A stretch of 64,000 bases of DNA, from positions 62,001 to 126,000 of the forward strand of contig JAUXTT010000014.1 in the NCBI GenBank assembly GCA_030684395.1. The letters are read 5' to 3'. This document shows, in pieces, positions 1 to 64,000 of the stretch. The first letter of the stretch is position 1. Each line of letters opens with the position of its first letter. The notes beneath the pieces were generated by a model. That model did no database searches. It saw only the letters and a program-made list of their open reading frames with translations, and was not told the DNA's origin. Position numbers and translations under genes: made by a program. This DNA comes from Bacteroidota bacterium (GTDB taxonomy: Bacteria; Bacteroidota; Bacteroidia; B-17B0; Aurantibacillaceae).

Positions 1-1994
1 TTACCACCCTGACCGCTTTCGTCAGGTTTCAAACCTAGTATAAGGATCTTCCGCACAAAATTCAATATCTCTTTGGTTGAAGTAAGTCCCCTGCTCAGGA
101 GTGACTCATTTAACAATGAAATATTAAGCAAACTCATAAATGCACCCGGAATCCCATGTCCTGTACTATCAGCAACACATAAATAGAATTTACCATCCAC
201 ATAATTTGCCCAGTAAAAATCCCCACTCACCAAATCTTTTGGCTTGAAGAAAATAAAATGATCATTTAATCTTTCTTTAAACTCAGACCCGGAAGCCAGA
301 AATGAACTCTGTATGCGTTTTGCATAATTAATAGAATCCGTTATTTCCTTTTGGTGTTCCTCCACGATCCTTTTTTGGTTTTCCACCTCTAGTTTTTGTT
401 TTTCAATGATCTTATTTTGCTTTTGGCTCACTTTAAATCTGTTGAAAATAAAAACACCAAATACAACCAAAATAATTATCCCTCCGTAAAGCGCATAGTT
501 TTTGGTTTTTTCCTGGCTTATCTGCAATTGATGTATCCGTATCTGCTCATCCTTTAGTTCCTGCTCATGCAAGTTTTTAAGGCTATCTTCTGAAGCTTTT
601 TTCTCGTACTCAAATTTTATTTCATTTCGGGTTAAGGCTTTCGACTTTTCGATATTGAATATTGAGTCTTTGTAGATCATATAAGTTCTAAAGTGCTTTA
701 AAGCCAATAGTGGTTGCCCCTTTTTTTCATAAAGTTGGGATAACAGTTCCTCTGCTAACTCAATGTTTTCAAGTGATTCGATCTGATAAGCAATTTTCAA
801 AGATCTCTCACAGTTTGAGATTGCTTCATTTACCTTACCAAGGTTAGCTAAACAGTTAGCCATATTATAATACTGAACGGATTGTATTTCGAGCTGCTCA
901 TTCTTTACATAAATAGTTAATGCTTTTTGATGATAATAAATTGCTGAGTCCAGTTGCTTATTACTTTCAAAGAGTAAACCATAAGAAGCGTAAACATCTG
1001 CAATCCCAATTTCATCTTTTATCTCAACAAAAATCGTCAACGCATTTGCGAACTCCTCTTTTGCATGAGAAAAATCATTCATTCTAAAATAAATGTCGCC
1101 AATATTTGCGAGAGAGATTGCTATTCCCTGCTTGCTATTCATCTCTTTTTCAACTTTAAGAGATTTAACAGAATAATCAAGTGCTTTCTGATATTCTCCT
1201 TGCTTCTTAAATACTAACCCAATATTTGACAAAGCATTTGCAACACCCAATTTATACTTTGCTTCTTCCTGAATCTTTAATGATTCAAAATAATGTTTAA
1301 GTGCCAACGGATAATCACCATGAGAGAAGTGTATATTTCCAATGGCATTTAAGCAGGAAGCCATTCCCTTTTTATTATTTATTTTTTTCTCTTCGTTGAA
1401 AGACCTGTTTTGATATTCAATAGCCTCAATGAATTTCCCCAGCCTTTTGTAAGCAATTCCCATGTTGCCGTAACATGCGGCAAGTGATTTGGGGTTGTTT
1501 TCTTTCAAATAGTAAGAAACTGCCAATTGATTTTTATCAAGCGATTTTTGATATTCACCCAAATAAAGATAAACCGCAGCAATTCGTCCATTTGACAACG
1601 CTTCCTGTTTTTTATTATTTAAGGAAATAAATAGTTTGTTGGCCTTTTCAAAATAAGCCAATGCTTTGTCGTAAGAATCTTCATCTAAAAAATAATTTCC
1701 CAATTCAATGCAAATATCCCCGGTTTCGGAATTAAGCTCATTTTGCTCTGCCAGTTGCTCCAGGTTCAATAACTCCTTCAGAATTGAATCGCCCTTACCT
1801 TCATTAATTAGTTCCTGATATAACCCAAGTTTTATTGGAATCTGTTTTTTAAAACTTGGCTCTTTTTGTAATTCAGCTTTGAGTGAATCTGTTTTAGAGT
1901 TTTTTTGCGAAAAAAGATGCCCTTTACTTAGAAAAAGTAAGCACAGAAAAAACAACATTCTGAAACTAAAATATTTTCTCCTTCTCTTTTTCAC
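1..1994 (-). CDS. TPR-repeat sensor with SpoIIE/PP2C phosphatase domain (C-terminus outside window)
   Basis: The reading frame is open from a GTG at 1994 to the window edge, so the 3' end is missing. An upstream in-frame TAG lies 9 bases before the GTG. An ATG at 1958 is the alternative start, but only the GTG gives a basic n-region (KKRRRK) ahead of the hydrophobic signal segment ending near HLFSQ. The protein then shows about nine TPR units (residues ~60-360), a coiled coil, one membrane helix (ALYGGIIILVVFGVFIF), another coiled coil with the EITDSINYAKRIQ motif, and the start of a SpoIIE phosphatase domain (GDFYW; DSTGHGIPGAFMSLL). The family dephosphorylates serine/threonine in regulators such as anti-sigma antagonists. 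It is the first of three such proteins here (others at 4354 and 22379). The partner protein is not identifiable. Confidence 0.88.
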   Translation of the reverse strand, partial: MKKRRRKYFSFRMLFFLCLLFLSKGHLFSQKNSKTDSLKAELQKEPSFKKQIPIKLGLYQELINEGKGDSILKELLNLEQLAEQNELNSETGDICIELGNYFLDEDSYDKALAYFEKANKLFISLNNKKQEALSNGRIAAVYLYLGEYQKSLDKNQLAVSYYLKENNPKSLAACYGNMGIAYKRLGKFIEAIEYQNRSFNEEKKINNKKGMASCLNAIGNIHFSHGDYPLALKHYFESLKIQEEAKYKLGVANALSNIGLVFKKQGEYQKALDYSVKSLKVEKEMNSKQGIAISLANIGDIYFRMNDFSHAKEEFANALTIFVEIKDEIGIADVYASYGLLFESNKQLDSAIYYHQKALTIYVKNEQLEIQSVQYYNMANCLANLGKVNEAISNCERSLKIAYQIESLENIELAEELLSQLYEKKGQPLLALKHFRTYMIYKDSIFNIEKSKALTRNEIKFEYEKKASEDSLKNLHEQELKDEQIRIHQLQISQEKTKNYALYGGIIILVVFGVFIFNRFKVSQKQNKIIEKQKLEVENQKRIVEEHQKEITDSINYAKRIQSSFLASGSEFKERLNDHFIFFKPKDLVSGDFYWANYVDGKFYLCVADSTGHGIPGAFMSLLNISLLNESLLSRGLTSTKEILNFVRKILILGLKPDESGQGG

Positions 1995-2093
1995 TTTAAC
2001 TAACTATTTCGTTAAAGATACTGAAGAATTAGAAAGGGGCAAACTATCAATCAATATGTTCATGAAATTTTACTGAGAATTTCTTTGAAACGA

Positions 2094-4226
2094 TTACTTG
2101 CTGATAATGGTAAACTCTACTCTCCGGTTCTTAGCCTGTATCGCCTCTTCATTTCCGGTGAACAAAGGCTTGGAATACCCATATCCAACTGATGAGATAC
2201 GACCCGCAGAAATTCCTTTTCCTATCAGGTATTTTTTCACTTCAGCAGCCCTGTTATTAGATAATTCTTTATTGAACTTTTCCCCTGAAGTATTAATACT
2301 GGTATGACCGGCTATTTCAATTTTCACTGAAGGGTTTTCCTTTAACATGAGGTAAAGCATGTCAAGTTCGGGATAGGATTCAGGAAGGATATCAAATTTA
2401 TTGGCAACAAAGAACAAATTGTTCATCACAATGGTAGCTCCTTTTTTAATTGGTGACAAGTACATATCTGCAATGTGCTCTTTGTATGATTTTAAGTTAA
2501 TCGCATCAAAATTATAATGTTCAGAAATAAAATTTTCGCACTCCGCATTAAAAGAGTATTTTTTTCCCTGAACTAAAGCTAATTGAAACTGCCCCGTCTC
2601 CGGATCGGAATTGGCACGACCCAAGATCTTATCAGAACCCAATTCATAGTATGTGATAGTTGCTGACATTGGCATCTGATTTTCCTTATTGTAAACAATG
2701 CCTTGTACCAGAACAGTAGGAAAGGGCTTTGCAGATTCAGGTACTTTGATTTTGTATATATCCCATTCAGTAGCTTTATCGTACGAAATCAGATAAGCGT
2801 ATTCACCTGAAGCCGGAACCGAAAACTTAGCATCCGAATTAGCAGAATTAACTTTTGATCCTAAATTTTGAGGTGTTGACCAGTTTAACCATGTATCATC
2901 TAATCGGCGAGACATAAATATATCCTTCTTTCCATAGCCCGGATGGCCATCACTACTAAAATACAAGGTTTTCCCATCGGCAGCTATAAAGGCTGTGCTT
3001 TCTCCTCCAACTGTATTCAATGCTCTTCCAATATTTTTAGGTTCTGTCCATGTACTGTCACTTTGTAAAAAACAAACATAAAAATCAGAATCACCATAAG
3101 TATCGTCTCTTTGTATTGAACATATTAGTACTTTTCCGTCGGGACTAAGGCTAAAACCATAATAATCATCATCATTATAATAATTCTTTATCTCCATTTT
3201 TTTTGGTATAGTCCAGGTCTTTTCCTTTTTAAAACTAATAGACAGGCCTCCTTCTCCTTTGGGTTCGCCTAACTCAGTATAAATGTTACCTAAAAGAGCA
3301 GTGTTATTATCAGTACTTAAACAAACAAGTGAATTGAATCCTTTATTATTCCAGGGACGCCCAACATTTTTTGCTTCACCCCATGAACTATCAACAGGAT
3401 TAATCTTTGATCTCCAAATATCTGATTTTATCCCCTCTGTATTTTGCGGATCATCTTCTCTGGTAAAAAAAAGACTCTTTCCACTTGCCGATATAACCGG
3501 ACTTTTTTCATCGTATTTAGTTGTATTAACATTGGAACCCAGATTCACTCTTTCGCCAAATTTATCTGCATCAGCAATTAAATTGATTTTGCTGATATCT
3601 ACCGCAGGCAGTTTATCTTTTTCCTGTTTGATGCTAAAATAATCCACTTCAATTTTTGAATTTTTACGTACAAATAATCCAAACTTTTTTCCATAAATTT
3701 TTTGCGCATCCATAGTATGAACCTCTTCCCCATTAACATAGAAATACCATTTGTCGGACAAACACTTTACACTTAACATGTTTTTAGCAAATGGTGTAAC
3801 GTTTTTATCTTTTTTCCATTTCACGATCTCAATTAACGAATCGTTATCAAAGCGTGAAATACTCCAGTATCCTTCAAAAGAAAGGTAAAAGATGTGCATA
3901 TTCTTAATGTCTTTTGCACCTATGATTATTCCACAAAATGCTTTAAGATCACAATCTTTCGATGGTTTTACCGATGTGAAAATTTGAAAATCCTTACGGA
4001 GGTTTATGTCTTTGAATTTCGGATAAAAATAACGGCTGCCTTTTTCAGCTTTAGTTTCCAAATAATAATGCCCGTCCTTAATTTCCGCTTTATAATCTTC
4101 CTTATCACCTATACTCCAAACATCATCGTCCTTATCAAATTCAGTCTTGTACACATATTCATCGTTTTGTGCAAATATCAAATTGAAGCTAACCATTAAA
4201 AAAAATATTAAAGCTGATTTTTTCAT
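2094..4226 (-). CDS. OmpA-family outer-membrane protein with PD40 propeller repeats
   Basis: 710 residues. A signal peptide (MKKSALIFFLMVSFNLIFAQ) is followed by a concanavalin/LamG-like region (~20-205), WD40-like PD40 repeats (~225-550; segments such as SPVISASGKSLFFTR, SPDGKVLICS, AADGKTLYFSSDGHPGYGKKD), a short CNA-B/carboxypeptidase-regulatory-like domain (~555-620) and a C-terminal OmpA domain. In the latter, IAGHTS plus the NRAAEVKKYLIGKGI segment matches peptidoglycan-binding OmpA folds. Such proteins sit in the periplasm or outer membrane and tie it to the cell wall; relatives accompany gliding/T9SS machinery. It lies between two TPR-SpoIIE genes on the same strand, with 127 bases to the upstream gene, so it may have its own promoter. 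The domain order is common in Bacteroidota; the exact role is unknown. Confidence 0.9.
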   Translation of the reverse strand: MKKSALIFFLMVSFNLIFAQNDEYVYKTEFDKDDDVWSIGDKEDYKAEIKDGHYYLETKAEKGSRYFYPKFKDINLRKDFQIFTSVKPSKDCDLKAFCGIIIGAKDIKNMHIFYLSFEGYWSISRFDNDSLIEIVKWKKDKNVTPFAKNMLSVKCLSDKWYFYVNGEEVHTMDAQKIYGKKFGLFVRKNSKIEVDYFSIKQEKDKLPAVDISKINLIADADKFGERVNLGSNVNTTKYDEKSPVISASGKSLFFTREDDPQNTEGIKSDIWRSKINPVDSSWGEAKNVGRPWNNKGFNSLVCLSTDNNTALLGNIYTELGEPKGEGGLSISFKKEKTWTIPKKMEIKNYYNDDDYYGFSLSPDGKVLICSIQRDDTYGDSDFYVCFLQSDSTWTEPKNIGRALNTVGGESTAFIAADGKTLYFSSDGHPGYGKKDIFMSRRLDDTWLNWSTPQNLGSKVNSANSDAKFSVPASGEYAYLISYDKATEWDIYKIKVPESAKPFPTVLVQGIVYNKENQMPMSATITYYELGSDKILGRANSDPETGQFQLALVQGKKYSFNAECENFISEHYNFDAINLKSYKEHIADMYLSPIKKGATIVMNNLFFVANKFDILPESYPELDMLYLMLKENPSVKIEIAGHTSINTSGEKFNKELSNNRAAEVKKYLIGKGISAGRISSVGYGYSKPLFTGNEEAIQAKNRRVEFTIISK

Positions 4227-4298
4227 AAGATCATATCTTTTTATAACAAAAAACTATTTCATCCATAACGCACTATTTATACCGACCAAACACCTACC

Positions 4299-4327
4299 CG
4301 AATGAACATTCGTTCCGATCCGGAACG
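4299..4327. repeat. Two back-to-back perfect hairpins in a GC-rich patch
   Basis: CGAATG-AA-CATTCG (4299-4312) runs directly into CGTTCCG-ATC-CGGAACG (4311-4327), followed by GGGCGGGCAGG. The patch is much richer in GC than its surroundings and lies between two minus-strand genes, just downstream of the gene ending at 4354. There is no U-run, so it is not a standard intrinsic terminator. It could be a dispersed repeat or an RNA-stabilising structure. Confidence 0.5.
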
Positions 4328-4353
4328 GGCGGGCAGGATCGTGACTTTACAAT

Positions 4354-6678
4354 TTACATGCGAATGCCTATTATGCAAACGTCATCCACCTGTTCAAGTT
4401 CTCCCCTCCAATCCTCAAATTTTTCATTCAACACAACTGATTGCTTATCAAAAGGGAAATTGCAAATTGACAAGATCAACTCATTTAGCGGTTTATACTT
4501 GAACTTTTTCCCTTTTAGTCCACCAAACTGATCAGCATATCCATCAGTGTATAAATACAAAGTGTCGCCTGTTTTAATATTAACCGTAAATAATTGAAAA
4601 CCCTCTTGCCTTTCACCTTGCCCAACAGGCATTCTATCCGCACCCAATTCCTGAATAACTCCTCCAGATATTAATATAGGAGCATTATTAGCCGCAGCGT
4701 ACGTTATTTCTTTAGTATCTTCATTAATACGCAGTAATATTCCATCAAAACCATCTTTTTGCCCATCCTTACTTATACTGGTGATTAATCTTTTGCGAAC
4801 AAAATTCAAAATTAAATTAGGCTCTAAAATATCCTTTTCATTAATTGCCTCATTCAAAAAGTTAATATTCAATAAACTCATAAAAGCTCCCGGAACTCCA
4901 TGGCCTGTACTATCACAAGCGGCAAGATAAAAATTGTTTCCATGCTTGGCTGCCCAATAAAAATCACCGCTTACAATATCCTTCGGTTTAAATAAAATAA
5001 AATTTTCTTTAATATGTTCATCAACAAATCCTTTATGTGCTAAAAGTGTATTTTGAATTCGTTTTGCATAATGAATTGAATCAAGAATTTCTTTTTGCTT
5101 TTCTTCAAGAAGTTCCTTCTGGTGGTGTATTTGAACACTCTTTTCTTCAACCTGCTCTTTTTGTTTTGAGATGATCCTATTTGCCTGCCTTTGTTTTTTC
5201 AGGCTTTTGAAAATAAAGAATGCAAAACCCAGGGCTAATAAAAACCCGGTTATTATAAAATAAAACACAATTTTTTGTTGTTTTATGTGCGACTGATTAT
5301 TTTGTATTTCGAGCTCCTGAATTTCTCTTTTTTGGTTCAGCAAAGAGATTTTCTTTTGATTATTTTCGATTTCAAAAGCGTTTTTTTCGTTTTGTATTGA
5401 GGAAAGTTCATTTTCCTTATTTAACAACTCGATTTCCTTTGCCTTACTTATTCCTTCCAATTCAGTTTCGCGAAGAAGTAAAGCATTTAACCTTGATTCC
5501 TTTGTTAACAATTCAATTTCTCTTTTCTTTTTGTCCGTGTCATATTTTGTTTCCATCTCACTCACATTCTTCTGATAGTTTTCGTTTGAAAGGGTGTCTT
5601 TCAAGTCGGAGTATTTTCTCTCATAATAATAAGCTTTTTCAAAATCGTTCTTATTTGAATATGCTTTTGCCAGGTTTTGATAACATACGCTAATTCTTTT
5701 CTTTATTGAAAGTGATTTAGCAATATCCAGCGCTTCCAGAAAATAGAAGATGGCACTATCAGGCTGACTCATATTTAGAAAAATATTTCCCTTTTCAGTT
5801 TTTGAAACCGCGACCCCTTGTTTATCCCCAATTTCAGTTTTAATTTTCAATGACTCGTTTATATATTGCAAAGCCTGCTTATATTCCTTTTTAGCAAGAT
5901 AATAGCTTGCAATATTATTTAATGAAATGGCGATGCCCGATTTATCCCCTAGTTTTTTTCTATAATGTAAAGCCAAAGTGTCGTACTGAAACGATTTTTC
6001 AATATCATTCAGATCAAAATAAATATTTGCTAAATTTGAATAAGTCAGCGCAAGAGATTCAGGGTTTTTAATCTCTTCTGCTATATCCTTTGCCTGAATA
6101 TAATATTTTTTTGCGCTAACAATGTCTGATTGCATTACATGCAAATTAGCCAGGTTATTCAATGTATTAACTATACCTTTTTTATCGTTTAACTCCTCTT
6201 TTATTTTCAGAGACTTTAAGTAGTTTTCCACTGCATGTGCGTAATCTCCTTTGTCTCTGTATAAGCTGGCCATATTGTTTAATGTTAAAGCCAAGCCATG
6301 TTGATTATTGTTTTGCGAATAAATATCCAGTGCTTCTTTATAGTATTTCTCACTTTCATTAAAATTACCCGACGAATACTCTAATGTACCCAGCAAGCTT
6401 TTGTTTTTTGCAACCCATTTCTTATCAGGGTATATAGCAGAAAGTTTAAGAGACTTGTTCAAAAGGGCCTTAGCCTCGTTTGGTTTTTTTTTCAGAATTT
6501 TCGAGCTTTCAGAGAATAAAAAAAGTAACTGGTTTGTGTCCTTTTTTTCAGAAATAGCTTTATTATATATTGAATCTACATAATTACCTGAAGGTTTTTG
6601 AGCATTCACTTTTACTCCTTGTGTTAATATACAAAGTGTAAAAAGCAGAGCAATAGACCTATTAATTAAAATTTTCAT
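4354..6678 (-). CDS. TPR-repeat sensor with SpoIIE/PP2C phosphatase domain
   Basis: 774 residues. A signal peptide or N-terminal anchor (1-26, ends VNAQ) precedes TPR repeats (~60-360; repeated LNNMASLY / LNNLANLH units), a long coiled coil (~370-470) and one membrane helix (KIVFYFIITGFLLALGFAFF, ~475-495). A second coiled coil with ILDSIHYAKRIQNTLLA leads into a SpoIIE domain (~575-774). Metal-binding and active-site motifs are intact: GDFYWAAKHG, CDSTGHGVPGAFMSLL, LYTDGYADQFGG and the terminal VDDVCIIGIRM. The layout predicts a periplasmic TPR sensor coupled to a cytoplasmic serine/threonine phosphatase. It is a paralogue of the genes at 1-1994 and 22379-24364. No kinase or anti-sigma factor partner is encoded nearby, so the target is unknown. 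Confidence 0.9.
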   Translation of the reverse strand: MKILINRSIALLFTLCILTQGVKVNAQKPSGNYVDSIYNKAISEKKDTNQLLFLFSESSKILKKKPNEAKALLNKSLKLSAIYPDKKWVAKNKSLLGTLEYSSGNFNESEKYYKEALDIYSQNNNQHGLALTLNNMASLYRDKGDYAHAVENYLKSLKIKEELNDKKGIVNTLNNLANLHVMQSDIVSAKKYYIQAKDIAEEIKNPESLALTYSNLANIYFDLNDIEKSFQYDTLALHYRKKLGDKSGIAISLNNIASYYLAKKEYKQALQYINESLKIKTEIGDKQGVAVSKTEKGNIFLNMSQPDSAIFYFLEALDIAKSLSIKKRISVCYQNLAKAYSNKNDFEKAYYYERKYSDLKDTLSNENYQKNVSEMETKYDTDKKKREIELLTKESRLNALLLRETELEGISKAKEIELLNKENELSSIQNEKNAFEIENNQKKISLLNQKREIQELEIQNNQSHIKQQKIVFYFIITGFLLALGFAFFIFKSLKKQRQANRIISKQKEQVEEKSVQIHHQKELLEEKQKEILDSIHYAKRIQNTLLAHKGFVDEHIKENFILFKPKDIVSGDFYWAAKHGNNFYLAACDSTGHGVPGAFMSLLNINFLNEAINEKDILEPNLILNFVRKRLITSISKDGQKDGFDGILLRINEDTKEITYAAANNAPILISGGVIQELGADRMPVGQGERQEGFQLFTVNIKTGDTLYLYTDGYADQFGGLKGKKFKYKPLNELILSICNFPFDKQSVVLNEKFEDWRGELEQVDDVCIIGIRM

Positions 6679-6694
6679 TTAAATTAATTACAAA

Positions 6695-6720
6695 TAAAAA
6701 AGGAATGCCGAAACATTCCT
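6695..6720 (-). terminator. Intrinsic terminator after paaZ
   Basis: On the minus strand the arms AGGAATG / CATTCCT (6-base loop) are followed by TTTTTT. It lies 19 bases past the PaaZ stop codon and separates it from the TPR-SpoIIE gene downstream. Confidence 0.75.
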
Positions 6721-6738
6721 CTTGTTTTATCATTAAAT

Positions 6739-8841
6739 TTAATCCTGATTTTTCTTTTTCACCATTGTCAAAATAGTTGCAATCCCAACCGTTTGCCCGG
6801 CCTGATCAACTGCGTCGTACTTTTCAAGGATATTCATTGCGCTTGCATCGTAAATATCAACTACCCATTTTACTATCCCTACCTTAACCTCTTCGCCATT
6901 TGCCGCTGTTAAAGGCTTATCATTTTCTACTTTTTCTTTGCAGGTAAATCTCACTCCAATAGTCATTCCGGGGTAGATAGGACGTGTAAAACGACATTCA
7001 TCAATTCCGTAGTTCAGTAGTACAGGTCCTTTTGCAGGATCAACAAACAAGCCAGCTGCTTTTGATAAAATAAAATATCCGTGTGCAACTGTGCGCTTAA
7101 AAATAGTTCCATCCAAACTCTCAGGTTGCAAATGCGCATAGAACTTATCTCCGCTGATATTTGCAAAATTAACTATATCATCTTCAGTAACAGTATGCAT
7201 TGGAGTAATAGTAGTTTCACCTACTTCAAGATCTTCAAAATGCTGACGGAAAGGATGTACATCTTTAATGATCTGTTTAGCCCCAACCTGATAATTATTT
7301 AAGATAGCTGTTATGGTTGTTGGAGAACCCTGAATAGCAGTGCGCTGTAAGTAATGAAACACTCCACGTTTTCCGCCCATCTCTTCTCCTCCACCCGCTC
7401 TTCCAGGGCCACCGTGTACCAACATTGGCATTGGTGAACCATGACCAGTACTTTCTTTAGCACACTCTGCATTTAAGACTAAAATACGTCCATGCATACA
7501 AGCTGCTCCAATTGTGTACATACGTGCAATACGATCGTCGGCAGTTATGATTGAACTAACTAAGGAGCCTTTACCCATTTTACTTAACTCAATTGCTTCA
7601 TCAATAGTTTTGTATGGCATAATGGTACTTACCGGGCCAAATGCTTCTATGTTATGACAAGCTGTATTTGTAAATGGTTTTTCGTTTAAGAAAATAATTG
7701 GTGGCATAAAAGCACCTTTGTGTTTATCAGCTCCTTTTACTTCAAACTTTTCGAAATCACCAATGATGATTTTTTGTGTTTTAGAAAGTAACTCTACTTT
7801 TTCTTTTACTTCAATTAATTGCGCAGCACCTGCCAAAGATCCCATGCGAACTCCCTCTACATTCGGATCACCAATAATGGTTTGCGCCAGTCTTTTTCCT
7901 AAAGCAATCTGCACATCCTCTACCATATTTTCAGGAACAATGATCCTGCGAATGGCGGTACATTTTTGTCCTGCTTTGGTAGTAATTTCTCGTGAAACCT
8001 CTTTTATAAAAATATCGAACTCAGGTTTGTCGGTTGTTACATCTGTTCCCAAAACACAACAGTTCAGTGAATCAGCTTCCATATTAAAATGAACACTTTC
8101 TTCTAATAAACGTGGATGTGCCTTCAACATCTTACCGGTAGACGCAGAACCTGTAAAGGTCACAACATCCTGATTCATTACATGGTCCAATATTCCATTT
8201 GCACTTCCAACAATTAATTGCAAAGCACCTTCAGGTAATATTCCGCTTGCTATGATTTCTTTTACAACAACTTCCGTTAAGTAAGAAGTAACCGTTGCAG
8301 GCTTCACAATTGCGGGAACACCTGCTAACCAATTCACTGCTACTTTCTCCAGCATTCCCCAAACCGGAAAGTTAAATGCGTTGATATGAATAGCAACTCC
8401 TTCTTTTGGAACACAAATGTGATGGCCAATAAAAGTGTTGTTTTTACTTAAACGAGCTACATCACCTTCATAACAAAATGTTTCGTTTGGAAACTGGCGG
8501 CGCAACGAAGCGTAAGAAAATAAATTTCCGATACCACCTTCAATATCTACCCAACTGTCGATACGGGTTGCACCTGTAGCCCAACTTACTTTATAGAAAT
8601 CTTCCTTTTTACTTAGCAAATGTGTTGCTAATGCTTTTAACATTAAGCCACGTTCCTGAAAAGTCATTTTACGAAGTTTTGGTCCGCCAACAGTTCTGGC
8701 GTAATCACACATTTTCGCAAAATCTAAACCTTTACTGCTTGTATTGGCAAAAACTTCTCCGGTTATTGCGTTAAATAATTCTTGTCCTTTGTCTGCGCCT
8801 GCAATCCATTGTCCGCAAGCATAATTATGAAGAGTCTGCAT
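6739..8841 (-). CDS. paaZ: Bifunctional PaaZ: aldehyde dehydrogenase / oxepin-CoA hydrolase
   Basis: 700 residues from the ATG at 8841; the frame continues to 8889, but those 16 residues (MFKLNTLSIF...) are unlike the family, whose members start near MQTLHNYACGQW. The N-terminal ~520 residues are an NAD(P)-dependent aldehyde dehydrogenase with the general-base glutamate in FNMEADSLNCC and the nucleophilic cysteine in AGQKCTAIRR. The C-terminal ~150 residues are a MaoC/(R)-hydratase fold with the catalytic Asp/His in ISGDKFYAH. In the phenylacetyl-CoA pathway PaaZ opens the oxepin-CoA ring and oxidises the resulting semialdehyde to 3-oxo-5,6-dehydrosuberyl-CoA. Both active sites look intact. 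No other paa gene lies in the window, so the rest of the pathway must be elsewhere or this copy serves related ring-cleavage chemistry. Confidence 0.95.
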   Translation of the reverse strand: MQTLHNYACGQWIAGADKGQELFNAITGEVFANTSSKGLDFAKMCDYARTVGGPKLRKMTFQERGLMLKALATHLLSKKEDFYKVSWATGATRIDSWVDIEGGIGNLFSYASLRRQFPNETFCYEGDVARLSKNNTFIGHHICVPKEGVAIHINAFNFPVWGMLEKVAVNWLAGVPAIVKPATVTSYLTEVVVKEIIASGILPEGALQLIVGSANGILDHVMNQDVVTFTGSASTGKMLKAHPRLLEESVHFNMEADSLNCCVLGTDVTTDKPEFDIFIKEVSREITTKAGQKCTAIRRIIVPENMVEDVQIALGKRLAQTIIGDPNVEGVRMGSLAGAAQLIEVKEKVELLSKTQKIIIGDFEKFEVKGADKHKGAFMPPIIFLNEKPFTNTACHNIEAFGPVSTIMPYKTIDEAIELSKMGKGSLVSSIITADDRIARMYTIGAACMHGRILVLNAECAKESTGHGSPMPMLVHGGPGRAGGGEEMGGKRGVFHYLQRTAIQGSPTTITAILNNYQVGAKQIIKDVHPFRQHFEDLEVGETTITPMHTVTEDDIVNFANISGDKFYAHLQPESLDGTIFKRTVAHGYFILSKAAGLFVDPAKGPVLLNYGIDECRFTRPIYPGMTIGVRFTCKEKVENDKPLTAANGEEVKVGIVKWVVDIYDASAMNILEKYDAVDQAGQTVGIATILTMVKKKNQD

Positions 8842-8964
8842 ATCTTTAAAAATAAGGCTAAATATACTCAAAGTGTTTAATTTGAACAACGCAATTTATC
8901 ATTCAAGAGCTTTGGAACGAAAAATAAATTATTGACCAAAAAAGCCTATTTCTTATCATTTTAT

Positions 8965-8972
8965 TTATATTT
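8965..8972 (+). promoter_or_regulatory. Bacteroidota -7 box (TATATTTG)
   Basis: TATATTTG matches the TAnnTTTG consensus of the primary sigma factor in Bacteroidota and lies 18 bases before the start codon of the P460-like lipoprotein. A convincing -33 element is not visible. Confidence 0.55.
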
Positions 8973-8990
8973 GTTTAGAAACTCTATTTT

Positions 8991-9482
8991 ATGAAGTATT
9001 TTGTTGTTTTACTATTGGCTCTTTGTGTTGGATTTTATGCTTGTACAAAGGATGTAGGTATATTACCACAGGCTCCGCCACTAACGGACTCTTTACTGTT
9101 TACTTACGTGAAAGATTCGGCCAATCAAACTCCTTACCTTAGTACTACCAGCCAGTCAACCTTTACATCTGATGCGGCACACGGAAGTAAACTTTATAAA
9201 TTAATGGTAAATACCAAAGCAAGAAACTCAATGACTGACGGAGGTAAATTACCAGTGAATGGGAGTTTTCCTGATTCATCTTTAATGGTAAAAAAACTTT
9301 ACAACACTTCCAATCAGGTTGATTTTTACGCTGTAATGTATAAAAAAGACGGAGCCTGGAAATGGGCCGAATTTAATGCAAGTGGAACGGTGGTAAAAAG
9401 TATCAATTCAAATTCAGATAATTGTATTAGCTGTCACGCCTCTGACAGAGATCGCGTTAATACTTTCGTGGTACATCCGTAA
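8991..9482 (+). CDS. Cytochrome P460-like lipoprotein with one haem c site
   Basis: 163 residues. The lipobox GFYAC places the lipidated cysteine at residue 18, so the protein should be anchored to a membrane facing the periplasm. A single CxxCH haem-attachment motif (CISCH, residues 145-149) sits close to the C-terminus, followed by a DRDRVNTF segment. That layout, with the W-x-W-x-x-F block upstream (GAWKWAEF), matches the cytochrome P460/c'-beta group. Well-known members handle hydroxylamine or nitric oxide, but many Bacteroidota copies are uncharacterised. The gene stands alone between the divergent paaZ and a convergent regulator gene, with a TATATTTG box upstream. Family assignment rests on motif position rather than alignment. 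Confidence 0.75.
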   Translation: MKYFVVLLLALCVGFYACTKDVGILPQAPPLTDSLLFTYVKDSANQTPYLSTTSQSTFTSDAAHGSKLYKLMVNTKARNSMTDGGKLPVNGSFPDSSLMVKKLYNTSNQVDFYAVMYKKDGAWKWAEFNASGTVVKSINSNSDNCISCHASDRDRVNTFVVHP

Positions 9483-9494
9483 TACTAATTTCGT

Positions 9495-10907
9495 TTATTC
9501 CTGAAACATATTGAATGCTTTCATTTTATTGTAAAGCGTTTTTCTATCGATATTTAGGTATTCTGCGGCTTTTGTTTTATTAAACTTAAACTTTTTCAGA
9601 GCGTCCATTATTATCTCATGCTCAGCATTTTGAGCTACTGATTTTAAATCAATGGTTTTCTCTGCGTGAATTTGTTTGGCATGATGTCCTTCATCCAACT
9701 GACTGAATTTTATGTCGAAAACCAATTCCTGAGGTAATGATTCAGGTTTAATAAGATCTCCTGTTGTAAGTAGTGCCGCTCTTTTTATCACATTACTCAT
9801 TTCACGTAAATTCCCGGGCCATCTGTAATTGGTGAAAATTTCCGTTACTTCATTAGAAAAACCTCTTACCTGCTTATCCAATTCACTATTTGTTTTCTGC
9901 AAAAAGAAATCGGCAAAGAGCATAATATCATCTTTTCGTTCACGTAATGATGGCAGGTTTATTGAAAATTCGTTGAAACGATAATAGAGATCTTCTCTGA
10001 ATTTACCTGAATTACATACTTCTGTCAAGCGTTCGTTTGAAGCCACAATAATTCTCACATCAATGGTGGTGTCTTTAGATGATCCCAAACGCTTCACCTT
10101 TCTTTCCTGAATAACCCTTAATAAAGAAACCTGAATATCATAGCTTAAATTAGTAATCTCATCCAAAAAAATAGTACCACCGTTTGCGTGCTCAAAGTGT
10201 CCGGCTTTGGCGTGCAGTGCTCCGGTAAAGGCTCCTTTTTCGTGACCAAACAATTCGCTGGCAGCAAGCTCGCGGGTTAATGCGCCACAATCTACAGCTA
10301 CAAAAGGCTTATTTGCCCTCGAACTTAATTCATGAATTCCATGAGCAACACTTTCTTTTCCTGTTCCGCTTTCACCATATAAAATAACCGAATAATTTGT
10401 TGGAGCCACCAGTTCTATTTGTCGTTGTAGTTCTTTACTTTGCTTACTGTTTCCAACAACATTTTTTCCTAAAAAATCGCTGAATTTAGTAAGCCCACTA
10501 TTTAACGACCTTTTAACTACGCCGGTTTTAGTAAGTACCAGCTCATTTTCCGGGCTTAATAACTTGGAAATAACCTCCTGTAATTCATCTGGCAAAATAG
10601 GTTTGGTGATATAATCAACCGCTCCTGATTTTATAAGTTCTATTGTGGATTTCACATCTGAATAACCTGACATTATCACAACCTTAGCTTCTGGGCAAGT
10701 GGATTTAATTTTTTGCATAAATTCCTTTCCGTTCTCATCGGGTAAATGAAAATCGCATAAGATGAGATCATAACACTGCTTAATGAGCAGATCAAGAGCC
10801 TTTTTTGAAGAGTTGGTTGTTTCAGTAGCAAAACCTTTGCGTGATAGGTACTTTTGGAGTAACGAGCAGATATTAATATCGTCGTCGATAATTAGAATGT
10901 TTTTCAT
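9495..10907 (-). CDS. NtrC-family sigma-54-dependent response regulator
   Basis: 470 residues. The receiver domain (1-~120) has the acidic pocket DDD at 8-10, phospho-acceptor Asp52 (LCDFHLP) and the conserved lysine in YITKP. The AAA+ central domain (~150-385) has Walker A GESGTGKE, the sigma-54 contact loop GAFTGA and Walker B-type FLDEIT. A Fis-type helix-turn-helix (~425-470: MDALKKFKFNKTKAAEYLNI) ends the protein. It should activate sigma-54 promoters after phosphorylation. No cognate histidine kinase is adjacent, so it is an orphan. It is convergent with the P460-like gene, 12 bases apart. Confidence 0.94.
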   Translation of the reverse strand: MKNILIIDDDINICSLLQKYLSRKGFATETTNSSKKALDLLIKQCYDLILCDFHLPDENGKEFMQKIKSTCPEAKVVIMSGYSDVKSTIELIKSGAVDYITKPILPDELQEVISKLLSPENELVLTKTGVVKRSLNSGLTKFSDFLGKNVVGNSKQSKELQRQIELVAPTNYSVILYGESGTGKESVAHGIHELSSRANKPFVAVDCGALTRELAASELFGHEKGAFTGALHAKAGHFEHANGGTIFLDEITNLSYDIQVSLLRVIQERKVKRLGSSKDTTIDVRIIVASNERLTEVCNSGKFREDLYYRFNEFSINLPSLRERKDDIMLFADFFLQKTNSELDKQVRGFSNEVTEIFTNYRWPGNLREMSNVIKRAALLTTGDLIKPESLPQELVFDIKFSQLDEGHHAKQIHAEKTIDLKSVAQNAEHEIIMDALKKFKFNKTKAAEYLNIDRKTLYNKMKAFNMFQE

Positions 10908-11074
10908 AGCGGGTAGGCATTAAGAAATTAGGTGTTAACTAAAGTACAACAAATAAGCATAAATCCAAAAAAAAAATTAAGCCGTGATTTGAATTCATTA
11001 AAAGTCATAAAACATTGATTCAGAGAAGCATTTCATAAGAAAATCAGGTTTTATCCAATCATCTAAATTAATGT

Positions 11075-11104
11075 TTTGCATTACAATTTCTTTTGCTAAA
11101 TTTG
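11075..11104 (+). promoter_or_regulatory. Promoter of the tRNA-Arg region
   Basis: A -33 TTTG (11075-11078) and a -7 TAAATTTG (11097-11104) are separated by 18 bases, close to the Bacteroidota consensus spacing. Transcription would start just before the broken tRNA copy at 11118 and run through the intact tRNA at 11201. Confidence 0.65.
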
Positions 11105-11117
11105 CAGCCTTAATTAA

Positions 11118-11166
11118 GGTCCCTTAGCTCTCCCGATAGCTATCGGGATGGATAGAGCATCTGCAA
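11118..11166 (+). pseudogene. Partial tRNA-Arg copy interrupted by a palindrome
   Basis: GGTCCCTTAGCTC (11118-11130) equals the first 13 bases of the intact tRNA at 11201. TGGATAGAGCA follows at 11149, again as in the intact tRNA, but the three bases between (AGC) are replaced by an 18-bp perfect palindrome. Similarity fades after CTGC (~11164), so the anticodon loop and 3' half are absent. It looks like a 5'-half duplication of the neighbouring gene disrupted in the D-loop. Confidence 0.7.
11131..11148. repeat. 18-bp perfect palindrome in the tRNA fragment
   Basis: TCCCGATAGCTATCGGGA is its own reverse complement. It sits exactly where AGC of the D-loop should be. From memory, similar CCCGATAGCTATCGGG sequences recur in Bacteroidota genomes; I could not verify this here. 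Confidence 0.8.
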
Positions 11167-11200
11167 TGATGTTTTATTTTTGAATATCGGGAAGAAAATT

Positions 11201-11274
11201 GGTCCCTTAGCTCAGCTGGATAGAGCAACTGCCTTCTAAGCAGTAGGTCGCGTGTTCGAATCTCGCAGGGATCA
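11201..11274 (+). tRNA. tRNA-Arg (anticodon TCT)
   Basis: The 74-base cloverleaf folds with acceptor GGTCCCT/AGGGATC (one G-U), D-arm GCTC/GAGC, anticodon stem ACTGC/GCAGT with loop CTTCTAA (anticodon TCT), a 5-base variable loop, T-loop TTCGAAT and discriminator A at 11274. The encoded 3' end is CGG rather than CCA, so CCA must be added. The T-stem GCGTG/CTCGC has one T-T mismatch (an A in place of the first T would pair fully). A terminator follows at 11289. Confidence 0.95.
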
Positions 11275-11288
11275 CGGTGCCAAACCAC

Positions 11289-11337
11289 AAAACCCTCACA
11301 GTTTAAATGCAAATTTAATCGGGCTGAGGGTTTTTTT
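11289..11337 (+). terminator. Intrinsic terminator after tRNA-Arg
   Basis: Arms AAAACCCTCA (11289-11298) and TGAGGGTTTT (from 11325) pair, and the 3' arm continues into a T-run (11331-11337). It lies 14 bases past the tRNA. Confidence 0.8.
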
Positions 11338-11400
11338 ATTTCCACAAATTGAGATTCGAACCTCTTCTGTAGTACCTTTGAATCACTGAACCAGTCTTTT

Positions 11401-12012
11401 ATGATACAATCTATTTTTACCGAAAAAGAATTAGTTGAAGAACTCGAAAAAAACGCCCGATTAAAATTGGTTCCAAAAGATTCTATCCTTACCAAACCGG
11501 GAGATGACATTGTTTTTATTCCCATCGTTCTAAAAGGTTGTATCCGTATTATACGTGAAGATAATAACGGCAAAGAAACCTTTCTATATCACTTGTATCC
11601 GGGACAAACATGTGCTATGTCGCTTACCTGCTGTCAGTCGGGCAAAAAAAGTATGATCAAAGCCATAACCGAAATTGATACTGAAATTTTACAAATCCCT
11701 GTTCAGTTAATGGAAGAATGGCATAAATACGCTGAATGGCGTGCTTATATAAGTAATAATTATCAAAACCGATTTGCTGAATTGATAAACGTTATTGACC
11801 TGATCGCCTTCAGTAATATGGATAAACAATTATTACATTATTTAACCGAACGCTCAAAAGCTTTAAATACAAAAGTTTTAGAAATTACCCATCAACAAAT
11901 TGCAGATGAACTTCATACACATCGGGAGGCTGTTAGCAGACTACTCCGCACTATGGAGCAAAAAAAACTGGTTAAGCTCGGCAGAAATAATATTGAAGTT
12001 TTGACCGGCTAA
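11401..12012 (+). CDS. Crp/Fnr-family transcriptional regulator
   Basis: 203 residues. The N-terminal cyclic-nucleotide-binding-like beta roll (~20-120) is followed by a dimerisation helix and a Crp-type winged helix-turn-helix (~150-200; THQQIADELHTHREAVSRLLRTM). There is no N-terminal iron-sulfur cysteine cluster as in FNR; cysteines 59, 78, 84 and 85 (CAMSLTCC region) could serve as redox contacts, which is my inference. It heads a plus-strand series of rhodanese, thioredoxin and OsmC genes, and identical 16-bp sequences precede the next two units. It is therefore the likely regulator of the cluster, sensing sulfur or redox state. Confidence 0.9.
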   Translation: MIQSIFTEKELVEELEKNARLKLVPKDSILTKPGDDIVFIPIVLKGCIRIIREDNNGKETFLYHLYPGQTCAMSLTCCQSGKKSMIKAITEIDTEILQIPVQLMEEWHKYAEWRAYISNNYQNRFAELINVIDLIAFSNMDKQLLHYLTERSKALNTKVLEITHQQIADELHTHREAVSRLLRTMEQKKLVKLGRNNIEVLTG

Positions 12013-12015
12013 TGG

Positions 12016-12057
12016 AACAAATGTTACCAAGTATCTTTTGTAACTAAACTATTTTTG
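12016..12057 (+). promoter_or_regulatory. Operator copy 1 plus -7 box TATTTTTG
   Basis: AACAAATGTTACCAAG (12016-12031) recurs exactly at 12315. In this copy GTTAC (12023-12027) and GTAAC (12040-12044) form an inverted repeat with a 12-base gap, a plausible Crp/Fnr-type dyad. The box TATTTTTG (12050-12057) follows. The putative TTG codon at 12055 lies inside this box, so translation must begin downstream at 12082. Confidence 0.6.
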
Positions 12058-12081
12058 TTCCATAATCTTAAAGCAACCACT

Positions 12082-12288
12082 ATGAAAAAGAATATGGGAA
12101 ACATCGACAAGATAGTTCGTATCTTAATTGCAGCAATTATTATAACACTCTACTTTACTCACATTATTAATGGAACATTAGCTATTATTGGTCTGGCGCT
12201 TTCCGGTATATTCATTTTAACGAGCCTTATCGGTTTTTGCCCCCTGTACGCTTTATTTAATTTTTCTACCGACAAAAAGAAAGGTTAA
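12082..12288 (+). CDS. DUF2892-type small membrane protein (YgaP-like)
   Basis: 68 residues, beginning MKKNMGNIDKIVRI. The ATG at 12082 is chosen because the only upstream in-frame start (TTG, 12055) is part of the promoter box. Two membrane helices are visible (IVRILIAAIIITLYFTHII and LAIIGLALSGIFILTSLIG) and end in the family's FCPLYALF block. DUF2892 domains are commonly fused or adjacent to rhodaneses, as in E. coli YgaP, where they form the membrane part of a sulfurtransferase. Here the rhodaneses are separate genes 270 bases or more downstream. The protein likely forms the membrane anchor for the same chemistry. Confidence 0.85.
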   Translation: MKKNMGNIDKIVRILIAAIIITLYFTHIINGTLAIIGLALSGIFILTSLIGFCPLYALFNFSTDKKKG

Positions 12289-12314
12289 AAAAATCACAAA
12301 AAACATGCCTATCC

Positions 12315-12356
12315 AACAAATGTTACCAAGCACCCTTTTACAAGTAAGTACCTTTG
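12315..12356 (+). promoter_or_regulatory. Operator copy 2 plus -7 box TACCTTTG
   Basis: The second exact copy of AACAAATGTTACCAAG (12315-12330), 299 bases after the first, is followed by TACCTTTG (12349-12356). The distal half of the dyad is weaker here (GTAAG). The box overlaps a potential TTG start at 12354, so the gene must start at ATG 12366, giving a very short leader. Confidence 0.6.
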
Positions 12357-12365
12357 CATTATAAA

Positions 12366-12557
12366 ATGAAAAACTTCGTATTAAAATATAAATTAGAGTT
12401 TATTGGAATTATTATTGGGGCGGTTGGCGGTTGGGTTTATTGGTATACTGTTGGTTGTGCAAGCGGAACCTGCCCCATTACTTCTAAACCATTGAACAGT
12501 ATTTTATATGGCGCACTTATGGGCGGATTAGTATTAAGTCTCTTTAAAAAAAAATGA
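12366..12557 (+). CDS. DUF6132-type small membrane protein
   Basis: 63 residues with two membrane helices (LEFIGIIIGAVGGWVYWYTVG and ILYGALMGGLVLSLF) and a conserved cysteine pair in GCASGTCPITS (Cys31, Cys36). This block with the following PLNSILYGALMGG segment matches the small Bacteroidota family DUF6132, usually found beside rhodanese genes. Its stop overlaps the next gene's start by 4 bases (ATGA), so the two are translationally coupled. The cysteine pair suggests a thiol or sulfane-sulfur role, which is inference. Confidence 0.82.
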   Translation: MKNFVLKYKLEFIGIIIGAVGGWVYWYTVGCASGTCPITSKPLNSILYGALMGGLVLSLFKKK

Positions 12558-12832
12558 AAATGAAAAACATTGAAGAATTGATCAGAACAGGGAAAGCTAC
12601 AATCATTGATGTAAGAACGCCTGCTGAATTTATGGGTGGGCACGTTGCAGGAAGTATTAACATTCCATTGGATGAAATTCCGGAAAAGCTTGACGAATTA
12701 AAAAAAATGAAAAACATTATTTTATGTTGTGCTTCAGGAAACAGAAGCGGAAGAGCAAGTATGTTCTTACAACAGAATAAAATTGACTGCACCGATGGGG
12801 GATCGTGGATGGATGTAAATTGCTATTGCTAA
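12554..12832 (+). CDS. Single-domain rhodanese (sulfurtransferase)
   Basis: 92 residues, one rhodanese domain. The CH2A-like motif IIDVRTPAEFMGGHVAGSINIP and the active-site loop CASGNRS, with persulfide-forming Cys59, are present. Members carry sulfane sulfur as a cysteine persulfide and pass it to thiols or acceptor proteins. No signal peptide, so cytoplasmic. It is coupled by a 4-base overlap to the DUF6132 gene and is followed 19 bases later by a second rhodanese. An extra cysteine next to the active one (Cys58) and two at the C-terminus (CYC) are notable. Confidence 0.92.
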   Translation: MKMKNIEELIRTGKATIIDVRTPAEFMGGHVAGSINIPLDEIPEKLDELKKMKNIILCCASGNRSGRASMFLQQNKIDCTDGGSWMDVNCYC

Positions 12833-12851
12833 ACTAAAATTAAAAACAAAA

Positions 12852-13169
12852 ATGATACAAGCATTAAAAAGTATTTTGGGATTTGGTCCAAAAGTGGACA
12901 TGACAGAACTAATAAAAAAAGGAGCTATGATAGTTGACGTAAGATCTAAAGGTGAGTACTCCAGCGGACACATCAAAGGTTCTGTGAATATTCCGGTAGA
13001 TCAGGTAAGTTCTAACCTGAAAAAATTTAAAAGTAAAGATCAGATTATTATTACCTGTTGTGCATCGGGCATGCGCAGTGGATCGGCAAAACATTTTTTG
13101 AAATCGCAAGGTTACACAAATGTTCATAATGGAGGATCTTGGACCAGTTTAAACCGTTATGTAAAATGA
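12852..13169 (+). CDS. Single-domain rhodanese (sulfurtransferase)
   Basis: 105 residues. The motif MIVDVRSKGEYSSGHIKGSVNIP and active-site loop CASGMRS, with Cys70, mark a second rhodanese, cytoplasmic by lack of a signal peptide. It is related to the gene at 12554 (same CCASG-x-RSG core and GGSW motif near the C-terminus), so the pair probably arose by duplication and may relay sulfur between them. The stop overlaps the ATG of the next gene by 4 bases. Confidence 0.92.
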   Translation: MIQALKSILGFGPKVDMTELIKKGAMIVDVRSKGEYSSGHIKGSVNIPVDQVSSNLKKFKSKDQIIITCCASGMRSGSAKHFLKSQGYTNVHNGGSWTSLNRYVK

Positions 13170-13417
13170 GCTATTTAAAAAACACAGTATTGAGCAACTG
13201 GCATTTAACAAGGTGGATTCGACTTGCCCTTGGAATATTTATGGCGATAGAAGCTATACGAAGGTTGGATGCACTTTCAGGGATACTCTCAGCTGTTCTG
13301 CTTTTTCAGGCAGCTACTGATACAGGTTGCTGTGGAACTTCGGCTTGCTCAATGCCAACAAAAAGTAAAAAAGATCTAAGCGAAGAAGTTCAGTTTGAAG
13401 AGATCAAAACAAAATAA
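13166..13417 (+). CDS. Small membrane protein with cysteine-rich tail
   Basis: 83 residues from the ATG at 13166, which overlaps the upstream stop codon (ATGA); a TTG-initiated longer version would lie inside the rhodanese gene and is unlikely. It has one or two membrane helices (WIRLALGIFMAIEAI and LSGILSAVLLFQAATD), then GCCGTSAC and a hydrophilic tail. It resembles YgaP-like/DUF2892 transmembrane segments. Position inside the rhodanese-thioredoxin operon and the cysteine cluster suggest a membrane partner in sulfur transfer; the precise function is unknown. Confidence 0.75.
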   Translation: MSYLKNTVLSNWHLTRWIRLALGIFMAIEAIRRLDALSGILSAVLLFQAATDTGCCGTSACSMPTKSKKDLSEEVQFEEIKTK

Positions 13418-13423
13418 CAAGCT

Positions 13424-13840
13424 ATGCTGATAGCAGATAAAATATACTCAACAGTAGCCAATAAGTGTCCAAGGTGTCACTCAGGGAAAATGTTTGAAAA
13501 CAACAATCCTTATAACTTTTCAAATGGATTAAAAATGAAGGAAAGCTGTGATCATTGTCATTTAACCTATGAAAGAGAACCAGGCTTCTTTTTTGGAGCT
13601 ATGTATGTTTCTTATGCATTGTTTGCAGGTTTGTTTATACTTTGGTTTGTAGCAGATGCATTGTGGTTACATTTAGATTCGATGGTACTGGTTTCTCTGG
13701 TTGCAGCAAGCATGTTGATACTGGTTCCGGTTTCATTCAGATGGGCAAGATCATTATGGCTCAACTTTTTTGTGAGCTTCGACAAAAGTTATAAGAGCGA
13801 TTCGAAAGTAAAAAATAATAATAAAATAATTTCAGGTTAA
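13424..13840 (+). CDS. DUF983 membrane protein with zinc-ribbon-like cysteines
   Basis: 138 residues. Two CxxC motifs ([10 protein letters not shown] at ~15 and CDHCHLTY at ~43) precede the family motif [15 protein letters not shown] and two membrane helices. This is the DUF983 arrangement: a cytoplasmic zinc-ribbon-like N-terminus on a two-helix membrane protein. The biochemical role is unknown. It follows the previous gene by 6 bases and precedes thioredoxin by 11, so it belongs to the same transcript. Confidence 0.85.
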
Positions 13841-13851
13841 TAAATAAAAAC

Positions 13852-14148
13852 ATGGCAAGCTTCAACGAAATAATAAACTCCGAAAAACCAGTTTTGGTAG
13901 ACTTTTCTGCCGAGTGGTGTGGTCCTTGCAAAATGATGGCTCCTATTCTCGAGAAATTAAAAGATATGGTTGGTGACACAGCTACCATTATAAAAGTAGA
14001 TGTAGATAAAAACCCTTCTACTGCTGCTACATACCAAATACAAGGTGTTCCCACTTTGATAGTATTTAAAAAAGGTGAAATAAAATGGAGACAGTCGGGT
14101 GTGGTGCCTGCCGATCATTTAAAACAAATTTTACAACAAAACTCTTAA
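13852..14148 (+). CDS. trxA: Thioredoxin
   Basis: 98 residues, a complete classical thioredoxin fold. The redox motif is WCGPC with Cys23 and Cys26, and the cis-proline is in GVPTLIVF. No signal peptide, so it is a cytoplasmic disulfide reductase using thioredoxin reductase for electrons. Its place between DUF983 and OsmC in the rhodanese cluster suggests it reduces persulfides or disulfides formed by those proteins. It is probably not the only thioredoxin of the cell, but that cannot be judged from this window. Confidence 0.93.
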
Positions 14149-14150
14149 TT

Positions 14151-14600
14151 ATGACCGCATCAGAACATTTGTATGAAGTATCGGTAAACTGGCTAGCTGA
14201 CAGAAAGGGAATAATGAGCTCTCCTGAATTAAACAGTTCTCTTGAAGTTGCAACACCGCCGCAGTTTCCAAAGGGCATGGAAGGGATTTGGTCGCCGGAA
14301 CATTTATTGGTTGCAGCAGTTAATAGTTGTTTAATGACAACTTTTCTGGCAATTGCAGAAAACTCCAAACTGGAATACGAAAGTTTTAATTCAAAAGCGG
14401 TTGGTAAACTGGAAATGGTAGAAGGAAAATTTATGATGACTGAGATTGTACTAAAACCTGTTGTTCACATCATCAACGAACAACAAAAAGAAAGAGCTGA
14501 GCGTGTACTTCAAAAATCAGAAGTAAATTGTCTGATCTCTAATTCCATTAAATCAAAAATCATCTTTCAACCTGAAATTATTGTAAATCAATCTGCATGA
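14151..14600 (+). CDS. OsmC-family peroxiredoxin-like protein
   Basis: 149 residues from ATG 14151, two bases after the thioredoxin stop. The two catalytic cysteines of the OsmC/Ohr fold are in AAVNSCLMTTF (Cys60) and SEVNCLISNS (Cys127). OsmC proteins reduce organic hydroperoxides through a thiol relay, and some members act on persulfides, which fits the rhodanese neighbours. The last 4 bases overlap the start of the lipoprotein gene that follows. Confidence 0.9.
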   Translation: MTASEHLYEVSVNWLADRKGIMSSPELNSSLEVATPPQFPKGMEGIWSPEHLLVAAVNSCLMTTFLAIAENSKLEYESFNSKAVGKLEMVEGKFMMTEIVLKPVVHIINEQQKERAERVLQKSEVNCLISNSIKSKIIFQPEIIVNQSA

Positions 14601-15343
14601 AAAAGAAAATAGTATTCCTCTCATTTGCCTTCCTTAACTTGTTACTGATAGTATCTTGCTCAAACAACAAAACAACAGAAACTGTTTCTGAAAAAGCAGG
14701 CGTTGTTATAAGCAAAAGTATTGGCATAGATGAATTCGAAAAGCTCTTATCTGCCGAAGCGGTTCAATTAATTGATGTGCGTACACCCGAAGAGTTTGAG
14801 CCTGCACATATTAAAAACGCAACAAATATAAACATCAATGATGATGGTTTTGAAACACAGGTTTCCTCTTTAAATAAAAATGCCCCTGTACTGGTGTATT
14901 GTTTATCAGGAGGAAGAAGTGCAGGTGCTGCACAAAAGCTGGAAGAAATGGGTTTCACTAAAATCTATAATATGGAAGGCGGCATTATGGCTTGGGATGC
15001 AGCTAACAAGACTCTCGAAAAATCAGGGACTGAAACTACTACCGGAATGACAAAAGCTGATCTTGATAAACTTGTTCAATCAAAAGCTATGGTTTTAGTT
15101 GATTACAATGCCAAATGGTGTGTACCCTGCAAAAAAATGGCTCCTATGCTCGACAAATTTGTAGATGCCCGGAAGGAAAAACTTACACTTTTAAAAATTG
15201 ACGCTGACGAAAACAAGGAACTCTTAAAAGAAAAAGGAATTTCGGGAATTCCGGTTCTTGAACTATACAAAAACGGAAAACTCGTTTGGGCTCACAATGG
15301 CAGTATAGAAGAAAACGAACTTGTAAAGGAAACGGGGATTTAA
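14597..15343 (+). CDS. Lipoprotein with fused rhodanese and thioredoxin domains
   Basis: 248 residues. Lipobox LLIVSC puts the lipid on Cys21, so the protein is exported. Residues ~45-135 are a rhodanese (QLIDVRTPEEFEPAHI; active loop CLSGGRS) and ~150-248 a thioredoxin domain (AKWCVPCKKM; cis-proline in ISGIPVLEL). Fusing a sulfur carrier to a thiol reductase on one lipid-anchored chain implies that persulfide made on the first domain is reduced or released by the second, in the periplasm. It ends the cluster; the ATGA overlap with OsmC shows coupling. The upstream genes provide the cytoplasmic and membrane counterparts. Confidence 0.92.
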   Translation: MKKKIVFLSFAFLNLLLIVSCSNNKTTETVSEKAGVVISKSIGIDEFEKLLSAEAVQLIDVRTPEEFEPAHIKNATNININDDGFETQVSSLNKNAPVLVYCLSGGRSAGAAQKLEEMGFTKIYNMEGGIMAWDAANKTLEKSGTETTTGMTKADLDKLVQSKAMVLVDYNAKWCVPCKKMAPMLDKFVDARKEKLTLLKIDADENKELLKEKGISGIPVLELYKNGKLVWAHNGSIEENELVKETGI

Positions 15344-15464
15344 ATCCTTCAATTGGTTTGACAGTGAAAATCAGATAAAATTTCTTCTAAATTAAAAACC
15401 ATCCAATTCTTGCTTAGAAAGACAGATTCAGAAAAAGTGGAGGAAAATGAAAAAATTAAAGGCT

Positions 15465-15520
15465 CAATGGACTCAAAGGTCGGGTGTTCGAATCACTCTC
15501 CTGTTAACGGTCACAATTTT
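15465..15520 (+). pseudogene. tRNA T-arm remnant
   Basis: GGGTG-TTCGAAT-CACTC (15482-15498) folds as a T-arm with the invariant TTCGAAT loop and one G-T pair, in a context resembling a tRNA 3' half. No D-arm, anticodon arm or matching acceptor strand is found upstream. It lies beside the ATPase/RloB pair, as would be expected for a decayed integration site. Confidence 0.4.
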
Positions 15521-15573
15521 ATATAATTCATCCTTTTAATTTTTTTCTCCTTCAATTTATATCAAGGTGAAAT

Positions 15574-16215
15574 TTATTTCTTATTGAAGTTGTTAATTTT
15601 ATTAATAAGAATGTAAACTTCTGTTGAAGGATTTCTTAAAGGATCTCTTTGTTCGGATTCTGCTCTAGCTGACTCATCCAATCTTTGGGCAATATTTAAT
15701 GCGTTTGCTTCAGAACCTCCATTCTTTGTTAACAATTCAAACATGCAATCGTCACCCTTGTCGTAGTTTTTTTTGATGTATGTAGAAAGTTCTTTATTCA
15801 AAATTACCCTATCTTTAAATGCAGTTGAATAATTCGTAAAGTGTAATAAGTACCAAAGCTCAAAACTTTCATTAGAAACAATAGGCATTAAACCATTTCC
15901 CCTAGCCTTTATAATTGCATTTCTCAAAGTAGGATGTTCATCCACATCCATCACACAATAAACCTCTTTATACTCTAAAGTACCTTCTCTTTTTGCACTT
16001 TTCTTTCTCTTATCTCTCGTTGCAATTGCAAAATCCACAACAGAAATAGGAGATGAATCCGAATCACCGGATACATGAACATCATCAGGATTAAGACCTT
16101 TTGAACGTACTTTCTTTTTTAAATAATATACTGAAGATTTGGAATCCTCGCATACTATTAAAACAGGCTGTTTAAGGTTCTTAAATTTCTTTTTTCTTTC
16201 CTTTAGAAATGCCAT
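15574..16215 (-). CDS. rloB: RloB-like protein (toprim-type nuclease candidate) of a two-gene defence pair
   Basis: 213 residues. A conserved glutamate in VCEDSKSSVYYL, an acidic CVMDVDEHP motif, the SNESFELWYLLHF block and the C-terminal NPSTEVYILI segment match the RloB family. The E and DxD positions resemble a toprim metal site; nuclease activity is inferred. It starts 2 bases after the ATPase gene upstream, so the pair is one translational unit. ATPase plus RloB pairs occur in type I restriction loci (RloA/RloB) and in the lactococcal AbiL system, where they abort phage infection; PARIS (AriA/AriB) has a similar ATPase-toprim logic. Confidence 0.85.
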   Translation of the reverse strand: MAFLKERKKKFKNLKQPVLIVCEDSKSSVYYLKKKVRSKGLNPDDVHVSGDSDSSPISVVDFAIATRDKRKKSAKREGTLEYKEVYCVMDVDEHPTLRNAIIKARGNGLMPIVSNESFELWYLLHFTNYSTAFKDRVILNKELSTYIKKNYDKGDDCMFELLTKNGGSEANALNIAQRLDESARAESEQRDPLRNPSTEVYILINKINNFNKK

Positions 16216-16217
16216 GA

Positions 16218-17441
16218 TTAATCAATTATATAAGGAATACCACCATAAAGACCTTGTAAATAAGAATTCTCAATCACATGCCCTTTTCTTACTTTAAAAT
16301 CTGAAACAGAACTCAAATTTGAATTTCCCATTCTATCTTTATCAACAATCCAAATTTGGTCTCTTCTAAATATCTGCGGTGTCATCAAATTTGTATCGTG
16401 GGTAGTAAATATTAATTGTGATTGGTTTTTGTTTCCAAGACTAAATTCATTTACTAAATGCTTAGATAATAAAGTATGCATGCTATTTCCTAATTCATCG
16501 ATTAAAATTGTCCAGCCCTTATCAAGAGCTAATGACCATATACCTAGCCAGGCTAAAAGTCTTCTAGTTCCGGTAGACTCCTCCGTAAAAAAATTGAATT
16601 CTGCGTCATACTCTTTTCCCTCTTCATCTAAAGCACTATGATAAGAGTTTACATTATATTTTTGTCCCTTGCCTTCTTTAGAAATTAAGTCTAACTTCAG
16701 TTCCTTAATTATAAAGTCAGCATTTGATAATCGTTTCAAAATATTTTTTCTAAATTCTTCATTCTCATAGATCATATCTAATGTTAGATTAACATTAAAT
16801 GATCCGGGTGAATTATTATCAATAACCCAAACTAATTTTTCTCTAAACCAAGTAATTACTTTTTCAGCAACAGGCAATTTGCCCTCAGCACAAATTGATA
16901 AAAATAATGCCTTATGGTTAAGGTTAGCAATGTTTTTCATACTCTCCTTTTCCCCTAAAAAAAACTTGCTGAATTTTTTCCAACTATAACTTCCAGTTTC
17001 AGTATCATATTTTCTGTGAAAATGAGTAATTGGTTTTTGAGTATGGTATTCCAATAATTTTTCTTCGACAATTCTTTCACTGTTAATTGAGAAATAATAT
17101 TCAAAATGAGAATCGTCAATTAGAATTCCGTACTGATAAAAAGTCACACCCTTTTCATTTTTTTTAAAATGCTTGTTATATCTGAACGGCATTTTACCAG
17201 CTTCCGATCCTTCCCTGAAACTTGTTCTAATAAATACTGCCCCATCTGCAATTGCCTTTAACACATTACTTTTACCTGATGCATTGGCACCATATATAAC
17301 AGAGCTTTTTAATATGTTAATTTTATACTTGGGAACTGGAATAATATTATCAGGTTGATCTTCATAATGAGCCGCGACCATAGAAAAATCAAGCTCTTCG
17401 TTAAAGCTTCGATTATTTGATGTTTTAAAATTAAGCAGCAT
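16218..17441 (-). CDS. AAA/ABC-type ATPase of the RloA/AbiLi kind
   Basis: 407 residues from ATG 17441; the frame extends 10 residues upstream (MLKIQIILVY), but MLLNFKTSNNRSF is the usual beginning of this family. Walker A is GANASGKS (~50), Walker B is ILIDEL and the H-loop FTTHDTNLM lies near the end; the region between is the divergent coiled arm. Such ATPases act as the sensor half of two-gene phage defence systems with a nuclease partner, here the RloB gene 2 bases downstream. In related systems the ATPase holds the effector inactive until triggered by a phage protein. No methyltransferase or restriction gene is nearby, so the pair stands alone. Confidence 0.85.
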   Translation of the reverse strand: MLLNFKTSNNRSFNEELDFSMVAAHYEDQPDNIIPVPKYKINILKSSVIYGANASGKSNVLKAIADGAVFIRTSFREGSEAGKMPFRYNKHFKKNEKGVTFYQYGILIDDSHFEYYFSINSERIVEEKLLEYHTQKPITHFHRKYDTETGSYSWKKFSKFFLGEKESMKNIANLNHKALFLSICAEGKLPVAEKVITWFREKLVWVIDNNSPGSFNVNLTLDMIYENEEFRKNILKRLSNADFIIKELKLDLISKEGKGQKYNVNSYHSALDEEGKEYDAEFNFFTEESTGTRRLLAWLGIWSLALDKGWTILIDELGNSMHTLLSKHLVNEFSLGNKNQSQLIFTTHDTNLMTPQIFRRDQIWIVDKDRMGNSNLSSVSDFKVRKGHVIENSYLQGLYGGIPYIID

Positions 17442-17471
17442 ATAGACTAATATTATTTGTATTTTCAACAA

Positions 17472-17834
17472 AATTACACATAAATATCAATAATAATACA
17501 GTTTTAAATCAAAAAATATAGATTTGGAATTATTAAATAAGTTTTAGGGCTGAAAACCATGTAGCTTCTACAAGCTAACATTGCTATAACAAGGAATAGG
17601 GACTTTGTCCTTTTTAAAAATTAAACCCCTTTGTGAAGAAATCATAGGTTCAAACTTTTCATTTTTTCTTCTTTTCACTGCCTTTTTCTGCGCACCTGTA
17701 TTTTTCTCAACTCTTTCTGAACCTGTAAGTCTTACCCGCAGGATTAAGACGAGTAATCAGAATCTACCAAGCCAACATTTATCATTCCCAAATTCAGTTT
17801 TATTAATTACATTGGCGCATCAAAATTTAAACAC
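17472..17834. other. Non-coding stretch with two hairpins
   Basis: 363 bases between the divergent ATPase and PLP-enzyme genes. TAGCTT-CTAC-AAGCTA (17562-17577) is a perfect hairpin, and AGGGAC-TTT-GTCCTT followed by TTTT (17599-17615) looks like a plus-strand terminator with no gene in front of it. This may be a left-over of a lost plus-strand gene. I see no other gene. Confidence 0.4.
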
Positions 17835-19133
17835 ATGAAAGGAAGATTTTATTGGTGGAATGATTGGATGGAGAGAAAACGTAAATACACTCTTACCAAC
17901 GAAAAACAATTGGATGCGGATAAGTTCAATGCCATTTGCGCAGGAACAGGCTTACCTAACATTCATCAAAAATCAACTTTTAAGTTTAAAGATGTAGCTG
18001 ATGGAGCTGCTCGTTTTGTTGGTAATTCGCCTAGCGGAGAAAAACCATTTGCACGTATTTATACACGTTTAGGAAATCCAAATACAGAATACCTTGAAAA
18101 AGTATTGTTTCAGTTAGAGTGTCAGCATATTATTGAAAATGCATTGGCTCACGATGAAAAAACACCAACCATTGCATCTTTGGTTTTTGCTTCCGGAATG
18201 GCTGCCATTACTACAGTTATCATGGGATTTGTAAAACCCGGTGATGGAATTATTGTTGGTAATGTTTATGGTTGCACCGATTCGTTTATGCGTTTTTTAC
18301 AAAAACGATTTGGAATAGATATTTATTTTGTTGACGCTACTGATCCTGAGATCATCAAAAAAACACTAGATGCACATCCGCATATTTGTGCCGTATTAAT
18401 TGAAACTCCGGATAACCCTACATTACAAATGTGCGATATTGAAGCAATCTCAAAACATACCGAAGAACATGAGGCTTTGTTAATAGTTGATAATACATTT
18501 TGTTCTCCTTACCTACAACAACCTTTTCGTTTAGGAGCTGATATAGTTGTTCACTCACTAACCAAATATGTAAGCGGACACTCTACATCTATTGCAGGTG
18601 CTGCTTTGGGACCTTATGAATATTTCAGTAAAGAAGTATATCCTGTTTATAAAGACTTCGGTCCTACTCCATCTCCATTCGACAGTTGGTTAAACAGTTT
18701 AACGATTCAGGAAATGGGAGTTCGTATGGAACACCAATGTAAAACGGCTGCTAGAATTGCAGAGTTTCTGGAGAATCACCCTAAAATAGAACGAGTTTGG
18801 TATCCGGGATTAAAAAGTCATCCACAAAATGAGCTGTGCAAAAAACAAATGCGTAACGGTGGTGGCATGATCTCCTTTGAAGTAAAAGGTGGTTTTGATG
18901 CAGGAGTAAAATTGATGAACTATTTTGCAAGACCCGATACACCAATGGAACTGGCAGTTAGCTTAGGTTCCGTGATCAGCTATATCGAACATCCTGCGAG
19001 TATGACACATTCGGTTATTCCTGAAGAGGATAGAAAAGAAAGAGGAATTACCAATTCACTTGTTCGTTTATCAATAGGTGTTGAAGGTTATTCGATTTTA
19101 ACTCAGGCCTTAAATGAAGGTTTAAGTTTGTAG
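17835..19133 (+). CDS. PLP-dependent Cys/Met-metabolism enzyme (cystathionine gamma-synthase / methionine gamma-lyase type)
   Basis: 432 residues. The fold-type I signature is complete: substrate tyrosine in ARIYTRLGNPN, phosphate-binding ASGMAAI, the stacking tyrosine in NVYGCT, the aspartate in LLIVDNTFCSP and the PLP-binding lysine K244 in VVHSLTKYVSGHST. The family includes cystathionine gamma-synthase, cystathionine lyases and methionine gamma-lyase, and sequence alone does not settle which. The C-terminal VRLSIGVEGY block is intact. About 25 extra residues (MKGRFYWWNDWMERKRK...) precede the usual start. The gene ends exactly one base before the convergent dihydrouridine synthase gene. 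Confidence 0.9.
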   Translation: MKGRFYWWNDWMERKRKYTLTNEKQLDADKFNAICAGTGLPNIHQKSTFKFKDVADGAARFVGNSPSGEKPFARIYTRLGNPNTEYLEKVLFQLECQHIIENALAHDEKTPTIASLVFASGMAAITTVIMGFVKPGDGIIVGNVYGCTDSFMRFLQKRFGIDIYFVDATDPEIIKKTLDAHPHICAVLIETPDNPTLQMCDIEAISKHTEEHEALLIVDNTFCSPYLQQPFRLGADIVVHSLTKYVSGHSTSIAGAALGPYEYFSKEVYPVYKDFGPTPSPFDSWLNSLTIQEMGVRMEHQCKTAARIAEFLENHPKIERVWYPGLKSHPQNELCKKQMRNGGGMISFEVKGGFDAGVKLMNYFARPDTPMELAVSLGSVISYIEHPASMTHSVIPEEDRKERGITNSLVRLSIGVEGYSILTQALNEGLSL

Positions 19134-20126
19134 TTAAGCCAACATTTTATCAGCATACCTCACTTTTACTTCTTCCAGAATTTCTAAGAGATCTTTGAGA
19201 TGATCGTTTGTAACCAGTTTCATGCGGGTTTCTTTGAAATGGTCGATGCCTTTGAAATAGTTGGTATAATGTCTGCGCATTTCTACAACACCTAATTTCT
19301 CGCCTTTCCACTCACATGATTTTATTAAATGTGTTTTACACACTTCTACTTTTTGTTCTATTCCGGGTGTCGGTAATTTTTCGCCTGTTGCCAAAAAATG
19401 TTTTACTTCATTAAAGAACCATGGATTACCAATGGCTGCTCTGCCAATCATAATTCCATCCACACCATAACGGTTCTTCATCTCCAATGCTTTCTCAGGA
19501 CTATCTATATCACCGTTTCCAAATATTGGGATATGGATACGAGGATTGTTTTTTAATTCTCCCATCAAAGTCCAATCTGCTGAACCCTTGTACATTTGTG
19601 CTCGTGTACGCCCGTGAATGCTTAATGCTTTCACTCCAATATCCTGCATGCGTTCGGCAACTTCCAGAATATTTATGTTTTTTTCGTCCCAGCCTAAACG
19701 GGTTTTTACTGTAACCGGCAAAGTAGTTGATTTAATAACTGCTTTGGTTAAACGCACCATCAGATCAACATCTTTCAATACGCCTGCTCCTGCACCTTTG
19801 CAAACAACCTTTTTTACGGGGCAACCAAAATTAATATCTAATAGATCGGGCTGCACAGCATCAACAATTTTTGCCGACATGGCCATTGCATCTTCATCAC
19901 CACCAAAAATTTGAATTCCAATAGGTCTTTCGTAATCAAAAATATCCAGCTTCTGACGGCTTTTAATTGCATCACGGATCAAGCCTTCACTCGAAATAAA
20001 TTCAGTGTACATCAAATCAGCTCCGTTTTGTTTACACACATAACGGAAAGGTGGATCGCTTACATCTTCCATAGGCGCAAGTAAAAGCGGGAAGTCGGGT
20101 AATTCTATTTTGTCGATCTTAACCAT
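19134..20126 (-). CDS. dusB: tRNA-dihydrouridine synthase (DusB type)
   Basis: 330 residues. The FMN TIM-barrel begins with LLAPMEDVSDPPFR; the catalytic cysteine is in NFGCPVKKV, and SIHGRTRAQMYKG, IFGNGDI and GIMIGRAAIGNPW are family motifs for FMN and tRNA binding. The enzyme reduces specific uridines in tRNA D-loops with NADPH. The C-terminal helical tRNA-binding domain (RRHYTNYFKGI) is complete. It is convergent with the PLP enzyme gene with no gap between stop codons, so read-through into antisense is possible. Confidence 0.94.
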   Translation of the reverse strand: MVKIDKIELPDFPLLLAPMEDVSDPPFRYVCKQNGADLMYTEFISSEGLIRDAIKSRQKLDIFDYERPIGIQIFGGDEDAMAMSAKIVDAVQPDLLDINFGCPVKKVVCKGAGAGVLKDVDLMVRLTKAVIKSTTLPVTVKTRLGWDEKNINILEVAERMQDIGVKALSIHGRTRAQMYKGSADWTLMGELKNNPRIHIPIFGNGDIDSPEKALEMKNRYGVDGIMIGRAAIGNPWFFNEVKHFLATGEKLPTPGIEQKVEVCKTHLIKSCEWKGEKLGVVEMRRHYTNYFKGIDHFKETRMKLVTNDHLKDLLEILEEVKVRYADKMLA

Positions 20127-20273
20127 TTGGTTTTCAGGGGAGCAAAGATACGAAGGAAATGTGAGTTATTAAACAGTAATATGGACGAAAGCCTCGATGT
20201 TTACGACCAATGATTTATTTTTGGGAAATTAATAACACTACGTTAAGCCTGCCTCACTCCTGCCCGACTAATT

Positions 20274-20738
20274 CTAAAGTTCTTTCAATTCCTTATCAGT
20301 AAATTTACAATTTACCCATTCATGATCAAAAAAGGTGGGGTATTTTTTGTAGAACTTAATTCCAATTTCATTCCAATCGAGTACCTGCCATTCCATGCGA
20401 CGAACTTTATCGAGTTTGGCAACTTTTATTACTTCATCGAAGAGCATTTTACCAATTCCTTTTCCACGTTGGTTTTCGGTTACAATGATGTCTTCCAAAA
20501 ACAAACACTTTCCTTTCCAGGTAGAGTATTTGTAATAGTATAAAGCGATACCCACTATTTTATTATCATTGCTTGCAACAAAAAAATCAAAGAGTTTATC
20601 TTTTCCAAAACCCCAGTTTTCCATCTCTTCAATGCTAACTTCAACTTCATCCGAAGCCTTTTCAAATATTGCTAATTCCTTTACTAATGCCAATGCACTT
20701 GGCAGATCTCCCTTTTCGCCTTTACGCAGATGTATCAT
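20274..20738 (-). CDS. GNAT-family N-acetyltransferase (diamine/SAT-like)
   Basis: 154 residues, one GNAT domain. The acetyl-CoA motif is VTENQRGKGIGKMLFDEV (R-x-x-G-x-G), preceded by the LEDIIV strand and followed by NEIGIKFYKKY. The overall pattern (FFVASNDNKIVGIALYYY, STWKGKCLFLEDI) is that of the spermidine/thialysine acetyltransferase subgroup, so the substrate is probably a small amine. The start overlaps the upstream gene's end by 17 bases, indicating a polycistronic unit with two small genes. Confidence 0.88.
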   Translation of the reverse strand: MIHLRKGEKGDLPSALALVKELAIFEKASDEVEVSIEEMENWGFGKDKLFDFFVASNDNKIVGIALYYYKYSTWKGKCLFLEDIIVTENQRGKGIGKMLFDEVIKVAKLDKVRRMEWQVLDWNEIGIKFYKKYPTFFDHEWVNCKFTDKELKEL

Positions 20739-21093
20739 CTTCTTTGCTTTGTTTATAAATGTTTCTGTAAACTACTTTTTGCAATTCACGTTTTAAGATC
20801 AATGTAGTTATTACTTCTGATTCTGTATGTGAAGTGTCTTCAGTCAATGCGTCTTTTAATTGTCTTTCACTGATATCAATTCTGTAATAAGTATTCGCTA
20901 ACTCACCGTAATTTCTGTTCATCAACTCCTTTACTTTTTCATGAACAATATCGTAAATATCTTTTCCCTGCAATTTTTCACGATCATAATTCCCAAAAAG
21001 ATCCGAGTGAACAAAATCTTTTTCCAACTGCAACAACAATTGCTGCACCAGATCAGGATTAATGAAGAATTTATTGAGGTGCTGCTCAGTCAT
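20722..21093 (-). CDS. Conserved small hypothetical protein
   Basis: 123 residues, soluble and predicted mostly helical, with no signal peptide and no motif I recognise. Charged helices (NPDLVQQLLLQLEKDF; KDIYDIVHEKVKEL) suggest a binding or assembly role. It overlaps the acetyltransferase start by 17 bases and the ferredoxin gene end by 8, so it is translated from the same message, which supports its being a real gene. Confidence 0.7.
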   Translation of the reverse strand: MTEQHLNKFFINPDLVQQLLLQLEKDFVHSDLFGNYDREKLQGKDIYDIVHEKVKELMNRNYGELANTYYRIDISERQLKDALTEDTSHTESEVITTLILKRELQKVVYRNIYKQSKEDDTSA

Positions 21094-21427
21094 TTTTTTT
21101 ATTTCTTGCGTTTTGAAGTAACAATCGTTCTACCGGAATGTTATTTACAATATGTGATTCAATAATTTCCTCCACATCAGTTAGTTCAACTCCCACGTAA
21201 AATATTCCTTCCGGATAAACAGCTACAGTAGGGCCAAAAAGACAAATATCCAAACATCCCGCTCTTTGTGCTCTGATCTTCAATGGAAGTTTTTTATCGT
21301 TGATCTGCTTTTTAAACGCAGCAACCAACTCCATTCCATGAGCTTCACCACAACTCCTCTTCTCTCCTTCTTTTCGCTGATTAACACATATAAAAAGGTG
21401 CTTGTCGTATACTTTAATATTTTCCAT
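21086..21427 (-). CDS. Thioredoxin-like (2Fe-2S) ferredoxin
   Basis: 113 residues. Four cysteines are placed as in thioredoxin-fold ferredoxins: Cys14 (LFICVNQR), Cys26 (RSCGEAHG), Cys58 and Cys62 (AGCLDICLFGPTVAVYPEG). This fold binds one 2Fe-2S cluster and transfers electrons, as in the NuoE-like family. Its partner is not encoded here. It is the first gene of a three-gene overlapping unit. Confidence 0.85.
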   Translation of the reverse strand: MENIKVYDKHLFICVNQRKEGEKRSCGEAHGMELVAAFKKQINDKKLPLKIRAQRAGCLDICLFGPTVAVYPEGIFYVGVELTDVEEIIESHIVNNIPVERLLLQNARNKKND

Positions 21428-21468
21428 AACTTTAAGCTATTAAACAAATTTAATCATTTTATCTTCAT

Positions 21469-22377
21469 ATGGCAAAGGTATTAATAACAGGTGCATCGGG
21501 TTTGATCGGCCACTCACTTACTGAACTACTACTTACGAAAGGCCATAGTGTTGTGCATTTGGGAAGAAAAGAAAATTTGACCAGCCCTGTAAAGTGTTAT
21601 AAATGGCAGATTGAAAAAGGATACATAGACCCTAAGGCTTTTGAAAATATTGATACCATTGTTCATTTAGCAGGTGCCGGAATTACTGATAAACGCTGGA
21701 GTGCAGAACGAAAAAAAGAAATAGTTGACAGCAGAGTACAATCAGGAAAACTATTGGTGGAAGAAATGAACAAACGTAAAGATCAAATAAAGACCTTTGT
21801 GGGAGCATCTGCCATTGGTATTTATGGAGCAATTACAAACGACACAATTTATACAGAAGATATGCCACCTCACACTGATTTTATGGCTTCTATTTGTTCA
21901 CAGTGGGAAAACAGTTATGCGGGCATAGATGAATTTGCATGTAAAAAATGTATCATTCGCATTGGTGTTGTGTTGAGTGAAAAGGGTGGAGCATTGGTAA
22001 AAATGAATAAAACAGCTAAGATGGGAATTATGTCTCCGCTAGGTACTGGGAAACAATATATGCCCTGGATCCATATGGATGATCTGACGAATTTATTTTT
22101 TGAAGCTATAACCAATCCTTCCTATAAAGGAATATATAATGCAGTTGCTCCCCAACATTTAACTAATAGAGAATTTAGCATAGCGTTAACCCGTGCGCTT
22201 GGAAAAAAAATGTGGGCGCCAAAAGTGCCTTCATTTATTTTGAAATTAATACTGGGAGAAATGGCAGTGATTGTTTTGGAAGGATCACGTGTGAGTGCTG
22301 AAAAAATTCTTAGGCAAGGGTTTACTTTTAAGCATAAAGAAATAGATATTGCTTTAAAAGACTTTTGCGCCGGATAA
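21469..22377 (+). CDS. TIGR01777-type NAD-dependent epimerase (YfcH-like)
   Basis: 302 residues, an extended short-chain dehydrogenase fold. The Rossmann glycine motif GASGLIGHSL sits at residue 7, with HLAGAGITDKRW and the family's WIHMDDLTNLFF and YNAVAPQHLTNREF blocks. The C-terminal ~50 residues (KVPSFILKLILGEMAVIVLEGSRV) match the DUF1731 tail. Substrate unknown; members are assumed to act on nucleotide sugars or related compounds. It ends one base from the convergent TPR-SpoIIE gene. Confidence 0.9.
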   Translation: MAKVLITGASGLIGHSLTELLLTKGHSVVHLGRKENLTSPVKCYKWQIEKGYIDPKAFENIDTIVHLAGAGITDKRWSAERKKEIVDSRVQSGKLLVEEMNKRKDQIKTFVGASAIGIYGAITNDTIYTEDMPPHTDFMASICSQWENSYAGIDEFACKKCIIRIGVVLSEKGGALVKMNKTAKMGIMSPLGTGKQYMPWIHMDDLTNLFFEAITNPSYKGIYNAVAPQHLTNREFSIALTRALGKKMWAPKVPSFILKLILGEMAVIVLEGSRVSAEKILRQGFTFKHKEIDIALKDFCAG

Positions 22378-22378
22378 A

Positions 22379-24364
22379 TTATACTCTTATACCAATAACA
22401 GTAACGTCATCAGCTTGTTCAAGGTCACCCATCCACTCTTCAAATTTTTGTGCCAACATTTCGGATTGTTGAACCAAAGGTAATTTAAAAATGGAACTGA
22501 TCAATTCCTGCATTTGTTTGTGTTTAAATTTTTTTCCTTTCGGCCCTCCGAACTGATCAACGTATCCGTCGGTAAATAAATAAAATACATCTCCTCTATT
22601 TAACTCTACAGTGTGAGTTGTAAAGGATTGATGGTGATCGCTTTTTCCAATAGGCTGTTTATCTCCTTTTAAAACCATCAACTCTTCGTTCTTAACATAC
22701 CACAATGGGTTATTGGCTCCACTCCAGTTTAATCGTATTGAAACATTCTCAATATGCGTAATTGAGGCCAAAGAAATGTCCATTCCATCCATAACTCCTT
22801 CCCCGCTTTTTTCAAACGTTTCAATAACCAGGTCCTTTGTTTTGTCAAGTATAAAACCGGTTTCTCTGATTTTAAATTCGTTAACAGCCCTATTAAGTGC
22901 ATTACTGCAAACTACCGAAACCATAGCCCCCGGAACTCCATGCCCGGTACAATCAGCAGCAGCAATAAATATTTGCTTTGGAGAATCTAATGATTCAAAC
23001 CAAAAAAAATCTCCCGCAACAATGTCTTTAGGCTTATACAGTATAAAACTATGCGGTAACGATTTTTTCATTAAACCAACTGCGGGCAATATAGCCTGTT
23101 GAATACGTTTAGCATAAGTGATAGAATCAATAATTTCTTTTTGTTTTTCATCCACCAAATGTTTTTGAATCTCGATAATATCTTTTTGTTTATTAGTAAT
23201 TCTGAATCTCTTATAAAGAAAAACAGAAAACACAACCACAATCAGTAAAATTGCTCCAATAGACCAAACAACAATTTTATGCCGTTTATCTTCTTCTGCT
23301 GAAATTGTTTTGAGCCTTTCTTTTTCCAAAGCTGCTTTTGCAGTAAGTTCAGCTTCCTTTTTTTCTACTTGATAATTTGTTTTAATATCACCCAACTGCT
23401 TTGAGTTTTCTTCATTGAAGATACTATCTGTCAATTGCTTGAATTTTACGTGACATTTATATGCTTGTGTATAATCCTTTAGTGAGGCATAAGCTGTTGC
23501 CATATTTTCATAACACAAACGTATATTATCAATTTCACCAATCTCTTCACTAAGTGCAAGACCTAATTTACTGTAATTGACAGCAAATTTATGATTGCCT
23601 AATTTATTATAAACACTTCCCAAATTAATATACACAATTCCAACATCTGACTTTGCACCATATTCTTTCAAAAGAGCCAGAGCTTTAAACGAATAGTCTA
23701 AAGCTTTTTCATATTCTTTAAGGTCTTCATATACAACACTCAAATTAAGGTAGCTCATACCAATTCCCTCTGAATTTCCGAGCTCCTCCTTAATTTTTAA
23801 GGATTTAAGGTTATATTCAATTGCCTCTTTGTACATTTTCATTTCATTATATTGAATCCCAATATTTGCGTATGATACACTCATTCCTTCTTTATCATTC
23901 AATTCTTCGCATATCTTAAGATCCTTTAAATAATATTCCAGTACTTTCTCATCATCGCCTTGTTCAGAATAAACATTCCCGATATTATTATAAGAAACTC
24001 CCATACCATTTTTATTACCAATGGATTCCATCGTTTTAAGAGACCTGAAATGGTAATCAAGTGCACGGGGGTAGTTGGATTGGGCATAATAAACTATTCC
24101 AAGATTGCTGTATGCTGATCCCAAACCTTTTGTAAAGCCAATCTTTTCACTTAATTCTTTTGACTGAGTAGCGATTTCAATTGCCTCCAGGTATTTTCCG
24201 TCTACAGATAATTCCCAGGAAAGATCATTGAGTGCTTCAACCCTGATGGAGTCATTTTCTGTTTCTTTAGCTACACTTTTAAGTGAATCGATTTTGCGGT
24301 TCTGAGCAAATACAAGCTGCGCTGCAAGTAGCAATAAAAAACAAAAAGTAGTTGTCTTTCTCAT
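22379..24364 (-). CDS. TPR-repeat sensor with SpoIIE/PP2C phosphatase domain
   Basis: 661 residues from ATG 24364, where MRKTTTFCFLLLLAAQLVFAQ is a clear signal peptide; a longer frame to 24424 runs into the upstream gene's stop region and lacks sense. TPR repeats (~50-330), a coiled coil, one membrane helix (HKIVVWSIGAILLIVVVFSVF), the EIIDSITYAKRIQ linker and a SpoIIE domain (~450-661) follow. The catalytic motifs are intact: GDFFWFES, ADCTGHGVPGAM, LFTDGYVDQFGG and the terminal DDVTVIGIRV. This is the third copy of this architecture in the window. The target is unknown. Confidence 0.9.
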   Translation of the reverse strand: MRKTTTFCFLLLLAAQLVFAQNRKIDSLKSVAKETENDSIRVEALNDLSWELSVDGKYLEAIEIATQSKELSEKIGFTKGLGSAYSNLGIVYYAQSNYPRALDYHFRSLKTMESIGNKNGMGVSYNNIGNVYSEQGDDEKVLEYYLKDLKICEELNDKEGMSVSYANIGIQYNEMKMYKEAIEYNLKSLKIKEELGNSEGIGMSYLNLSVVYEDLKEYEKALDYSFKALALLKEYGAKSDVGIVYINLGSVYNKLGNHKFAVNYSKLGLALSEEIGEIDNIRLCYENMATAYASLKDYTQAYKCHVKFKQLTDSIFNEENSKQLGDIKTNYQVEKKEAELTAKAALEKERLKTISAEEDKRHKIVVWSIGAILLIVVVFSVFLYKRFRITNKQKDIIEIQKHLVDEKQKEIIDSITYAKRIQQAILPAVGLMKKSLPHSFILYKPKDIVAGDFFWFESLDSPKQIFIAAADCTGHGVPGAMVSVVCSNALNRAVNEFKIRETGFILDKTKDLVIETFEKSGEGVMDGMDISLASITHIENVSIRLNWSGANNPLWYVKNEELMVLKGDKQPIGKSDHHQSFTTHTVELNRGDVFYLFTDGYVDQFGGPKGKKFKHKQMQELISSIFKLPLVQQSEMLAQKFEEWMGDLEQADDVTVIGIRV

Positions 24365-24392
24365 AAGGTTGAAGGTAAATATACTAAAAGAA

Positions 24393-25526
24393 TTATAGAA
24401 TAAAATCCAAATAGGTTTTATCATTTACAACTTCAAAGCTTGCATCCGGGTACGCTTTACCAAAAGCTACAGGCTTCTTTGGTAACTTTTTAGAACTATA
24501 CTTAAATTCAAATGCACATAATTTTCTGTTTTGATGCTCCAACAGGTCTATTTCCTGCTGATCGTAGGTTCGCCAAAAATAATAATCAGGCTTGTGTTTG
24601 AGAATCTCATTGCGCTTTACTCTTTCCATAAACACATAGTTTTCCCATAACATTCCTCTATCATCATCACGTCGCAAAGCCATCGGTGCAAAATCGTTTA
24701 TAATTGCATTACGAATACCATTATCTACAAAATACCATCTCTGACTTTTAGAAATTTCTTTTCGCAGATTATTACTGTATGCAGAAACTTTATACAACAC
24801 GAATACTTTAGTAAGCAGGTTCAAATATTTTTCAACCGTATTTTTGCTGATACCTAAAGCATTTCCAATTTCATTATAAGAAACTTCTTTACCAATTTGA
24901 TAAGCAACCATCTTTAACAAACTGTAAACAATAGATGCATTACGCAATCCATCGAGAGTCAATATATCTTTCAGCAAATAGGAGTTTACCAGATCGGATA
25001 AATAGCGTTTTTTATCATCGAGGCTTTTTAAATGCCACAACTCAGGGTAAGAACCATAAATAATTCGTTCTTCCAGATGTTGTTTTGTTTGTAATGCATT
25101 TTCTTTCAACTCACCTTGCCAGATCGGATACAAATGAAAAGTTGTGCTTCTTCCGGTAAGTGGCTCTCCGGAAATATTAAGCAGATCAAAAACAGAAGAT
25201 CCTGTAACTAATACCTTCAGTCCCTTGATACTATCTACCATCAGCTTCAGTTTTTTTCCTATATCAGGAATATTTTGTGCTTCATCAATTACCAATAGAT
25301 CATTTCCATTTAGTAAACGAGTATAATTTGCAACCGTGCGCGAAGCCAATAACTGATGGGTATCCTCATCTTCCCCATTCAGAAATAAAAAGGGACGCGT
25401 GTAATTGTTCAGCAGCATTTCTATGAGCATAGATTTACCTACACGACGAGCACCTAAAAGCAACACAACCTTTTGTGGTTTAAGGCTTTTGAGTAAATCA
25501 TCCTGTTGTAAACGACTAATATCCAT
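24393..25526 (-). CDS. AAA ATPase with DUF4143 C-terminal domain
   Basis: 377 residues. The N-terminal AAA_14 domain has Walker A GARRVGKS and Walker B LLVIDEAQNI; a winged-helix segment (YNEIGNALGISKNTVEKYLNLL) and the DUF4143 nuclease-like region follow, with E-x-K in FEFKYSS near the end. This family is common and mostly uncharacterised in Bacteroidota, often in variable regions. The upstream region holds three direct repeats with a 32-base period (25542-25625), starting 16 bases before the ATG, which suggests self-binding. Confidence 0.88.
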   Translation of the reverse strand: MDISRLQQDDLLKSLKPQKVVLLLGARRVGKSMLIEMLLNNYTRPFLFLNGEDEDTHQLLASRTVANYTRLLNGNDLLVIDEAQNIPDIGKKLKLMVDSIKGLKVLVTGSSVFDLLNISGEPLTGRSTTFHLYPIWQGELKENALQTKQHLEERIIYGSYPELWHLKSLDDKKRYLSDLVNSYLLKDILTLDGLRNASIVYSLLKMVAYQIGKEVSYNEIGNALGISKNTVEKYLNLLTKVFVLYKVSAYSNNLRKEISKSQRWYFVDNGIRNAIINDFAPMALRRDDDRGMLWENYVFMERVKRNEILKHKPDYYFWRTYDQQEIDLLEHQNRKLCAFEFKYSSKKLPKKPVAFGKAYPDASFEVVNDKTYLDFIL

Positions 25527-25541
25527 ACCACAAATATAGCA

Positions 25542-25625
25542 ATTTAGTCATTACATTGACAATATTAATGAAAATTTGGTCATTATATTGACAATTTTTA
25601 TATAAATTTAGTCATTACGTTGACA
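25542..25625. repeat. Three direct repeats with exact 32-base period
   Basis: ATTTAGTCATTACATTGACA (25542), ATTTGGTCATTATATTGACA (25574) and ATTTAGTCATTACGTTGACA (25606) are 20-base copies with two differences at most between neighbours. The starts are 32 bases apart, about three helical turns, so all face the same side of the DNA. Each has GTCA...TGAC ends 6 bases apart. They lie immediately before the AAA/DUF4143 start codon and probably form an operator. Confidence 0.85.
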
Positions 25626-25677
25626 TTTTTTTTACAAATAAAATACCAACAAATTGATTTTAAATTAATTATGGAAA

Positions 25678-28600
25678 TCAGAAGAAACTCAACCTAAAAC
25701 CAAACCTGTAAAACAGGTCCAGTTTCTTTGAAGTGAGATTTTGGACATTCGTTCCAACATCAAAACGGAAGAACTTAAACAACTTATCTGCTCCTATAAA
25801 TACTTCTGTATAATTGGTTGTTGGTGTATAAAGTCCATTAATACCTGCCACTTCATAGATCTTCATTCTGCGAAGCAATGGTATCTTTCCAATAAAAAAA
25901 CCACGGAAGTTGTGAGATGCATGAATCTCAATATACTTATCATTGGTGCTGTATTTGTAATAATCCAATGCATGAAACTCACTTATCGCGTCTCTTGTAC
26001 TAACTCCAGGAACATCTGAATTATCTTTATTTGTCAGGAACAAGGTTTGGTTGCCACTGAAATGTTTGTAATCAATGAAGCTCATGTTCTTGTTATTAAA
26101 GAACATTCCTGCCAACACATCAAAGGAAAATTCGCCAAAAGAACGCAGTTCAATATCTTTACCCAATCCTGCTTCCAGGTAATCGTAATTAAACGAAGCA
26201 TTTTTTGCAGCAATTCCTTTTTTATATGCAAAAGAAAACTCGGGCCATTTGGTTTCCAGCATTCGTTTAAAAGTTGGATACGTTTCATATTTGGCAAATG
26301 GAATCCATTTTACACCAACTTTAACCTGAACCATTTCATGAGTAGTAAATGCAGGTATTTCCTTATAGGCGCTTAAATTCAGGGGATCATTATTTGTAAA
26401 ATGCTTCTCCGTTTTTCCTGTCCAATAATAAAAACTATTATTTACCAATGCCTCACGTATATTGTATTGAACTCCAATATTACTAAATACTCCATTCATT
26501 AATTCATGATTGTAGTCCATCTCAATGGCGTACTTCGCATATAGCTTTTGGAAATTACTCTTATCAAACAAAGTGTAACCTGCATTTATAAAATCTCCAA
26601 TTGGATCATGCCCGTTATATTGACGAATAAACCGCCCTGCTTTAACCATAATACTTTGACTGGCTTTTGGGTTAAACAAATTGTATGCCGCTACTCCTCC
26701 AAAAAGTTGCTTACTATCCAAACCATATCTTGCAGAGCCACTGAAATGCTTAAGTTGGCGGGTTTCCTTATTTCTTTTATTGTAAGCAAAAGTCAATCTG
26801 AACCGCATTCCCTCAACTGTATTGTAATTTATATAATCAAACAAATTATTGGTACGTATGCTAACGCCGGTTTCTTTGTTACTCATGCTAAAGCCATCAA
26901 TCCCAAAATTAGGTTTACGGGATGCCTTGGCTACAGAATCTTTGTATTCCTTGGTTTCCATCTTTTGCAGAAGACTATCACTTTTTCCATAATGCTTGCT
27001 TTCTTCTTCACTTAAAATAGAAGGACGGGTTCCTGACCAGAAACTGGTATCCTTTTTATTTGCACTTTCTTCAATTTTGAAAACCTCATTACCAAAGAAT
27101 TTTTTAGGAAAAGGTTTATTGAGTGTATAATTAGAAATGGAGGCAGTACTCATGTCTTTAGCAGCAAATCCAAAAATCTTGAAGTGGCTATAGATTTGCA
27201 TCAGTACCGGCATATAAATACTATCATTCACTTTTACCATTTCCTGTTTGATATGAACGGTATCTGCAAATTCTATCTGTGCATCTTTAGTGATGTAAAA
27301 ATCGGAAGAGTAGATCTGATAATTTTCTTCACTGATATAGATTTCGCCATTAAATAAAGGATCGCCTTTCCTGCGCGGAATTACCTTGATTTTGTGAATA
27401 GGTTTGTTTCCATCATAAAATGTTCCCAAGTATTTATATTTGTAGCTAAACAAAGCTCCATTTGCAATAGGAGAAACAAAAGGACGTTCCGAATAGAAGC
27501 CAACATTTACTGATGCCTCATAAAAATTAATAAACACGTCCTCTACCCTGTTCCAGCTGAAACCGGTTTTTGTTCCAGCAACTTTAGATGCCAACATTTC
27601 TTCTTTCTTTTTGTCGGGACGTTGATAATAGTATTTAGCCACTGATTCAGACAGATAAACAATTCCAATATTATTGGAATCGGGAAAATCTTTCTTATTG
27701 ATAAAGAATGGAATTTTTTTAGGTGTCTCCAACAACTTCACATTAGACTTCATGTAAATATCAGCCGAATACGATTTTACATTTTCCAGATTATCTTTTC
27801 TTCTTTTAATAGCTTCCTTGATAATTGCATAAGCCGGATCTTTTGCATTGGCTTTAATTACTACTTCTTTGATCTGAATATTTTCCGATTTCATTTTTAC
27901 TTTTAACTCGGAGATCTGTGTATTCAGGTCCAGCTTCTCTTTGTGTGTTTTGTATCCAAGAGTTTGGAAGGTTAAATTCAAGTTACTTCCTTGTTTTACT
28001 GTCAATACAAATTCACCATCCGCATTAGCAGTGGTTCCATTAGTAGTTCCTTCAATGTACACATTCACAAAAGGAATCTCAGACCCAAACTCATCCACTA
28101 TTTTTCCTCTTATTGTGATATATTCTTCTCTTACTCCAAGGCTTCTCATCATAAACGCTATTCGGAATGCAGCATCTTTATATCCGTTATATCTTCCGGA
28201 TGCGCCTCCATGTCCGGCATCCATATTGGTTTTGAAAAGTAAAAGGTTAGTATCGGTTCTTAATTCCCTTTGTTTGGCAACCCATTTGGCAGGTTCCCAA
28301 TATGCAACCTGCGAATCATTATAACCTGATGTAACCAACATATCGGGATAATTTTTCTTTTCTACATTCTCGTAAGGCGAATAGGTGCGAATATATTTGT
28401 ATTCTTCCTTTTTCTTTGGATTTCCCCACTCTTCAAATTCGAATGTTGTCAGTGGAAGTGTTTCGTCCAGCATGGTATTGATCACATCTACAAAAGGGAC
28501 ATCGGCCACCACACATTTAAATAAATCGGGGCGTATATTGGTAACTGCACCCATTAATAAACCACCGGCACTTCCGCCATTAATGGCCAATTTATTTTTG

Positions 28601-30258
28601 TTGGTATAACCTTGTTTAATCAAATATTCAGCACAATCAATAAAATCATAAAAAGTATTTTTCTTATTCATCATTTTACCGTCTTCGTACCACTGCAATC
28701 CAAGGTCGTTACTTCCTCGTATATGAGCAGTCGCACAAACAAAACCACGATCTAAATAGCTTAGTTCAGAAGTACTAAACCCGGTTGCATTAGGTGCTCC
28801 ATAAGAACCATAAGAATATAAAAAGCAAGGATTGTTTCCATCCAATTTTAATCCCTTTTTATAAACCAATGTAACCGGAACTTGTTTACCATCTCTTGCA
28901 GGAGCATAAATACGGGCAGTTTCATAATTAGCAGGAGAAAAATTCCCAAGAATGGTATCCTGAGTAATAAACTTTTTCTCTCCTGTCTCAAGGTTATAAG
29001 CATAAGTTTGAGAAGGAGTGATCATATTGCTGTAATTGATCTCCAAAACTTTGGAAGTGTTATAATCATAATCTTCAAAAGAAAAACCAATGCCATAGTT
29101 TTGAATACCCGGATCAAAATAAGTTGATTCATTTGTTTTACGATTAATAATCCTTACGCGATCTTGTGCATTTTCCTTTTCAGAAAGGATCAGAAAATCT
29201 TTTGTGAAATCATAACCATCCACCAATACATTTTCCCTATGCGGAATAAGTGTTTTCCATTTTGTGGGATTACTTTCGTTTATTTTAGTAAACATTAATT
29301 TTCCATTGATAGCCTTATCCCGATTGGTGTAGATCATAAATTCGTCTCCCTCCAAATGATTAATTGTATACAGAATATCAGGCTCACGTTTCAGAAATAA
29401 GGCAGGTTTTGATACATTCCCATTTGCCGGAAAATACCATGCCTCACTTGATTTGGTTTTAGAAATATTCAGAATAATGTATTGTTTGGAAGTTGATAAA
29501 CTCAGGTTGATCTCCATGGTTTTATCTAATTCTTCAAAAATCAAACTATCTGTTGCTACAGGAGTTCCCAAACGATGTTTATAAACCCTATACTGGCGAA
29601 GGGTTTTATCCTCGGGTTTTGTATAATAAACAGTTTTATTATCCATTGCCCATAAAAGATTCATTACGTTTTCAATTTTTTCAACTGGGTAAGTTGTATC
29701 CTTTTCAATATCTTTCAAGTAATAGGTTTGAACCCGGTTTCCCTTGGTATCAATTCCGTAATAAAGTAATTGTTGATTATCACTGATCTTATAACCACTA
29801 ACATTGATGTAAGGGTTTTCTTCGGCAAGTTTGTTCACATCCAAAACTATTTGCTCTTTTGCATTGGCTGAATCGCGCTTTCTTAAAATGACCGGATAAT
29901 CCTTCCCTTTCTCAAAACGATTATAATAAAAATATCCTTTTCTTTTTGCAGGGCGTGAGCTATAAGATTCTTTTCTCCTGCTTTTTAATTCTTCGTATAA
30001 AACTTTTTGCAGAAAAAGGCTTTCTTTCATCATATTATCAGCGTACGCATTTTCAGCATAAAGGTAATTAACAACTTCGGGGCTATACTTGTCACGTAAC
30101 CAGAAATAATTATCAATAAGTGTATCACCGTGAATAATCAGTTGGTTGGGGATTTTTTTTACTACAGGAGGGGTAAATTCCTGTGCATTGCTCTCTAAAG
30201 CAACTAATAGAATCAGAAAAAGGGGATAAATTTTCTTCACAAAACTAAGACGGTTCAT
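25678..30258 (-). CDS. S9A oligopeptidase fused to carboxypeptidase-regulatory and DUF5686 domains
   Basis: 1526 residues, no stop codon in between. A signal peptide (ends SNAQ) is followed by a prolyl oligopeptidase (~25-715). Its N-terminal propeller precedes the catalytic triad: Ser in NGGSAGG (~560), Asp in GYNDSQVAYWEP (~645) and His in DAGHGGASGRY (~680). At about residue 720 (YITIRGKIVDEFG) a CarboxypepD-regulatory-like domain begins, and the remaining ~700 residues are DUF5686, an outer-membrane-like beta-rich region ending in LFYRFGFRLSFF (aromatic C-terminus typical of barrels). Each half is normally a separate protein with its own signal peptide; the second signal peptide is absent here. 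The predicted product is a protease tethered to an outer-membrane barrel. Confidence 0.88.
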   Translation of the reverse strand: MNRLSFVKKIYPLFLILLVALESNAQEFTPPVVKKIPNQLIIHGDTLIDNYFWLRDKYSPEVVNYLYAENAYADNMMKESLFLQKVLYEELKSRRKESYSSRPAKRKGYFYYNRFEKGKDYPVILRKRDSANAKEQIVLDVNKLAEENPYINVSGYKISDNQQLLYYGIDTKGNRVQTYYLKDIEKDTTYPVEKIENVMNLLWAMDNKTVYYTKPEDKTLRQYRVYKHRLGTPVATDSLIFEELDKTMEINLSLSTSKQYIILNISKTKSSEAWYFPANGNVSKPALFLKREPDILYTINHLEGDEFMIYTNRDKAINGKLMFTKINESNPTKWKTLIPHRENVLVDGYDFTKDFLILSEKENAQDRVRIINRKTNESTYFDPGIQNYGIGFSFEDYDYNTSKVLEINYSNMITPSQTYAYNLETGEKKFITQDTILGNFSPANYETARIYAPARDGKQVPVTLVYKKGLKLDGNNPCFLYSYGSYGAPNATGFSTSELSYLDRGFVCATAHIRGSNDLGLQWYEDGKMMNKKNTFYDFIDCAEYLIKQGYTNKNKLAINGGSAGGLLMGAVTNIRPDLFKCVVADVPFVDVINTMLDETLPLTTFEFEEWGNPKKKEEYKYIRTYSPYENVEKKNYPDMLVTSGYNDSQVAYWEPAKWVAKQRELRTDTNLLLFKTNMDAGHGGASGRYNGYKDAAFRIAFMMRSLGVREEYITIRGKIVDEFGSEIPFVNVYIEGTTNGTTANADGEFVLTVKQGSNLNLTFQTLGYKTHKEKLDLNTQISELKVKMKSENIQIKEVVIKANAKDPAYAIIKEAIKRRKDNLENVKSYSADIYMKSNVKLLETPKKIPFFINKKDFPDSNNIGIVYLSESVAKYYYQRPDKKKEEMLASKVAGTKTGFSWNRVEDVFINFYEASVNVGFYSERPFVSPIANGALFSYKYKYLGTFYDGNKPIHKIKVIPRRKGDPLFNGEIYISEENYQIYSSDFYITKDAQIEFADTVHIKQEMVKVNDSIYMPVLMQIYSHFKIFGFAAKDMSTASISNYTLNKPFPKKFFGNEVFKIEESANKKDTSFWSGTRPSILSEEESKHYGKSDSLLQKMETKEYKDSVAKASRKPNFGIDGFSMSNKETGVSIRTNNLFDYINYNTVEGMRFRLTFAYNKRNKETRQLKHFSGSARYGLDSKQLFGGVAAYNLFNPKASQSIMVKAGRFIRQYNGHDPIGDFINAGYTLFDKSNFQKLYAKYAIEMDYNHELMNGVFSNIGVQYNIREALVNNSFYYWTGKTEKHFTNNDPLNLSAYKEIPAFTTHEMVQVKVGVKWIPFAKYETYPTFKRMLETKWPEFSFAYKKGIAAKNASFNYDYLEAGLGKDIELRSFGEFSFDVLAGMFFNNKNMSFIDYKHFSGNQTLFLTNKDNSDVPGVSTRDAISEFHALDYYKYSTNDKYIEIHASHNFRGFFIGKIPLLRRMKIYEVAGINGLYTPTTNYTEVFIGADKLFKFFRFDVGTNVQNLTSKKLDLFYRFGFRLSFF

Positions 30259-30340
30259 AGAACAGGAAAGTTACACTTTAGTAACGAACTAAAACCGAAC
30301 TTATTTCACTTGTTAATAATTTTAGAAAGCTTAAGTTGAA

Positions 30341-31153
30341 TTACTCAAGAATGTGCTTTAATTGCTTTTGGTACTCCCGGTTATAATTCATTCCTACATG
30401 GCCGGCTCCCTGAAGAGTAATCAGCTTATCGCCTCTTTTTAGGAATTGTTTCAACTTTAAAGATGAACCATAATAAATTACATCATCCCGGTCGCCGTGA
30501 AAAATAGTGATAGGAACCTTTGTTTCCCGAATGAAATTAGCTGTAGGGAATTCGTATTTCAACAAAAATGTTGGGACAAAGGGAATTTTTTGAAACATAA
30601 TATCTGTAAGTTTAAAGTAGGGGGCATTTAAAACCAGTCCTTTTGGGTTATTATTGGCAGCCAGCATAGCAGCAGGTCCGGTTCCAATAGAGTAGCCAAA
30701 AATCATAATATCCTTTTCTTTATACATTCCTTTAATTTGATTATAGGCTGCCTGAACGTCTGAATAAAGTTGTTCTTCGCTGCTAATTTCTCCTCCACTC
30801 TTACCATAACCTCTGTAGTCGAGTACAAAAAAATTATAATGCATTTTGGTATAGATCTTTGCAATTTCACCCCAACTGTCAATGGCACCTGTATTTCCAT
30901 GAAGGTAAAAAACCAAACCTTTGGCGGAGTCGGCTTTAAACAAAAGACCGGAAAGATCTGTGTTATCCTGAGTTTTGATAATCAGCTCTTCAAATTTCTG
31001 ATCAAATTGAAATTTATAATCTTGTTGTAATTTTTTTGGGCGAAAAACAATGCTCTCCTGTACCAGATACAGATAAGAGCAAAAGCCAACATACATTAAC
31101 ACTACTGTGATGACCACTCTTTTGAGCCAATATATAATACCCCGCGATTTCAT
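30341..31153 (-). CDS. Membrane-anchored alpha/beta hydrolase
   Basis: 270 residues. An N-terminal membrane helix (VVITVVLMYVGFCSYLYLV) precedes an alpha/beta hydrolase fold: oxyanion HGNTGAI, the nucleophilic serine in FGYSIGTGPA, the aspartate in HGDRDDVI and the histidine in GAGHVGMNY. Similar proteins are BEM46/ABHD13-like serine hydrolases of unknown substrate. No operon partner is close; the next gene upstream on this strand is far away. The fold and triad are secure, the reaction is not. Confidence 0.87.
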   Translation of the reverse strand: MKSRGIIYWLKRVVITVVLMYVGFCSYLYLVQESIVFRPKKLQQDYKFQFDQKFEELIIKTQDNTDLSGLLFKADSAKGLVFYLHGNTGAIDSWGEIAKIYTKMHYNFFVLDYRGYGKSGGEISSEEQLYSDVQAAYNQIKGMYKEKDIMIFGYSIGTGPAAMLAANNNPKGLVLNAPYFKLTDIMFQKIPFVPTFLLKYEFPTANFIRETKVPITIFHGDRDDVIYYGSSLKLKQFLKRGDKLITLQGAGHVGMNYNREYQKQLKHILE

Positions 31154-31479
31154 GACCCTGTTTAGTTAAGAAGATAAGAAATTAAGTTATAAAACTTTCT
31201 ATAATATAATACGGAAGAAATGAAAAGAAGTTGTGTTTTTCCCTGATTATTTTTTGAGCTGTTCAAAACTAATTAACTCATTCAAAACACCTTTATTAAT
31301 AAGCTATTCAGAGATTTTTGTTCATGCTGTATTTTTTGGATTTAGGTAGGGTTTATTGATCGTTTAAGCTTCAAAAAAAAGAACAATATTTTCCTGCAGT
31401 TTTTATGGTTCAATAAGATTTTGATTTTTATTAATTCACAAAAAAGGCAAAAATTATTTTGCAGGTAAAAAGAAAATCA
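31154..31479. other. Intergenic region without genes
   Basis: 326 AT-rich bases between divergent genes. There is no open frame of note. A TTTTG at about 31457 could act as the -33 element for the gene at 31508. I see nothing else. Confidence 0.4.
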
Positions 31480-31507
31480 TTTACTTTGCGTCACAAAGCA
31501 CTTTAAT
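31480..31507 (+). promoter_or_regulatory. Operator/promoter element A (CTTTG-N5-CAAAG)
   Basis: TTTACTTTG, then CGTCA, then CAAAGCACTTTAAT directly precedes the ATG at 31508. The inverted repeat CTTTG/CAAAG (31484-31498) has a 5-base spacer. The same arrangement recurs at 32551. TTACTTTG approximates the -7 box, so a protein bound to the dyad would block transcription. Confidence 0.6.
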
Positions 31508-32149
31508 ATGACTAACAACGAACATGTGGAAGCACTGAACGACATCCGTAAGATGATGAAGCGTTCAAGCCGTTTTTTATCACTCAGTGGTTTATCTGGA
31601 GTTTTTGCAGGGCTGTATGCTTTGGGAGGTGCCTGGGTTGCATACACCTGGCAAATTGAGTACTTAAAACGTTTTTTCCTAAACAGGCAGGAAGAATACA
31701 GAGATCAATTGGACATGGAGTTTTTTGCTAAGTTTGGCATTTTGGCACTTGTGATACTCTCTTTATCCCTTGCTACAGGGCTTTTCTTTTCAGCAAAAAA
31801 AGCAAAACAGGCGGGGCAAAAATTATTGGATCATGGAGCTAAATTATTATTAGCAAACCTTGCCGTTCCTTTGTTTGCAGGCGGGGCTTTTTGTTTATTA
31901 TTAATACTTAGAGGAGATATATTACTGGTTGCCCCTGCATTGTTAATATTTTATGGAATTTCTTTATTGGCAGCGGGTAAATACACATTGGATGAAGTTC
32001 GATATTTAGGCATTTGTGAAGTGGTACTTGGATTGATCAACGGCTTTTTCTTTTTAGGAGAAGGTTTATTGTTTTGGGCAATTGGATTTGGAGTATTACA
32101 TATAGTGTACGGTTCGCTAATGTGGAATAAGTATGACCGGGTGAAGTAG
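31508..32149 (+). CDS. Six-helix membrane protein, function unknown
   Basis: 213 residues. A short cytoplasmic N-terminus (NNEHVEALNDIRKMM) is followed by about six membrane helices, beginning SLSGLSGVFAGLYALGGAWVA and ending FFLGEGLLFWAIGFGVLHIVYGSL. I recognise it only as a conserved Bacteroidota membrane protein usually beside a small winged-helix regulator, as here (32235). A CTTTG-N5-CAAAG element abuts its start codon. A sensor or permease-like role is guesswork. Confidence 0.75.
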   Translation: MTNNEHVEALNDIRKMMKRSSRFLSLSGLSGVFAGLYALGGAWVAYTWQIEYLKRFFLNRQEEYRDQLDMEFFAKFGILALVILSLSLATGLFFSAKKAKQAGQKLLDHGAKLLLANLAVPLFAGGAFCLLLILRGDILLVAPALLIFYGISLLAAGKYTLDEVRYLGICEVVLGLINGFFFLGEGLLFWAIGFGVLHIVYGSLMWNKYDRVK

Positions 32150-32234
32150 TGAGATTTGAGTTTTGGAGTAAAGAGTTTAGAGAGGGATGAACGTTACAGA
32201 TACTACCCACTCAGAGCTAAAAACTAGTAACTAA

Positions 32235-32534
32235 TTGAAGATACAAATACATAATTTAAATAAGGCATTCGAAAACCGGGTACGGCTTGGTATTATGAGT
32301 ATACTTATGGTGAACGATAGTATGGACTTTAATACCATGAAAGAAATGCTGGAACTAACTGACGGTAATTTGGCATCTCATGTAACAGCATTGGAGAAAG
32401 AAGGATATGTACATATAAAGAAGGAGTTTGCGGGAAAGAAAACACTTACTACCTACTCTGCTACTAAAACCGGGATCAAGGCTTTTAATGAGCATTTGGA
32501 TGCACTCGAAAAACTTTTGAAAGACAGGCAATAA
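32235..32534 (+). CDS. Small winged-helix regulator (HTH_34 type)
   Basis: 99 residues starting with TTG at 32235 (LKIQIHNLNKAFENRVRLGIMS). No ATG lies near, and the protein family begins close to this point. The winged helix covers the whole chain: FNTMKEMLELTDGNLASHVTALEKEGYVHIKKEF with the wing GKKTLTTYSATKTG. This is the MarR/ArsR-like transcriptional regulator family PF13601. It sits between two membrane-protein genes whose start codons are each directly preceded by a matching CTTTG-N5-CAAAG repeat, so it probably represses both. Confidence 0.88.
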   Translation: MKIQIHNLNKAFENRVRLGIMSILMVNDSMDFNTMKEMLELTDGNLASHVTALEKEGYVHIKKEFAGKKTLTTYSATKTGIKAFNEHLDALEKLLKDRQ

Positions 32535-32550
32535 ACATTTTTTTTAATCT

Positions 32551-32580
32551 TTTACTTTGAAATTCAAAGCACTTTTAATT
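32551..32580 (+). promoter_or_regulatory. Operator/promoter element B (CTTTG-N5-CAAAG)
   Basis: TTTACTTTG, then AAATT, then CAAAGCACTTTTAATT precedes the ATG at 32581. Outside the 5-base spacer it matches element A at 31480 almost base for base. A TTG at 32557 overlaps this element and is not the start codon. Confidence 0.6.
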
Positions 32581-33672
32581 ATGATACTACACGCGATAAT
32601 AGGAATGATTTTGACAGCATTAATTGCCGGTTTAACCATTTATGCAATGGTTCATTCAACTACCGAAAAAACAAATCCATTAAAATTAATTTCCGAAATT
32701 ACAGTTTTGGTCCTGCTACCTATTTATGGTTTCATGCTCAGTTTTGATGAATGCGGCGAGCATCCTTTTAATTTGAAAGATAAAATAACACCAATTGTTT
32801 TGTTCATTTTACCCATGTTCTCGTATTTTATTTCCGTTGGATTCAAAGACAAACTGCCTCCACTTCTCAATGCAATTCTACCGATCGGATTAATAATCGG
32901 AATTATTTATTGCATTATTCTTACAATTCATTTCTTTCCTTTCATGCACATCGGGCTCATCTTTCCTTTACTTGGGCTTCCATTATTTGCTCCAGCCTTT
33001 TCTTTAATGCTTCTTTCCTCTGAATTCATCCGCCTTCATAAGTACCAACAATCTCAGTTTTTAGAACAATTAAAAAAATCAACTTCTGCCCAAATGAGCT
33101 TAATTACTAAGTTTTTTGGAAGTTCATTTTGGTTCAAGTTCCCAATTTTTCTATTACTATGTTCTCCCGTGATTGTGATCATACAGGGAATACTTTTCCT
33201 TTTCGGGCAAAGACCAGACTCTTTAATCTCTATGTTCACCGAATCCTGCGGCTTTTTACTTTCTAATCATCATAGCTGCAGTTGTGGTGGAGATCATTAC
33301 CTGTGTTCTATTGCAGCAAATGGAAACACCAAACTGGTAAAGCCGGTTCGTTTAGGATTAAGACAAAATGAGAAAATTCTGGTGAACCGTCAGCTTTTAA
33401 TTGCCAATGCATTTGAAAACTGGATGGAAGAAAAAACTCCCAGCTTACATAAAGTAATAAGGAAAACTTATGACTCAATGGGAATTCAGGTAAACAAATG
33501 GTCAAAAAAAAGAAAAATTGCCAACATCATTTATATTCTAATGAAACCATTGGAGTGGTTCTTCCTAATCTGGCTCTATACTTTTGATAAGAAACCTGAA
33601 AACAGAATTGCACTTCAGTACCTGTCGAAAAAAATGTACGAAACCTTTAAAAACAAACATCATGGAAATTAA
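32581..33672 (+). CDS. DUF6688-like membrane protein
   Basis: 363 residues from ATG 32581. Five or six membrane helices cover the N-terminal ~220 residues. A cytoplasmic domain follows with a CSCGGDHYLCSIAANGNTKLVKP block, then RQLLIANAFENWMEEKTP and a final helix KPLEWFFLIWLYTFD. The C-terminal block with conserved cysteines and histidines is reminiscent of DUF6688; a metal site is possible but unproven. Its end overlaps the next gene by 11 bases, so the two form one translational unit. Confidence 0.7.
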   Translation: MILHAIIGMILTALIAGLTIYAMVHSTTEKTNPLKLISEITVLVLLPIYGFMLSFDECGEHPFNLKDKITPIVLFILPMFSYFISVGFKDKLPPLLNAILPIGLIIGIIYCIILTIHFFPFMHIGLIFPLLGLPLFAPAFSLMLLSSEFIRLHKYQQSQFLEQLKKSTSAQMSLITKFFGSSFWFKFPIFLLLCSPVIVIIQGILFLFGQRPDSLISMFTESCGFLLSNHHSCSCGGDHYLCSIAANGNTKLVKPVRLGLRQNEKILVNRQLLIANAFENWMEEKTPSLHKVIRKTYDSMGIQVNKWSKKRKIANIIYILMKPLEWFFLIWLYTFDKKPENRIALQYLSKKMYETFKNKHHGN

Positions 33673-34165
33673 TAACCTCAAATCGATCAGAAAGATAACC
33701 GTGTTTTTTATTATCTGCCTTGCTCTAAGTGGAATAACCGCATTTCCATTAGTTACAGAAATAAATTTCTTAGAGCAACATAAGGATATATTTCCAAATC
33801 TGCTTCAGGACTGGATTCTACAAATTAAAACCGCAATAGAGCAAACCGACAGTGTTGTTCTTTACGGAACAGATTGGCTTGCCTTTGCACACTTAATTAT
33901 TGCTTCCTTCTTTATTGGTGTTTACAAAGACCCGGTTAAAAACAAATTTATTGTACAGGTTGGGATCGCTGCTTGTTTTGCTGTGTTCCCGCTTGCCTTT
34001 ATTTTTGGACCAATAAGAGGCATTCCTTTATTTCATCAATTGATAGATTGTTGCTTTGGGATTGTTGGACTTATTCCTTTGCTCATTATATATAGGAAAA
34101 TCAAAATTTTAGAATCCGGATTCAGTACAACAAGGCTAACAACTAAACAAGAAACATCAAACTAA
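33662..34165 (+). CDS. Small polytopic membrane protein
   Basis: 167 residues from ATG 33662, inside the tail of the previous gene (11-base overlap). Helices are visible at KITVFFIICLALSGITAF, WLAFAHLIIASFFIGVY, VGIAACFAVFPLAFIFG and CFGIVGLIPLLIIY. No known domain is recognised. It is conserved in position between two other membrane proteins, and the coupling supports a real gene. Confidence 0.65.
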   Translation: MEINNLKSIRKITVFFIICLALSGITAFPLVTEINFLEQHKDIFPNLLQDWILQIKTAIEQTDSVVLYGTDWLAFAHLIIASFFIGVYKDPVKNKFIVQVGIAACFAVFPLAFIFGPIRGIPLFHQLIDCCFGIVGLIPLLIIYRKIKILESGFSTTRLTTKQETSN

Positions 34166-34172
34166 AAATAAA

Positions 34173-34919
34173 ATGACCTCACAAACAAAAAAAACACTTT
34201 TATGGATCACCCTGTTTGCTATTGCAATGGGCTTCCTCGAAACATCTGTGGTTGTTTACCTCAGAGAACTTTATTATCCGAACGGATTTGAATTTCCGTT
34301 AACGGTTATTCCAAAAAAAATTGCCATAGTGGAATTCTGGAGAGAACTGGCAACTATCATTATGTTGTTGGGAGCAGGAATCATTGCCGGAAAAACAAAA
34401 CTGACCCGATTTGCTTATTTCCTTATTGCCTTTGCTATTTGGGACGTTTTCTATTATGTATTTCTCTATATACTTTTAGCTTGGCCACAAAATATTGTCA
34501 CCTGGGATATTTTATTCCTGATTCCTTTTCCATGGACAGGCCCGGTGATAGCTCCATGTATTGTTGCTTTGGGAATGATCATTTTAGGTTATCTCATTAT
34601 TTATTACTCTGAGCAAAAAAAAAGGGTTTTCATAAATTCCAAGCAATGGTTTCTATTAATTGGCGGAGTGATCATCATTATCAGCTCATTCATGTGGGAT
34701 TATTTTAATGTGGTATCAAAGGGAACAGGAAGTATCTGGAACCTGTTTTCGGAAAGCAATTTATTTGAAGAAATGAGAACCTATATTCCACAGCAATTTA
34801 ACTGGGCAGTATTTAGTATTGGACTTTGCCTTTGCTTTACAGGAATGCTTTTATGTTATAAAAACTGGAAAAACATCAACACGGAAGAAAGCCGCGGATT
34901 ACAACGATATGAACCATAA
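34173..34919 (+). CDS. Polytopic membrane protein
   Basis: 248 residues with six to seven membrane helices, beginning LLWITLFAIAMGFLETSVVVYL and ending VFSIGLCLCFTGMLLCY. It follows the previous gene by 7 bases. No domain name is certain. Polar loops are short, so it is likely an inner-membrane enzyme or transporter component rather than a receptor. Confidence 0.65.
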   Translation: MTSQTKKTLLWITLFAIAMGFLETSVVVYLRELYYPNGFEFPLTVIPKKIAIVEFWRELATIIMLLGAGIIAGKTKLTRFAYFLIAFAIWDVFYYVFLYILLAWPQNIVTWDILFLIPFPWTGPVIAPCIVALGMIILGYLIIYYSEQKKRVFINSKQWFLLIGGVIIIISSFMWDYFNVVSKGTGSIWNLFSESNLFEEMRTYIPQQFNWAVFSIGLCLCFTGMLLCYKNWKNINTEESRGLQRYEP

Positions 34920-34939
34920 ATATGAATTAAATCATAAAT

Positions 34940-34973
34940 ATAAATCTGCAGAATTCGTGAAAACCTGCGGCAA
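34940..34973. repeat. Bacteroidota-type intergenic repeat fragment
   Basis: AAATCTGCAGAATTCGTGAA followed by AACCTGCGGC has the wording of short dispersed repeats built from CTGCG/CGCAG units. From memory, such elements are common between genes in this phylum. It sits between 34919 and 34995 without a gene. Confidence 0.35.
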
Positions 34974-34994
34974 AAAAACTAAAAAACAAACACT

Positions 34995-37736
34995 ATGAAA
35001 AAATCAGACTGGGTATTAGCTTCGGCCACCCTCCTTTACAGTTACCTGTTCTACAAACAATTAGCAGGAATTAATTTCTTCATCTTTTCTATACTCATAG
35101 CATTTGCCTATGCGATATTGAATAAAGATGTACTCAAAAACAAAATGTGGTTGTTGGTTGCAGGTTTGTCTGTAACAACATCGTTCTTTATTATGTGGCA
35201 TAATTCCAATTTAGCCATATGGGCAAACCTTTGTTCCCTTATGCTGCTTTCGGGTTATAGCCTAAGTAAGAACTCTTCTGTTTTGTTAAATGGGTTTTAT
35301 AGCATTTATTCAATTGGAGGTTCTTATGTTTTTATTATTTTAAATACCATTAAACGTTCTCAAAACAAAGAGCAGAAAGAAAAAGACCTGACTGAAACGG
35401 GAAAAGGTATCAAATTCCTGATAGGGGCAATTGTATTTATTCTAATCCTTTCCTTCTTCTTTATCTACAAAAGTGCAAATCCATTATTTGAAAAGTACAC
35501 TGAAAAAATCAATTTAGATTTCATAAGCGGGAGATGGATATTGTTTACCCTTGGTGGTTTTCTTATGATCTATGGTTTATTGAAACAACAACGAATAAAT
35601 ATGCTTGATGAGTGGGAAAGTAAACTGGCAGTACAACTTACAGATACCGGCAAGGTTTCAAAAAAATTTGAAAAGACCAGCGGAACCTTATTGTTTATGA
35701 TGCTGAACCTAATGTTGGTATTCATTAATGCACTGGATATAATATTCTTATATGCGGGAGACAAGTTACCTGAAGGAATAACGCATTCACAATTTGTACA
35801 CAACGGTGTTGGAATGCTTATACTTTCGATTGTTTTGGGCGTAAGTGTGATCCTATACATTTTCAGAAACGCTTTACATTTTGATGCAGGTAATAAAGTA
35901 ATCAAACTCCTGATCTCTTTGTGGATCTTACAAAACATCTTCATGATCGTTTCTGCTTCCGTAAGAAATTACATGTATGTATTAGATTACAGCCTTACCT
36001 ACAAACGTATTGGGGTGTTTGTTTACCTTGCCTTAACTGTTATCGGTTTACTTACCGTTCTTGCAAAAATTCATTACAAAAAAAGCAACTGGTATTTGGT
36101 ACGTTCCAATGCTTTCTGCGGTGTTCTTTTCCTTTGTTTTTCCTCTTTTATCAATTGGGATAAGGTAGTTTGCGAATTTAATATTACCTGCAAAACCGAA
36201 AAACTTCAGGAACTGGATAAAAAATATCTTTTAGGTTTATCAGATGAAAGTATACCCTACTTACAAAGTTTAAAGAATCAAAAAGGTTTTGATACTGACT
36301 CAGCAAAAAAAGATTTGTACAGAGGAAGTGGAGATTTTGAATCCCTTTCTGCTTGGGATTATGTAAACGATTACATTAAGAATAGTGACGAAACAGATAC
36401 TAAAACCTATAACTTCTTAAAAAAAATCAATACCTACGCTGATTGGCAATCGTGGAATAAGAGAAACTCAAAGGTGTTAAGTCAGTTAAAACAATTGAAC
36501 ACTGACAGTAAGATCAAAACGCTGAGTATTAAAAATCAGGACCTGGATAGCCTTGGATTATTGAGCTTATTCAACAACGCCACGGAGGTAAACTTAAATG
36601 GCTCAAGAGCCCTCCTGGATGGACCATTCGGACAGGGCAACAAGTTTGCTTTCCTTGCTTCATTTAAGAACGTCAACTCATTAGATGTTTCTTTTATGAA
36701 TATTAAATACATAAGCAGCATCCCATCTTTACCAACAGTGAAAAATCTAAACATTAATAATAACAACATTACTGAATTAGCTGAGCTGAGTCGTTTTAAA
36801 AATGTGGAAAACTTGGTTCTCAGTAATAATAGTATGTCGACACTAAACAGTATACCCGTTGAACTTCCTGTTAAGTCAATTGAATTGAATAATTGCATTT
36901 ACCTTACTGATCTGAACGCACTAAGCCGTTTGAAAAACTTAGAAACTGTTTATCTAGATCATGCTTCACAAATTGAAAAATTTCCGCGCATTTCTTCTTT
37001 GCGCTACCTGAGTTTAAATTCTCAACCTTCCTTTTGCAATAACAATTTGACTCAAATACCTGCAACGGAAAATTTAGAAACACTAAGTTTATGCGGTAAT
37101 GAGAATATACAGTTGATAAACCTGCTTATATACAATAGTCAATCAAAAACATATTCTCTTCGTTTTCCTAATCTGAAAGAGCTTTTACTTTCCAACAATC
37201 TAATGGAATATGGTGAGAATTTAAAAAACTACAAACAACTCCATACTTTAAACATAAGCAGTAATCATTTTAAAAATATTTCTTTCTTGTCTGAATTTGA
37301 AGAGCTTGAGAAATTGGATATTTCAGGCAATTACCTTGATACACTCTCTTTTAATGAAAATCATAAAAGCATCAAGTCGCTTGATATTAGTAGTAACGGG
37401 TACTTAAACAGCTATAATGCATTAAAACACCTTACGAATCTTGAATATCTAAACATTTCAGCAACAAGGTTCTCTTCTTTATCCCAATTATCCTGTTCAG
37501 GAAGTTTAAAAGAACTAAACATTTCCAATTGCCGTTTGAATTCATTAAAAGAATTAGCACCCTTCAAAAAACTGGAAAGACTTACCATTACAGGTTTAAA
37601 TGAAACAGATATTGAGCATCTAAAAAAACTAAGCTCTTTAAAAATACTTACTATTTATGCTTCAGCAGGCTTGGCAAAAGAAGTAAAAGAGAAGCTAAAA
37701 AAACAATTACCAAACGTTAAGATCGAACTACTATGA
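34995..37736 (+). CDS. DUF4173 membrane protein with leucine-rich repeats
   Basis: 913 residues. About eleven membrane helices in residues 1-380 carry the DUF4173 pattern (DYSLTYKRIGVFVYLALTVIGLL near the end). A loop of ~120 residues with soluble helices follows, then leucine-rich repeats from ~510 to the end. Repeat units such as VKNLNINNNNITELAEL, LEKLDISGNYLDTLSF and LEYLNISATRFSSLSQ continue to the C-terminus (LPNVKIELL). Topology is uncertain; an even helix number would leave the repeats cytoplasmic. The chain ends 4 bases inside the next gene (ATGA), indicating coupling. An LRR ligand-binding surface on a DUF4173 base is uncommon. Confidence 0.85.
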   Translation: MKKSDWVLASATLLYSYLFYKQLAGINFFIFSILIAFAYAILNKDVLKNKMWLLVAGLSVTTSFFIMWHNSNLAIWANLCSLMLLSGYSLSKNSSVLLNGFYSIYSIGGSYVFIILNTIKRSQNKEQKEKDLTETGKGIKFLIGAIVFILILSFFFIYKSANPLFEKYTEKINLDFISGRWILFTLGGFLMIYGLLKQQRINMLDEWESKLAVQLTDTGKVSKKFEKTSGTLLFMMLNLMLVFINALDIIFLYAGDKLPEGITHSQFVHNGVGMLILSIVLGVSVILYIFRNALHFDAGNKVIKLLISLWILQNIFMIVSASVRNYMYVLDYSLTYKRIGVFVYLALTVIGLLTVLAKIHYKKSNWYLVRSNAFCGVLFLCFSSFINWDKVVCEFNITCKTEKLQELDKKYLLGLSDESIPYLQSLKNQKGFDTDSAKKDLYRGSGDFESLSAWDYVNDYIKNSDETDTKTYNFLKKINTYADWQSWNKRNSKVLSQLKQLNTDSKIKTLSIKNQDLDSLGLLSLFNNATEVNLNGSRALLDGPFGQGNKFAFLASFKNVNSLDVSFMNIKYISSIPSLPTVKNLNINNNNITELAELSRFKNVENLVLSNNSMSTLNSIPVELPVKSIELNNCIYLTDLNALSRLKNLETVYLDHASQIEKFPRISSLRYLSLNSQPSFCNNNLTQIPATENLETLSLCGNENIQLINLLIYNSQSKTYSLRFPNLKELLLSNNLMEYGENLKNYKQLHTLNISSNHFKNISFLSEFEELEKLDISGNYLDTLSFNENHKSIKSLDISSNGYLNSYNALKHLTNLEYLNISATRFSSLSQLSCSGSLKELNISNCRLNSLKELAPFKKLERLTITGLNETDIEHLKKLSSLKILTIYASAGLAKEVKEKLKKQLPNVKIELL

Positions 37737-38386
37737 ACAACACAACCAAAAGTCAATTAAAAGCACTGTATTTTCTAAGTGCATTTGCAGTTTGCCTGAG
37801 CATTGGCAGATCCATTTATACCCAGCACTGGAGTTTTCTTTTCCTGATTTGGAACCTATTCCTTGCATGGGTCCCTTATTGGGTAAGCCTTTATGGGATT
37901 AAGAGGGAAAACAAACTGAATTTGAGAACTGCGGTTTTTATAATGGGCTGGATGGCATTCTTACCAAACGCACCTTATCTGGTAACAGACTTCATCCATT
38001 TCCACAGCACATCAAAAACAAAGTGGCTGGATATTATTCTGCTAAGTACTTATGCTCTTTCCGGAATTTTGCTTTTCTATTTTAGCATTCGAAAACTAAA
38101 GGAGACTTGTTACAATTTGATCCCGAAAAAATGGCAAGCACTCGCTACATTTGGTATTATTGGTTCAAGCGCCTATGGCATTTACCTTGGCCGTGTATTA
38201 CGATTCAACAGTTGGGATGTGATCACCAATCCTTTAGAATTGGCAAACTCTATCTTTCGTTCCATCTTTTCTCCTTCTTGTTTCTTACATACAGCTTATA
38301 TCACATTACTGTTCATGGTATTTTTGTACATTAGCGTTCGGGTATTCGACTTTTTATTTTATCAGGCAAATGAAGAAAAGAATTGA
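37733..38386 (+). CDS. DUF1361 membrane protein
   Basis: 217 residues, about six helices. The family block FLIWNLFLAWVPYWVSLY followed by MAFLPNAPYLVTDFIHF identifies DUF1361. Function unknown; homologues occur beside membrane enzymes in many bacteria. It starts in the last codon of the LRR protein gene and its own end overlaps the diacylglycerol kinase gene by 17 bases, so all three are one transcript. Confidence 0.88.
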   Translation: MNNTTKSQLKALYFLSAFAVCLSIGRSIYTQHWSFLFLIWNLFLAWVPYWVSLYGIKRENKLNLRTAVFIMGWMAFLPNAPYLVTDFIHFHSTSKTKWLDIILLSTYALSGILLFYFSIRKLKETCYNLIPKKWQALATFGIIGSSAYGIYLGRVLRFNSWDVITNPLELANSIFRSIFSPSCFLHTAYITLLFMVFLYISVRVFDFLFYQANEEKN

Positions 38387-38732
38387 TTCGTTTAAATATG
38401 CTTTCAGAGGAATTGCAGAAGGTTTCAGGGGACAGGTGAATATTAAAATTCAGCTGGTAGCTGCGACCCTTGCTATCTCCATGGCTTTTTTCTTTGAACT
38501 GAGAACCGGAAAATTTTGTATCATTCTCTTATGTTGTGGGGCAGTTATTTCACTGGAATTAATGAATACAGCCATTGAGAAACTCTGCGACATGATCGAA
38601 CCAAACAAAAATGATAAGATAAAGAGCATCAAGGATATTTCGGCAGCTGCGGTGCTTGTGGCTTCAATTATTTCGTTGATAGTTGGATTAATGATCTTTG
38701 CTCCGAAAGTGATGCAACTTATACAGTCATAA
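38370..38732 (+). CDS. dgkA: Diacylglycerol/undecaprenol kinase (DgkA family)
   Basis: 120 residues, three membrane helices. The catalytic pattern ELMNTAIEKLCDMI and the upstream IKIQLVAATLAISMAFFF block define the family. It phosphorylates diacylglycerol or undecaprenol, which recycles lipid carriers. It is the last gene of the membrane cluster; a hairpin with T-run follows at 38777. The start is inside the DUF1361 gene. Confidence 0.92.
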   Translation: MKKRIDSFKYAFRGIAEGFRGQVNIKIQLVAATLAISMAFFFELRTGKFCIILLCCGAVISLELMNTAIEKLCDMIEPNKNDKIKSIKDISAAAVLVASIISLIVGLMIFAPKVMQLIQS

Positions 38733-38776
38733 TAAAAGCAATCCAAATACAATTAATATAGCTCTAAAAAATATTC

Positions 38777-38797
38777 GGCTACTCTGTAGCCGTTTTT
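38777..38797 (+). terminator. Intrinsic terminator after dgkA
   Basis: GGCTAC-TCT-GTAGCC (38777-38791) followed by GTTTTTA. It is 45 bases past the dgkA stop codon. Confidence 0.75.
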
Positions 38798-38820
38798 ATA
38801 TCATGACATCTGTTGTTAGT

Positions 38821-38909
38821 AATATTTTTTCCTCTCTGAGGCAAGGTTAAAAAATATTATTAAACGCCTGAAAGAAAAATCAACCTACATTAGCGGCTAC
38901 AGAGTAGCC
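38821..38909. repeat. Nested inverted repeats between convergent genes
   Basis: AATATTTTTT (38821-38830) pairs perfectly with AAAAAATATT (38849-38858). GGCTACAGAGTAGCC (38895-38909) is the exact reverse complement of the hairpin at 38777-38791. The whole stretch 38777-38909 can therefore fold as one long stem with an inner stem, in addition to its local hairpins. No gene is present. Confidence 0.6.
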
Positions 38910-38942
38910 AAATATTAATAAAAAATACTTAACCCGGAAAAT

Positions 38943-38957
38943 GACTACAGCGTAGCC
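38943..38957 (-). terminator. Hairpin after the LytTR regulator
   Basis: Minus strand GGCTAC-GCT-GTAGTC followed by ATTTTCC, 6 bases past the regulator stop. It is a variant of the GGCTAC hairpin at 38777. A weak T-run makes terminator function probable but not certain. Confidence 0.5.
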
Positions 38958-38962
38958 AAACG

Positions 38963-39706
38963 TTAGATCCCTAACTTCTCTTTCAGCCTTGTATAACCAC
39001 TTCTACTCAAAGGAATACGTTGTCCACTTTTTAAAAGAGCAATGTGACTGTTCTTTTCCAAAGGCTCTACACGAGTTAATTCTTGCAGATTGATAATAAA
39101 CGAACGATGCACACGAAGAAATTGTTTTTCACCTAAACTTGTTTCGTAAGATGACATGGTTTTCTTTTTCAGGTACCAGCTATCTTTGGTGAAAATTTTC
39201 ACATAATCATCAAACGCTTCAATGTAACAGATGTCGGCAACAGGAACTATACGAATATCGCTTCCGTTCTTTACCACTATCCTACTACTCTCTTCTGCCT
39301 GATGTATAGTGTTGGCAAGTAATTCTTCCGTTCTTTTTGCAAAAGCTCCGTTTCCATTTTGTTGCAGGAATTTTTGAATGGCTTTATCGAAACGTTCTTT
39401 ATTAAATGGTTTTAATAAATAATCGATGGCATGTGTTTCGAATGCTTTCATAGCATATTCATCAAATGCAGTAGTAAAAATAACTGCAGGCATTTCGTCT
39501 ACCAGTTCCAGCATTTCGAAACCGGAGATCTTAGGCATTTGAATATCTAAAAAGATCAATTCAGGTTTATGTTGCTGAATAGCTTTTAAACCTTCGTAAC
39601 CATTGTTGCATTCTTCAACAACCTGAAAATTGGAATATGCCTGTAAGTATTCACAAACAATACTTCTTGCCAATGGTTCGTCATCTATAACAACTGCTTT
39701 TATCAT
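38963..39706 (-). CDS. LytTR-family response regulator
   Basis: 247 residues. The receiver domain has the acidic pair in VVIDDE, phospho-acceptor Asp54 (IFLDIQMP) and lysine in YLLKPF. A LytTR DNA-binding domain (~150-247; VADICYIEAFDDYVKIF, KQFLRVHRSFIINL) follows. It overlaps the kinase gene by 4 bases (ATGA), so the pair is stoichiometrically co-translated. LytTR regulators usually act on envelope or autolysis genes; here a LiaF-like protein lies upstream in the same run of genes. Confidence 0.94.
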   Translation of the reverse strand: MIKAVVIDDEPLARSIVCEYLQAYSNFQVVEECNNGYEGLKAIQQHKPELIFLDIQMPKISGFEMLELVDEMPAVIFTTAFDEYAMKAFETHAIDYLLKPFNKERFDKAIQKFLQQNGNGAFAKRTEELLANTIHQAEESSRIVVKNGSDIRIVPVADICYIEAFDDYVKIFTKDSWYLKKKTMSSYETSLGEKQFLRVHRSFIINLQELTRVEPLEKNSHIALLKSGQRIPLSRSGYTRLKEKLGI

Positions 39707-40743
39707 GCCTGAGGAATTTTTATACTAGTAATAAATTTATTATTTACCTTTTCAATGGTAATGAGATCGTTTCTTGCGTACAACAAATACAATCTTCGTT
39801 GAACACTTTTTAATCCAAAGCCCGTTCCTTTGCTTGCAGACTGTGTTTCGGGGTCAAAGGGATTCTCCACTTTTACCAATAAGTGATGTTCTTCAACCAG
39901 CACATCTATTTTTATTAATACCTGATCGATGGTGTCGTACAAACCAAATTTGATGGCATTCTCAACAATTGGCTGTAACAATAAAGCAGGAATCCGTTTA
40001 TTCTTACAAGCTTCGTTACAATTCAATTCTGTTTGTAAGCGATTTCCAAAACGTACTTTCTCAATTTCCAGATAAAGATTCAGATGAGAAAGCTCTTCTT
40101 CCATAGTGATGAGAGAAGTATCTTCATGTTTAATGGTTCCTCTTAAAAAATCAGACAACTGAAGGATCATCTTCCTTGCCTCTTCTGGCTTGCTTCCCAC
40201 CAACGCATTAATTGAATTAAGGCTGTTAAATAAAAAATGAGGTTGTAGCTGAAGACGCAATTTGCTCAACTCGGCTTCCTTCACAAAATTTTCCGACTCC
40301 ACTTCTCTTTGTTTTTTCTCCCTCATGTCCCTTTCATTTTGTACCAGCCAACGAGCAATTTGCATACAGGCTATAAGTAAAAGAAACATCACAAATCTTA
40401 TAGGCAATGATTGAGAAAGAAATTCAAGGTATTCCTTATTGGAGGCGAAAATCATCTTCAATAAATATTGAAGTGTATAAACCGAAACAAAAGTGAGAGC
40501 CAGACCCCACATTAATCGCTGAAAACGATCGTTGCCTGAAGGCTTATAAAACCTATACATGTTGTTTGAAACATGAACAGCCAACGCAAGGAGCAAATTG
40601 GATAAAAGACTATCTACCACACAGATTTCAATCGGCAAGGAATAATAATAAAGAACTATGGATTGAATAATAGTCCAAACACCCAGCCAAAGAGCACTGA
40701 GCAGTATAATACGTGGAGTATTTGTTACCGAGTTTGAAAGCAA
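39703..40743 (-). CDS. LytS/YesM-type sensor histidine kinase
   Basis: 346 residues. Four membrane helices (residues ~10-130) lead into a coiled coil and the His-kinase domain. The phospho-accepting histidine is in LQPHFLFNSLNSINAL (~170), the N-box is LLQPIVENAIKFGL, and the glycine-rich lid is KGTGFGLKSVQRRL. No periplasmic sensor domain is present, so it probably senses a signal in the membrane. It is co-translated with the regulator. Confidence 0.93.
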   Translation of the reverse strand: MLSNSVTNTPRIILLSALWLGVWTIIQSIVLYYYSLPIEICVVDSLLSNLLLALAVHVSNNMYRFYKPSGNDRFQRLMWGLALTFVSVYTLQYLLKMIFASNKEYLEFLSQSLPIRFVMFLLLIACMQIARWLVQNERDMREKKQREVESENFVKEAELSKLRLQLQPHFLFNSLNSINALVGSKPEEARKMILQLSDFLRGTIKHEDTSLITMEEELSHLNLYLEIEKVRFGNRLQTELNCNEACKNKRIPALLLQPIVENAIKFGLYDTIDQVLIKIDVLVEEHHLLVKVENPFDPETQSASKGTGFGLKSVQRRLYLLYARNDLITIEKVNNKFITSIKIPQA

Positions 40744-40751
40744 AATTTTTT

Positions 40752-41114
40752 TTAAAATATTAATGATTCAAGCGAGTTCATGTTTTGTATAGTTTTAGCT
40801 TTATACTGTGCAAACTTAATGTATTCTTTACTTTCTTCTGCCTCATGCACACGCGAATGAATTTCCATGCCGTTCTTTAACTCCTTAATTTCATTCAATT
40901 CAACTACATCAATAAATTTCCATATTACCCTATTTTTGCCTCCTGAACTTACCAGAGGATCATTCTCTTCGTTTTTACCCAACACTCTTGCGATTGAGAA
41001 AGCCTCTTCCTTATCAACGGCTTGGATCATTCTTAATTGTTCGTCAAACTGAGAACTGCTCTCTGCATTGTTCTCTAAAATATTAAAAATAAGTTTAGAA
41101 ATGTACCAGTTCAT
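40752..41114 (-). CDS. DUF4288 protein
   Basis: 120 residues, soluble and without a signal peptide. MNWYISKLIF at the start and the WKFIDVVELNEI centre match DUF4288 (PF14119), a small family of unknown function. It lies 8 bases upstream of the kinase gene on the same strand and may share its transcript. Confidence 0.8.
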   Translation of the reverse strand: MNWYISKLIFNILENNAESSSQFDEQLRMIQAVDKEEAFSIARVLGKNEENDPLVSSGGKNRVIWKFIDVVELNEIKELKNGMEIHSRVHEAEESKEYIKFAQYKAKTIQNMNSLESLIF

Positions 41115-41210
41115 AATACTATTTTTTGATTAATTGATATGACTTATTTGTTTAATTACTTTGTCCTTTACCTACTCCTCTCTAAACTCAATACTCTCAA
41201 CTTACTTAAA

Positions 41211-41963
41211 TCAATAACTATTGATCTCAATTCCGCCGAAAGTTGCATTTCCTTTAAGCAAAAGCACCTTGGGAGCTTCGCTACTTACGTTTGCTTCTAT
41301 CGCTCTATTATCCTCTATTCCACCACAAAAGGTATTTAACTCCGACTGTATTTCCCAATTGCGCGGTACAACCAGTTTAATTCCGCCAAACACTGCAGTT
41401 ATCTCCAGCACTGCTTTTTCTTTTATATCTGCTTGAATAAAGTTTAATTCTCCACCACCAAATACAGCCTTTACATCTCCACCTTTAAAATTTTTTGACA
41501 CAATGTTTTTTTTTACGCCTCCGAAAACACTTGATGATCTTATGTAATCTTCTGAATCACTTTCGTTTGCCCAATCACCTGTATTCCAATTTTTATGAAA
41601 ACGTTTGCGCTTAGGTTTAAATATCATCACCAATCCGAATAAGATGATGGCGACCGGCCAAACATATTGACCAACATGAGGGATTTTATACTCTTCCGTA
41701 AGAATAAAGATTACTCCAATAGCTATTGGGAATATTCCGAAAAACCGTTTAAAGCCATGCTTAATTAATGAAACAATACCCGCAGCTATCAAAAGTGTTT
41801 TCCAGGAAAGTAACCAATATGGAAATTCAACCCCTGATTTTTTGAGTAAAAATAATACACCTGCCAGCACAATAAAAATACCACCCGCAATTTTACCGCG
41901 CCTGTGACTTTCTTCCCAATCTTTTCTGCAATCAAATTGCTTATCTCTAATATCTGTGTTCAT
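41211..41963 (-). CDS. LiaF-like membrane protein with toastrack domain
   Basis: 250 residues. Four short membrane helices (DUF5668/LiaI-like, ~25-115) are followed by a beta-rich C-terminal domain with repeated VFGG motifs (SSSVFGGVKKN, KAVFGGGEL, TAVFGGIKLVVP, ATFGGIEINSY). LiaF and its relatives inhibit a histidine kinase during envelope stress. A LytS-like kinase is two genes downstream on the same strand, so a similar LiaF-kinase interplay is plausible. That is inference from context. Confidence 0.88.
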   Translation of the reverse strand: MNTDIRDKQFDCRKDWEESHRRGKIAGGIFIVLAGVLFLLKKSGVEFPYWLLSWKTLLIAAGIVSLIKHGFKRFFGIFPIAIGVIFILTEEYKIPHVGQYVWPVAIILFGLVMIFKPKRKRFHKNWNTGDWANESDSEDYIRSSSVFGGVKKNIVSKNFKGGDVKAVFGGGELNFIQADIKEKAVLEITAVFGGIKLVVPRNWEIQSELNTFCGGIEDNRAIEANVSSEAPKVLLLKGNATFGGIEINSY

Positions 41964-42099
41964 GACTTAATTTTTGTCAAATGTAGGGCAGTATAATGCG
42001 CTATACAATAGCATTTAGGCAGTAGGTGAACTAAAGTCGGTGAATGGTAATTTCAGGAAGGGAAAAGGTTCAATAAATCCATTATAAATCTATTCTTTG

Positions 42100-42107
42100 T
42101 ATCTTTG
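42100..42107 (+). promoter_or_regulatory. -7 box TATCTTTG
   Basis: TATCTTTG fits TAnnTTTG, 21 bases before the ytxJ ATG (42129). The putative TTG start at 42105 falls within the box and can be excluded. Confidence 0.65.
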
Positions 42108-42128
42108 CAGGCAATTAAGAATAAAAAC

Positions 42129-42521
42129 ATGGGTTTCTTTACCTCAAAAAACAAAAACTCCTCAAACGAACCTGCAAGTCTTAATTGGAAGCCTTTACAA
42201 TCTGTTTTAGAATTAGACACTCTTTCAAAGAACTCTCATCAAAAACCGGTTCTTATTTTCAAACATAGCACACGGTGTAGTATTAGCAGAATGGTATTAA
42301 AACAGTTTGAAAACGATTACACTATTGATCCAACTAAAATGGATTCTTATTTTGTTGACCTGTTAAATTTCAGATCGGTTTCAAATGAAATAGCAAACAA
42401 GTTTTTAGTTGAACATCAATCTCCACAAATACTTCTGATCAAAAATGGAAAATGTATTTACTATGCTTCTCATAGTGATATTGATGCGGAAGCGGTAGAA
42501 TCAATTCTTCGCAAAAATTAA
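42129..42521 (+). CDS. ytxJ: Bacilliredoxin-like YtxJ protein
   Basis: 130 residues from ATG 42129. The thioredoxin-like fold has a monothiol active site, STRCSISRM with Cys50, and the cis-proline region SPQILLIKNG. YtxJ-family proteins remove bacillithiol from protein cysteines in Firmicutes and are widespread in Bacteroidota, some of which make bacillithiol. No bacillithiol genes are in the window. A bidirectional terminator follows. Confidence 0.88.
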   Translation: MGFFTSKNKNSSNEPASLNWKPLQSVLELDTLSKNSHQKPVLIFKHSTRCSISRMVLKQFENDYTIDPTKMDSYFVDLLNFRSVSNEIANKFLVEHQSPQILLIKNGKCIYYASHSDIDAEAVESILRKN

Positions 42522-42530
42522 CGCCAAATT

Positions 42531-42566
42531 AAAACGCCTTGATCTATGAAAGAACAAGGCGTTTTT
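42531..42566. terminator. Bidirectional terminator between ytxJ and the permease gene
   Basis: AAAACGCCTTG / CAAGGCGTTTT arms (11 bp, 13-base loop) with T-runs on both strands, between convergent genes. Confidence 0.85.
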
Positions 42567-42584
42567 AAAATGAATTTTCTTCTT

Positions 42585-45500
42585 CTACTCGTCTCCTCCG
42601 CCTAACATTATCATCATGTTATCGTTACCGGCTGCGGTAGATACCTTAGGTGGCTTGCTTCCGAAATTCCACTTGTTATTATCAGGTTTACGGTCGATCA
42701 ATTTTCCATAAGGATCTATTCCGGCTTTTACAGGCTTTTCAGATACAACAAATTCAAAGGTTTTATCATCTTTATCCATTTTGATCTTCTTCAACAGCAA
42801 TTCTTTCTCTTCAATTTTTCCGTTAACCTGCTTCTCAGCAAATATTCCTACATCAATATAATCAGCTACAGGAACTTTTTTCTGCTTACCGATACTGTCA
42901 ACTTTAAATTTAACTGAACCCAATGTTAGTTTTACTTTGTACTTGCCATCTTTGGTTGGCTGATAACTCAGGTCTTTTATATAGTTTTCATAAACAGTAA
43001 TTTCTTCAAACATATCCTTCACAATATATTTTAGACTATCAGGACAAGCATCTCTTAAGAAACCTACAAACTCAACCGAATTGGTATAAGGAGGTTCCTG
43101 GAAGGCAACTTTTTTAATATATCTTTTCAAAGCTGCGTTTAAAGAATCTTCACCGATGTAATCCTTTAGAGCATACATTATTATACTTCCCTTGTTGTAA
43201 TGAATATATTGCTGGTTCTCAACAAGCATCAATGGCACTTCCTTTTTCCCTTCAGTAGCACGGCCAATGAGGTATGAATTCATTTCGTATCCAAGGAATT
43301 TTTTCATTTGCTCAGGCCCATATTCCTTTTCCATTACCATCAAAGCTGCATACTGGCTCATCGTTTCCGACATCAAAGTTCCACCCTGCACATTTCCTCC
43401 CATTACCTGATGTGCCCACCATTGATGCGCTACTTCGTGAGCAGTTACATAAAAAGGATAATCGATGCTTTTAGGGTCCTTATCATCCACTTTAGCAATA
43501 AAACCAATAGCCTCAGAAAAAGGAACTGTGTTTGGAAATGATTGCGCAAAGGTTCCGTAAGGGCGAGGGAATTCCAATATTCTTAACTGTCTGTGTTGAT
43601 AAGGGCTAAAATTTTTCGTAAAATAATCCAATGATTTTTTAACTCCTTTGATCATTCTATCAACATTATACTCATGACCTTTGTGATAATATACCTCAAT
43701 ACTTACAGGTTTTGAAGGGTCAGTAGGATTTAACCACTTCTCCTTCTTTACTTCATAATGAGCAGATATGAATGAATAGAAATTAAGTATCGGGCTATCC
43801 ATTTTATAATGGTAGTAGTTTCTATTATTTTCTTTCCACTCCTTTTGTAAATATCCCGGAGCAATTGCAACCTGGTCGTTACTTGTACTTATCACACATT
43901 CAAAACGGATCCAATCACCATCTCTTGAAATATAATTATTTCTCATTGCAAGAGAATCGTTTACATCTGCCATACGAGGCTTTGGTTTCAGGTCATATTT
44001 TTTTCTTTCTTTATTTTCCGACAATTCCAAATCACCATTATAGCCTATGGTCGGGAACATGTCGCTATTAATAAAAGTACCATTATTTATAACGGTTGTT
44101 ATTGCTCTTCCGTTAGGGAATCCTTTTGGAGTTCTCTCTAATTCAAATTCAAGTTTTACTGAATCTCCCGGAGCTATTGGTTTTGTGAGTTTCCATATCT
44201 TAAGTCCAAAATCATTGTCTTCCAAAACTTTAGTATATGGTAAACTCAAGGCAATTTTCTTATAGTTAAAATCAGTATCATAACTGACAATAAGTGTATC
44301 CACATTTTTATTGTGCTTATTTTTCAGGTAATAGAATCCGCTTGCTTCAAGCCTTCTTTCTTCAGGAAAAATATTCACTTTTACATTTGATTCCACAACT
44401 CTCAGTTGTGGAGTTTCCTGATATTTTTTATACTTTTTCTCATAGTCAACCTGCAATAATTCAATTTCCTTAGATGACCTATACTTATTAAGTACACTAA
44501 CATTGTAATAAATAAATGAGCCCAAGCCAATAAATAAAACAAAGCTTACACTCATTCCAAGTTTAACAATTTTCCCTCCTGAGTTTTTTGATAATTTATA
44601 TCTGGCTTTGAGTCCTTTTTCTTTTCCTCTTGCATAAAACTTAAGTGCTAAAAAAGAAAGAAGTAAAACAAAAGCAAACCAATACGCTTTATTTACAACG
44701 AAACCATAAAACTTATGACCGTATTCATTCATATCCGAATATGGGATAGCCGGACCATTAGAATTGAAATTATAGAGAACATAATCCCATTTCAACAAAC
44801 CAAAAATAAAACCGGAAAGCAAAATAGGAATAACAGAATAAAAGAAGCCTAAGTATTTATTAGAAGAAAAAACCTGAATAGCCAAACATAAGCCAATCAT
44901 AATTATCATTCCAATCATCCTATAGCCCAACAATTCTTTTAAATAATGAATCGGTTCAATATTAGTATAACCCTCAGAGAATTGAATAAGAATACCTGTT
45001 AGAATAACAACCAACATTAATACAGCTGTTACATAAGTCAAACCTAAAAACTTTGAAAAATAAAGCAGGTGATTTCCTATTGGAGTTGTTCCAACAAATT
45101 CATCCACCTTACTATCTCTGTCGCGCCAAATGATGGTACCTGAAAAGAAAACAATTAATATTATAATAAAGAATTGAAAGATTCCTGCAAGTGCCCCTAA
45201 AATTTCATAAGTAACAGGATAAGTTGTAGTTCCATAAATTGAACCGGTAAACTGCGAAAATACAAACATCATAGCCGCTCCTAATGCACAAATAATAACA
45301 AAGAAAACACTTCTTGTCATTTTCTTATATTCAAATGATGCAAGGTAAAATAGTTGGCGCCAATTTGCCTTTGCCGAAAAATCTCTGTTCGCCACTGGAA
45401 GGTCCGAAAGATTTTGTATTTGAGAAGACGGGATAGAAAGTACTTCTTTCACTTTTCTCTTGAATAGCACAAATGGAGTTAAAAACTGACTAAAGCTAAA

Positions 45501-46298
45501 TCTGAAATAACTGATAAGAGTTACTATCAATGCAATTCCAATCCATAAAAGCCTATTATAAAGCATAACACCGCTTAAAGGAATTAAATAATTGTTTTGT
45601 TCTTCAGGAGTCCAGTATTCGGTCATCTTTTGAAAAGCTTCCTGACCAAATGGTTCCAATATTGCAGCGAAAGTTTTATTATCAAGATCAGATGTGATAG
45701 TATCGGTAATAGTTCTGATCACCAATAAAACAATGGTAAAAAGATATGCAGTCATACTGCTTCTGGTATAGGTTGTTAATGAAAAAAATATGATCCCCAA
45801 TAACAACACATTTGGAACCGAAAATAATAAGAATGGCTCCAGAAAGTTCATAAGCAGTAAAGGGCCAACCTGTGAATTACCTGAGCCACATGCTACACCA
45901 ATATAATAACCCAGAACCTGCGCAAAGAACACAAAAATTCCAATTACATAAGCACCAAAAAATCTTCCGAAAAAATAGGCTGCTTTTTTGATGGGCTTAG
46001 TAAAAAAAAGTGAATGAGTATTGTATTCGTAATCCTTTTGTATCGCAGTAGCCATGATGGCAACCAGTATGATACAATTCACCAATCCTAAAATGTTTTG
46101 ATTAAGAGAAACCAAAATACTTGCAACTGCTGTAGCTGAAGTAACGAATATATTGGTATCGCCTGTTGCAATCGGGAATACTCCGGCAGTGAGCATTCCG
46201 GCCAACATATAAATTATAAGAAATACCCCAAAGAAAATATAGGTAGATGGTTTCTTAAATCCTTGTTTTAATTCAAAAAAGAAAATAGATTTAAACAT
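42585..46298 (-). CDS. ABC transporter permease fused to M1 aminopeptidase
   Basis: 1237 residues. Two ABC-2-type permease units with about 6 helices each lie in residues ~10-280 and ~330-600. A periplasmic beta domain (~630-860) follows, then the M1 metallopeptidase with zinc motif HEVAHQWWAH (~955) and the downstream glutamate in MSETMSQY. The tail is Gly/Asp-rich (MIMLGGGDE). This permease-peptidase fusion is known from Bacteroidota; the peptidase faces the periplasm. The ATPase gene lies 8 bases upstream and is coupled. Substrate unknown; an exported peptide or lipoprotein is a reasonable guess. Confidence 0.92.
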   Translation of the reverse strand: MFKSIFFFELKQGFKKPSTYIFFGVFLIIYMLAGMLTAGVFPIATGDTNIFVTSATAVASILVSLNQNILGLVNCIILVAIMATAIQKDYEYNTHSLFFTKPIKKAAYFFGRFFGAYVIGIFVFFAQVLGYYIGVACGSGNSQVGPLLLMNFLEPFLLFSVPNVLLLGIIFFSLTTYTRSSMTAYLFTIVLLVIRTITDTITSDLDNKTFAAILEPFGQEAFQKMTEYWTPEEQNNYLIPLSGVMLYNRLLWIGIALIVTLISYFRFSFSQFLTPFVLFKRKVKEVLSIPSSQIQNLSDLPVANRDFSAKANWRQLFYLASFEYKKMTRSVFFVIICALGAAMMFVFSQFTGSIYGTTTYPVTYEILGALAGIFQFFIIILIVFFSGTIIWRDRDSKVDEFVGTTPIGNHLLYFSKFLGLTYVTAVLMLVVILTGILIQFSEGYTNIEPIHYLKELLGYRMIGMIIMIGLCLAIQVFSSNKYLGFFYSVIPILLSGFIFGLLKWDYVLYNFNSNGPAIPYSDMNEYGHKFYGFVVNKAYWFAFVLLLSFLALKFYARGKEKGLKARYKLSKNSGGKIVKLGMSVSFVLFIGLGSFIYYNVSVLNKYRSSKEIELLQVDYEKKYKKYQETPQLRVVESNVKVNIFPEERRLEASGFYYLKNKHNKNVDTLIVSYDTDFNYKKIALSLPYTKVLEDNDFGLKIWKLTKPIAPGDSVKLEFELERTPKGFPNGRAITTVINNGTFINSDMFPTIGYNGDLELSENKERKKYDLKPKPRMADVNDSLAMRNNYISRDGDWIRFECVISTSNDQVAIAPGYLQKEWKENNRNYYHYKMDSPILNFYSFISAHYEVKKEKWLNPTDPSKPVSIEVYYHKGHEYNVDRMIKGVKKSLDYFTKNFSPYQHRQLRILEFPRPYGTFAQSFPNTVPFSEAIGFIAKVDDKDPKSIDYPFYVTAHEVAHQWWAHQVMGGNVQGGTLMSETMSQYAALMVMEKEYGPEQMKKFLGYEMNSYLIGRATEGKKEVPLMLVENQQYIHYNKGSIIMYALKDYIGEDSLNAALKRYIKKVAFQEPPYTNSVEFVGFLRDACPDSLKYIVKDMFEEITVYENYIKDLSYQPTKDGKYKVKLTLGSVKFKVDSIGKQKKVPVADYIDVGIFAEKQVNGKIEEKELLLKKIKMDKDDKTFEFVVSEKPVKAGIDPYGKLIDRKPDNNKWNFGSKPPKVSTAAGNDNMMIMLGGGDE

Positions 46299-46306
46299 AA
46301 CAGCTA

Positions 46307-47176
46307 TTAGTTTTTAGTGATGTATGAAAAATAAACATCTTCCAAATCAGGGCTTACTTCCTCAAACCCTTCTCCGGGTCTCGCTTCATTATAAACATGA
46401 ATAGCTAATTTCCCTTCCATAACCCTTGAAGAAATAACATGCATTTCCTTTCTGTAATCACTGAGTTGTTCCTTATCAATATATTTTCTCCAGATCTTAT
46501 TTTTAATAGTTTCAATTGATTGGGCCGGAGTTCCTTCAAATAAAATAGTTCCCTGATTCATTACCACCATTTTTTTACAAAGATTTTTAACGTCTTCTAC
46601 TATGTGTGTAGAAAGAATTACAATTACGTTCTCGCCTATCTCACTCAATAAATTATGAAAACGGTTACGCTCCATTGGATCTAAACCTGCTGTTGGCTCA
46701 TCTACAATAACCAATTTAGGATTACCCAGTAATGCCTGAGCAATACCAAAACGCTGACGCATACCACCTGAATACTCGCTGATATTACGCTTACGAGCTT
46801 CAAATAAATTCGTTTGATTCAATAATGCATCCACAATTTCTCTTCTCTCCTTTTTATTATTGATACCTTTTAATACTGCGAAATGATTAAGCATATCCAA
46901 TGCTGTAACTTTTGGATAAAAGCCAAAGTCCTGTGGAAGATATCCCAACACTTTTCTTAACTCATCTTTCTGTTTTAAAACATCAATATCACCCAAAGTA
47001 ATAGCTCCACTATCGGGTTCCTGAAGCGTTGCAATGGTTCTCATTAGTGATGATTTCCCAGCTCCGTTCGGGCCAAGCATTCCAAACATTCCACGTTCGA
47101 TGGTGAGATTGATATTATTTAAAGCCTTAACTCCATTTGGATATTGCTTTACAACGTTTTGAATTTTTAATTCCAT
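46307..47176 (-). CDS. ABC transporter ATP-binding protein
   Basis: 289 residues. Walker A GPNGAGKSSL, Q-loop YLPQDFGFYP, signature EYSGGMRQR, Walker B VIVDEPTAGLDP and H-loop LSTHIVED are all intact. The C-terminal ~70 residues form the extra domain seen in exporter ATPases. It drives the permease-peptidase encoded 8 bases downstream. Confidence 0.94.
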   Translation of the reverse strand: MELKIQNVVKQYPNGVKALNNINLTIERGMFGMLGPNGAGKSSLMRTIATLQEPDSGAITLGDIDVLKQKDELRKVLGYLPQDFGFYPKVTALDMLNHFAVLKGINNKKERREIVDALLNQTNLFEARKRNISEYSGGMRQRFGIAQALLGNPKLVIVDEPTAGLDPMERNRFHNLLSEIGENVIVILSTHIVEDVKNLCKKMVVMNQGTILFEGTPAQSIETIKNKIWRKYIDKEQLSDYRKEMHVISSRVMEGKLAIHVYNEARPGEGFEEVSPDLEDVYFSYITKN

Positions 47177-47384
47177 ATTTAATTTTTGCTATAGAGTTTT
47201 CGAAAATACAAACATAAGACGAACCGAATGTAAAAATGTTACAAGCGGCAAAGTTCCTCCATCTGATTTTGAAGCCCTTGTTCAGTCTAAATTTACCCAC
47301 CAATTGGTACACTAAATACGTGCTGGTACGGATGCAAAAAAATGTTAATTCGTCGCAAATTTGTACTGTAAAACAACTCTTATT

Positions 47385-48125
47385 ATGATCAGCAAAAAAC
47401 TACTTATTACACTACTGGCGCTCTTCGGTTTAGGACTGAAGGCTCAGGTGGGATTGAATTGCCAGTTTGTACCGGGGCTTCAATTAGGTGCCGTTACTGT
47501 AAAATCAGACAATTCAAAAATTGGAGAATACAAAGCCGCAGCCGGATTGCCTGTATTTATGCTCGACCGACTTAAAAACAAATGGTACGCTCAATTGGAT
47601 ATGAACGGATTGTACTATTCTGTAACTCAGTACAACAAATCGCAAAGAAGTAAAGGGGACAGTACCAAATATGCTAAAACGGAAGGAGGCTTATGTGCAG
47701 GGCGTATTGGTTACGGCTTTGGAAAGAGTGAAACCATGCGTGTAGGGCCAAACCTTAATATTGGATACATGATGTCAAACATCAACGGAAACAAAAGAAG
47801 TTTTGAAGGAATGCCGATGTACTGGAATTTTGGTGGTGGTGTTTTCTTCTATCAAAAAATAGGAACAAAAATCAGGGCAATGGCTAAAGTAGGATATGAA
47901 AAATATTCCAACAAAAAAGCTTCGAGTGATATTGCTACTTTAAAAGGCAGCGGAACTTATTTTGAAGCTACTGTAGCCTACAATATTTATCAAAAATATG
48001 GTGTAGCTGTTATGCCTGCACTGTACTCAAAAAAGTTCACTTACAACTATAATGGTGAAACAACTGAAACCAAAACAAAAGTGAAGTCGGTAGTTTTACG
48101 AATAGGTTTTACTAAATTCTTCTAA
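47385..48125 (+). CDS. Exported beta-rich protein, probable outer-membrane barrel
   Basis: 246 residues from ATG 47385; a TTG-initiated longer form at 47361 lacks a sensible signal peptide start. The signal peptide is MISKKLLITLLALFGLGLKAQ. The rest alternates polar and aromatic residues (YAQLDMNGLYYSVTQY, MRVGPNLNIGYM, KKFTYNYN) and ends VVLRIGFTKFF, with a C-terminal phenylalanine as in outer-membrane barrels. No named family is recognised. Confidence 0.72.
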   Translation: MISKKLLITLLALFGLGLKAQVGLNCQFVPGLQLGAVTVKSDNSKIGEYKAAAGLPVFMLDRLKNKWYAQLDMNGLYYSVTQYNKSQRSKGDSTKYAKTEGGLCAGRIGYGFGKSETMRVGPNLNIGYMMSNINGNKRSFEGMPMYWNFGGGVFFYQKIGTKIRAMAKVGYEKYSNKKASSDIATLKGSGTYFEATVAYNIYQKYGVAVMPALYSKKFTYNYNGETTETKTKVKSVVLRIGFTKFF

Positions 48126-48146
48126 TAACACATTAACAAAAGAAAT

Positions 48147-49187
48147 ATGAAAAAGATAATATATACCGCGATTTTTATGTTTGTTGTGTCTTTTAGTTTA
48201 GAATTAAAAGCACAATCGGTAACCTACAGGGTTACAAAAAATGACCCTTATGATATTAAGAACTTTACTGTAGCAATTGACCCATTATTTTTTGATGTAA
48301 ACGGTGAAAATGGATTTGCATTTGGCTGGGGAGCAAGGGCAAACTGGTTCATGGGGAAAGCACTTGATTTTAATTTTGATATCCGTAGTGGGTTTGGAAC
48401 CAGAGGTTATGATATTGATAACGATAATACCCGTAACTACTTCGCAATGGAAGGATCAATTGGTTTAACGCTATCCAACAAAGTAAGAAGCCGTAATGTT
48501 CCTATCATCTTAAGTAGTTCATCCTATACTTCGGGTGGCTATACTTACACTACCACTTATTCAATAAGCGGAGGTGTGCCTGCAGACACCCGTAAAATAA
48601 TAGCTTTCAGAGCAGGGGCTTATCAAATGACAAACTCATTTGACCTGAACAAAAATTTACACGACAGTTTATTGATGTTTAGAAATAAGGACACCGACTC
48701 TGAATTTAGCATGAAGGAAAATAAAGACACTATAACATTTCCTGTTGTTGATGGCAATACCTGGGGAGGAGTAGCTTCTACTGCAGTATTTGCAGGTTTC
48801 AATTTTAAAACCATTCGCCAGCTGGTTGTGGATGTTGATGGATGGGGTGTTCGTCAAAACTCAAGATACTCTGACTTTTTTATTGATGGTATTTTTGCTC
48901 CGGTAATTGCTCTTAAAAACTACAGAGGCACTAACAATCATGGAGTGGAAAGCAAATACGATTTAAAATATGAAGGCGGAAAAAGAGTTTTCGGATGGAG
49001 AATGGGTTGGAGCTACCGTAAACCAAAAGATCAGGGCTTCAGTTTTAAGTGGGAGTTCGGGCAAAGACCGGGCTTTAAATCAGTAAATGAAAAAAACTCG
49101 GCAGTAAACTTCAGAAACTGGTATACTATGATTACTTACGGACTTTACATACCGCTTAAAATTAAACCTATTGCCACTGCAGAATAA
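48147..49187 (+). CDS. Exported protein, probable outer-membrane barrel
   Basis: 346 residues. Signal peptide MKKIIYTAIFMFVVSFSLELKAQ, then beta-strand patterns (FAFGWGARANWFMGKALDFNFD, FEFGQR...). It begins 21 bases after the previous gene, so the two exported proteins are probably co-transcribed, with a terminator after this one. It has no recognisable domain. Both may belong to a surface assembly. Confidence 0.7.
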   Translation: MKKIIYTAIFMFVVSFSLELKAQSVTYRVTKNDPYDIKNFTVAIDPLFFDVNGENGFAFGWGARANWFMGKALDFNFDIRSGFGTRGYDIDNDNTRNYFAMEGSIGLTLSNKVRSRNVPIILSSSSYTSGGYTYTTTYSISGGVPADTRKIIAFRAGAYQMTNSFDLNKNLHDSLLMFRNKDTDSEFSMKENKDTITFPVVDGNTWGGVASTAVFAGFNFKTIRQLVVDVDGWGVRQNSRYSDFFIDGIFAPVIALKNYRGTNNHGVESKYDLKYEGGKRVFGWRMGWSYRKPKDQGFSFKWEFGQRPGFKSVNEKNSAVNFRNWYTMITYGLYIPLKIKPIATAE

Positions 49188-49222
49188 CACCAACAGTTAA
49201 AACATACTAATTCAAAACCCTC

Positions 49223-49256
49223 AAAGAGCAGCTATTATGGTTGCTCTTTTTGTTTT
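49223..49256 (+). terminator. Intrinsic terminator
   Basis: AAAGAGCAGC / GTTGCTCTTT arms (one G-T) with a 7-base loop and a T-rich tail, 35 bases after the exported-protein gene. Confidence 0.8.
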
Positions 49257-49264
49257 TATAGAAC

Positions 49265-49372
49265 GCAGATGACGCAGATAAATATGATTTTTATGATCCA
49301 TTTTAGTGCTTTATACTTATTTACTTGATTTTAATAGAATCATTTTTAATCTTAACAATCAGCGTCATCTGC
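49265..49372. repeat. Long-range 11-bp inverted repeat
   Basis: GCAGATGACGC (49265-49275) is the exact reverse complement of GCGTCATCTGC (49362-49372), 86 bases apart. Such CGCAGATnACGCAGAT units are, from memory, frequent intergenic repeats in Bacteroidota. Confidence 0.55.
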
Positions 49373-49414
49373 ATTCCATGCTCCAAAATATGTATTTTTA
49401 CAAAAATTGCTATT

Positions 49415-50509
49415 ATGACCATTAAAGAAATTGTTGCCCCGCTCGAATCTTTTGCTCCTATTGCTTATCAGGAAAGCTACGACAATTGTGGCTTGCTGGT
49501 GGGTGATAAAAATACTGAGGTTAGTTCCGCGTTGCTTTGTTTGGATATTACCGAAGAGGTGTTGGATGAAGCCATTCAGTTAAAAAGTCATTTAATCATA
49601 GCTCACCATCCCATACTTTTTTCGGGCATAAAAAAAATAAACGGAAACAATTATGTGGAGCGCGTAATAATAAAAGCCATTAAAAACGATATTGCCTTGT
49701 ATGCCTGCCACACCAATATTGATAATGTGGTGAATGGTGTGAATTATAAAATTGCAGAGAAACTTGGATTAAAAAACGTAAAGATCCTGAGTTCAAAAAA
49801 ATCACTTCTTCAAAAACTAGTGACCTTTGCCCCAAACGAAAATGCCGAAAAGGTAAGAAAAGCATTGTTTGAAGCAGGTTGTGGAACTATTGGTAATTAC
49901 GATGAGTGCAGTTTTAATACTGAAGGAACCGGCACTTTCAGGGGAAATGATAACAGTTCACCCGTAATTGGTACAAAAGGAATTTCAGAAACGGTAAAGG
50001 AAACCCGAATAGAAGTGATTTTTGAGAAACACAAACAGTCAGGTATTTTGGCCGCCTTAAAACAAGCCCATCCTTACGAAGAAGTTGCTTATTACCTTCA
50101 CGACCTCGATAATCACTATCAATATGTTGGGTCGGGAGTAATTGGGGAACTTGAAAACGAAGAAGAGCTTATGTCGTTTTTCAACAAGATAAAATCCGTT
50201 TTTAAAGTACCTTTTCTTAAACATACTTCCGGGCTAAAGAAAACTGTTAAAAAAATTGCCCTTTGTGGTGGTTCGGGCAGTTTCCTTTTGAGGGATGCAA
50301 TCGCGGCCGGAGCCGATGTTTTTTTGACTGCCGATTTTAAGTATCATCAATTCTTTGACTCTGAAAATAAGATAGTTATATGCGACATCGGGCATTACGA
50401 AACCGAACAATTTACCCCCGAAATATTTTATGAGGTAATTCACAAAAAAATCCCTACATTTGCCCTCCATTTATCAAAAGTTAATACAAATCCGGTAAAT
50501 TATTTTTAA
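49415..50509 (+). CDS. Nif3-like dinuclear metal center protein
   Basis: 364 residues from ATG 49415; the frame extends 30 residues upstream without family similarity. Histidine-rich metal motifs occur at AHHPILF and ACHTNIDN in the N-terminal half and at GHYETEQF near the C-terminus; the latter half contains the inserted CutA-like domain of the longer (YqfO) subfamily. Nif3 proteins form hexameric rings with two metals per subunit; several are implicated in GTP cyclohydrolase-like or phosphatase functions. It is followed 3 bases later by the coiled-coil zinc-ribbon gene, a common pairing. Confidence 0.93.
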   Translation: MTIKEIVAPLESFAPIAYQESYDNCGLLVGDKNTEVSSALLCLDITEEVLDEAIQLKSHLIIAHHPILFSGIKKINGNNYVERVIIKAIKNDIALYACHTNIDNVVNGVNYKIAEKLGLKNVKILSSKKSLLQKLVTFAPNENAEKVRKALFEAGCGTIGNYDECSFNTEGTGTFRGNDNSSPVIGTKGISETVKETRIEVIFEKHKQSGILAALKQAHPYEEVAYYLHDLDNHYQYVGSGVIGELENEEELMSFFNKIKSVFKVPFLKHTSGLKKTVKKIALCGGSGSFLLRDAIAAGADVFLTADFKYHQFFDSENKIVICDIGHYETEQFTPEIFYEVIHKKIPTFALHLSKVNTNPVNYF

Positions 50510-50512
50510 AAC

Positions 50513-51280
50513 ATGGCAAAAGCTACAATAAAAGAAAAAGTTGATACCTCGGTAGAAGAAAAATTGAAAGCTCTTTTTGAACTACAATTGATCGATAGTA
50601 AGATCGACAGATTGCAGATCATCCGTGGTGAATTACCTTTGGAAGTACAGGATTTAGAAGATGTTGTTGCTGGTTTGGAAACTCGTTTCGCTAATTTCTC
50701 TGAAGAGGCAAAAGAAATGGAGCATCAGATCGCTGAAAAGCAAAACGCTATTAAAGATCACAAAGCAAACATTAAAAAATACGAAGCACAACTTGGTAAA
50801 GTAAAAAACAATCGTGAGTACGATGCTATTACAAAAGAAGTTGAATTCCAAAACCTGGAGATCCAATTGTGCGAAAAACGTATCAAAGAATTTAAAGCCC
50901 AGATTGCTGCTAAAGAAGAATTCCTTACAAAAGCGGAAGATGACTTAAAAGATAAAAAGAAAGATCTTAAAGTTAAAAAGTCGGAGCTGGATGAGATCAT
51001 TGAAGAAACTCAAAAAGAAGAACAAGACCTGAGATCAGATTCAGAAAAGCGTTCTAAAGTTATTGAAGCTCGTTTAATCAACGCTTACAAACGTATCAGA
51101 AGCAATTCAAGAAATGGATTAGCAGTTGTGCCAATTGAGCGTGATGCTTGCGGAGGTTGCTTTAACAAGATACCGCCTCAAAGACAATTAGACATTAAAA
51201 CTCACAAAAAAATTATTGTATGCGAGCATTGCGGACGCGTGTTGGTTGATCCAAACATTATCCCTGCAGAAGTAGCTTAA
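50513..51280 (+). CDS. Coiled-coil protein with C4 zinc ribbon (CT398-like)
   Basis: 255 residues. A long coiled-coil hairpin (~20-195, charged heptads such as KKKDLKVKKSELDEIIEET) ends in a zinc ribbon with two CxxC motifs (CGGCFNKI at ~213 and CEHCGRVLV at ~240). Proteins of this kind pair with Nif3 homologues across bacteria. It is in the same operon with 3 bases spacing and is terminated at 51312. Function unknown; tRNA or RNA binding has been suggested for related proteins. Confidence 0.9.
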   Translation: MAKATIKEKVDTSVEEKLKALFELQLIDSKIDRLQIIRGELPLEVQDLEDVVAGLETRFANFSEEAKEMEHQIAEKQNAIKDHKANIKKYEAQLGKVKNNREYDAITKEVEFQNLEIQLCEKRIKEFKAQIAAKEEFLTKAEDDLKDKKKDLKVKKSELDEIIEETQKEEQDLRSDSEKRSKVIEARLINAYKRIRSNSRNGLAVVPIERDACGGCFNKIPPQRQLDIKTHKKIIVCEHCGRVLVDPNIIPAEVA

Positions 51281-51311
51281 TAGTTTAATATAGTTTTAAC
51301 TTATTTATTTT

Positions 51312-51346
51312 CCCCATCGCTCTTCGGAACGGTGGGGTTTTTTATT
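51312..51346 (+). terminator. Intrinsic terminator
   Basis: CCCCATCG / CGGTGGGG (one wobble pair) with a 10-base loop CTCTTCGGAA, then TTTTTT. Confidence 0.8.
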
Positions 51347-51500
51347 TTACAATGTGCATAGGATAAAAGTCGGTTGTAGTTTTCATAACTTCAACCTCTC
51401 TCCTATTTACCTAAATCAAGCTAATTTCTTCACCAAAATTTAACCCACCACTTACCAAGTCAGCATTTGCTTTTTTGAAATATTATCCTATATTAGCTGT

Positions 51501-52463
51501 ATGAAAAAACAGCTCTTATACATCGTATTTCTTTTTTCTGCGGTGTGTGGGTATGCTCAGAACCTTGTTCCAAATGGTGGCTTTGAGATTCAAAGCTCTT
51601 GCCCAACAACATTAGACCAATTAAATTTAGCTACAGGTTGGAGTTCTTATAGCGAAACTCCAGATTATTTCCATACTTGTGGGGCAACAGGTCTCACTCC
51701 TCCAGATGCTTTTGCCGCATACCAGTTCCCATATAATGGAAATGCGTATGCTGGTTTTTTAACAATGGTTCCAGGAGATACAAATTACAGGGAAATTATT
51801 GGCACACAACTTACATCTCCACTCCAAATCGGAACGACCTATTATTTTTCTTTTTTTGTTAATTTTACTGGTGTTCCCAATTGGACATCATTAGCAACTA
51901 ATAAGATTGGGCTTCGATTTTCAACTGCCTCTTATTCATACACGAATCCAACACCAATTAATAATTTTGCTCATTATTATTGCACTACAATTTTAAATGA
52001 TTCAGTAAATTGGGTACAGCTTAAAGGGTCTTTTATTGCAGATTCGATATATCAATACATTGCCATTGGTAATTTTTTTGATGATGCGAATATGCTGCCG
52101 TCTGACACTTTAGGTATGCCGAGCTGTAATAATTGGCAAGCATACTATTTTATTGATGACGTTGCAGTATCAACTGATTCAAGCGTAGCATTTGCGACTA
52201 ACATAGAAAAACACAACACTGGAAAAAATCTCTTGCTGTATCCGAATCCATCCAGTAATCTACTGCATATAAGTTGTAACGATATCTTAAAACAAATTGA
52301 GGTGTTTGATATGGTTGGTAATTTGCGTTTAAAATCAAGTTACACATTTAAAACTCCAGAATATACACTGGACGTATCTTCATTAAATAACGGCATTTAT
52401 GTTTTAAAAATGAGCTATCAAAATGGAACCGTTCAAAAACAAATAATCATCTCCAAACAATAA
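51501..52463 (+). CDS. Secreted protein with T9SS C-terminal sorting domain (module A)
   Basis: 320 residues. A signal peptide ends GYAQ. The NLVPNGGFE opening starts a jelly-roll-like domain (~22-225) containing paired cysteines. Residues ~240-320 form a type A sorting domain (LLLYPNPSSNLLHI ... YVLKMSYQNGTVQKQIIISKQ) that sends the protein through the type IX system to the cell surface. It is paralogous to 62422-63369: the same opening block, same FIDDVAVS/FIDDISIT strand and same tail. The next gene starts 16 bases after the stop. Confidence 0.9.
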   Translation: MKKQLLYIVFLFSAVCGYAQNLVPNGGFEIQSSCPTTLDQLNLATGWSSYSETPDYFHTCGATGLTPPDAFAAYQFPYNGNAYAGFLTMVPGDTNYREIIGTQLTSPLQIGTTYYFSFFVNFTGVPNWTSLATNKIGLRFSTASYSYTNPTPINNFAHYYCTTILNDSVNWVQLKGSFIADSIYQYIAIGNFFDDANMLPSDTLGMPSCNNWQAYYFIDDVAVSTDSSVAFATNIEKHNTGKNLLLYPNPSSNLLHISCNDILKQIEVFDMVGNLRLKSSYTFKTPEYTLDVSSLNNGIYVLKMSYQNGTVQKQIIISKQ

Positions 52464-52479
52464 CCATAACCCCAAAACC

Positions 52480-52752
52480 ATGAAAACAACTACTAAATTA
52501 TTGATAGGAACACTTGCATTGGTGTTCCTACAAAATCGAACAAATGCACAATCCACACAGACAGGACTTGGAATATTAGGACATACCAACGCTGGTGGAG
52601 TTGCTACTCACTATCTTGGATGGAACGCACTTTCAACAATCCCACTTAGTATTGAACACAAAGGTAATTTTCCAATCAACTTTAGTACAAGTGGTACTCA
52701 AAGGATGACAATACTTCCTACAACGGGGTTCGTAGGAACAAACACTCTATAA
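52480..52752 (+). pseudogene. Truncated secreted protein, second gene of module A
   Basis: 90 residues: a signal peptide (ends TNAQ), then a segment like that of the larger protein starting at 63373 (both have the FPINFSTSGTQRM / LPIKFATNNTQRM block). It stops abruptly after TTGFVGTNTL, where relatives continue VGIGT and hundreds of residues. The break is at about 52735 and the mobile element begins immediately after, so insertion or a deletion at its left end probably removed the rest. Confidence 0.7.
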
Positions 52753-52791
52753 GGGTAGTTTTCATTCAGTATTTTATTTTGATGCAATAAA

Positions 52792-52814
52792 AAAGTCCCA
52801 GTAAAAGGGACTTT
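52792..52814 (-). terminator. Intrinsic terminator of the integrase operon
   Basis: Minus-strand arms AAAGTCCC/GGGACTTT (7-base loop) run into a T-rich tail (TTTTATTG), 28 bases past the integrase stop. Confidence 0.8.
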
Positions 52815-52841
52815 CGTATTTTATAGAAGTATCGAAAACAA

Positions 52842-53708
52842 TCAGAACATTTCCAACGGATGAAATTTCTTTAACTGTTCGTGTAACGCATCGTATTTCT
52901 TTGTTTCATACCTCCGTGTACTTGCAGCGTGTTTATGACCGCACATTATCATTGCTTCCATTAAACCGTGTTCGTTTCGCCAATGTGTAATAACACTGGT
53001 ACGAATGTGATAAAGATTTTTAACCTGTGGGTTCAACCGCTGGGCTTTCTTTAGTATCTGTTTGATTGGGTTCTCTATATTTTTAGCGTAGCCATGTGAA
53101 AGAAAAAACTGGTCGCTGTCTTCTTTCTTGTTTACCAGTAATTTCTTTCGATGTTCCTTAACGTATTCGTGTAAGTCCAGTATTTGAACTGGCTCTAATT
53201 TCAACCGTCTGGAATTGCTTCTCATTTGACCTTGCACAAACACTGTCCCCGTTTTAAAATCAACATCGGTGATTCTCATTTCTTCCAGCTCATTACGTTT
53301 CAACGCTTGAAATAAAACAAATCCAAGCATACACCTGTTGCGGTAATCAATCAGCTTCACAGGCTCAAGAGTTTCGTATATCTTCACCAAATCACTTTTT
53401 TCGATGGGTATAGGTGGTAGCGTACTTTCTTCTGTTCGCTCCATCCAGCTTTCTGCTGGATTGTTTTTAGTTCCAAGAAAACGATAGTAGTGCCGAATTA
53501 TATTTTCTTTAAGGTTAAGCGTGGATTGCTTAAAACCTTGCTCCCTGTATGTTTGAAGCCAATCGGTAAACTGGCTACGCTTCACTTCGGTAACGTTGAG
53601 TTTGTTTTCTTCCACCCAGTTTAAATACTTCACAGCTACTTTGTCGTAACGTGCTGCACCTTTAAAATGGATGCCGATATTAATTAGGTATGTTTCAAAT
53701 TGTTTCAT
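52842..53708 (-). CDS. Tyrosine recombinase-like protein with degraded active site
   Basis: 288 residues. The N-terminal SAM-like core-binding domain (~1-100) is followed by a catalytic domain. The first arginine is in ALKRNELEEM and the tyrosine in RRYETKKY, but the normal H-x-x-R-H box reads YHIRTSVITHW, so the two histidines of that box are Tyr and Thr. The GHKH position is kept. This predicts low or no cleavage activity, or a helper role for the intact partner. It overlaps the partner's end by 14 bases (53695-53708), so both are made together. Confidence 0.85.
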   Translation of the reverse strand: MKQFETYLINIGIHFKGAARYDKVAVKYLNWVEENKLNVTEVKRSQFTDWLQTYREQGFKQSTLNLKENIIRHYYRFLGTKNNPAESWMERTEESTLPPIPIEKSDLVKIYETLEPVKLIDYRNRCMLGFVLFQALKRNELEEMRITDVDFKTGTVFVQGQMRSNSRRLKLEPVQILDLHEYVKEHRKKLLVNKKEDSDQFFLSHGYAKNIENPIKQILKKAQRLNPQVKNLYHIRTSVITHWRNEHGLMEAMIMCGHKHAASTRRYETKKYDALHEQLKKFHPLEMF

Positions 53709-54633
53709 TCTGTATTAAGTTGGTTAAGTGTATATATACCTGTGTGGTGCATAGTGAGCGGTGTCCGAGCATTAATGCAATCATTTCAATATCCTTCGTT
53801 GTCATGTAAAGATGAGTACCGAGCGTATGCCTGAGCGTATGAATACCGATAAGTTTATCGCTGCCATAAATACTCTTAGCTTTCTTCCAGAGTTTTTGCA
53901 ATCTTTTTAGCAATGCCTTTTTAGCAAGTTCCTTCCCGTTTACTCCAATAAAAAAAGCATCAGGGTTGCTATGGTTGGATAACTCTTCGATATAAACATC
54001 ACGATAATTATAAACGTAGTCTTCCAAATGCTGCTGTACCGTTGGCGACATCATTACATAACGCTCACTTCCGTTCTTGCTTTTCCGTACATGGATTCTA
54101 CTTCTGTTGAAATCAATATCGGTTATCATTAATCTAAGTCCTTCCCCGTTGCGCATACCACAGCCGTAATAAATGGCAAGTATTGCCCTGTTCAAATATC
54201 CTAAACCATCGCTATCACAAACAGCATACAACTGTTTAATTTCCTCACGTGTTAAAACGGTAATTTCTTTTTGCTTTGTTTTCTTCCTGTGTCTTATGAA
54301 AATGGTATTCGCTTCAATGCCTTCAATAGCAAGGTATTTCCAGAACTTGGATATTGCATTGATGTGAAGGTTAATTGTGGATTGCCAGAGTGTACCGCCA
54401 AAATTTTCGTTTACCCGTTCCTGTTCCATGTATAGCATATAACTGTCGGCAACGGGTTGGTTAATTTCTTTAATGGTTTTAATCCCGTTGCCTTCAACGT
54501 AGCTAAGGAACTCTTTCATCCTGTCGGTATGCTGGTCAATATAAATTTGGTCTTTGCCTTCCTTCTTTAACTCGTATGTAAATTCGCTCATTACTTTATT
54601 GAACTCTGGTGCGTGTACTCTGGTGTTCTTCAT
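53695..54633 (-). CDS. Tyrosine recombinase (XerC/D-like)
   Basis: 312 residues with the complete set of catalytic residues: arginine in GCGMRNGEGL, H-x-x-R-H in HTLRHTLGTHL, histidine in LGHRSLCTT and tyrosine in VYIHLTN. The catalytic domain is preceded by a core-binding domain. This is the active integrase candidate. It overlaps the degraded partner by 14 bases. Tandem integrases with one degenerate member occur in some Bacteroidota elements; how the pair divides the work is unknown. Confidence 0.92.
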   Translation of the reverse strand: MKNTRVHAPEFNKVMSEFTYELKKEGKDQIYIDQHTDRMKEFLSYVEGNGIKTIKEINQPVADSYMLYMEQERVNENFGGTLWQSTINLHINAISKFWKYLAIEGIEANTIFIRHRKKTKQKEITVLTREEIKQLYAVCDSDGLGYLNRAILAIYYGCGMRNGEGLRLMITDIDFNRSRIHVRKSKNGSERYVMMSPTVQQHLEDYVYNYRDVYIEELSNHSNPDAFFIGVNGKELAKKALLKRLQKLWKKAKSIYGSDKLIGIHTLRHTLGTHLYMTTKDIEMIALMLGHRSLCTTQVYIHLTNLIQNETI

Positions 54634-54699
54634 TTTAAATCGTTCGTGTTTGTCGTGGGAATCTGGAAAACTAATTGCTTTTACCTTGAATCCTTTATT

Positions 54700-56343
54700 T
54701 TATGCTCGTTTCAGCCTTTTTTGTTTTTTGGGAAACTTCTGGGAATCTTGGGAAACTTCTATCTGTATGCCGTTCATTTTTTCTTTCCAGCTTTCGGTAA
54801 TGCCTTGCAGTTCTTGGTAGTCGTTCCAGTCGCTTATCTTATAATCAATTCCTTTCTTTTTATTGCCACCGCAAACTATTACATAACCCAGTTCCTTTAA
54901 TGCGTTAAACTCCCTATAAAATGAACTGCTGCTCATTTCCATTACTTTCATTGCATCGGATAGCTTAAAGGTTTTTTCTTTGTCGTTTAAATCTGTTTTA
55001 AGCCGTTCCAGAAAACTTCTTTGCGTTGGACTGAGTTTGTCCCCTTGTGAAATTGCAATACTCTTAAATAGCTCTAATGCAGCTTGTAGATGTTCGGTTG
55101 TTGCTTCAATGTATTCCTGTCCGTAACTATCCTGTTTCTTTGGTAACAGGTGTTGGTGCAATAGCGTTACTGACTGGATAAAGGTAAGCAGTTGGGGTAA
55201 GCTCCTTAATTGCTGGTTCACGCTGCTCGGTAGTTCCAGTTCCATTGCATAAGGAATGACCACACGCATCGGTTTAATAAAGCGTTGAATGTTCCTTAAC
55301 GTGTGTACAGCCTGTTCCTGCTTACCTATATCAATGATGCCTCCGCATTCTTTTTTATAATGTTCTAACAAAGCTGCTTTGTTCTTTTCGTTTTCATCCA
55401 GCCGAATTAAAAAACATTCTTCAAAAAATTTGCGGTTCATTGCTTCATCGTTGGAATAAGCCATCAGGCTTATGGCTCCTTCAATTACCTTGCTGCTACC
55501 GTATATTTGACCTGTATGGTAATTGGCTTCGGTGGTATAACGTTTAAGGATTCCGTTTTCAATAAATTCCTTTATGGTGTTGGCTCCCTTGAAATGCTTA
55601 TCAATGCTGGTAATGTACAGCACATTGTTCTTCCAGCTTTTTTTATTGGTGTTGTAGTACATTGAACTCGGAGCCATGCTGGTATAAGTGTGTATCTGCT
55701 CGTCAGGAACACAAGCACCTACCACGTCCATGAGCATTTTTGAAAGCTGCGGTGAGCCTTGCAGTAAAGCGTGTAAAGGCTTTTCAAAATGTCGGGATAG
55801 CAATATGAAAAATAATTGAACTGCTTTTTCTTTTTCGGTTACTATACCAGCCTGTTGCAATAAACCTTCAACACTTTCCAGTATGTTATCCGATGTTAAA
55901 TAAAACATTGCTTCCTTTTGCTCATGCTTAGATAGGGTAATGCTTTTAACGGTATCGGTTCTTTTTAGTTCATCGTGTCGAAACTTGTCCAGTTGTTCAC
56001 GGAGTGAAAACATAGCTGTTTTAATATCTGCTTCTTTTTCCTTTAGTTGAAAGGCTGCTTCACGGCAATACTTTTCCAATCGGTTAGTAATAAACAAGTC
56101 GAGCTTATCTATATGCGTGTAGGCATCGTTGGTGTGTGGGTGCTGGGCTACTTTGATAGTAGCAATAAGCACATCGTACTGCGTGGTGGGTCTGAATCCG
56201 AATATGGTAAACCTCAACTTGCCGTGTGTAAATCCGATGCGTGTTTCATCTGTCAGGTCAAAACCATAAGCATTGAGTAACGGCTCATTCACTTGCGTTG
56301 TAGGTTCTTTATCAAAGTTTATTGGTTGTATGTTCCTGTTCAT
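54700..56343 (-). CDS. Primase-helicase-like mobile-element protein with broken P-loop
   Basis: 547 residues. The central part (~180-330) resembles the helicase half of CHC2-primase proteins in integrative elements: LLQGSPQLSKMLMDVVGACVPDEQ followed by MAPSSMYYNTNKKSWKNNVLYITSID aligns with GxSxxGKSxLQ...ALYY...LxHKVLxIE. The Walker A position has lost its glycine/lysine pattern and the E of Walker B reads S. A C-terminal winged helix (~455-505; LSDAMKVMEMSSSSFYREFNAL) is present. Homology is judged by pattern only. If right, it is a former helicase that has kept DNA or protein binding. It lies 66 bases upstream of the integrase pair. Confidence 0.6.
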   Translation of the reverse strand: MNRNIQPINFDKEPTTQVNEPLLNAYGFDLTDETRIGFTHGKLRFTIFGFRPTTQYDVLIATIKVAQHPHTNDAYTHIDKLDLFITNRLEKYCREAAFQLKEKEADIKTAMFSLREQLDKFRHDELKRTDTVKSITLSKHEQKEAMFYLTSDNILESVEGLLQQAGIVTEKEKAVQLFFILLSRHFEKPLHALLQGSPQLSKMLMDVVGACVPDEQIHTYTSMAPSSMYYNTNKKSWKNNVLYITSIDKHFKGANTIKEFIENGILKRYTTEANYHTGQIYGSSKVIEGAISLMAYSNDEAMNRKFFEECFLIRLDENEKNKAALLEHYKKECGGIIDIGKQEQAVHTLRNIQRFIKPMRVVIPYAMELELPSSVNQQLRSLPQLLTFIQSVTLLHQHLLPKKQDSYGQEYIEATTEHLQAALELFKSIAISQGDKLSPTQRSFLERLKTDLNDKEKTFKLSDAMKVMEMSSSSFYREFNALKELGYVIVCGGNKKKGIDYKISDWNDYQELQGITESWKEKMNGIQIEVSQDSQKFPKKQKRLKRA

Positions 56344-56599
56344 TTAAGTGTATGCAATAGATTTTCAGTCGATGGGTACATCGAAAAAAATTAGTTAGAA
56401 GTAATAAGCAAGAATCAACCAGTTATTACTTTGCCGAGAAAATTTGCGGGTACACTCTTTGAAAAACAGAGTGAAATAGGGACTTTTGAACCTATATGCA
56501 AAGATACTAAGATGTTTTAATGGATGCAAGTTGAAGAAAGTTTATTTTTTTATTTGTGTTTTTACTTGACTTGTTGAATTTTTCTGCGTAGCACAATTG

Positions 56600-57250
56600 T
56601 TAAGCTGCTAACTGTTGTGAATCTGCGTATAGGATTTTGCGAATCTTAGCAACTGTTGCAAGTGATGTATCATAAAGCTTTACACACTCCCTTACACTAA
56701 ATCCTTTCTTTAATCCTTCAACTACCTTCGGATATTTCGATAAAAATTCTTCTTTCTGCTCCACCGTTCCTAATGGTCTCCCGCAATGAACCTGATTCGC
56801 CTTAGCGGTCTGCATCCCGCTACGAATCCTTGAAATCAGGTTTCTACGCTCGTTTTTCGAGAACAGGCTCAGCATATGGAGCATTATTTCTGTTTGAAAA
56901 CTTGTTTCTCCTTTTTCATTTAGTGTTTCTGCGTTAAGGTCTTGCAAGTAAATACTAACACCAAGCTTGTGTAGCTCTTCGATTAGCTTTAACGTTTCAA
57001 TGGTTGACCTACCAAGTCTTGAAACCTCTGTTACCATTACCTTTTTAAACAAGCCCTTTCTTGCTCCATCTAATAACTGTTGTACACCTCTTCTTTCTTC
57101 GTTGGTCTTTGCCCCACTTATTTTCTCAGTGATAACGGTTACTACATCGTAGTTTAATTTAGCTGCTACCTTTTGCAAATCGTTTATCTGTCTTTGAAAA
57201 TCTTGCTGGTCGCTGCTTACTCTTCCGAAAATCGCTACTGTTGCTTTCAT
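56600..57250 (-). CDS. Serine recombinase (resolvase/invertase family)
   Basis: 216 residues. Arg10 and Ser12 of the catalytic motif FGRVSSDQQ, the E helix region and the VTEVSRLGRS block are intact. The C-terminal HTH (SVRECVKLYDTSLATVAKIRKIL) is short, as in resolvases/invertases. It may resolve multimers or invert an internal segment of the element. No obvious res repeats are seen close to it by eye. Confidence 0.92.
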   Translation of the reverse strand: MKATVAIFGRVSSDQQDFQRQINDLQKVAAKLNYDVVTVITEKISGAKTNEERRGVQQLLDGARKGLFKKVMVTEVSRLGRSTIETLKLIEELHKLGVSIYLQDLNAETLNEKGETSFQTEIMLHMLSLFSKNERRNLISRIRSGMQTAKANQVHCGRPLGTVEQKEEFLSKYPKVVEGLKKGFSVRECVKLYDTSLATVAKIRKILYADSQQLAA

Positions 57251-57357
57251 GTTATTGTATTTAGTGTTATAAAAAAAGGGTTGTTGGTTTTTACTGCGTT
57301 TTTGTTGGTTTGGAAGCCTGTTTTTTGTCGGCTTGCTGTTATGCGATAACGTTTACC

Positions 57358-57630
57358 TTATATCATAACAGGATTGTTGAATTTCTTAATCAATACCTCA
57401 GCTAAGAATTTCAGATAATCAGTAATCGGCTGGTTATAGAAGTCCAGCTTACGGATTGTTTGGCTTATCACTTGCTGCTCGTTGATTGGAGCTTTAAAAA
57501 TTGCTTGTATCACAAAATCGGTGTCGATAAAGTGTGTTAATCCGTCTGTATCCAAAATCTCGAACAATTGGTACGGAGTATTTTTTTCTTCAAAAAAGTT
57601 GTGTAAGAATTGTTTGCTCATAGTGTTCAT
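57358..57630 (-). CDS. Small element-encoded protein, function unknown
   Basis: 90 residues (or 87 if started at the second methionine, MSKQ). Soluble, acidic, predicted helical, no motif. It is preceded by a TGAAAGCCTTGTTTTT repeat (57646-57661) that also occurs twice in the origin-like region, which ties it to element regulation. There is no evidence of a known role. Confidence 0.55.
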   Translation of the reverse strand: MNTMSKQFLHNFFEEKNTPYQLFEILDTDGLTHFIDTDFVIQAIFKAPINEQQVISQTIRKLDFYNQPITDYLKFLAEVLIKKFNNPVMI

Positions 57631-57645
57631 TTTTAATTGATGGTC

Positions 57646-57661
57646 TGAAAGCCTTGTTTTT
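57646..57661. repeat. 16-base direct repeat, copy 1 of 3
   Basis: TGAAAGCCTTGTTTTT here, TGAAAACCTTGTTTTT at 60288-60303 and TGAAAGCCTTGTTTTT at 60453-60468, all in the same orientation. Two of the three lie in the origin-like region, 165 bases apart. Confidence 0.7.
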
Positions 57662-57729
57662 CCTGGTATTTAAAGATACCAGGGCAAAATTTAAGAAACA
57701 AAAAAATCCTGGGCTGAGGTTGGAAACAA

Positions 57730-57754
57730 AAAAGCATCCATAACGGATGCTTTT
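57730..57754 (-). terminator. Terminator of the replication gene
   Basis: Perfect 10-bp stem AAAAGCATCC/GGATGCTTTT with loop GTTAT on the minus strand, followed by TTG and more T. It lies 22 bases past the replication gene stop. Confidence 0.85.
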
Positions 57755-57775
57755 AATGTCATTATTTAAGTCGGA

Positions 57776-59854
57776 TTATTTTCCTTTGAGCCACGTTCCT
57801 ATTGTTGTTTTTGAAACACCTGTAAGGTCTTCAATCTCTCGGTAGCTTTTACCCTCTGAGTGTAATTCTCTTACACGTTCTTTCTTTTGTTCACGCTCCA
57901 TGTTCCTTTGCTCTGTTGAAACGGTCTGTATATGTTCCGATTCATATTCACAATCCAAGTAATGAAATCCTAAACACCTGTTTTCTTTTTTCATCTCAAC
58001 CGTTATTACATTACTGGAATCGAATACCAGCTCCGAGCTTCGGCTCGGCTTCACCTGTTTAATGTAACGGATGCTTGCTCCTTTTGAACTCTTACCGATT
58101 GCGGAAACACTATCAACGAAATTCGATAAGTGTTTACTACCACCTAATTCATTTACCGTTAGCTGCGTTCCTTCTTTCATCTTCGGTGTGTGTGCCAGTA
58201 CCAGCATTGAAAGGTTAAATTCTTTCTTTAACTGGTTCAACCTTCTGATTAAATCCAACGCTACCGATGTATCTTGTGTTGATTCTGTTTTCAAGTACGT
58301 TAAGTTATCAATCACCAACACATCAGGATTCAGCGTTTCTATATCTGCTCTGATTTTATTGATAACTAAATCGTCCAGCTTGCTTGTCGGATTATCTTCT
58401 ACCAGCTTTTGGAAATCTATGTTATCAATAAACAGGTTATCCGAAAACTCGTACAGTTGTCCGCTTTCATCGGAGTATCTCATTTGAAATTGTTTATCAC
58501 TTAACTCAAAATCATAAAATAGTACTCGTAATGGCTTATTACCATTGGACAGTATGGTAAAGGTGTTTTTACCTTTTGAAAGTGCATCGGCTATTTGTGT
58601 TGCCCACACGCTTTTACCTGAACCAGTATCTGCAAACAATATATGCAGCTCACCACTTTGCCATATCGCTCCCATCAGTGGAGTAATGGCTGCTTGTTGT
58701 TTCGCATCCTGTAATCGTTGCTTTGCTGTTCGTGGACTGCTACCAGCTTTTATCTGCGTTGAGGTTTGTTGTTGAGGTATTTTAATTCCGTGTTCACCTG
58801 CAATGTAAAACAATGTAGCCAGCTTCACCTTACCATCATAGTCTTGGAGTATTGAAGTGTACTTTTCATCGGTCTGGTCATAGTCATACTTACTATACAA
58901 TGCACTTATTTTATGGAATAATTCTCTACCAGCTTCACCAAGCTCACACAATGCCCAGCCGATTTTCACCCAGTCTTTATAATCACTGGTAATATCGGTC
59001 TTGCTTTCTTCAATGGCTTTAACCAGTTGATTTACGCTTATTAATTTTTCTTTCAGCTCAGCTGCTGTGTTATTAATCTTTATCGGTACTGGTGTATCGC
59101 TTGTATTGTTTTCAACTGTTTTCTTTTGGGGTGTAGAGGTAAACCACTTATCCAAAAAGTTTTGGTCAAGTATTTTTCTTTGCCACGCTGCTGCAATGAA
59201 CGCATCTTTATCGTAGCTCAGGAAACAAGCTCTGGCAACATCTCGGCAAGCCTTATCCACTTCTAATGAGTAGTTTTCTCTTATGTAGTTCTTAACTGCA
59301 TCGAAGTAGTTGCCATGTGTTTCTTTATCTTGTGGTATCTGTACAAAAACTTTTATACCGTTGTTGCTTGGTGAGTTGAATATCAACACGGGTTCAAGCT
59401 CGGTGTCTTTGCTTAGTGTTTCTTTTAATGCTTTGATGTTGACGTTTTCCAGTCCGTCAAAGTCCAAGCACAAATACCCTGAGTGTTTTATCAGTTCATT
59501 GTTGCTGCGTTTGAAAAATGTTCCTGATGGTGTAATGTATTCCAGTACGGTTTTCTTTGTCTTACGTCTGCTTTCCTTATCCAGCTTTTCCAAGTTTAAA
59601 CACTTACGTCTTAAATGTTCATCGCTGGTGATTCTTTCGTACAGTTGCTCGATATTTATTACTGAGCTTGGTACTACTGATGTAGTGATTGGTGGCTCGT
59701 ACTGACTGAACTCAGATAGTTGGATTAGCTCACCGCTTTTATTTTGTAGTTCCTTTGCTTGGAGGTATTTTTCAAAGCTACTGTTTACTTCATCGGCTTT
59801 GATACCTATATTTAACGGGAATGGTTGTTGAGTGTTTGCATGATTAATTTCCAT
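57776..59854 (-). CDS. VirE-N / PriCT / RepA-type replication protein
   Basis: 692 residues from ATG 59854; a GTG at 59884 gives 10 extra residues, but the ATG overlaps the stop of the upstream gene by 11 bases, as for coupled genes. The N-terminal ~250 residues are the VirE-N/BT4734-like primase-polymerase region (GYLCLDFDGLE... IFNSPSNNGIKVFVQI). A PriCT_2 segment (~300-360; DYKDWVKIGWALCELG) follows, then a RecA/DnaB-like ATPase (~395-620; Walker A FADTGSGKSV, Walker B VLVIDNLTYL). A C-terminal helix-turn-helix (SYREIEDLTGVSKTTIGTWL) may bind the origin. It should initiate replication of the element, in cis to the GGACAG-rich region upstream of it. Confidence 0.85.
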   Translation of the reverse strand: MEINHANTQQPFPLNIGIKADEVNSSFEKYLQAKELQNKSGELIQLSEFSQYEPPITTSVVPSSVINIEQLYERITSDEHLRRKCLNLEKLDKESRRKTKKTVLEYITPSGTFFKRSNNELIKHSGYLCLDFDGLENVNIKALKETLSKDTELEPVLIFNSPSNNGIKVFVQIPQDKETHGNYFDAVKNYIRENYSLEVDKACRDVARACFLSYDKDAFIAAAWQRKILDQNFLDKWFTSTPQKKTVENNTSDTPVPIKINNTAAELKEKLISVNQLVKAIEESKTDITSDYKDWVKIGWALCELGEAGRELFHKISALYSKYDYDQTDEKYTSILQDYDGKVKLATLFYIAGEHGIKIPQQQTSTQIKAGSSPRTAKQRLQDAKQQAAITPLMGAIWQSGELHILFADTGSGKSVWATQIADALSKGKNTFTILSNGNKPLRVLFYDFELSDKQFQMRYSDESGQLYEFSDNLFIDNIDFQKLVEDNPTSKLDDLVINKIRADIETLNPDVLVIDNLTYLKTESTQDTSVALDLIRRLNQLKKEFNLSMLVLAHTPKMKEGTQLTVNELGGSKHLSNFVDSVSAIGKSSKGASIRYIKQVKPSRSSELVFDSSNVITVEMKKENRCLGFHYLDCEYESEHIQTVSTEQRNMEREQKKERVRELHSEGKSYREIEDLTGVSKTTIGTWLKGK

Positions 59855-60023
59855 TAGTGTTAAACTGTTTAGCGTGTTCCGCACTTATCAGGTGTTTTAT
59901 TAAAGCGGAATTATTGTACTTGAAGACCTTGTTAGAAGCAAGGTCTTCAATCTTTTTACGGGTAGCTTCATCTATTCTCATGGTGAACAGCTTGCTACAC
60001 GTTGATTGGTTTTTGTTTTTCAT
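59844..60023 (-). CDS. 59-residue ribbon-helix-helix protein
   Basis: A short open frame starting at ATG 60023 (MKNKNQSTCSKLFTMRIDE) and ending NTNGN. The strand KLFTMRID followed by two helices (EATRKKIEDLA and NNSALIKHLI) is the ribbon-helix-helix pattern of Arc/CopG-type regulators. Its stop codon overlaps the replication gene start by 11 bases (59844-59854), so it is a copy-number or operator-binding regulator candidate. A perfect 10-bp hairpin is embedded in its codons (59922-59948). Confidence 0.75.
   Translation of the reverse strand: MKNKNQSTCSKLFTMRIDEATRKKIEDLASNKVFKYNNSALIKHLISAEHAKQFNTNGN
59922..59948 (-). repeat. Perfect 10-bp hairpin inside the RHH coding sequence
   Basis: GAAGACCTTG / CAAGGTCTTC with a 7-base loop. 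Coding sequence rarely keeps such a stem by chance; it could act on translation of the replication gene or as a protein site. Confidence 0.6.
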
Positions 60024-60703
60024 CTTGTTTTGGTTTTATGAAAATGTTATTGTTTTACCAGTATACTAATGTATTTACGATAAGTCAAGTACTTACATGA
60101 ACTTTCTTGAAAATAATTTTCGATGCTCTGGTAATAATAAATGTAGGTACTGTACAAAGTGTGTATATCCGTGAAAATATTTTTTACTGTCCCGTTTGTT
60201 CTAAAGTGTCCCGTTTAGGTACGGGACAGGACAGTTATCTATCCCTGTCGGATTTACATTAGCACGTCAAACGGCATAGGTATTTTCTGAAAACCTTGTT
60301 TTTACTGATGTTTTTAGCTTTCCCTTCAATATCCTTCATTAAGTGTTTGGTAATCCTGATACGTGGGACGGACTGGACACCCAGGCTGGGGGGTGTTGCT
60401 CATTTCATCAAGTGGAAGAGAGAATAGGTTACTTGGCTTATATACTCGTTTTTGAAAGCCTTGTTTTTAAAGGGTTCAAAGTGCCTTTTAAAATTTCCAT
60501 ATAACTATTCTTTTTTTTTAATATATGTATATACTATCTACACACACAACCCCTCTCCCTCCATCTGATGATAAAACACAGCCTCCCCGTTCCGACTGTC
60601 CTGTCCCATAGTAAAGCAGGACACCAGTGTCCAGAACAGGACAGCATCCAACAATTATTTTATTTTCTCTGAGCTTTCGCTCACCATCAAAATATTTATT
60701 GAT
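60024..60703. other. Non-coding region rich in GGACAG inverted repeats, candidate replication origin
   Basis: 680 bases with no convincing gene. ACTGTCC (60186) pairs with GGACAGT (60229), and inside it TGTCCCGT pairs with ACGGGACA (60207-60228). Further on, CTGTCCTGT (60596) pairs with ACAGGACAG (60636), enclosing the perfect hairpin GGACAC-CA-GTGTCC (60619-60632). GGACGGACTGGACAC occurs at about 60366. Two copies of a 16-base direct repeat (60288, 60453) and an AT-rich tract (60510-60535) complete it. The position directly upstream of the replication operon fits an origin, or an oriT/single-strand origin. Confidence 0.6.
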
Positions 60704-60841
60704 ATGAAAAAGAAAACCATCATACTTACATTTGCTCAGGTTAACCACTTACTGAACAATCTACCAAAAGGTTATCAAATCCGAGCATCTGCAAAAGATT
60801 TGAATACCATTATTGACCAAGCAAAAAACAAAAGCAAATAA
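60704..60841 (+). CDS. 45-residue small protein
   Basis: ATG at 60704; MKKKTIILTFAQVNHLLNNL at the start and ends KNKSK. It is basic, with a hydrophobic N-terminal strand and an amphipathic helix. It is the only plus-strand gene in this stretch and its first bases follow GGACAG repeats. No homologue is recognised; a real gene is plausible but not certain. Confidence 0.45.
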   Translation: MKKKTIILTFAQVNHLLNNLPKGYQIRASAKDLNTIIDQAKNKSK

Positions 60842-60866
60842 AAAAGCACCGCTGTTAGCGATGCTT
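60839..60866 (-). terminator. Terminator of the cargo operon
   Basis: Minus-strand stem with one mismatch (AAGCA-x-CGCT / AGCG-x-TGCTT) and T-run TTTTTT, 23 bases past the SHOCT gene stop. Confidence 0.7.
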
Positions 60867-60888
60867 AGTGTTTCATGTAAAACGGAGT

Positions 60889-61569
60889 TTACTTTTTTAG
60901 TAGCTCCGTTTTCTTTTGGTCAAATTCCTGTTGGGTAAGTATTCCACTCTGGAACAGGTCGCCCAGCTTCTTTAAATCATCCAGTACGTTATCACTAACT
61001 TTGGTTTGATGTTCTGCCACTGGTGTTACAACCACTTGTTGAGGCTGGTTAGTTTCCAGATGCTTTTTTAATTCGATTGTTTTTTTCTCAAGGCTTTTAA
61101 TGAGAGATATTTCATCTTCACCAGCAAAGAAATTAATATTGTTTCCGCTTTTATTTCCAATTGAAACGGCATAGCCTCTTGTAGAAAACAGCTTTGCTAT
61201 TAGCCTTTTATACAAGCCCAGCTGCATAAATAAATCAATCATTTCAATGAACAAAGCGATAAAGCCTATTATAATACATAGTAGCCCAGCCCAAAGTGTA
61301 AGGTTATTAAACAGGCTTGCTTGAAAGATAAGAGCTTTCAATTGGTCACCAGAGATAAATATTAATACTATTCCGATACCGAAGGTTCTTGCAACAAGTG
61401 CGAAAGATGAAATCCTTGCTTCAATGTGTTCGATATAATGAAAGTTATCGAGGTGCTTGCTCTCAATCGTTGTTCTGCCATTGCTTGCAACTGCTGTTAC
61501 TGTTTCGGTGTTGAGCGTAACAACTACACCCGAATCGAAGTTAAATGTTCGTGGTTTAAATTCTTCCAT
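60889..61569 (-). CDS. Membrane protein with C-terminal SHOCT domain
   Basis: 226 residues. The N-terminal ~50 residues are a soluble beta-rich part. Two or three membrane helices follow (FALVARTFGIGIVLIFI, LTLWAGLLCIIIGFIALFIEMI), then a cytoplasmic loop and a SHOCT segment at the end (VLDDLKKLGDLFQSGILTQQEFDQKKTELL). SHOCT is a short oligomerisation domain often on membrane proteins. It starts 2 bases after the stop of the lipoprotein gene. The pair looks like element cargo facing the cell envelope; superinfection exclusion is one possibility, inferred from position only. Confidence 0.8.
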   Translation of the reverse strand: MEEFKPRTFNFDSGVVVTLNTETVTAVASNGRTTIESKHLDNFHYIEHIEARISSFALVARTFGIGIVLIFISGDQLKALIFQASLFNNLTLWAGLLCIIIGFIALFIEMIDLFMQLGLYKRLIAKLFSTRGYAVSIGNKSGNNINFFAGEDEISLIKSLEKKTIELKKHLETNQPQQVVVTPVAEHQTKVSDNVLDDLKKLGDLFQSGILTQQEFDQKKTELLKK

Positions 61570-61571
61570 GA

Positions 61572-61943
61572 TTATTTATAGTTATCGCAAAAAATACCAT
61601 CGAATAAATTAGGCGTTTTCTCAAAGGCATCCGCTATACCGCTGTGAGCGTTTGTGAACATGATGGTAACAGGTTTTCCGTTACACAGAATGTTAGACCA
61701 TGTAACGTTTACCTTCATTTTCATTTCTCCCACTCCTGATTCATCCCACGGCTCATCAATCTTACCCTCGCCCCACTTGGCTTTTAAATCCGAGTAAGAG
61801 TAGTATTGTACAAAGCTGTTCAACTCATCACAGGTGGTAAAGTTTGTTGGTGTTTCGTTTGAATCGCTTGAACTCTTGGAGCTTTTTGAGCCACATCCAA
61901 AAAGTAGGATAGTGATTAGAAGTAGTAAGGCTAATTTTTTCAT
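61572..61943 (-). CDS. Small lipoprotein
   Basis: 123 residues. The lipobox ILLFGC makes Cys17 the lipidated residue, followed by a serine-rich linker (SKSSKSSSDSNE). The mature part holds three more cysteines and the block YSYSDLKAKWGEGKID. No homologue is recognised. It is the first gene of a two-gene operon with the SHOCT membrane protein and is divergent from the XRE regulator across the palindromic region 61986-62019. Confidence 0.75.
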   Translation of the reverse strand: MKKLALLLLITILLFGCGSKSSKSSSDSNETPTNFTTCDELNSFVQYYSYSDLKAKWGEGKIDEPWDESGVGEMKMKVNVTWSNILCNGKPVTIMFTNAHSGIADAFEKTPNLFDGIFCDNYK

Positions 61944-61985
61944 GTTTGTATTGATTAATTGTTAAAATACAAATGTAAAAATAAT

Positions 61986-62019
61986 TGGTGTTTAAACACC
62001 ATAGTATTTTAACACCAAA
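61986..62019. promoter_or_regulatory. Palindromic operator between lipoprotein and XRE genes
   Basis: TGGTGTTTAAACACCA (61986-62001) is a perfect 16-base palindrome. A further half-site TTAACACCA follows at 62009. The XRE gene starts at 62037 and the lipoprotein gene is divergent from 61943, so one protein could control both. Confidence 0.7.
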
Positions 62020-62036
62020 TAAGGATTTTCGGGTTA

Positions 62037-62357
62037 ATGTTAAAGCCGAGAAAAAAACCTGTGCATCCTTACCATGTTGAGCTGGGTCTTCAAATCCGAA
62101 AACTCCGTTTAAAGAAGGATATTACCCTCGAAACACTCGGTGGGGACGTAGGTTTGGACGCTTCCAACCTCCAAAAGATAGAGATGGGGCATAACATAAC
62201 GCTTAATACCCTCTTAAAGCTCTGTATTTGCTTGGAAACAACCCCAGCAAAGTTGTTTAGTAAAATCGACTGGGATTTATCCGAAAAGGATATTGAGGCT
62301 TTAACTACACCTCGTCCCATCAAGAAAAAGGCAGCAAAAAAGAAACGGAAAAAGTAA
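62037..62357 (+). CDS. XRE-family helix-turn-helix regulator
   Basis: 106 residues. The HTH_3/XRE domain covers ~15-75 (LGLQIRKLRLKKDITLETLGGDVGLDASNLQKIEMGHN and the following TLLKLCICL). The tail is strongly basic (KKKAAKKKRKK). It is divergent from the lipoprotein/SHOCT operon over a 16-base palindrome and probably represses it and itself. It lies at the right-hand side of the mobile element. Confidence 0.9.
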   Translation: MLKPRKKPVHPYHVELGLQIRKLRLKKDITLETLGGDVGLDASNLQKIEMGHNITLNTLLKLCICLETTPAKLFSKIDWDLSEKDIEALTTPRPIKKKAAKKKRKK

Positions 62358-62421
62358 AACCTTAACCTAAAAATATCAGCTAAATATTTGTTTATCTCGA
62401 TAACAATTGTAAATTAGCTGT

Positions 62422-63369
62422 ATGAAATTACTACGCCTAAGCACCTTATTATTTCTTTTCTCGGTGTGCGGGTATTCACAAACCAACCTTGTTCCGAATC
62501 CTTCGTTTGAAGACACAATAGCTTGCCCTTGGAGTGATGATAAAATAAATTTTGCAATAGGCTGGTTTAAGCCTACAGTTGGCACATCGGATTTGATTCA
62601 TTCATGCAGTTTTGGCATCCCACAAAATTATTTTGGCTATCAAAACGCAAGAACAGGAAACGCATATGGTGGGTTATATTCCTACCATCCAATTTGGCAA
62701 GATTCATCATATCGAGAATACATGTCAATAAAACTTATTGATAGCTTGGAAGCGGGTAAGAAATACAATGTAGAGTTTTATGTTAATCGTTCTGATAGCT
62801 CACATTACGCTACTATTTTGGGTGCATACTTGTCTTCAGATAGTATATATTCGAACAGTGCAACTAATCTCAACTACTTACCACAAATGGAGCAAACAGG
62901 AGCAATTATCGAAAAGGTTTTATGGTTCAAGCTAAGTTATGAATACATTGCGGCAGGGGGCGAAAAATATTTAACGATAGGGAATTTTAGAAATGATTCT
63001 ATGTCCGACACCTTGAATACCAACGATGGTGGTAATACGGGAAACCAAGATTATTTAGCAGCGTATTATTTTATTGATGACATCTCCATAACAGAAGATA
63101 CAACCACAGGAATATATGATTTTTCAATCAAAGAGAATGTTTCAATTTATCCCAATCCCATAGCAGATTACTTTACCATTGATAACAGTTCCTTTAACAA
63201 GCCTTACGACCTAATTATTTATAATTCGCTTGGTCAAAAACTTTACCAAGAAAAGAACATCACTGACAAAAGTAAAACCATTGATGCGACACTATTTAGT
63301 AAAGGCATTTTATTCTTCACTATAAAATCAAACAATCAAACAAGTAATTATAAACTTTTGAAACAATAA
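62422..63369 (+). CDS. Secreted protein with T9SS C-terminal sorting domain (module B)
   Basis: 315 residues. A signal peptide (ends GYSQ) precedes a jelly-roll-like domain opening NLVPNPSFEDTIACP; the type A sorting domain is the last ~80 residues (VSIYPNPIADYFTI ... SNYKLLKQ). It is a paralogue of 51501-52463: both have the same opening block and a similar upstream region with TTAGCTGTATGAAA at the start codon. The second module's large gene follows 3 bases later. Confidence 0.9.
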   Translation: MKLLRLSTLLFLFSVCGYSQTNLVPNPSFEDTIACPWSDDKINFAIGWFKPTVGTSDLIHSCSFGIPQNYFGYQNARTGNAYGGLYSYHPIWQDSSYREYMSIKLIDSLEAGKKYNVEFYVNRSDSSHYATILGAYLSSDSIYSNSATNLNYLPQMEQTGAIIEKVLWFKLSYEYIAAGGEKYLTIGNFRNDSMSDTLNTNDGGNTGNQDYLAAYYFIDDISITEDTTTGIYDFSIKENVSIYPNPIADYFTIDNSSFNKPYDLIIYNSLGQKLYQEKNITDKSKTIDATLFSKGILFFTIKSNNQTSNYKLLKQ

Positions 63370-63372
63370 CGC

Positions 63373-64000
63373 ATGAAAAAACTAAAACTAAACCTTGCTG
63401 CAATTATTTTTCCACTGCTTTCGATTTCATCTTTTGCCCAGTCAAACTGGGAATTAGGCGGAAATGATGGTTTCCCACCAAACGCAGTCAATGCCACCAA
63501 TAATACTTTGGGTACTTTAAATAACTTGCCAATAAAATTTGCCACCAACAATACCCAACGCATGTTCATAAGTGCAAGCACCCCGGGTTTGCATACCCGC
63601 GTTGGCATTGGTTCTTTGTTCAGCAATGGTATACAGCCATTTGCCTCTCTTCACATACAGTCAGACAACACTTTTGGTGCAGGTGGAGGCACGCGCCCTT
63701 GGATGCAACCCACACCAACATTACCTAACCCGGGTTTGCTCATTGGCAATGAAGATAATATTTGGCTGGGTCTGCGAAACAAAGGCGGAAATGATCTTAA
63801 TGATGCTGTACTCAACTGGGGAGATAATGGTGGTTCTACCGCTCCGGTTTCAGACTATTTTCGTTTCACCTTTACACATTACGGAAGTACTTTTTTAGGA
63901 AGTAATAATGATGGCCTTGAAATTATGCGTTTAGCACCTAACTCATTTGTAGGCATAGGAGATTATAATATTAATGGCATATTGCAACCTCAAAGCAAAT
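63373..64000 (+). CDS. Large secreted protein, partial at window end
   Basis: The frame starts at ATG 63373 (signal peptide MKKLKLNLAAIIFPLLSISSFAQ) and is open to the last base. The first ~70 residues match the truncated gene at 52480. Later parts (ASLHIQSDNTF, GLLIGNEDNIWLGLRN) look like repeated strands of an adhesin or tail-fibre-like protein. A T9SS sorting domain is expected at its C-terminus beyond the window, as for related proteins. Confidence 0.75.
   Translation, partial: MKKLKLNLAAIIFPLLSISSFAQSNWELGGNDGFPPNAVNATNNTLGTLNNLPIKFATNNTQRMFISASTPGLHTRVGIGSLFSNGIQPFASLHIQSDNTFGAGGGTRPWMQPTPTLPNPGLLIGNEDNIWLGLRNKGGNDLNDAVLNWGDNGGSTAPVSDYFRFTFTHYGSTFLGSNNDGLEIMRLAPNSFVGIGDYNINGILQPQSK

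Follow-up and report, generated by a model that had tools for sequence, protein, structure and literature searches.

The window analysed here, a 64,000-nucleotide stretch of a Bacteroidota contig (JAUXTT010000014.1), carries a minus-strand operon in which the 3' end of a gene for a 59-residue RHH-like protein (59844-60023) overlaps the start of the gene for Rep (57776-59851), a protein of 691 residues. The Rep frame is intact and, by domain search and structure model, comprises a BT4734-like AEP primase, PriCT_2, an AAA_25/SF4 helicase and a C-terminal HTH. The helicase resembles DnaB and T7 gp4 by fold and by sequence profile, and we therefore assign it as an SF4 replicative helicase. AlphaFold2, given an alignment that omitted the row from plasmid record L029, models the C-terminus (residues 646-689, encoded at 57785-57916) as an HTH of three helices, and its matches to HTH profiles are weak; taken with the covariation described below, this HTH is the predicted iteron reader. 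Profile searches of Pfam and PHROGs gave no match for the RHH-like protein, an ORF with homologs of 55-58 residues at the same place in three related loci (L016, L039, L040). A putative sigma-70-like promoter for the operon (TTGACT-17-TATACT, 60060-60088, minus strand), a similar block to which is found in L040, lies about 100 bp from the nearest GGACA word.

Beyond Rep, the minus strand encodes a 90-residue protein matching phrog_6004 in PHROGs (unknown function, 57358-57630), a serine recombinase of the resolvase type (56600-57250), a 547-residue protein for which profile searches found no family (54700-56343), a XerA/C/D-like tyrosine recombinase (53695-54633) and a second tyrosine recombinase that overlaps it (52842-53708), the recombinases having been identified by domain search. 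The integration genes are two tyrosine recombinases and one resolvase, and no recognised relaxase is found among the genes of the element. Comparison of 52500-52860 with positions from 57000 rightwards at k=10 gave no att repeat, only low-complexity words. A genome of the same genus (G001) lacks all of 51281-67230; there the zinc-ribbon gene is followed directly by the gene that stands to the right of 67230 in the source contig. Judged by this comparison, 51281-67230 is a variable hotspot, and since the gap corresponds to the larger region as a whole, G001 leaves the ends of the element undefined. We note that an ORF at 52480-52752 resembles the N-terminus of the secreted-type protein at 63373 and stops abruptly beside the tyrosine recombinases; it looks truncated, perhaps because the element inserted there. 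Our best explanation includes an integrated element spanning at least 52.8-60.7 kb.

The region 60024-60703, upstream of the RHH-rep operon, is noncoding apart from short chance ORFs. The preliminary description had singled it out for a cluster of GGACAG-type words, and the cluster is real: GGACA or TGTCC occurs ten times between 60188 and 60643, where the remainder of the window predicts 0.49. The sequence GGACAGGACAG has one copy on each strand of the whole window, and both fall inside the region. Cluster 1 (60186-60235, plus strand; ACTGTCCCG...GTGTCCCG...CGGGACAGGACAGT) consists of an inner TGTCCCG/CGGGACA pair nested within an outer ACTGTCC/GGACAGT pair, and its fold as single-stranded DNA has an energy of -19 kcal/mol (z -4.0 against shuffles). 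Repeat comparison and the word scan place cluster 2 at 60595-60645 on the minus strand; the two clusters are inverted copies of a single unit of about 50 bp (30-nt arms, 80%, 359 nt apart). The nested hairpin words described previously are present in both, yet only cluster 1 folds beyond shuffles, the stability of cluster 2 being that of shuffled sequence (z -0.87). Between them lie the additional single words GGACGG (60366) and GGACAC (60375), together at 60366-60380 on the plus strand, and an AT-rich run (about 60505-60545), a candidate DNA-unwinding element; both had been noted before, as had the position upstream of the RHH-like gene and Rep. The 16-bp direct repeat TGAAAGCCTTGTTTTT was likewise recovered on the plus strand, with an exact copy (60453-60468) and a one-base variant (60288-60303) inside the region and the other exact copy at 57646-57661. 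Its copies flank the RHH-rep operon, and it is possibly a resolvase or regulatory site.

The same words adjoin the RHH-rep genes in three relatives whose Rep proteins are 49-56% identical to that of the window (L016, L039, L040), so the lack of conservation that would have told against an origin is not what we find. In L016, a Chitinophagaceae MAG contig (Rep 51-52%, RHH-like protein 46% identical), five TGGGACA words at a 13-bp period, with inverted copies, stand upstream of RHH-rep. L039 (Rep 56%) and L040 (Rep 49%), full-length relatives from the whole-genome search, have GGGACA/TGGACA clusters and an RHH-like gene placed as in the window. GGGACA clusters flank rep in L040 and the helicase half in L041. 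Where only the helicase-HTH half is shared (L041-L043, Bacteroidales L020-L024, and L029 and L030 from plasmid records), GGGACA clusters are again present, in most cases at the helicase 3' end. A scan from -200 to +350 nt around the helicase stop codon found inverted word clusters with a score of at least 6, the cut-off, in 53% of 57 loci compared to 2.8% of 577 control windows; it gave no scored cluster in L081 and L086 and only weak words in L082 and L087. The layout is regular: two to three copies repeat every 9 bp and are followed, after a gap, by two to three on the other strand, and in many loci the array begins about 1-20 nt past the stop codon (for example <1 <10 <19 >37 >46 nt). The window cluster differs in its irregular spacing (19 and 5 bp, against 9 bp in these helicase-only relatives) and in sitting upstream of rep rather than 3' of it. 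In held-out genomes, outside the set from which the hypothesis was formed, clusters were present at five of five new loci. The search of viral_contigs with whole Rep gave either no relative or one partial match of 27% identity, and the helicase alignment was needed. The search of other elements proposed in the preliminary description finds the words kept beside rep in a number of Rep clades and in many genera, and multiple short repeats beside the initiator gene in excess of chance, a property expected of iteron origins, are seen in the window and its relatives alike.

Some of these loci have further features in their vicinity. L042 (13256-13294) and L043 (2651-2690) each contain another inverted TGTCCC/GGGACA unit, kilobases from rep and beside a DNA-methyltransferase-like gene, which could be an element end or a second binding site. 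At L016:6059-9611 the related Rep adjoins genes resembling type III CRISPR-Cas (Cas10-like) components. On the helicase 3' side, L048 (recognition helix VSEGAVRKWLK) has a dense GTACGC/TACGCA array (score 18) and L044 has GGAAAC words within the gene end followed by long AACTCAAAAAAACTC direct repeats.

The word itself varies between relatives (GGGACA, GTGGAC, CGGACA, GTGAAC, GTTACA/GTAACA, GGTAAC, GTACGA, CGGACG), and it follows the C-terminal HTH of Rep. For 35 dereplicated loci, the word was taken as the best inverted 6-mer, picked by script; for the upstream-type loci, which are the window, L016 and L039, it had to be taken from the best-scoring stretch wherever that lay near rep. Similarity of words correlates with recognition-helix identity once the helicase core is accounted for (partial Mantel 0.42, permutation p=0.0002) but not with the core once the HTH is accounted for (0.04, p=0.18), although tests of this kind can be too permissive when the sequences compared are related. 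Among pairs of loci with 60-86% identical cores, the two members have the same word in all 18 pairs with like HTHs and in 4% of the 49 pairs with unlike HTHs; L049 and L050, for instance, share 82% of the core and 25% of the recognition helix, and their words are GTTACA and GTGAAC. The nearest neighbour by HTH predicts the word correctly at 27 of 35 loci, the nearest by core at 21, and random pairs in 20% of cases. Both held-out loci with a known HTH class (MKVTRVLN, MRVSRVLK) have the expected GTTACA/GTAACA word. Through this covariation the repeats are matched to the DNA-binding domain of the initiator, as those of an iteron origin should be, and binding by Rep through its own HTH is the simplest reading.

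The preliminary description had offered the region as a candidate origin with iteron-like or strand-conversion hairpins; conservation of the words beside rep in several clades supports the origin reading but not its hairpin and strand-conversion part. Such a reading would have the inverted words fold as single-stranded hairpins that serve as strand-initiation or conversion sites, like ssiA/ssiB of RSF1010 or the origin of pRN1, and are read by the primase and not by the HTH. Cluster 1 does fold well, two inverted copies recall the ssiA/ssiB layout, and pRN1, with a similar operon, uses a stem-loop of about 100 bp (PMC4234260). However, across the arms in 28 relatives, bases pair at chance level both in the spacers (27/84, 32%) and on the loop side (28/97, 29%), whereas the match is 73% where the next word lies. 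The words are kept, and the repeats therefore behave as duplex binding sites in inverted order. Furthermore, the L016 array is direct with a 13-bp period, cluster 2 is no stabler than its shuffles, and the word tracks the HTH and not the core. We consider the hairpin explanation unlikely; the hairpins are best read, from these sequence comparisons, as a by-product of inverted iterons. Neither a pRN1-type origin, defined by a conserved stem-loop, nor an ssi-type strand-initiation hairpin is supported, the former in view of the chance-level complementarity at the 28 loci and the latter in view of cluster 2 and the missing conserved stem.

Sites bound by Rep might instead serve excision or mobilisation, in the manner of the large cis region of NBU1, and not replication. 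NBU1 excision depends on an extensive region in which two further genes and oriT lie, Tn4555 requires an extra protein (PMC5704250), and the Tn4555-like L029 has a cluster of the iteron kind; but the window element is without a recognised relaxase, its primase and replicative-type helicase are fused and apparently intact, and fused-Rep elements with other recombinases have the same words. We judge this very unlikely as the sole function, though the GGACA words could serve excision or regulation as well. Hardly probable at all is that the RHH-like protein uses the words as its operators and that they regulate rep only. The RHH-like gene is directly adjacent in the four fused-Rep loci, but clusters also lie beside the helicase where no RHH-like gene was noticed adjacent (L041-L043, L029), the words covary with the HTH of Rep, and the promoter block shared with L040 is separate from them. 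That shared block leads us to suggest that the RHH-like protein probably represses the rep promoter apart from the iterons, autorepressor being its more likely role. Transcription terminators were ruled out, as there is no T-run and copies occur also upstream of the operon, and so were MITE or IS ends, since the genome has the cluster only once and it is not conserved apart from rep. An Rfam search gave only sub-threshold chance matches.

We conclude that an integrated Bacteroidota element probably has its iteron-type replication origin in this cluster. The C-terminal HTH of Rep would recognise the GGGACA/GGACAG words in double-stranded form, and the words on both strands would seat oppositely facing Rep complexes around the AT-rich stretch. 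The SF4 helicase domain would then unwind the DNA, and the fused AEP primase would prime both strands of the excised circle; the assembly and priming steps, like replication of a circular form, are suggested by analogy with pRN1, P4 alpha and RSF1010 (PMC4234260). More broadly, the relatives may represent a Bacteroidota-wide modular replicon, in which SF4-helicase initiators swap the C-terminal HTH and the inverted iteron word together while the core stays constant, a proposal on which we find ourselves evenly divided. Were it true, integrated mobilizable elements, and with them Tn4555-type resistance transposons, would possess many orthogonal (compatible) origin specificities, and such 'transposons' would be true replicons. 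The findings offer a definition of the origin at sequence level for a large group of integrative elements in Bacteroidota, among them the Tn4555-type elements by which beta-lactamase genes are spread. They suggest a reason for the primase and helicase genes of such elements and for their need of cis-acting DNA, and the pairing of HTH with word predicts compatibility groups.

A literature search found no description of such an origin family, including for Tn4555/NBU1 (the original NBU1 and Tn4555 papers being outside its scope). In pRN1, the orf56 product is an RHH protein. The window operon is like that of pRN1 (orf56, and orf904 with primase-polymerase, helicase and winged helix) in placing a short repressor gene before an AEP primase-helicase with a C-terminal DNA-binding domain, and the pRN1 origin also adjoins rep and is movable (PMC4234260). 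The window helicase is, however, SF4/DnaB-like where that of pRN1 is SF3 (PMC4234260), the host is bacterial, and the window origin would consist of inverted iterons and not of a structural stem-loop. P4 alpha, which binds ori repeats, is likewise a single protein with a primase, a helicase and, at its C-terminus, a DNA-binding domain, but its primase is of the Toprim type (PMC4234260) and that of the window clade is AEP, the comparison being one of architecture. RSF1010 oriV with RepA-RepB'-RepC offers iterons, a replicative helicase and primase, and two inverted sites; there three proteins are used, whereas one protein here unites helicase, primase and iteron reader, and the window family is without conservation of an ssi-type stem. 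The Tn4555/NBU1-type mobilizable elements of Bacteroides are also comparable. L029 (CP103138.1) is a Tn4555-like element with cfxA whose database record is a stand-alone circular plasmid of 10,057 bp, and it has the gene order given for Tn4555 in PMC13183296 (integrase, TnpC, excisionase, AAA ATPase, DUF6371, cfxA). It differs from the window element in having a separate DUF6371 gene instead of the fused AEP primase and a mobilization protein, and resembles it in its related AAA_25-HTH helicase and the GGGACA inverted cluster at the helicase 3' end.
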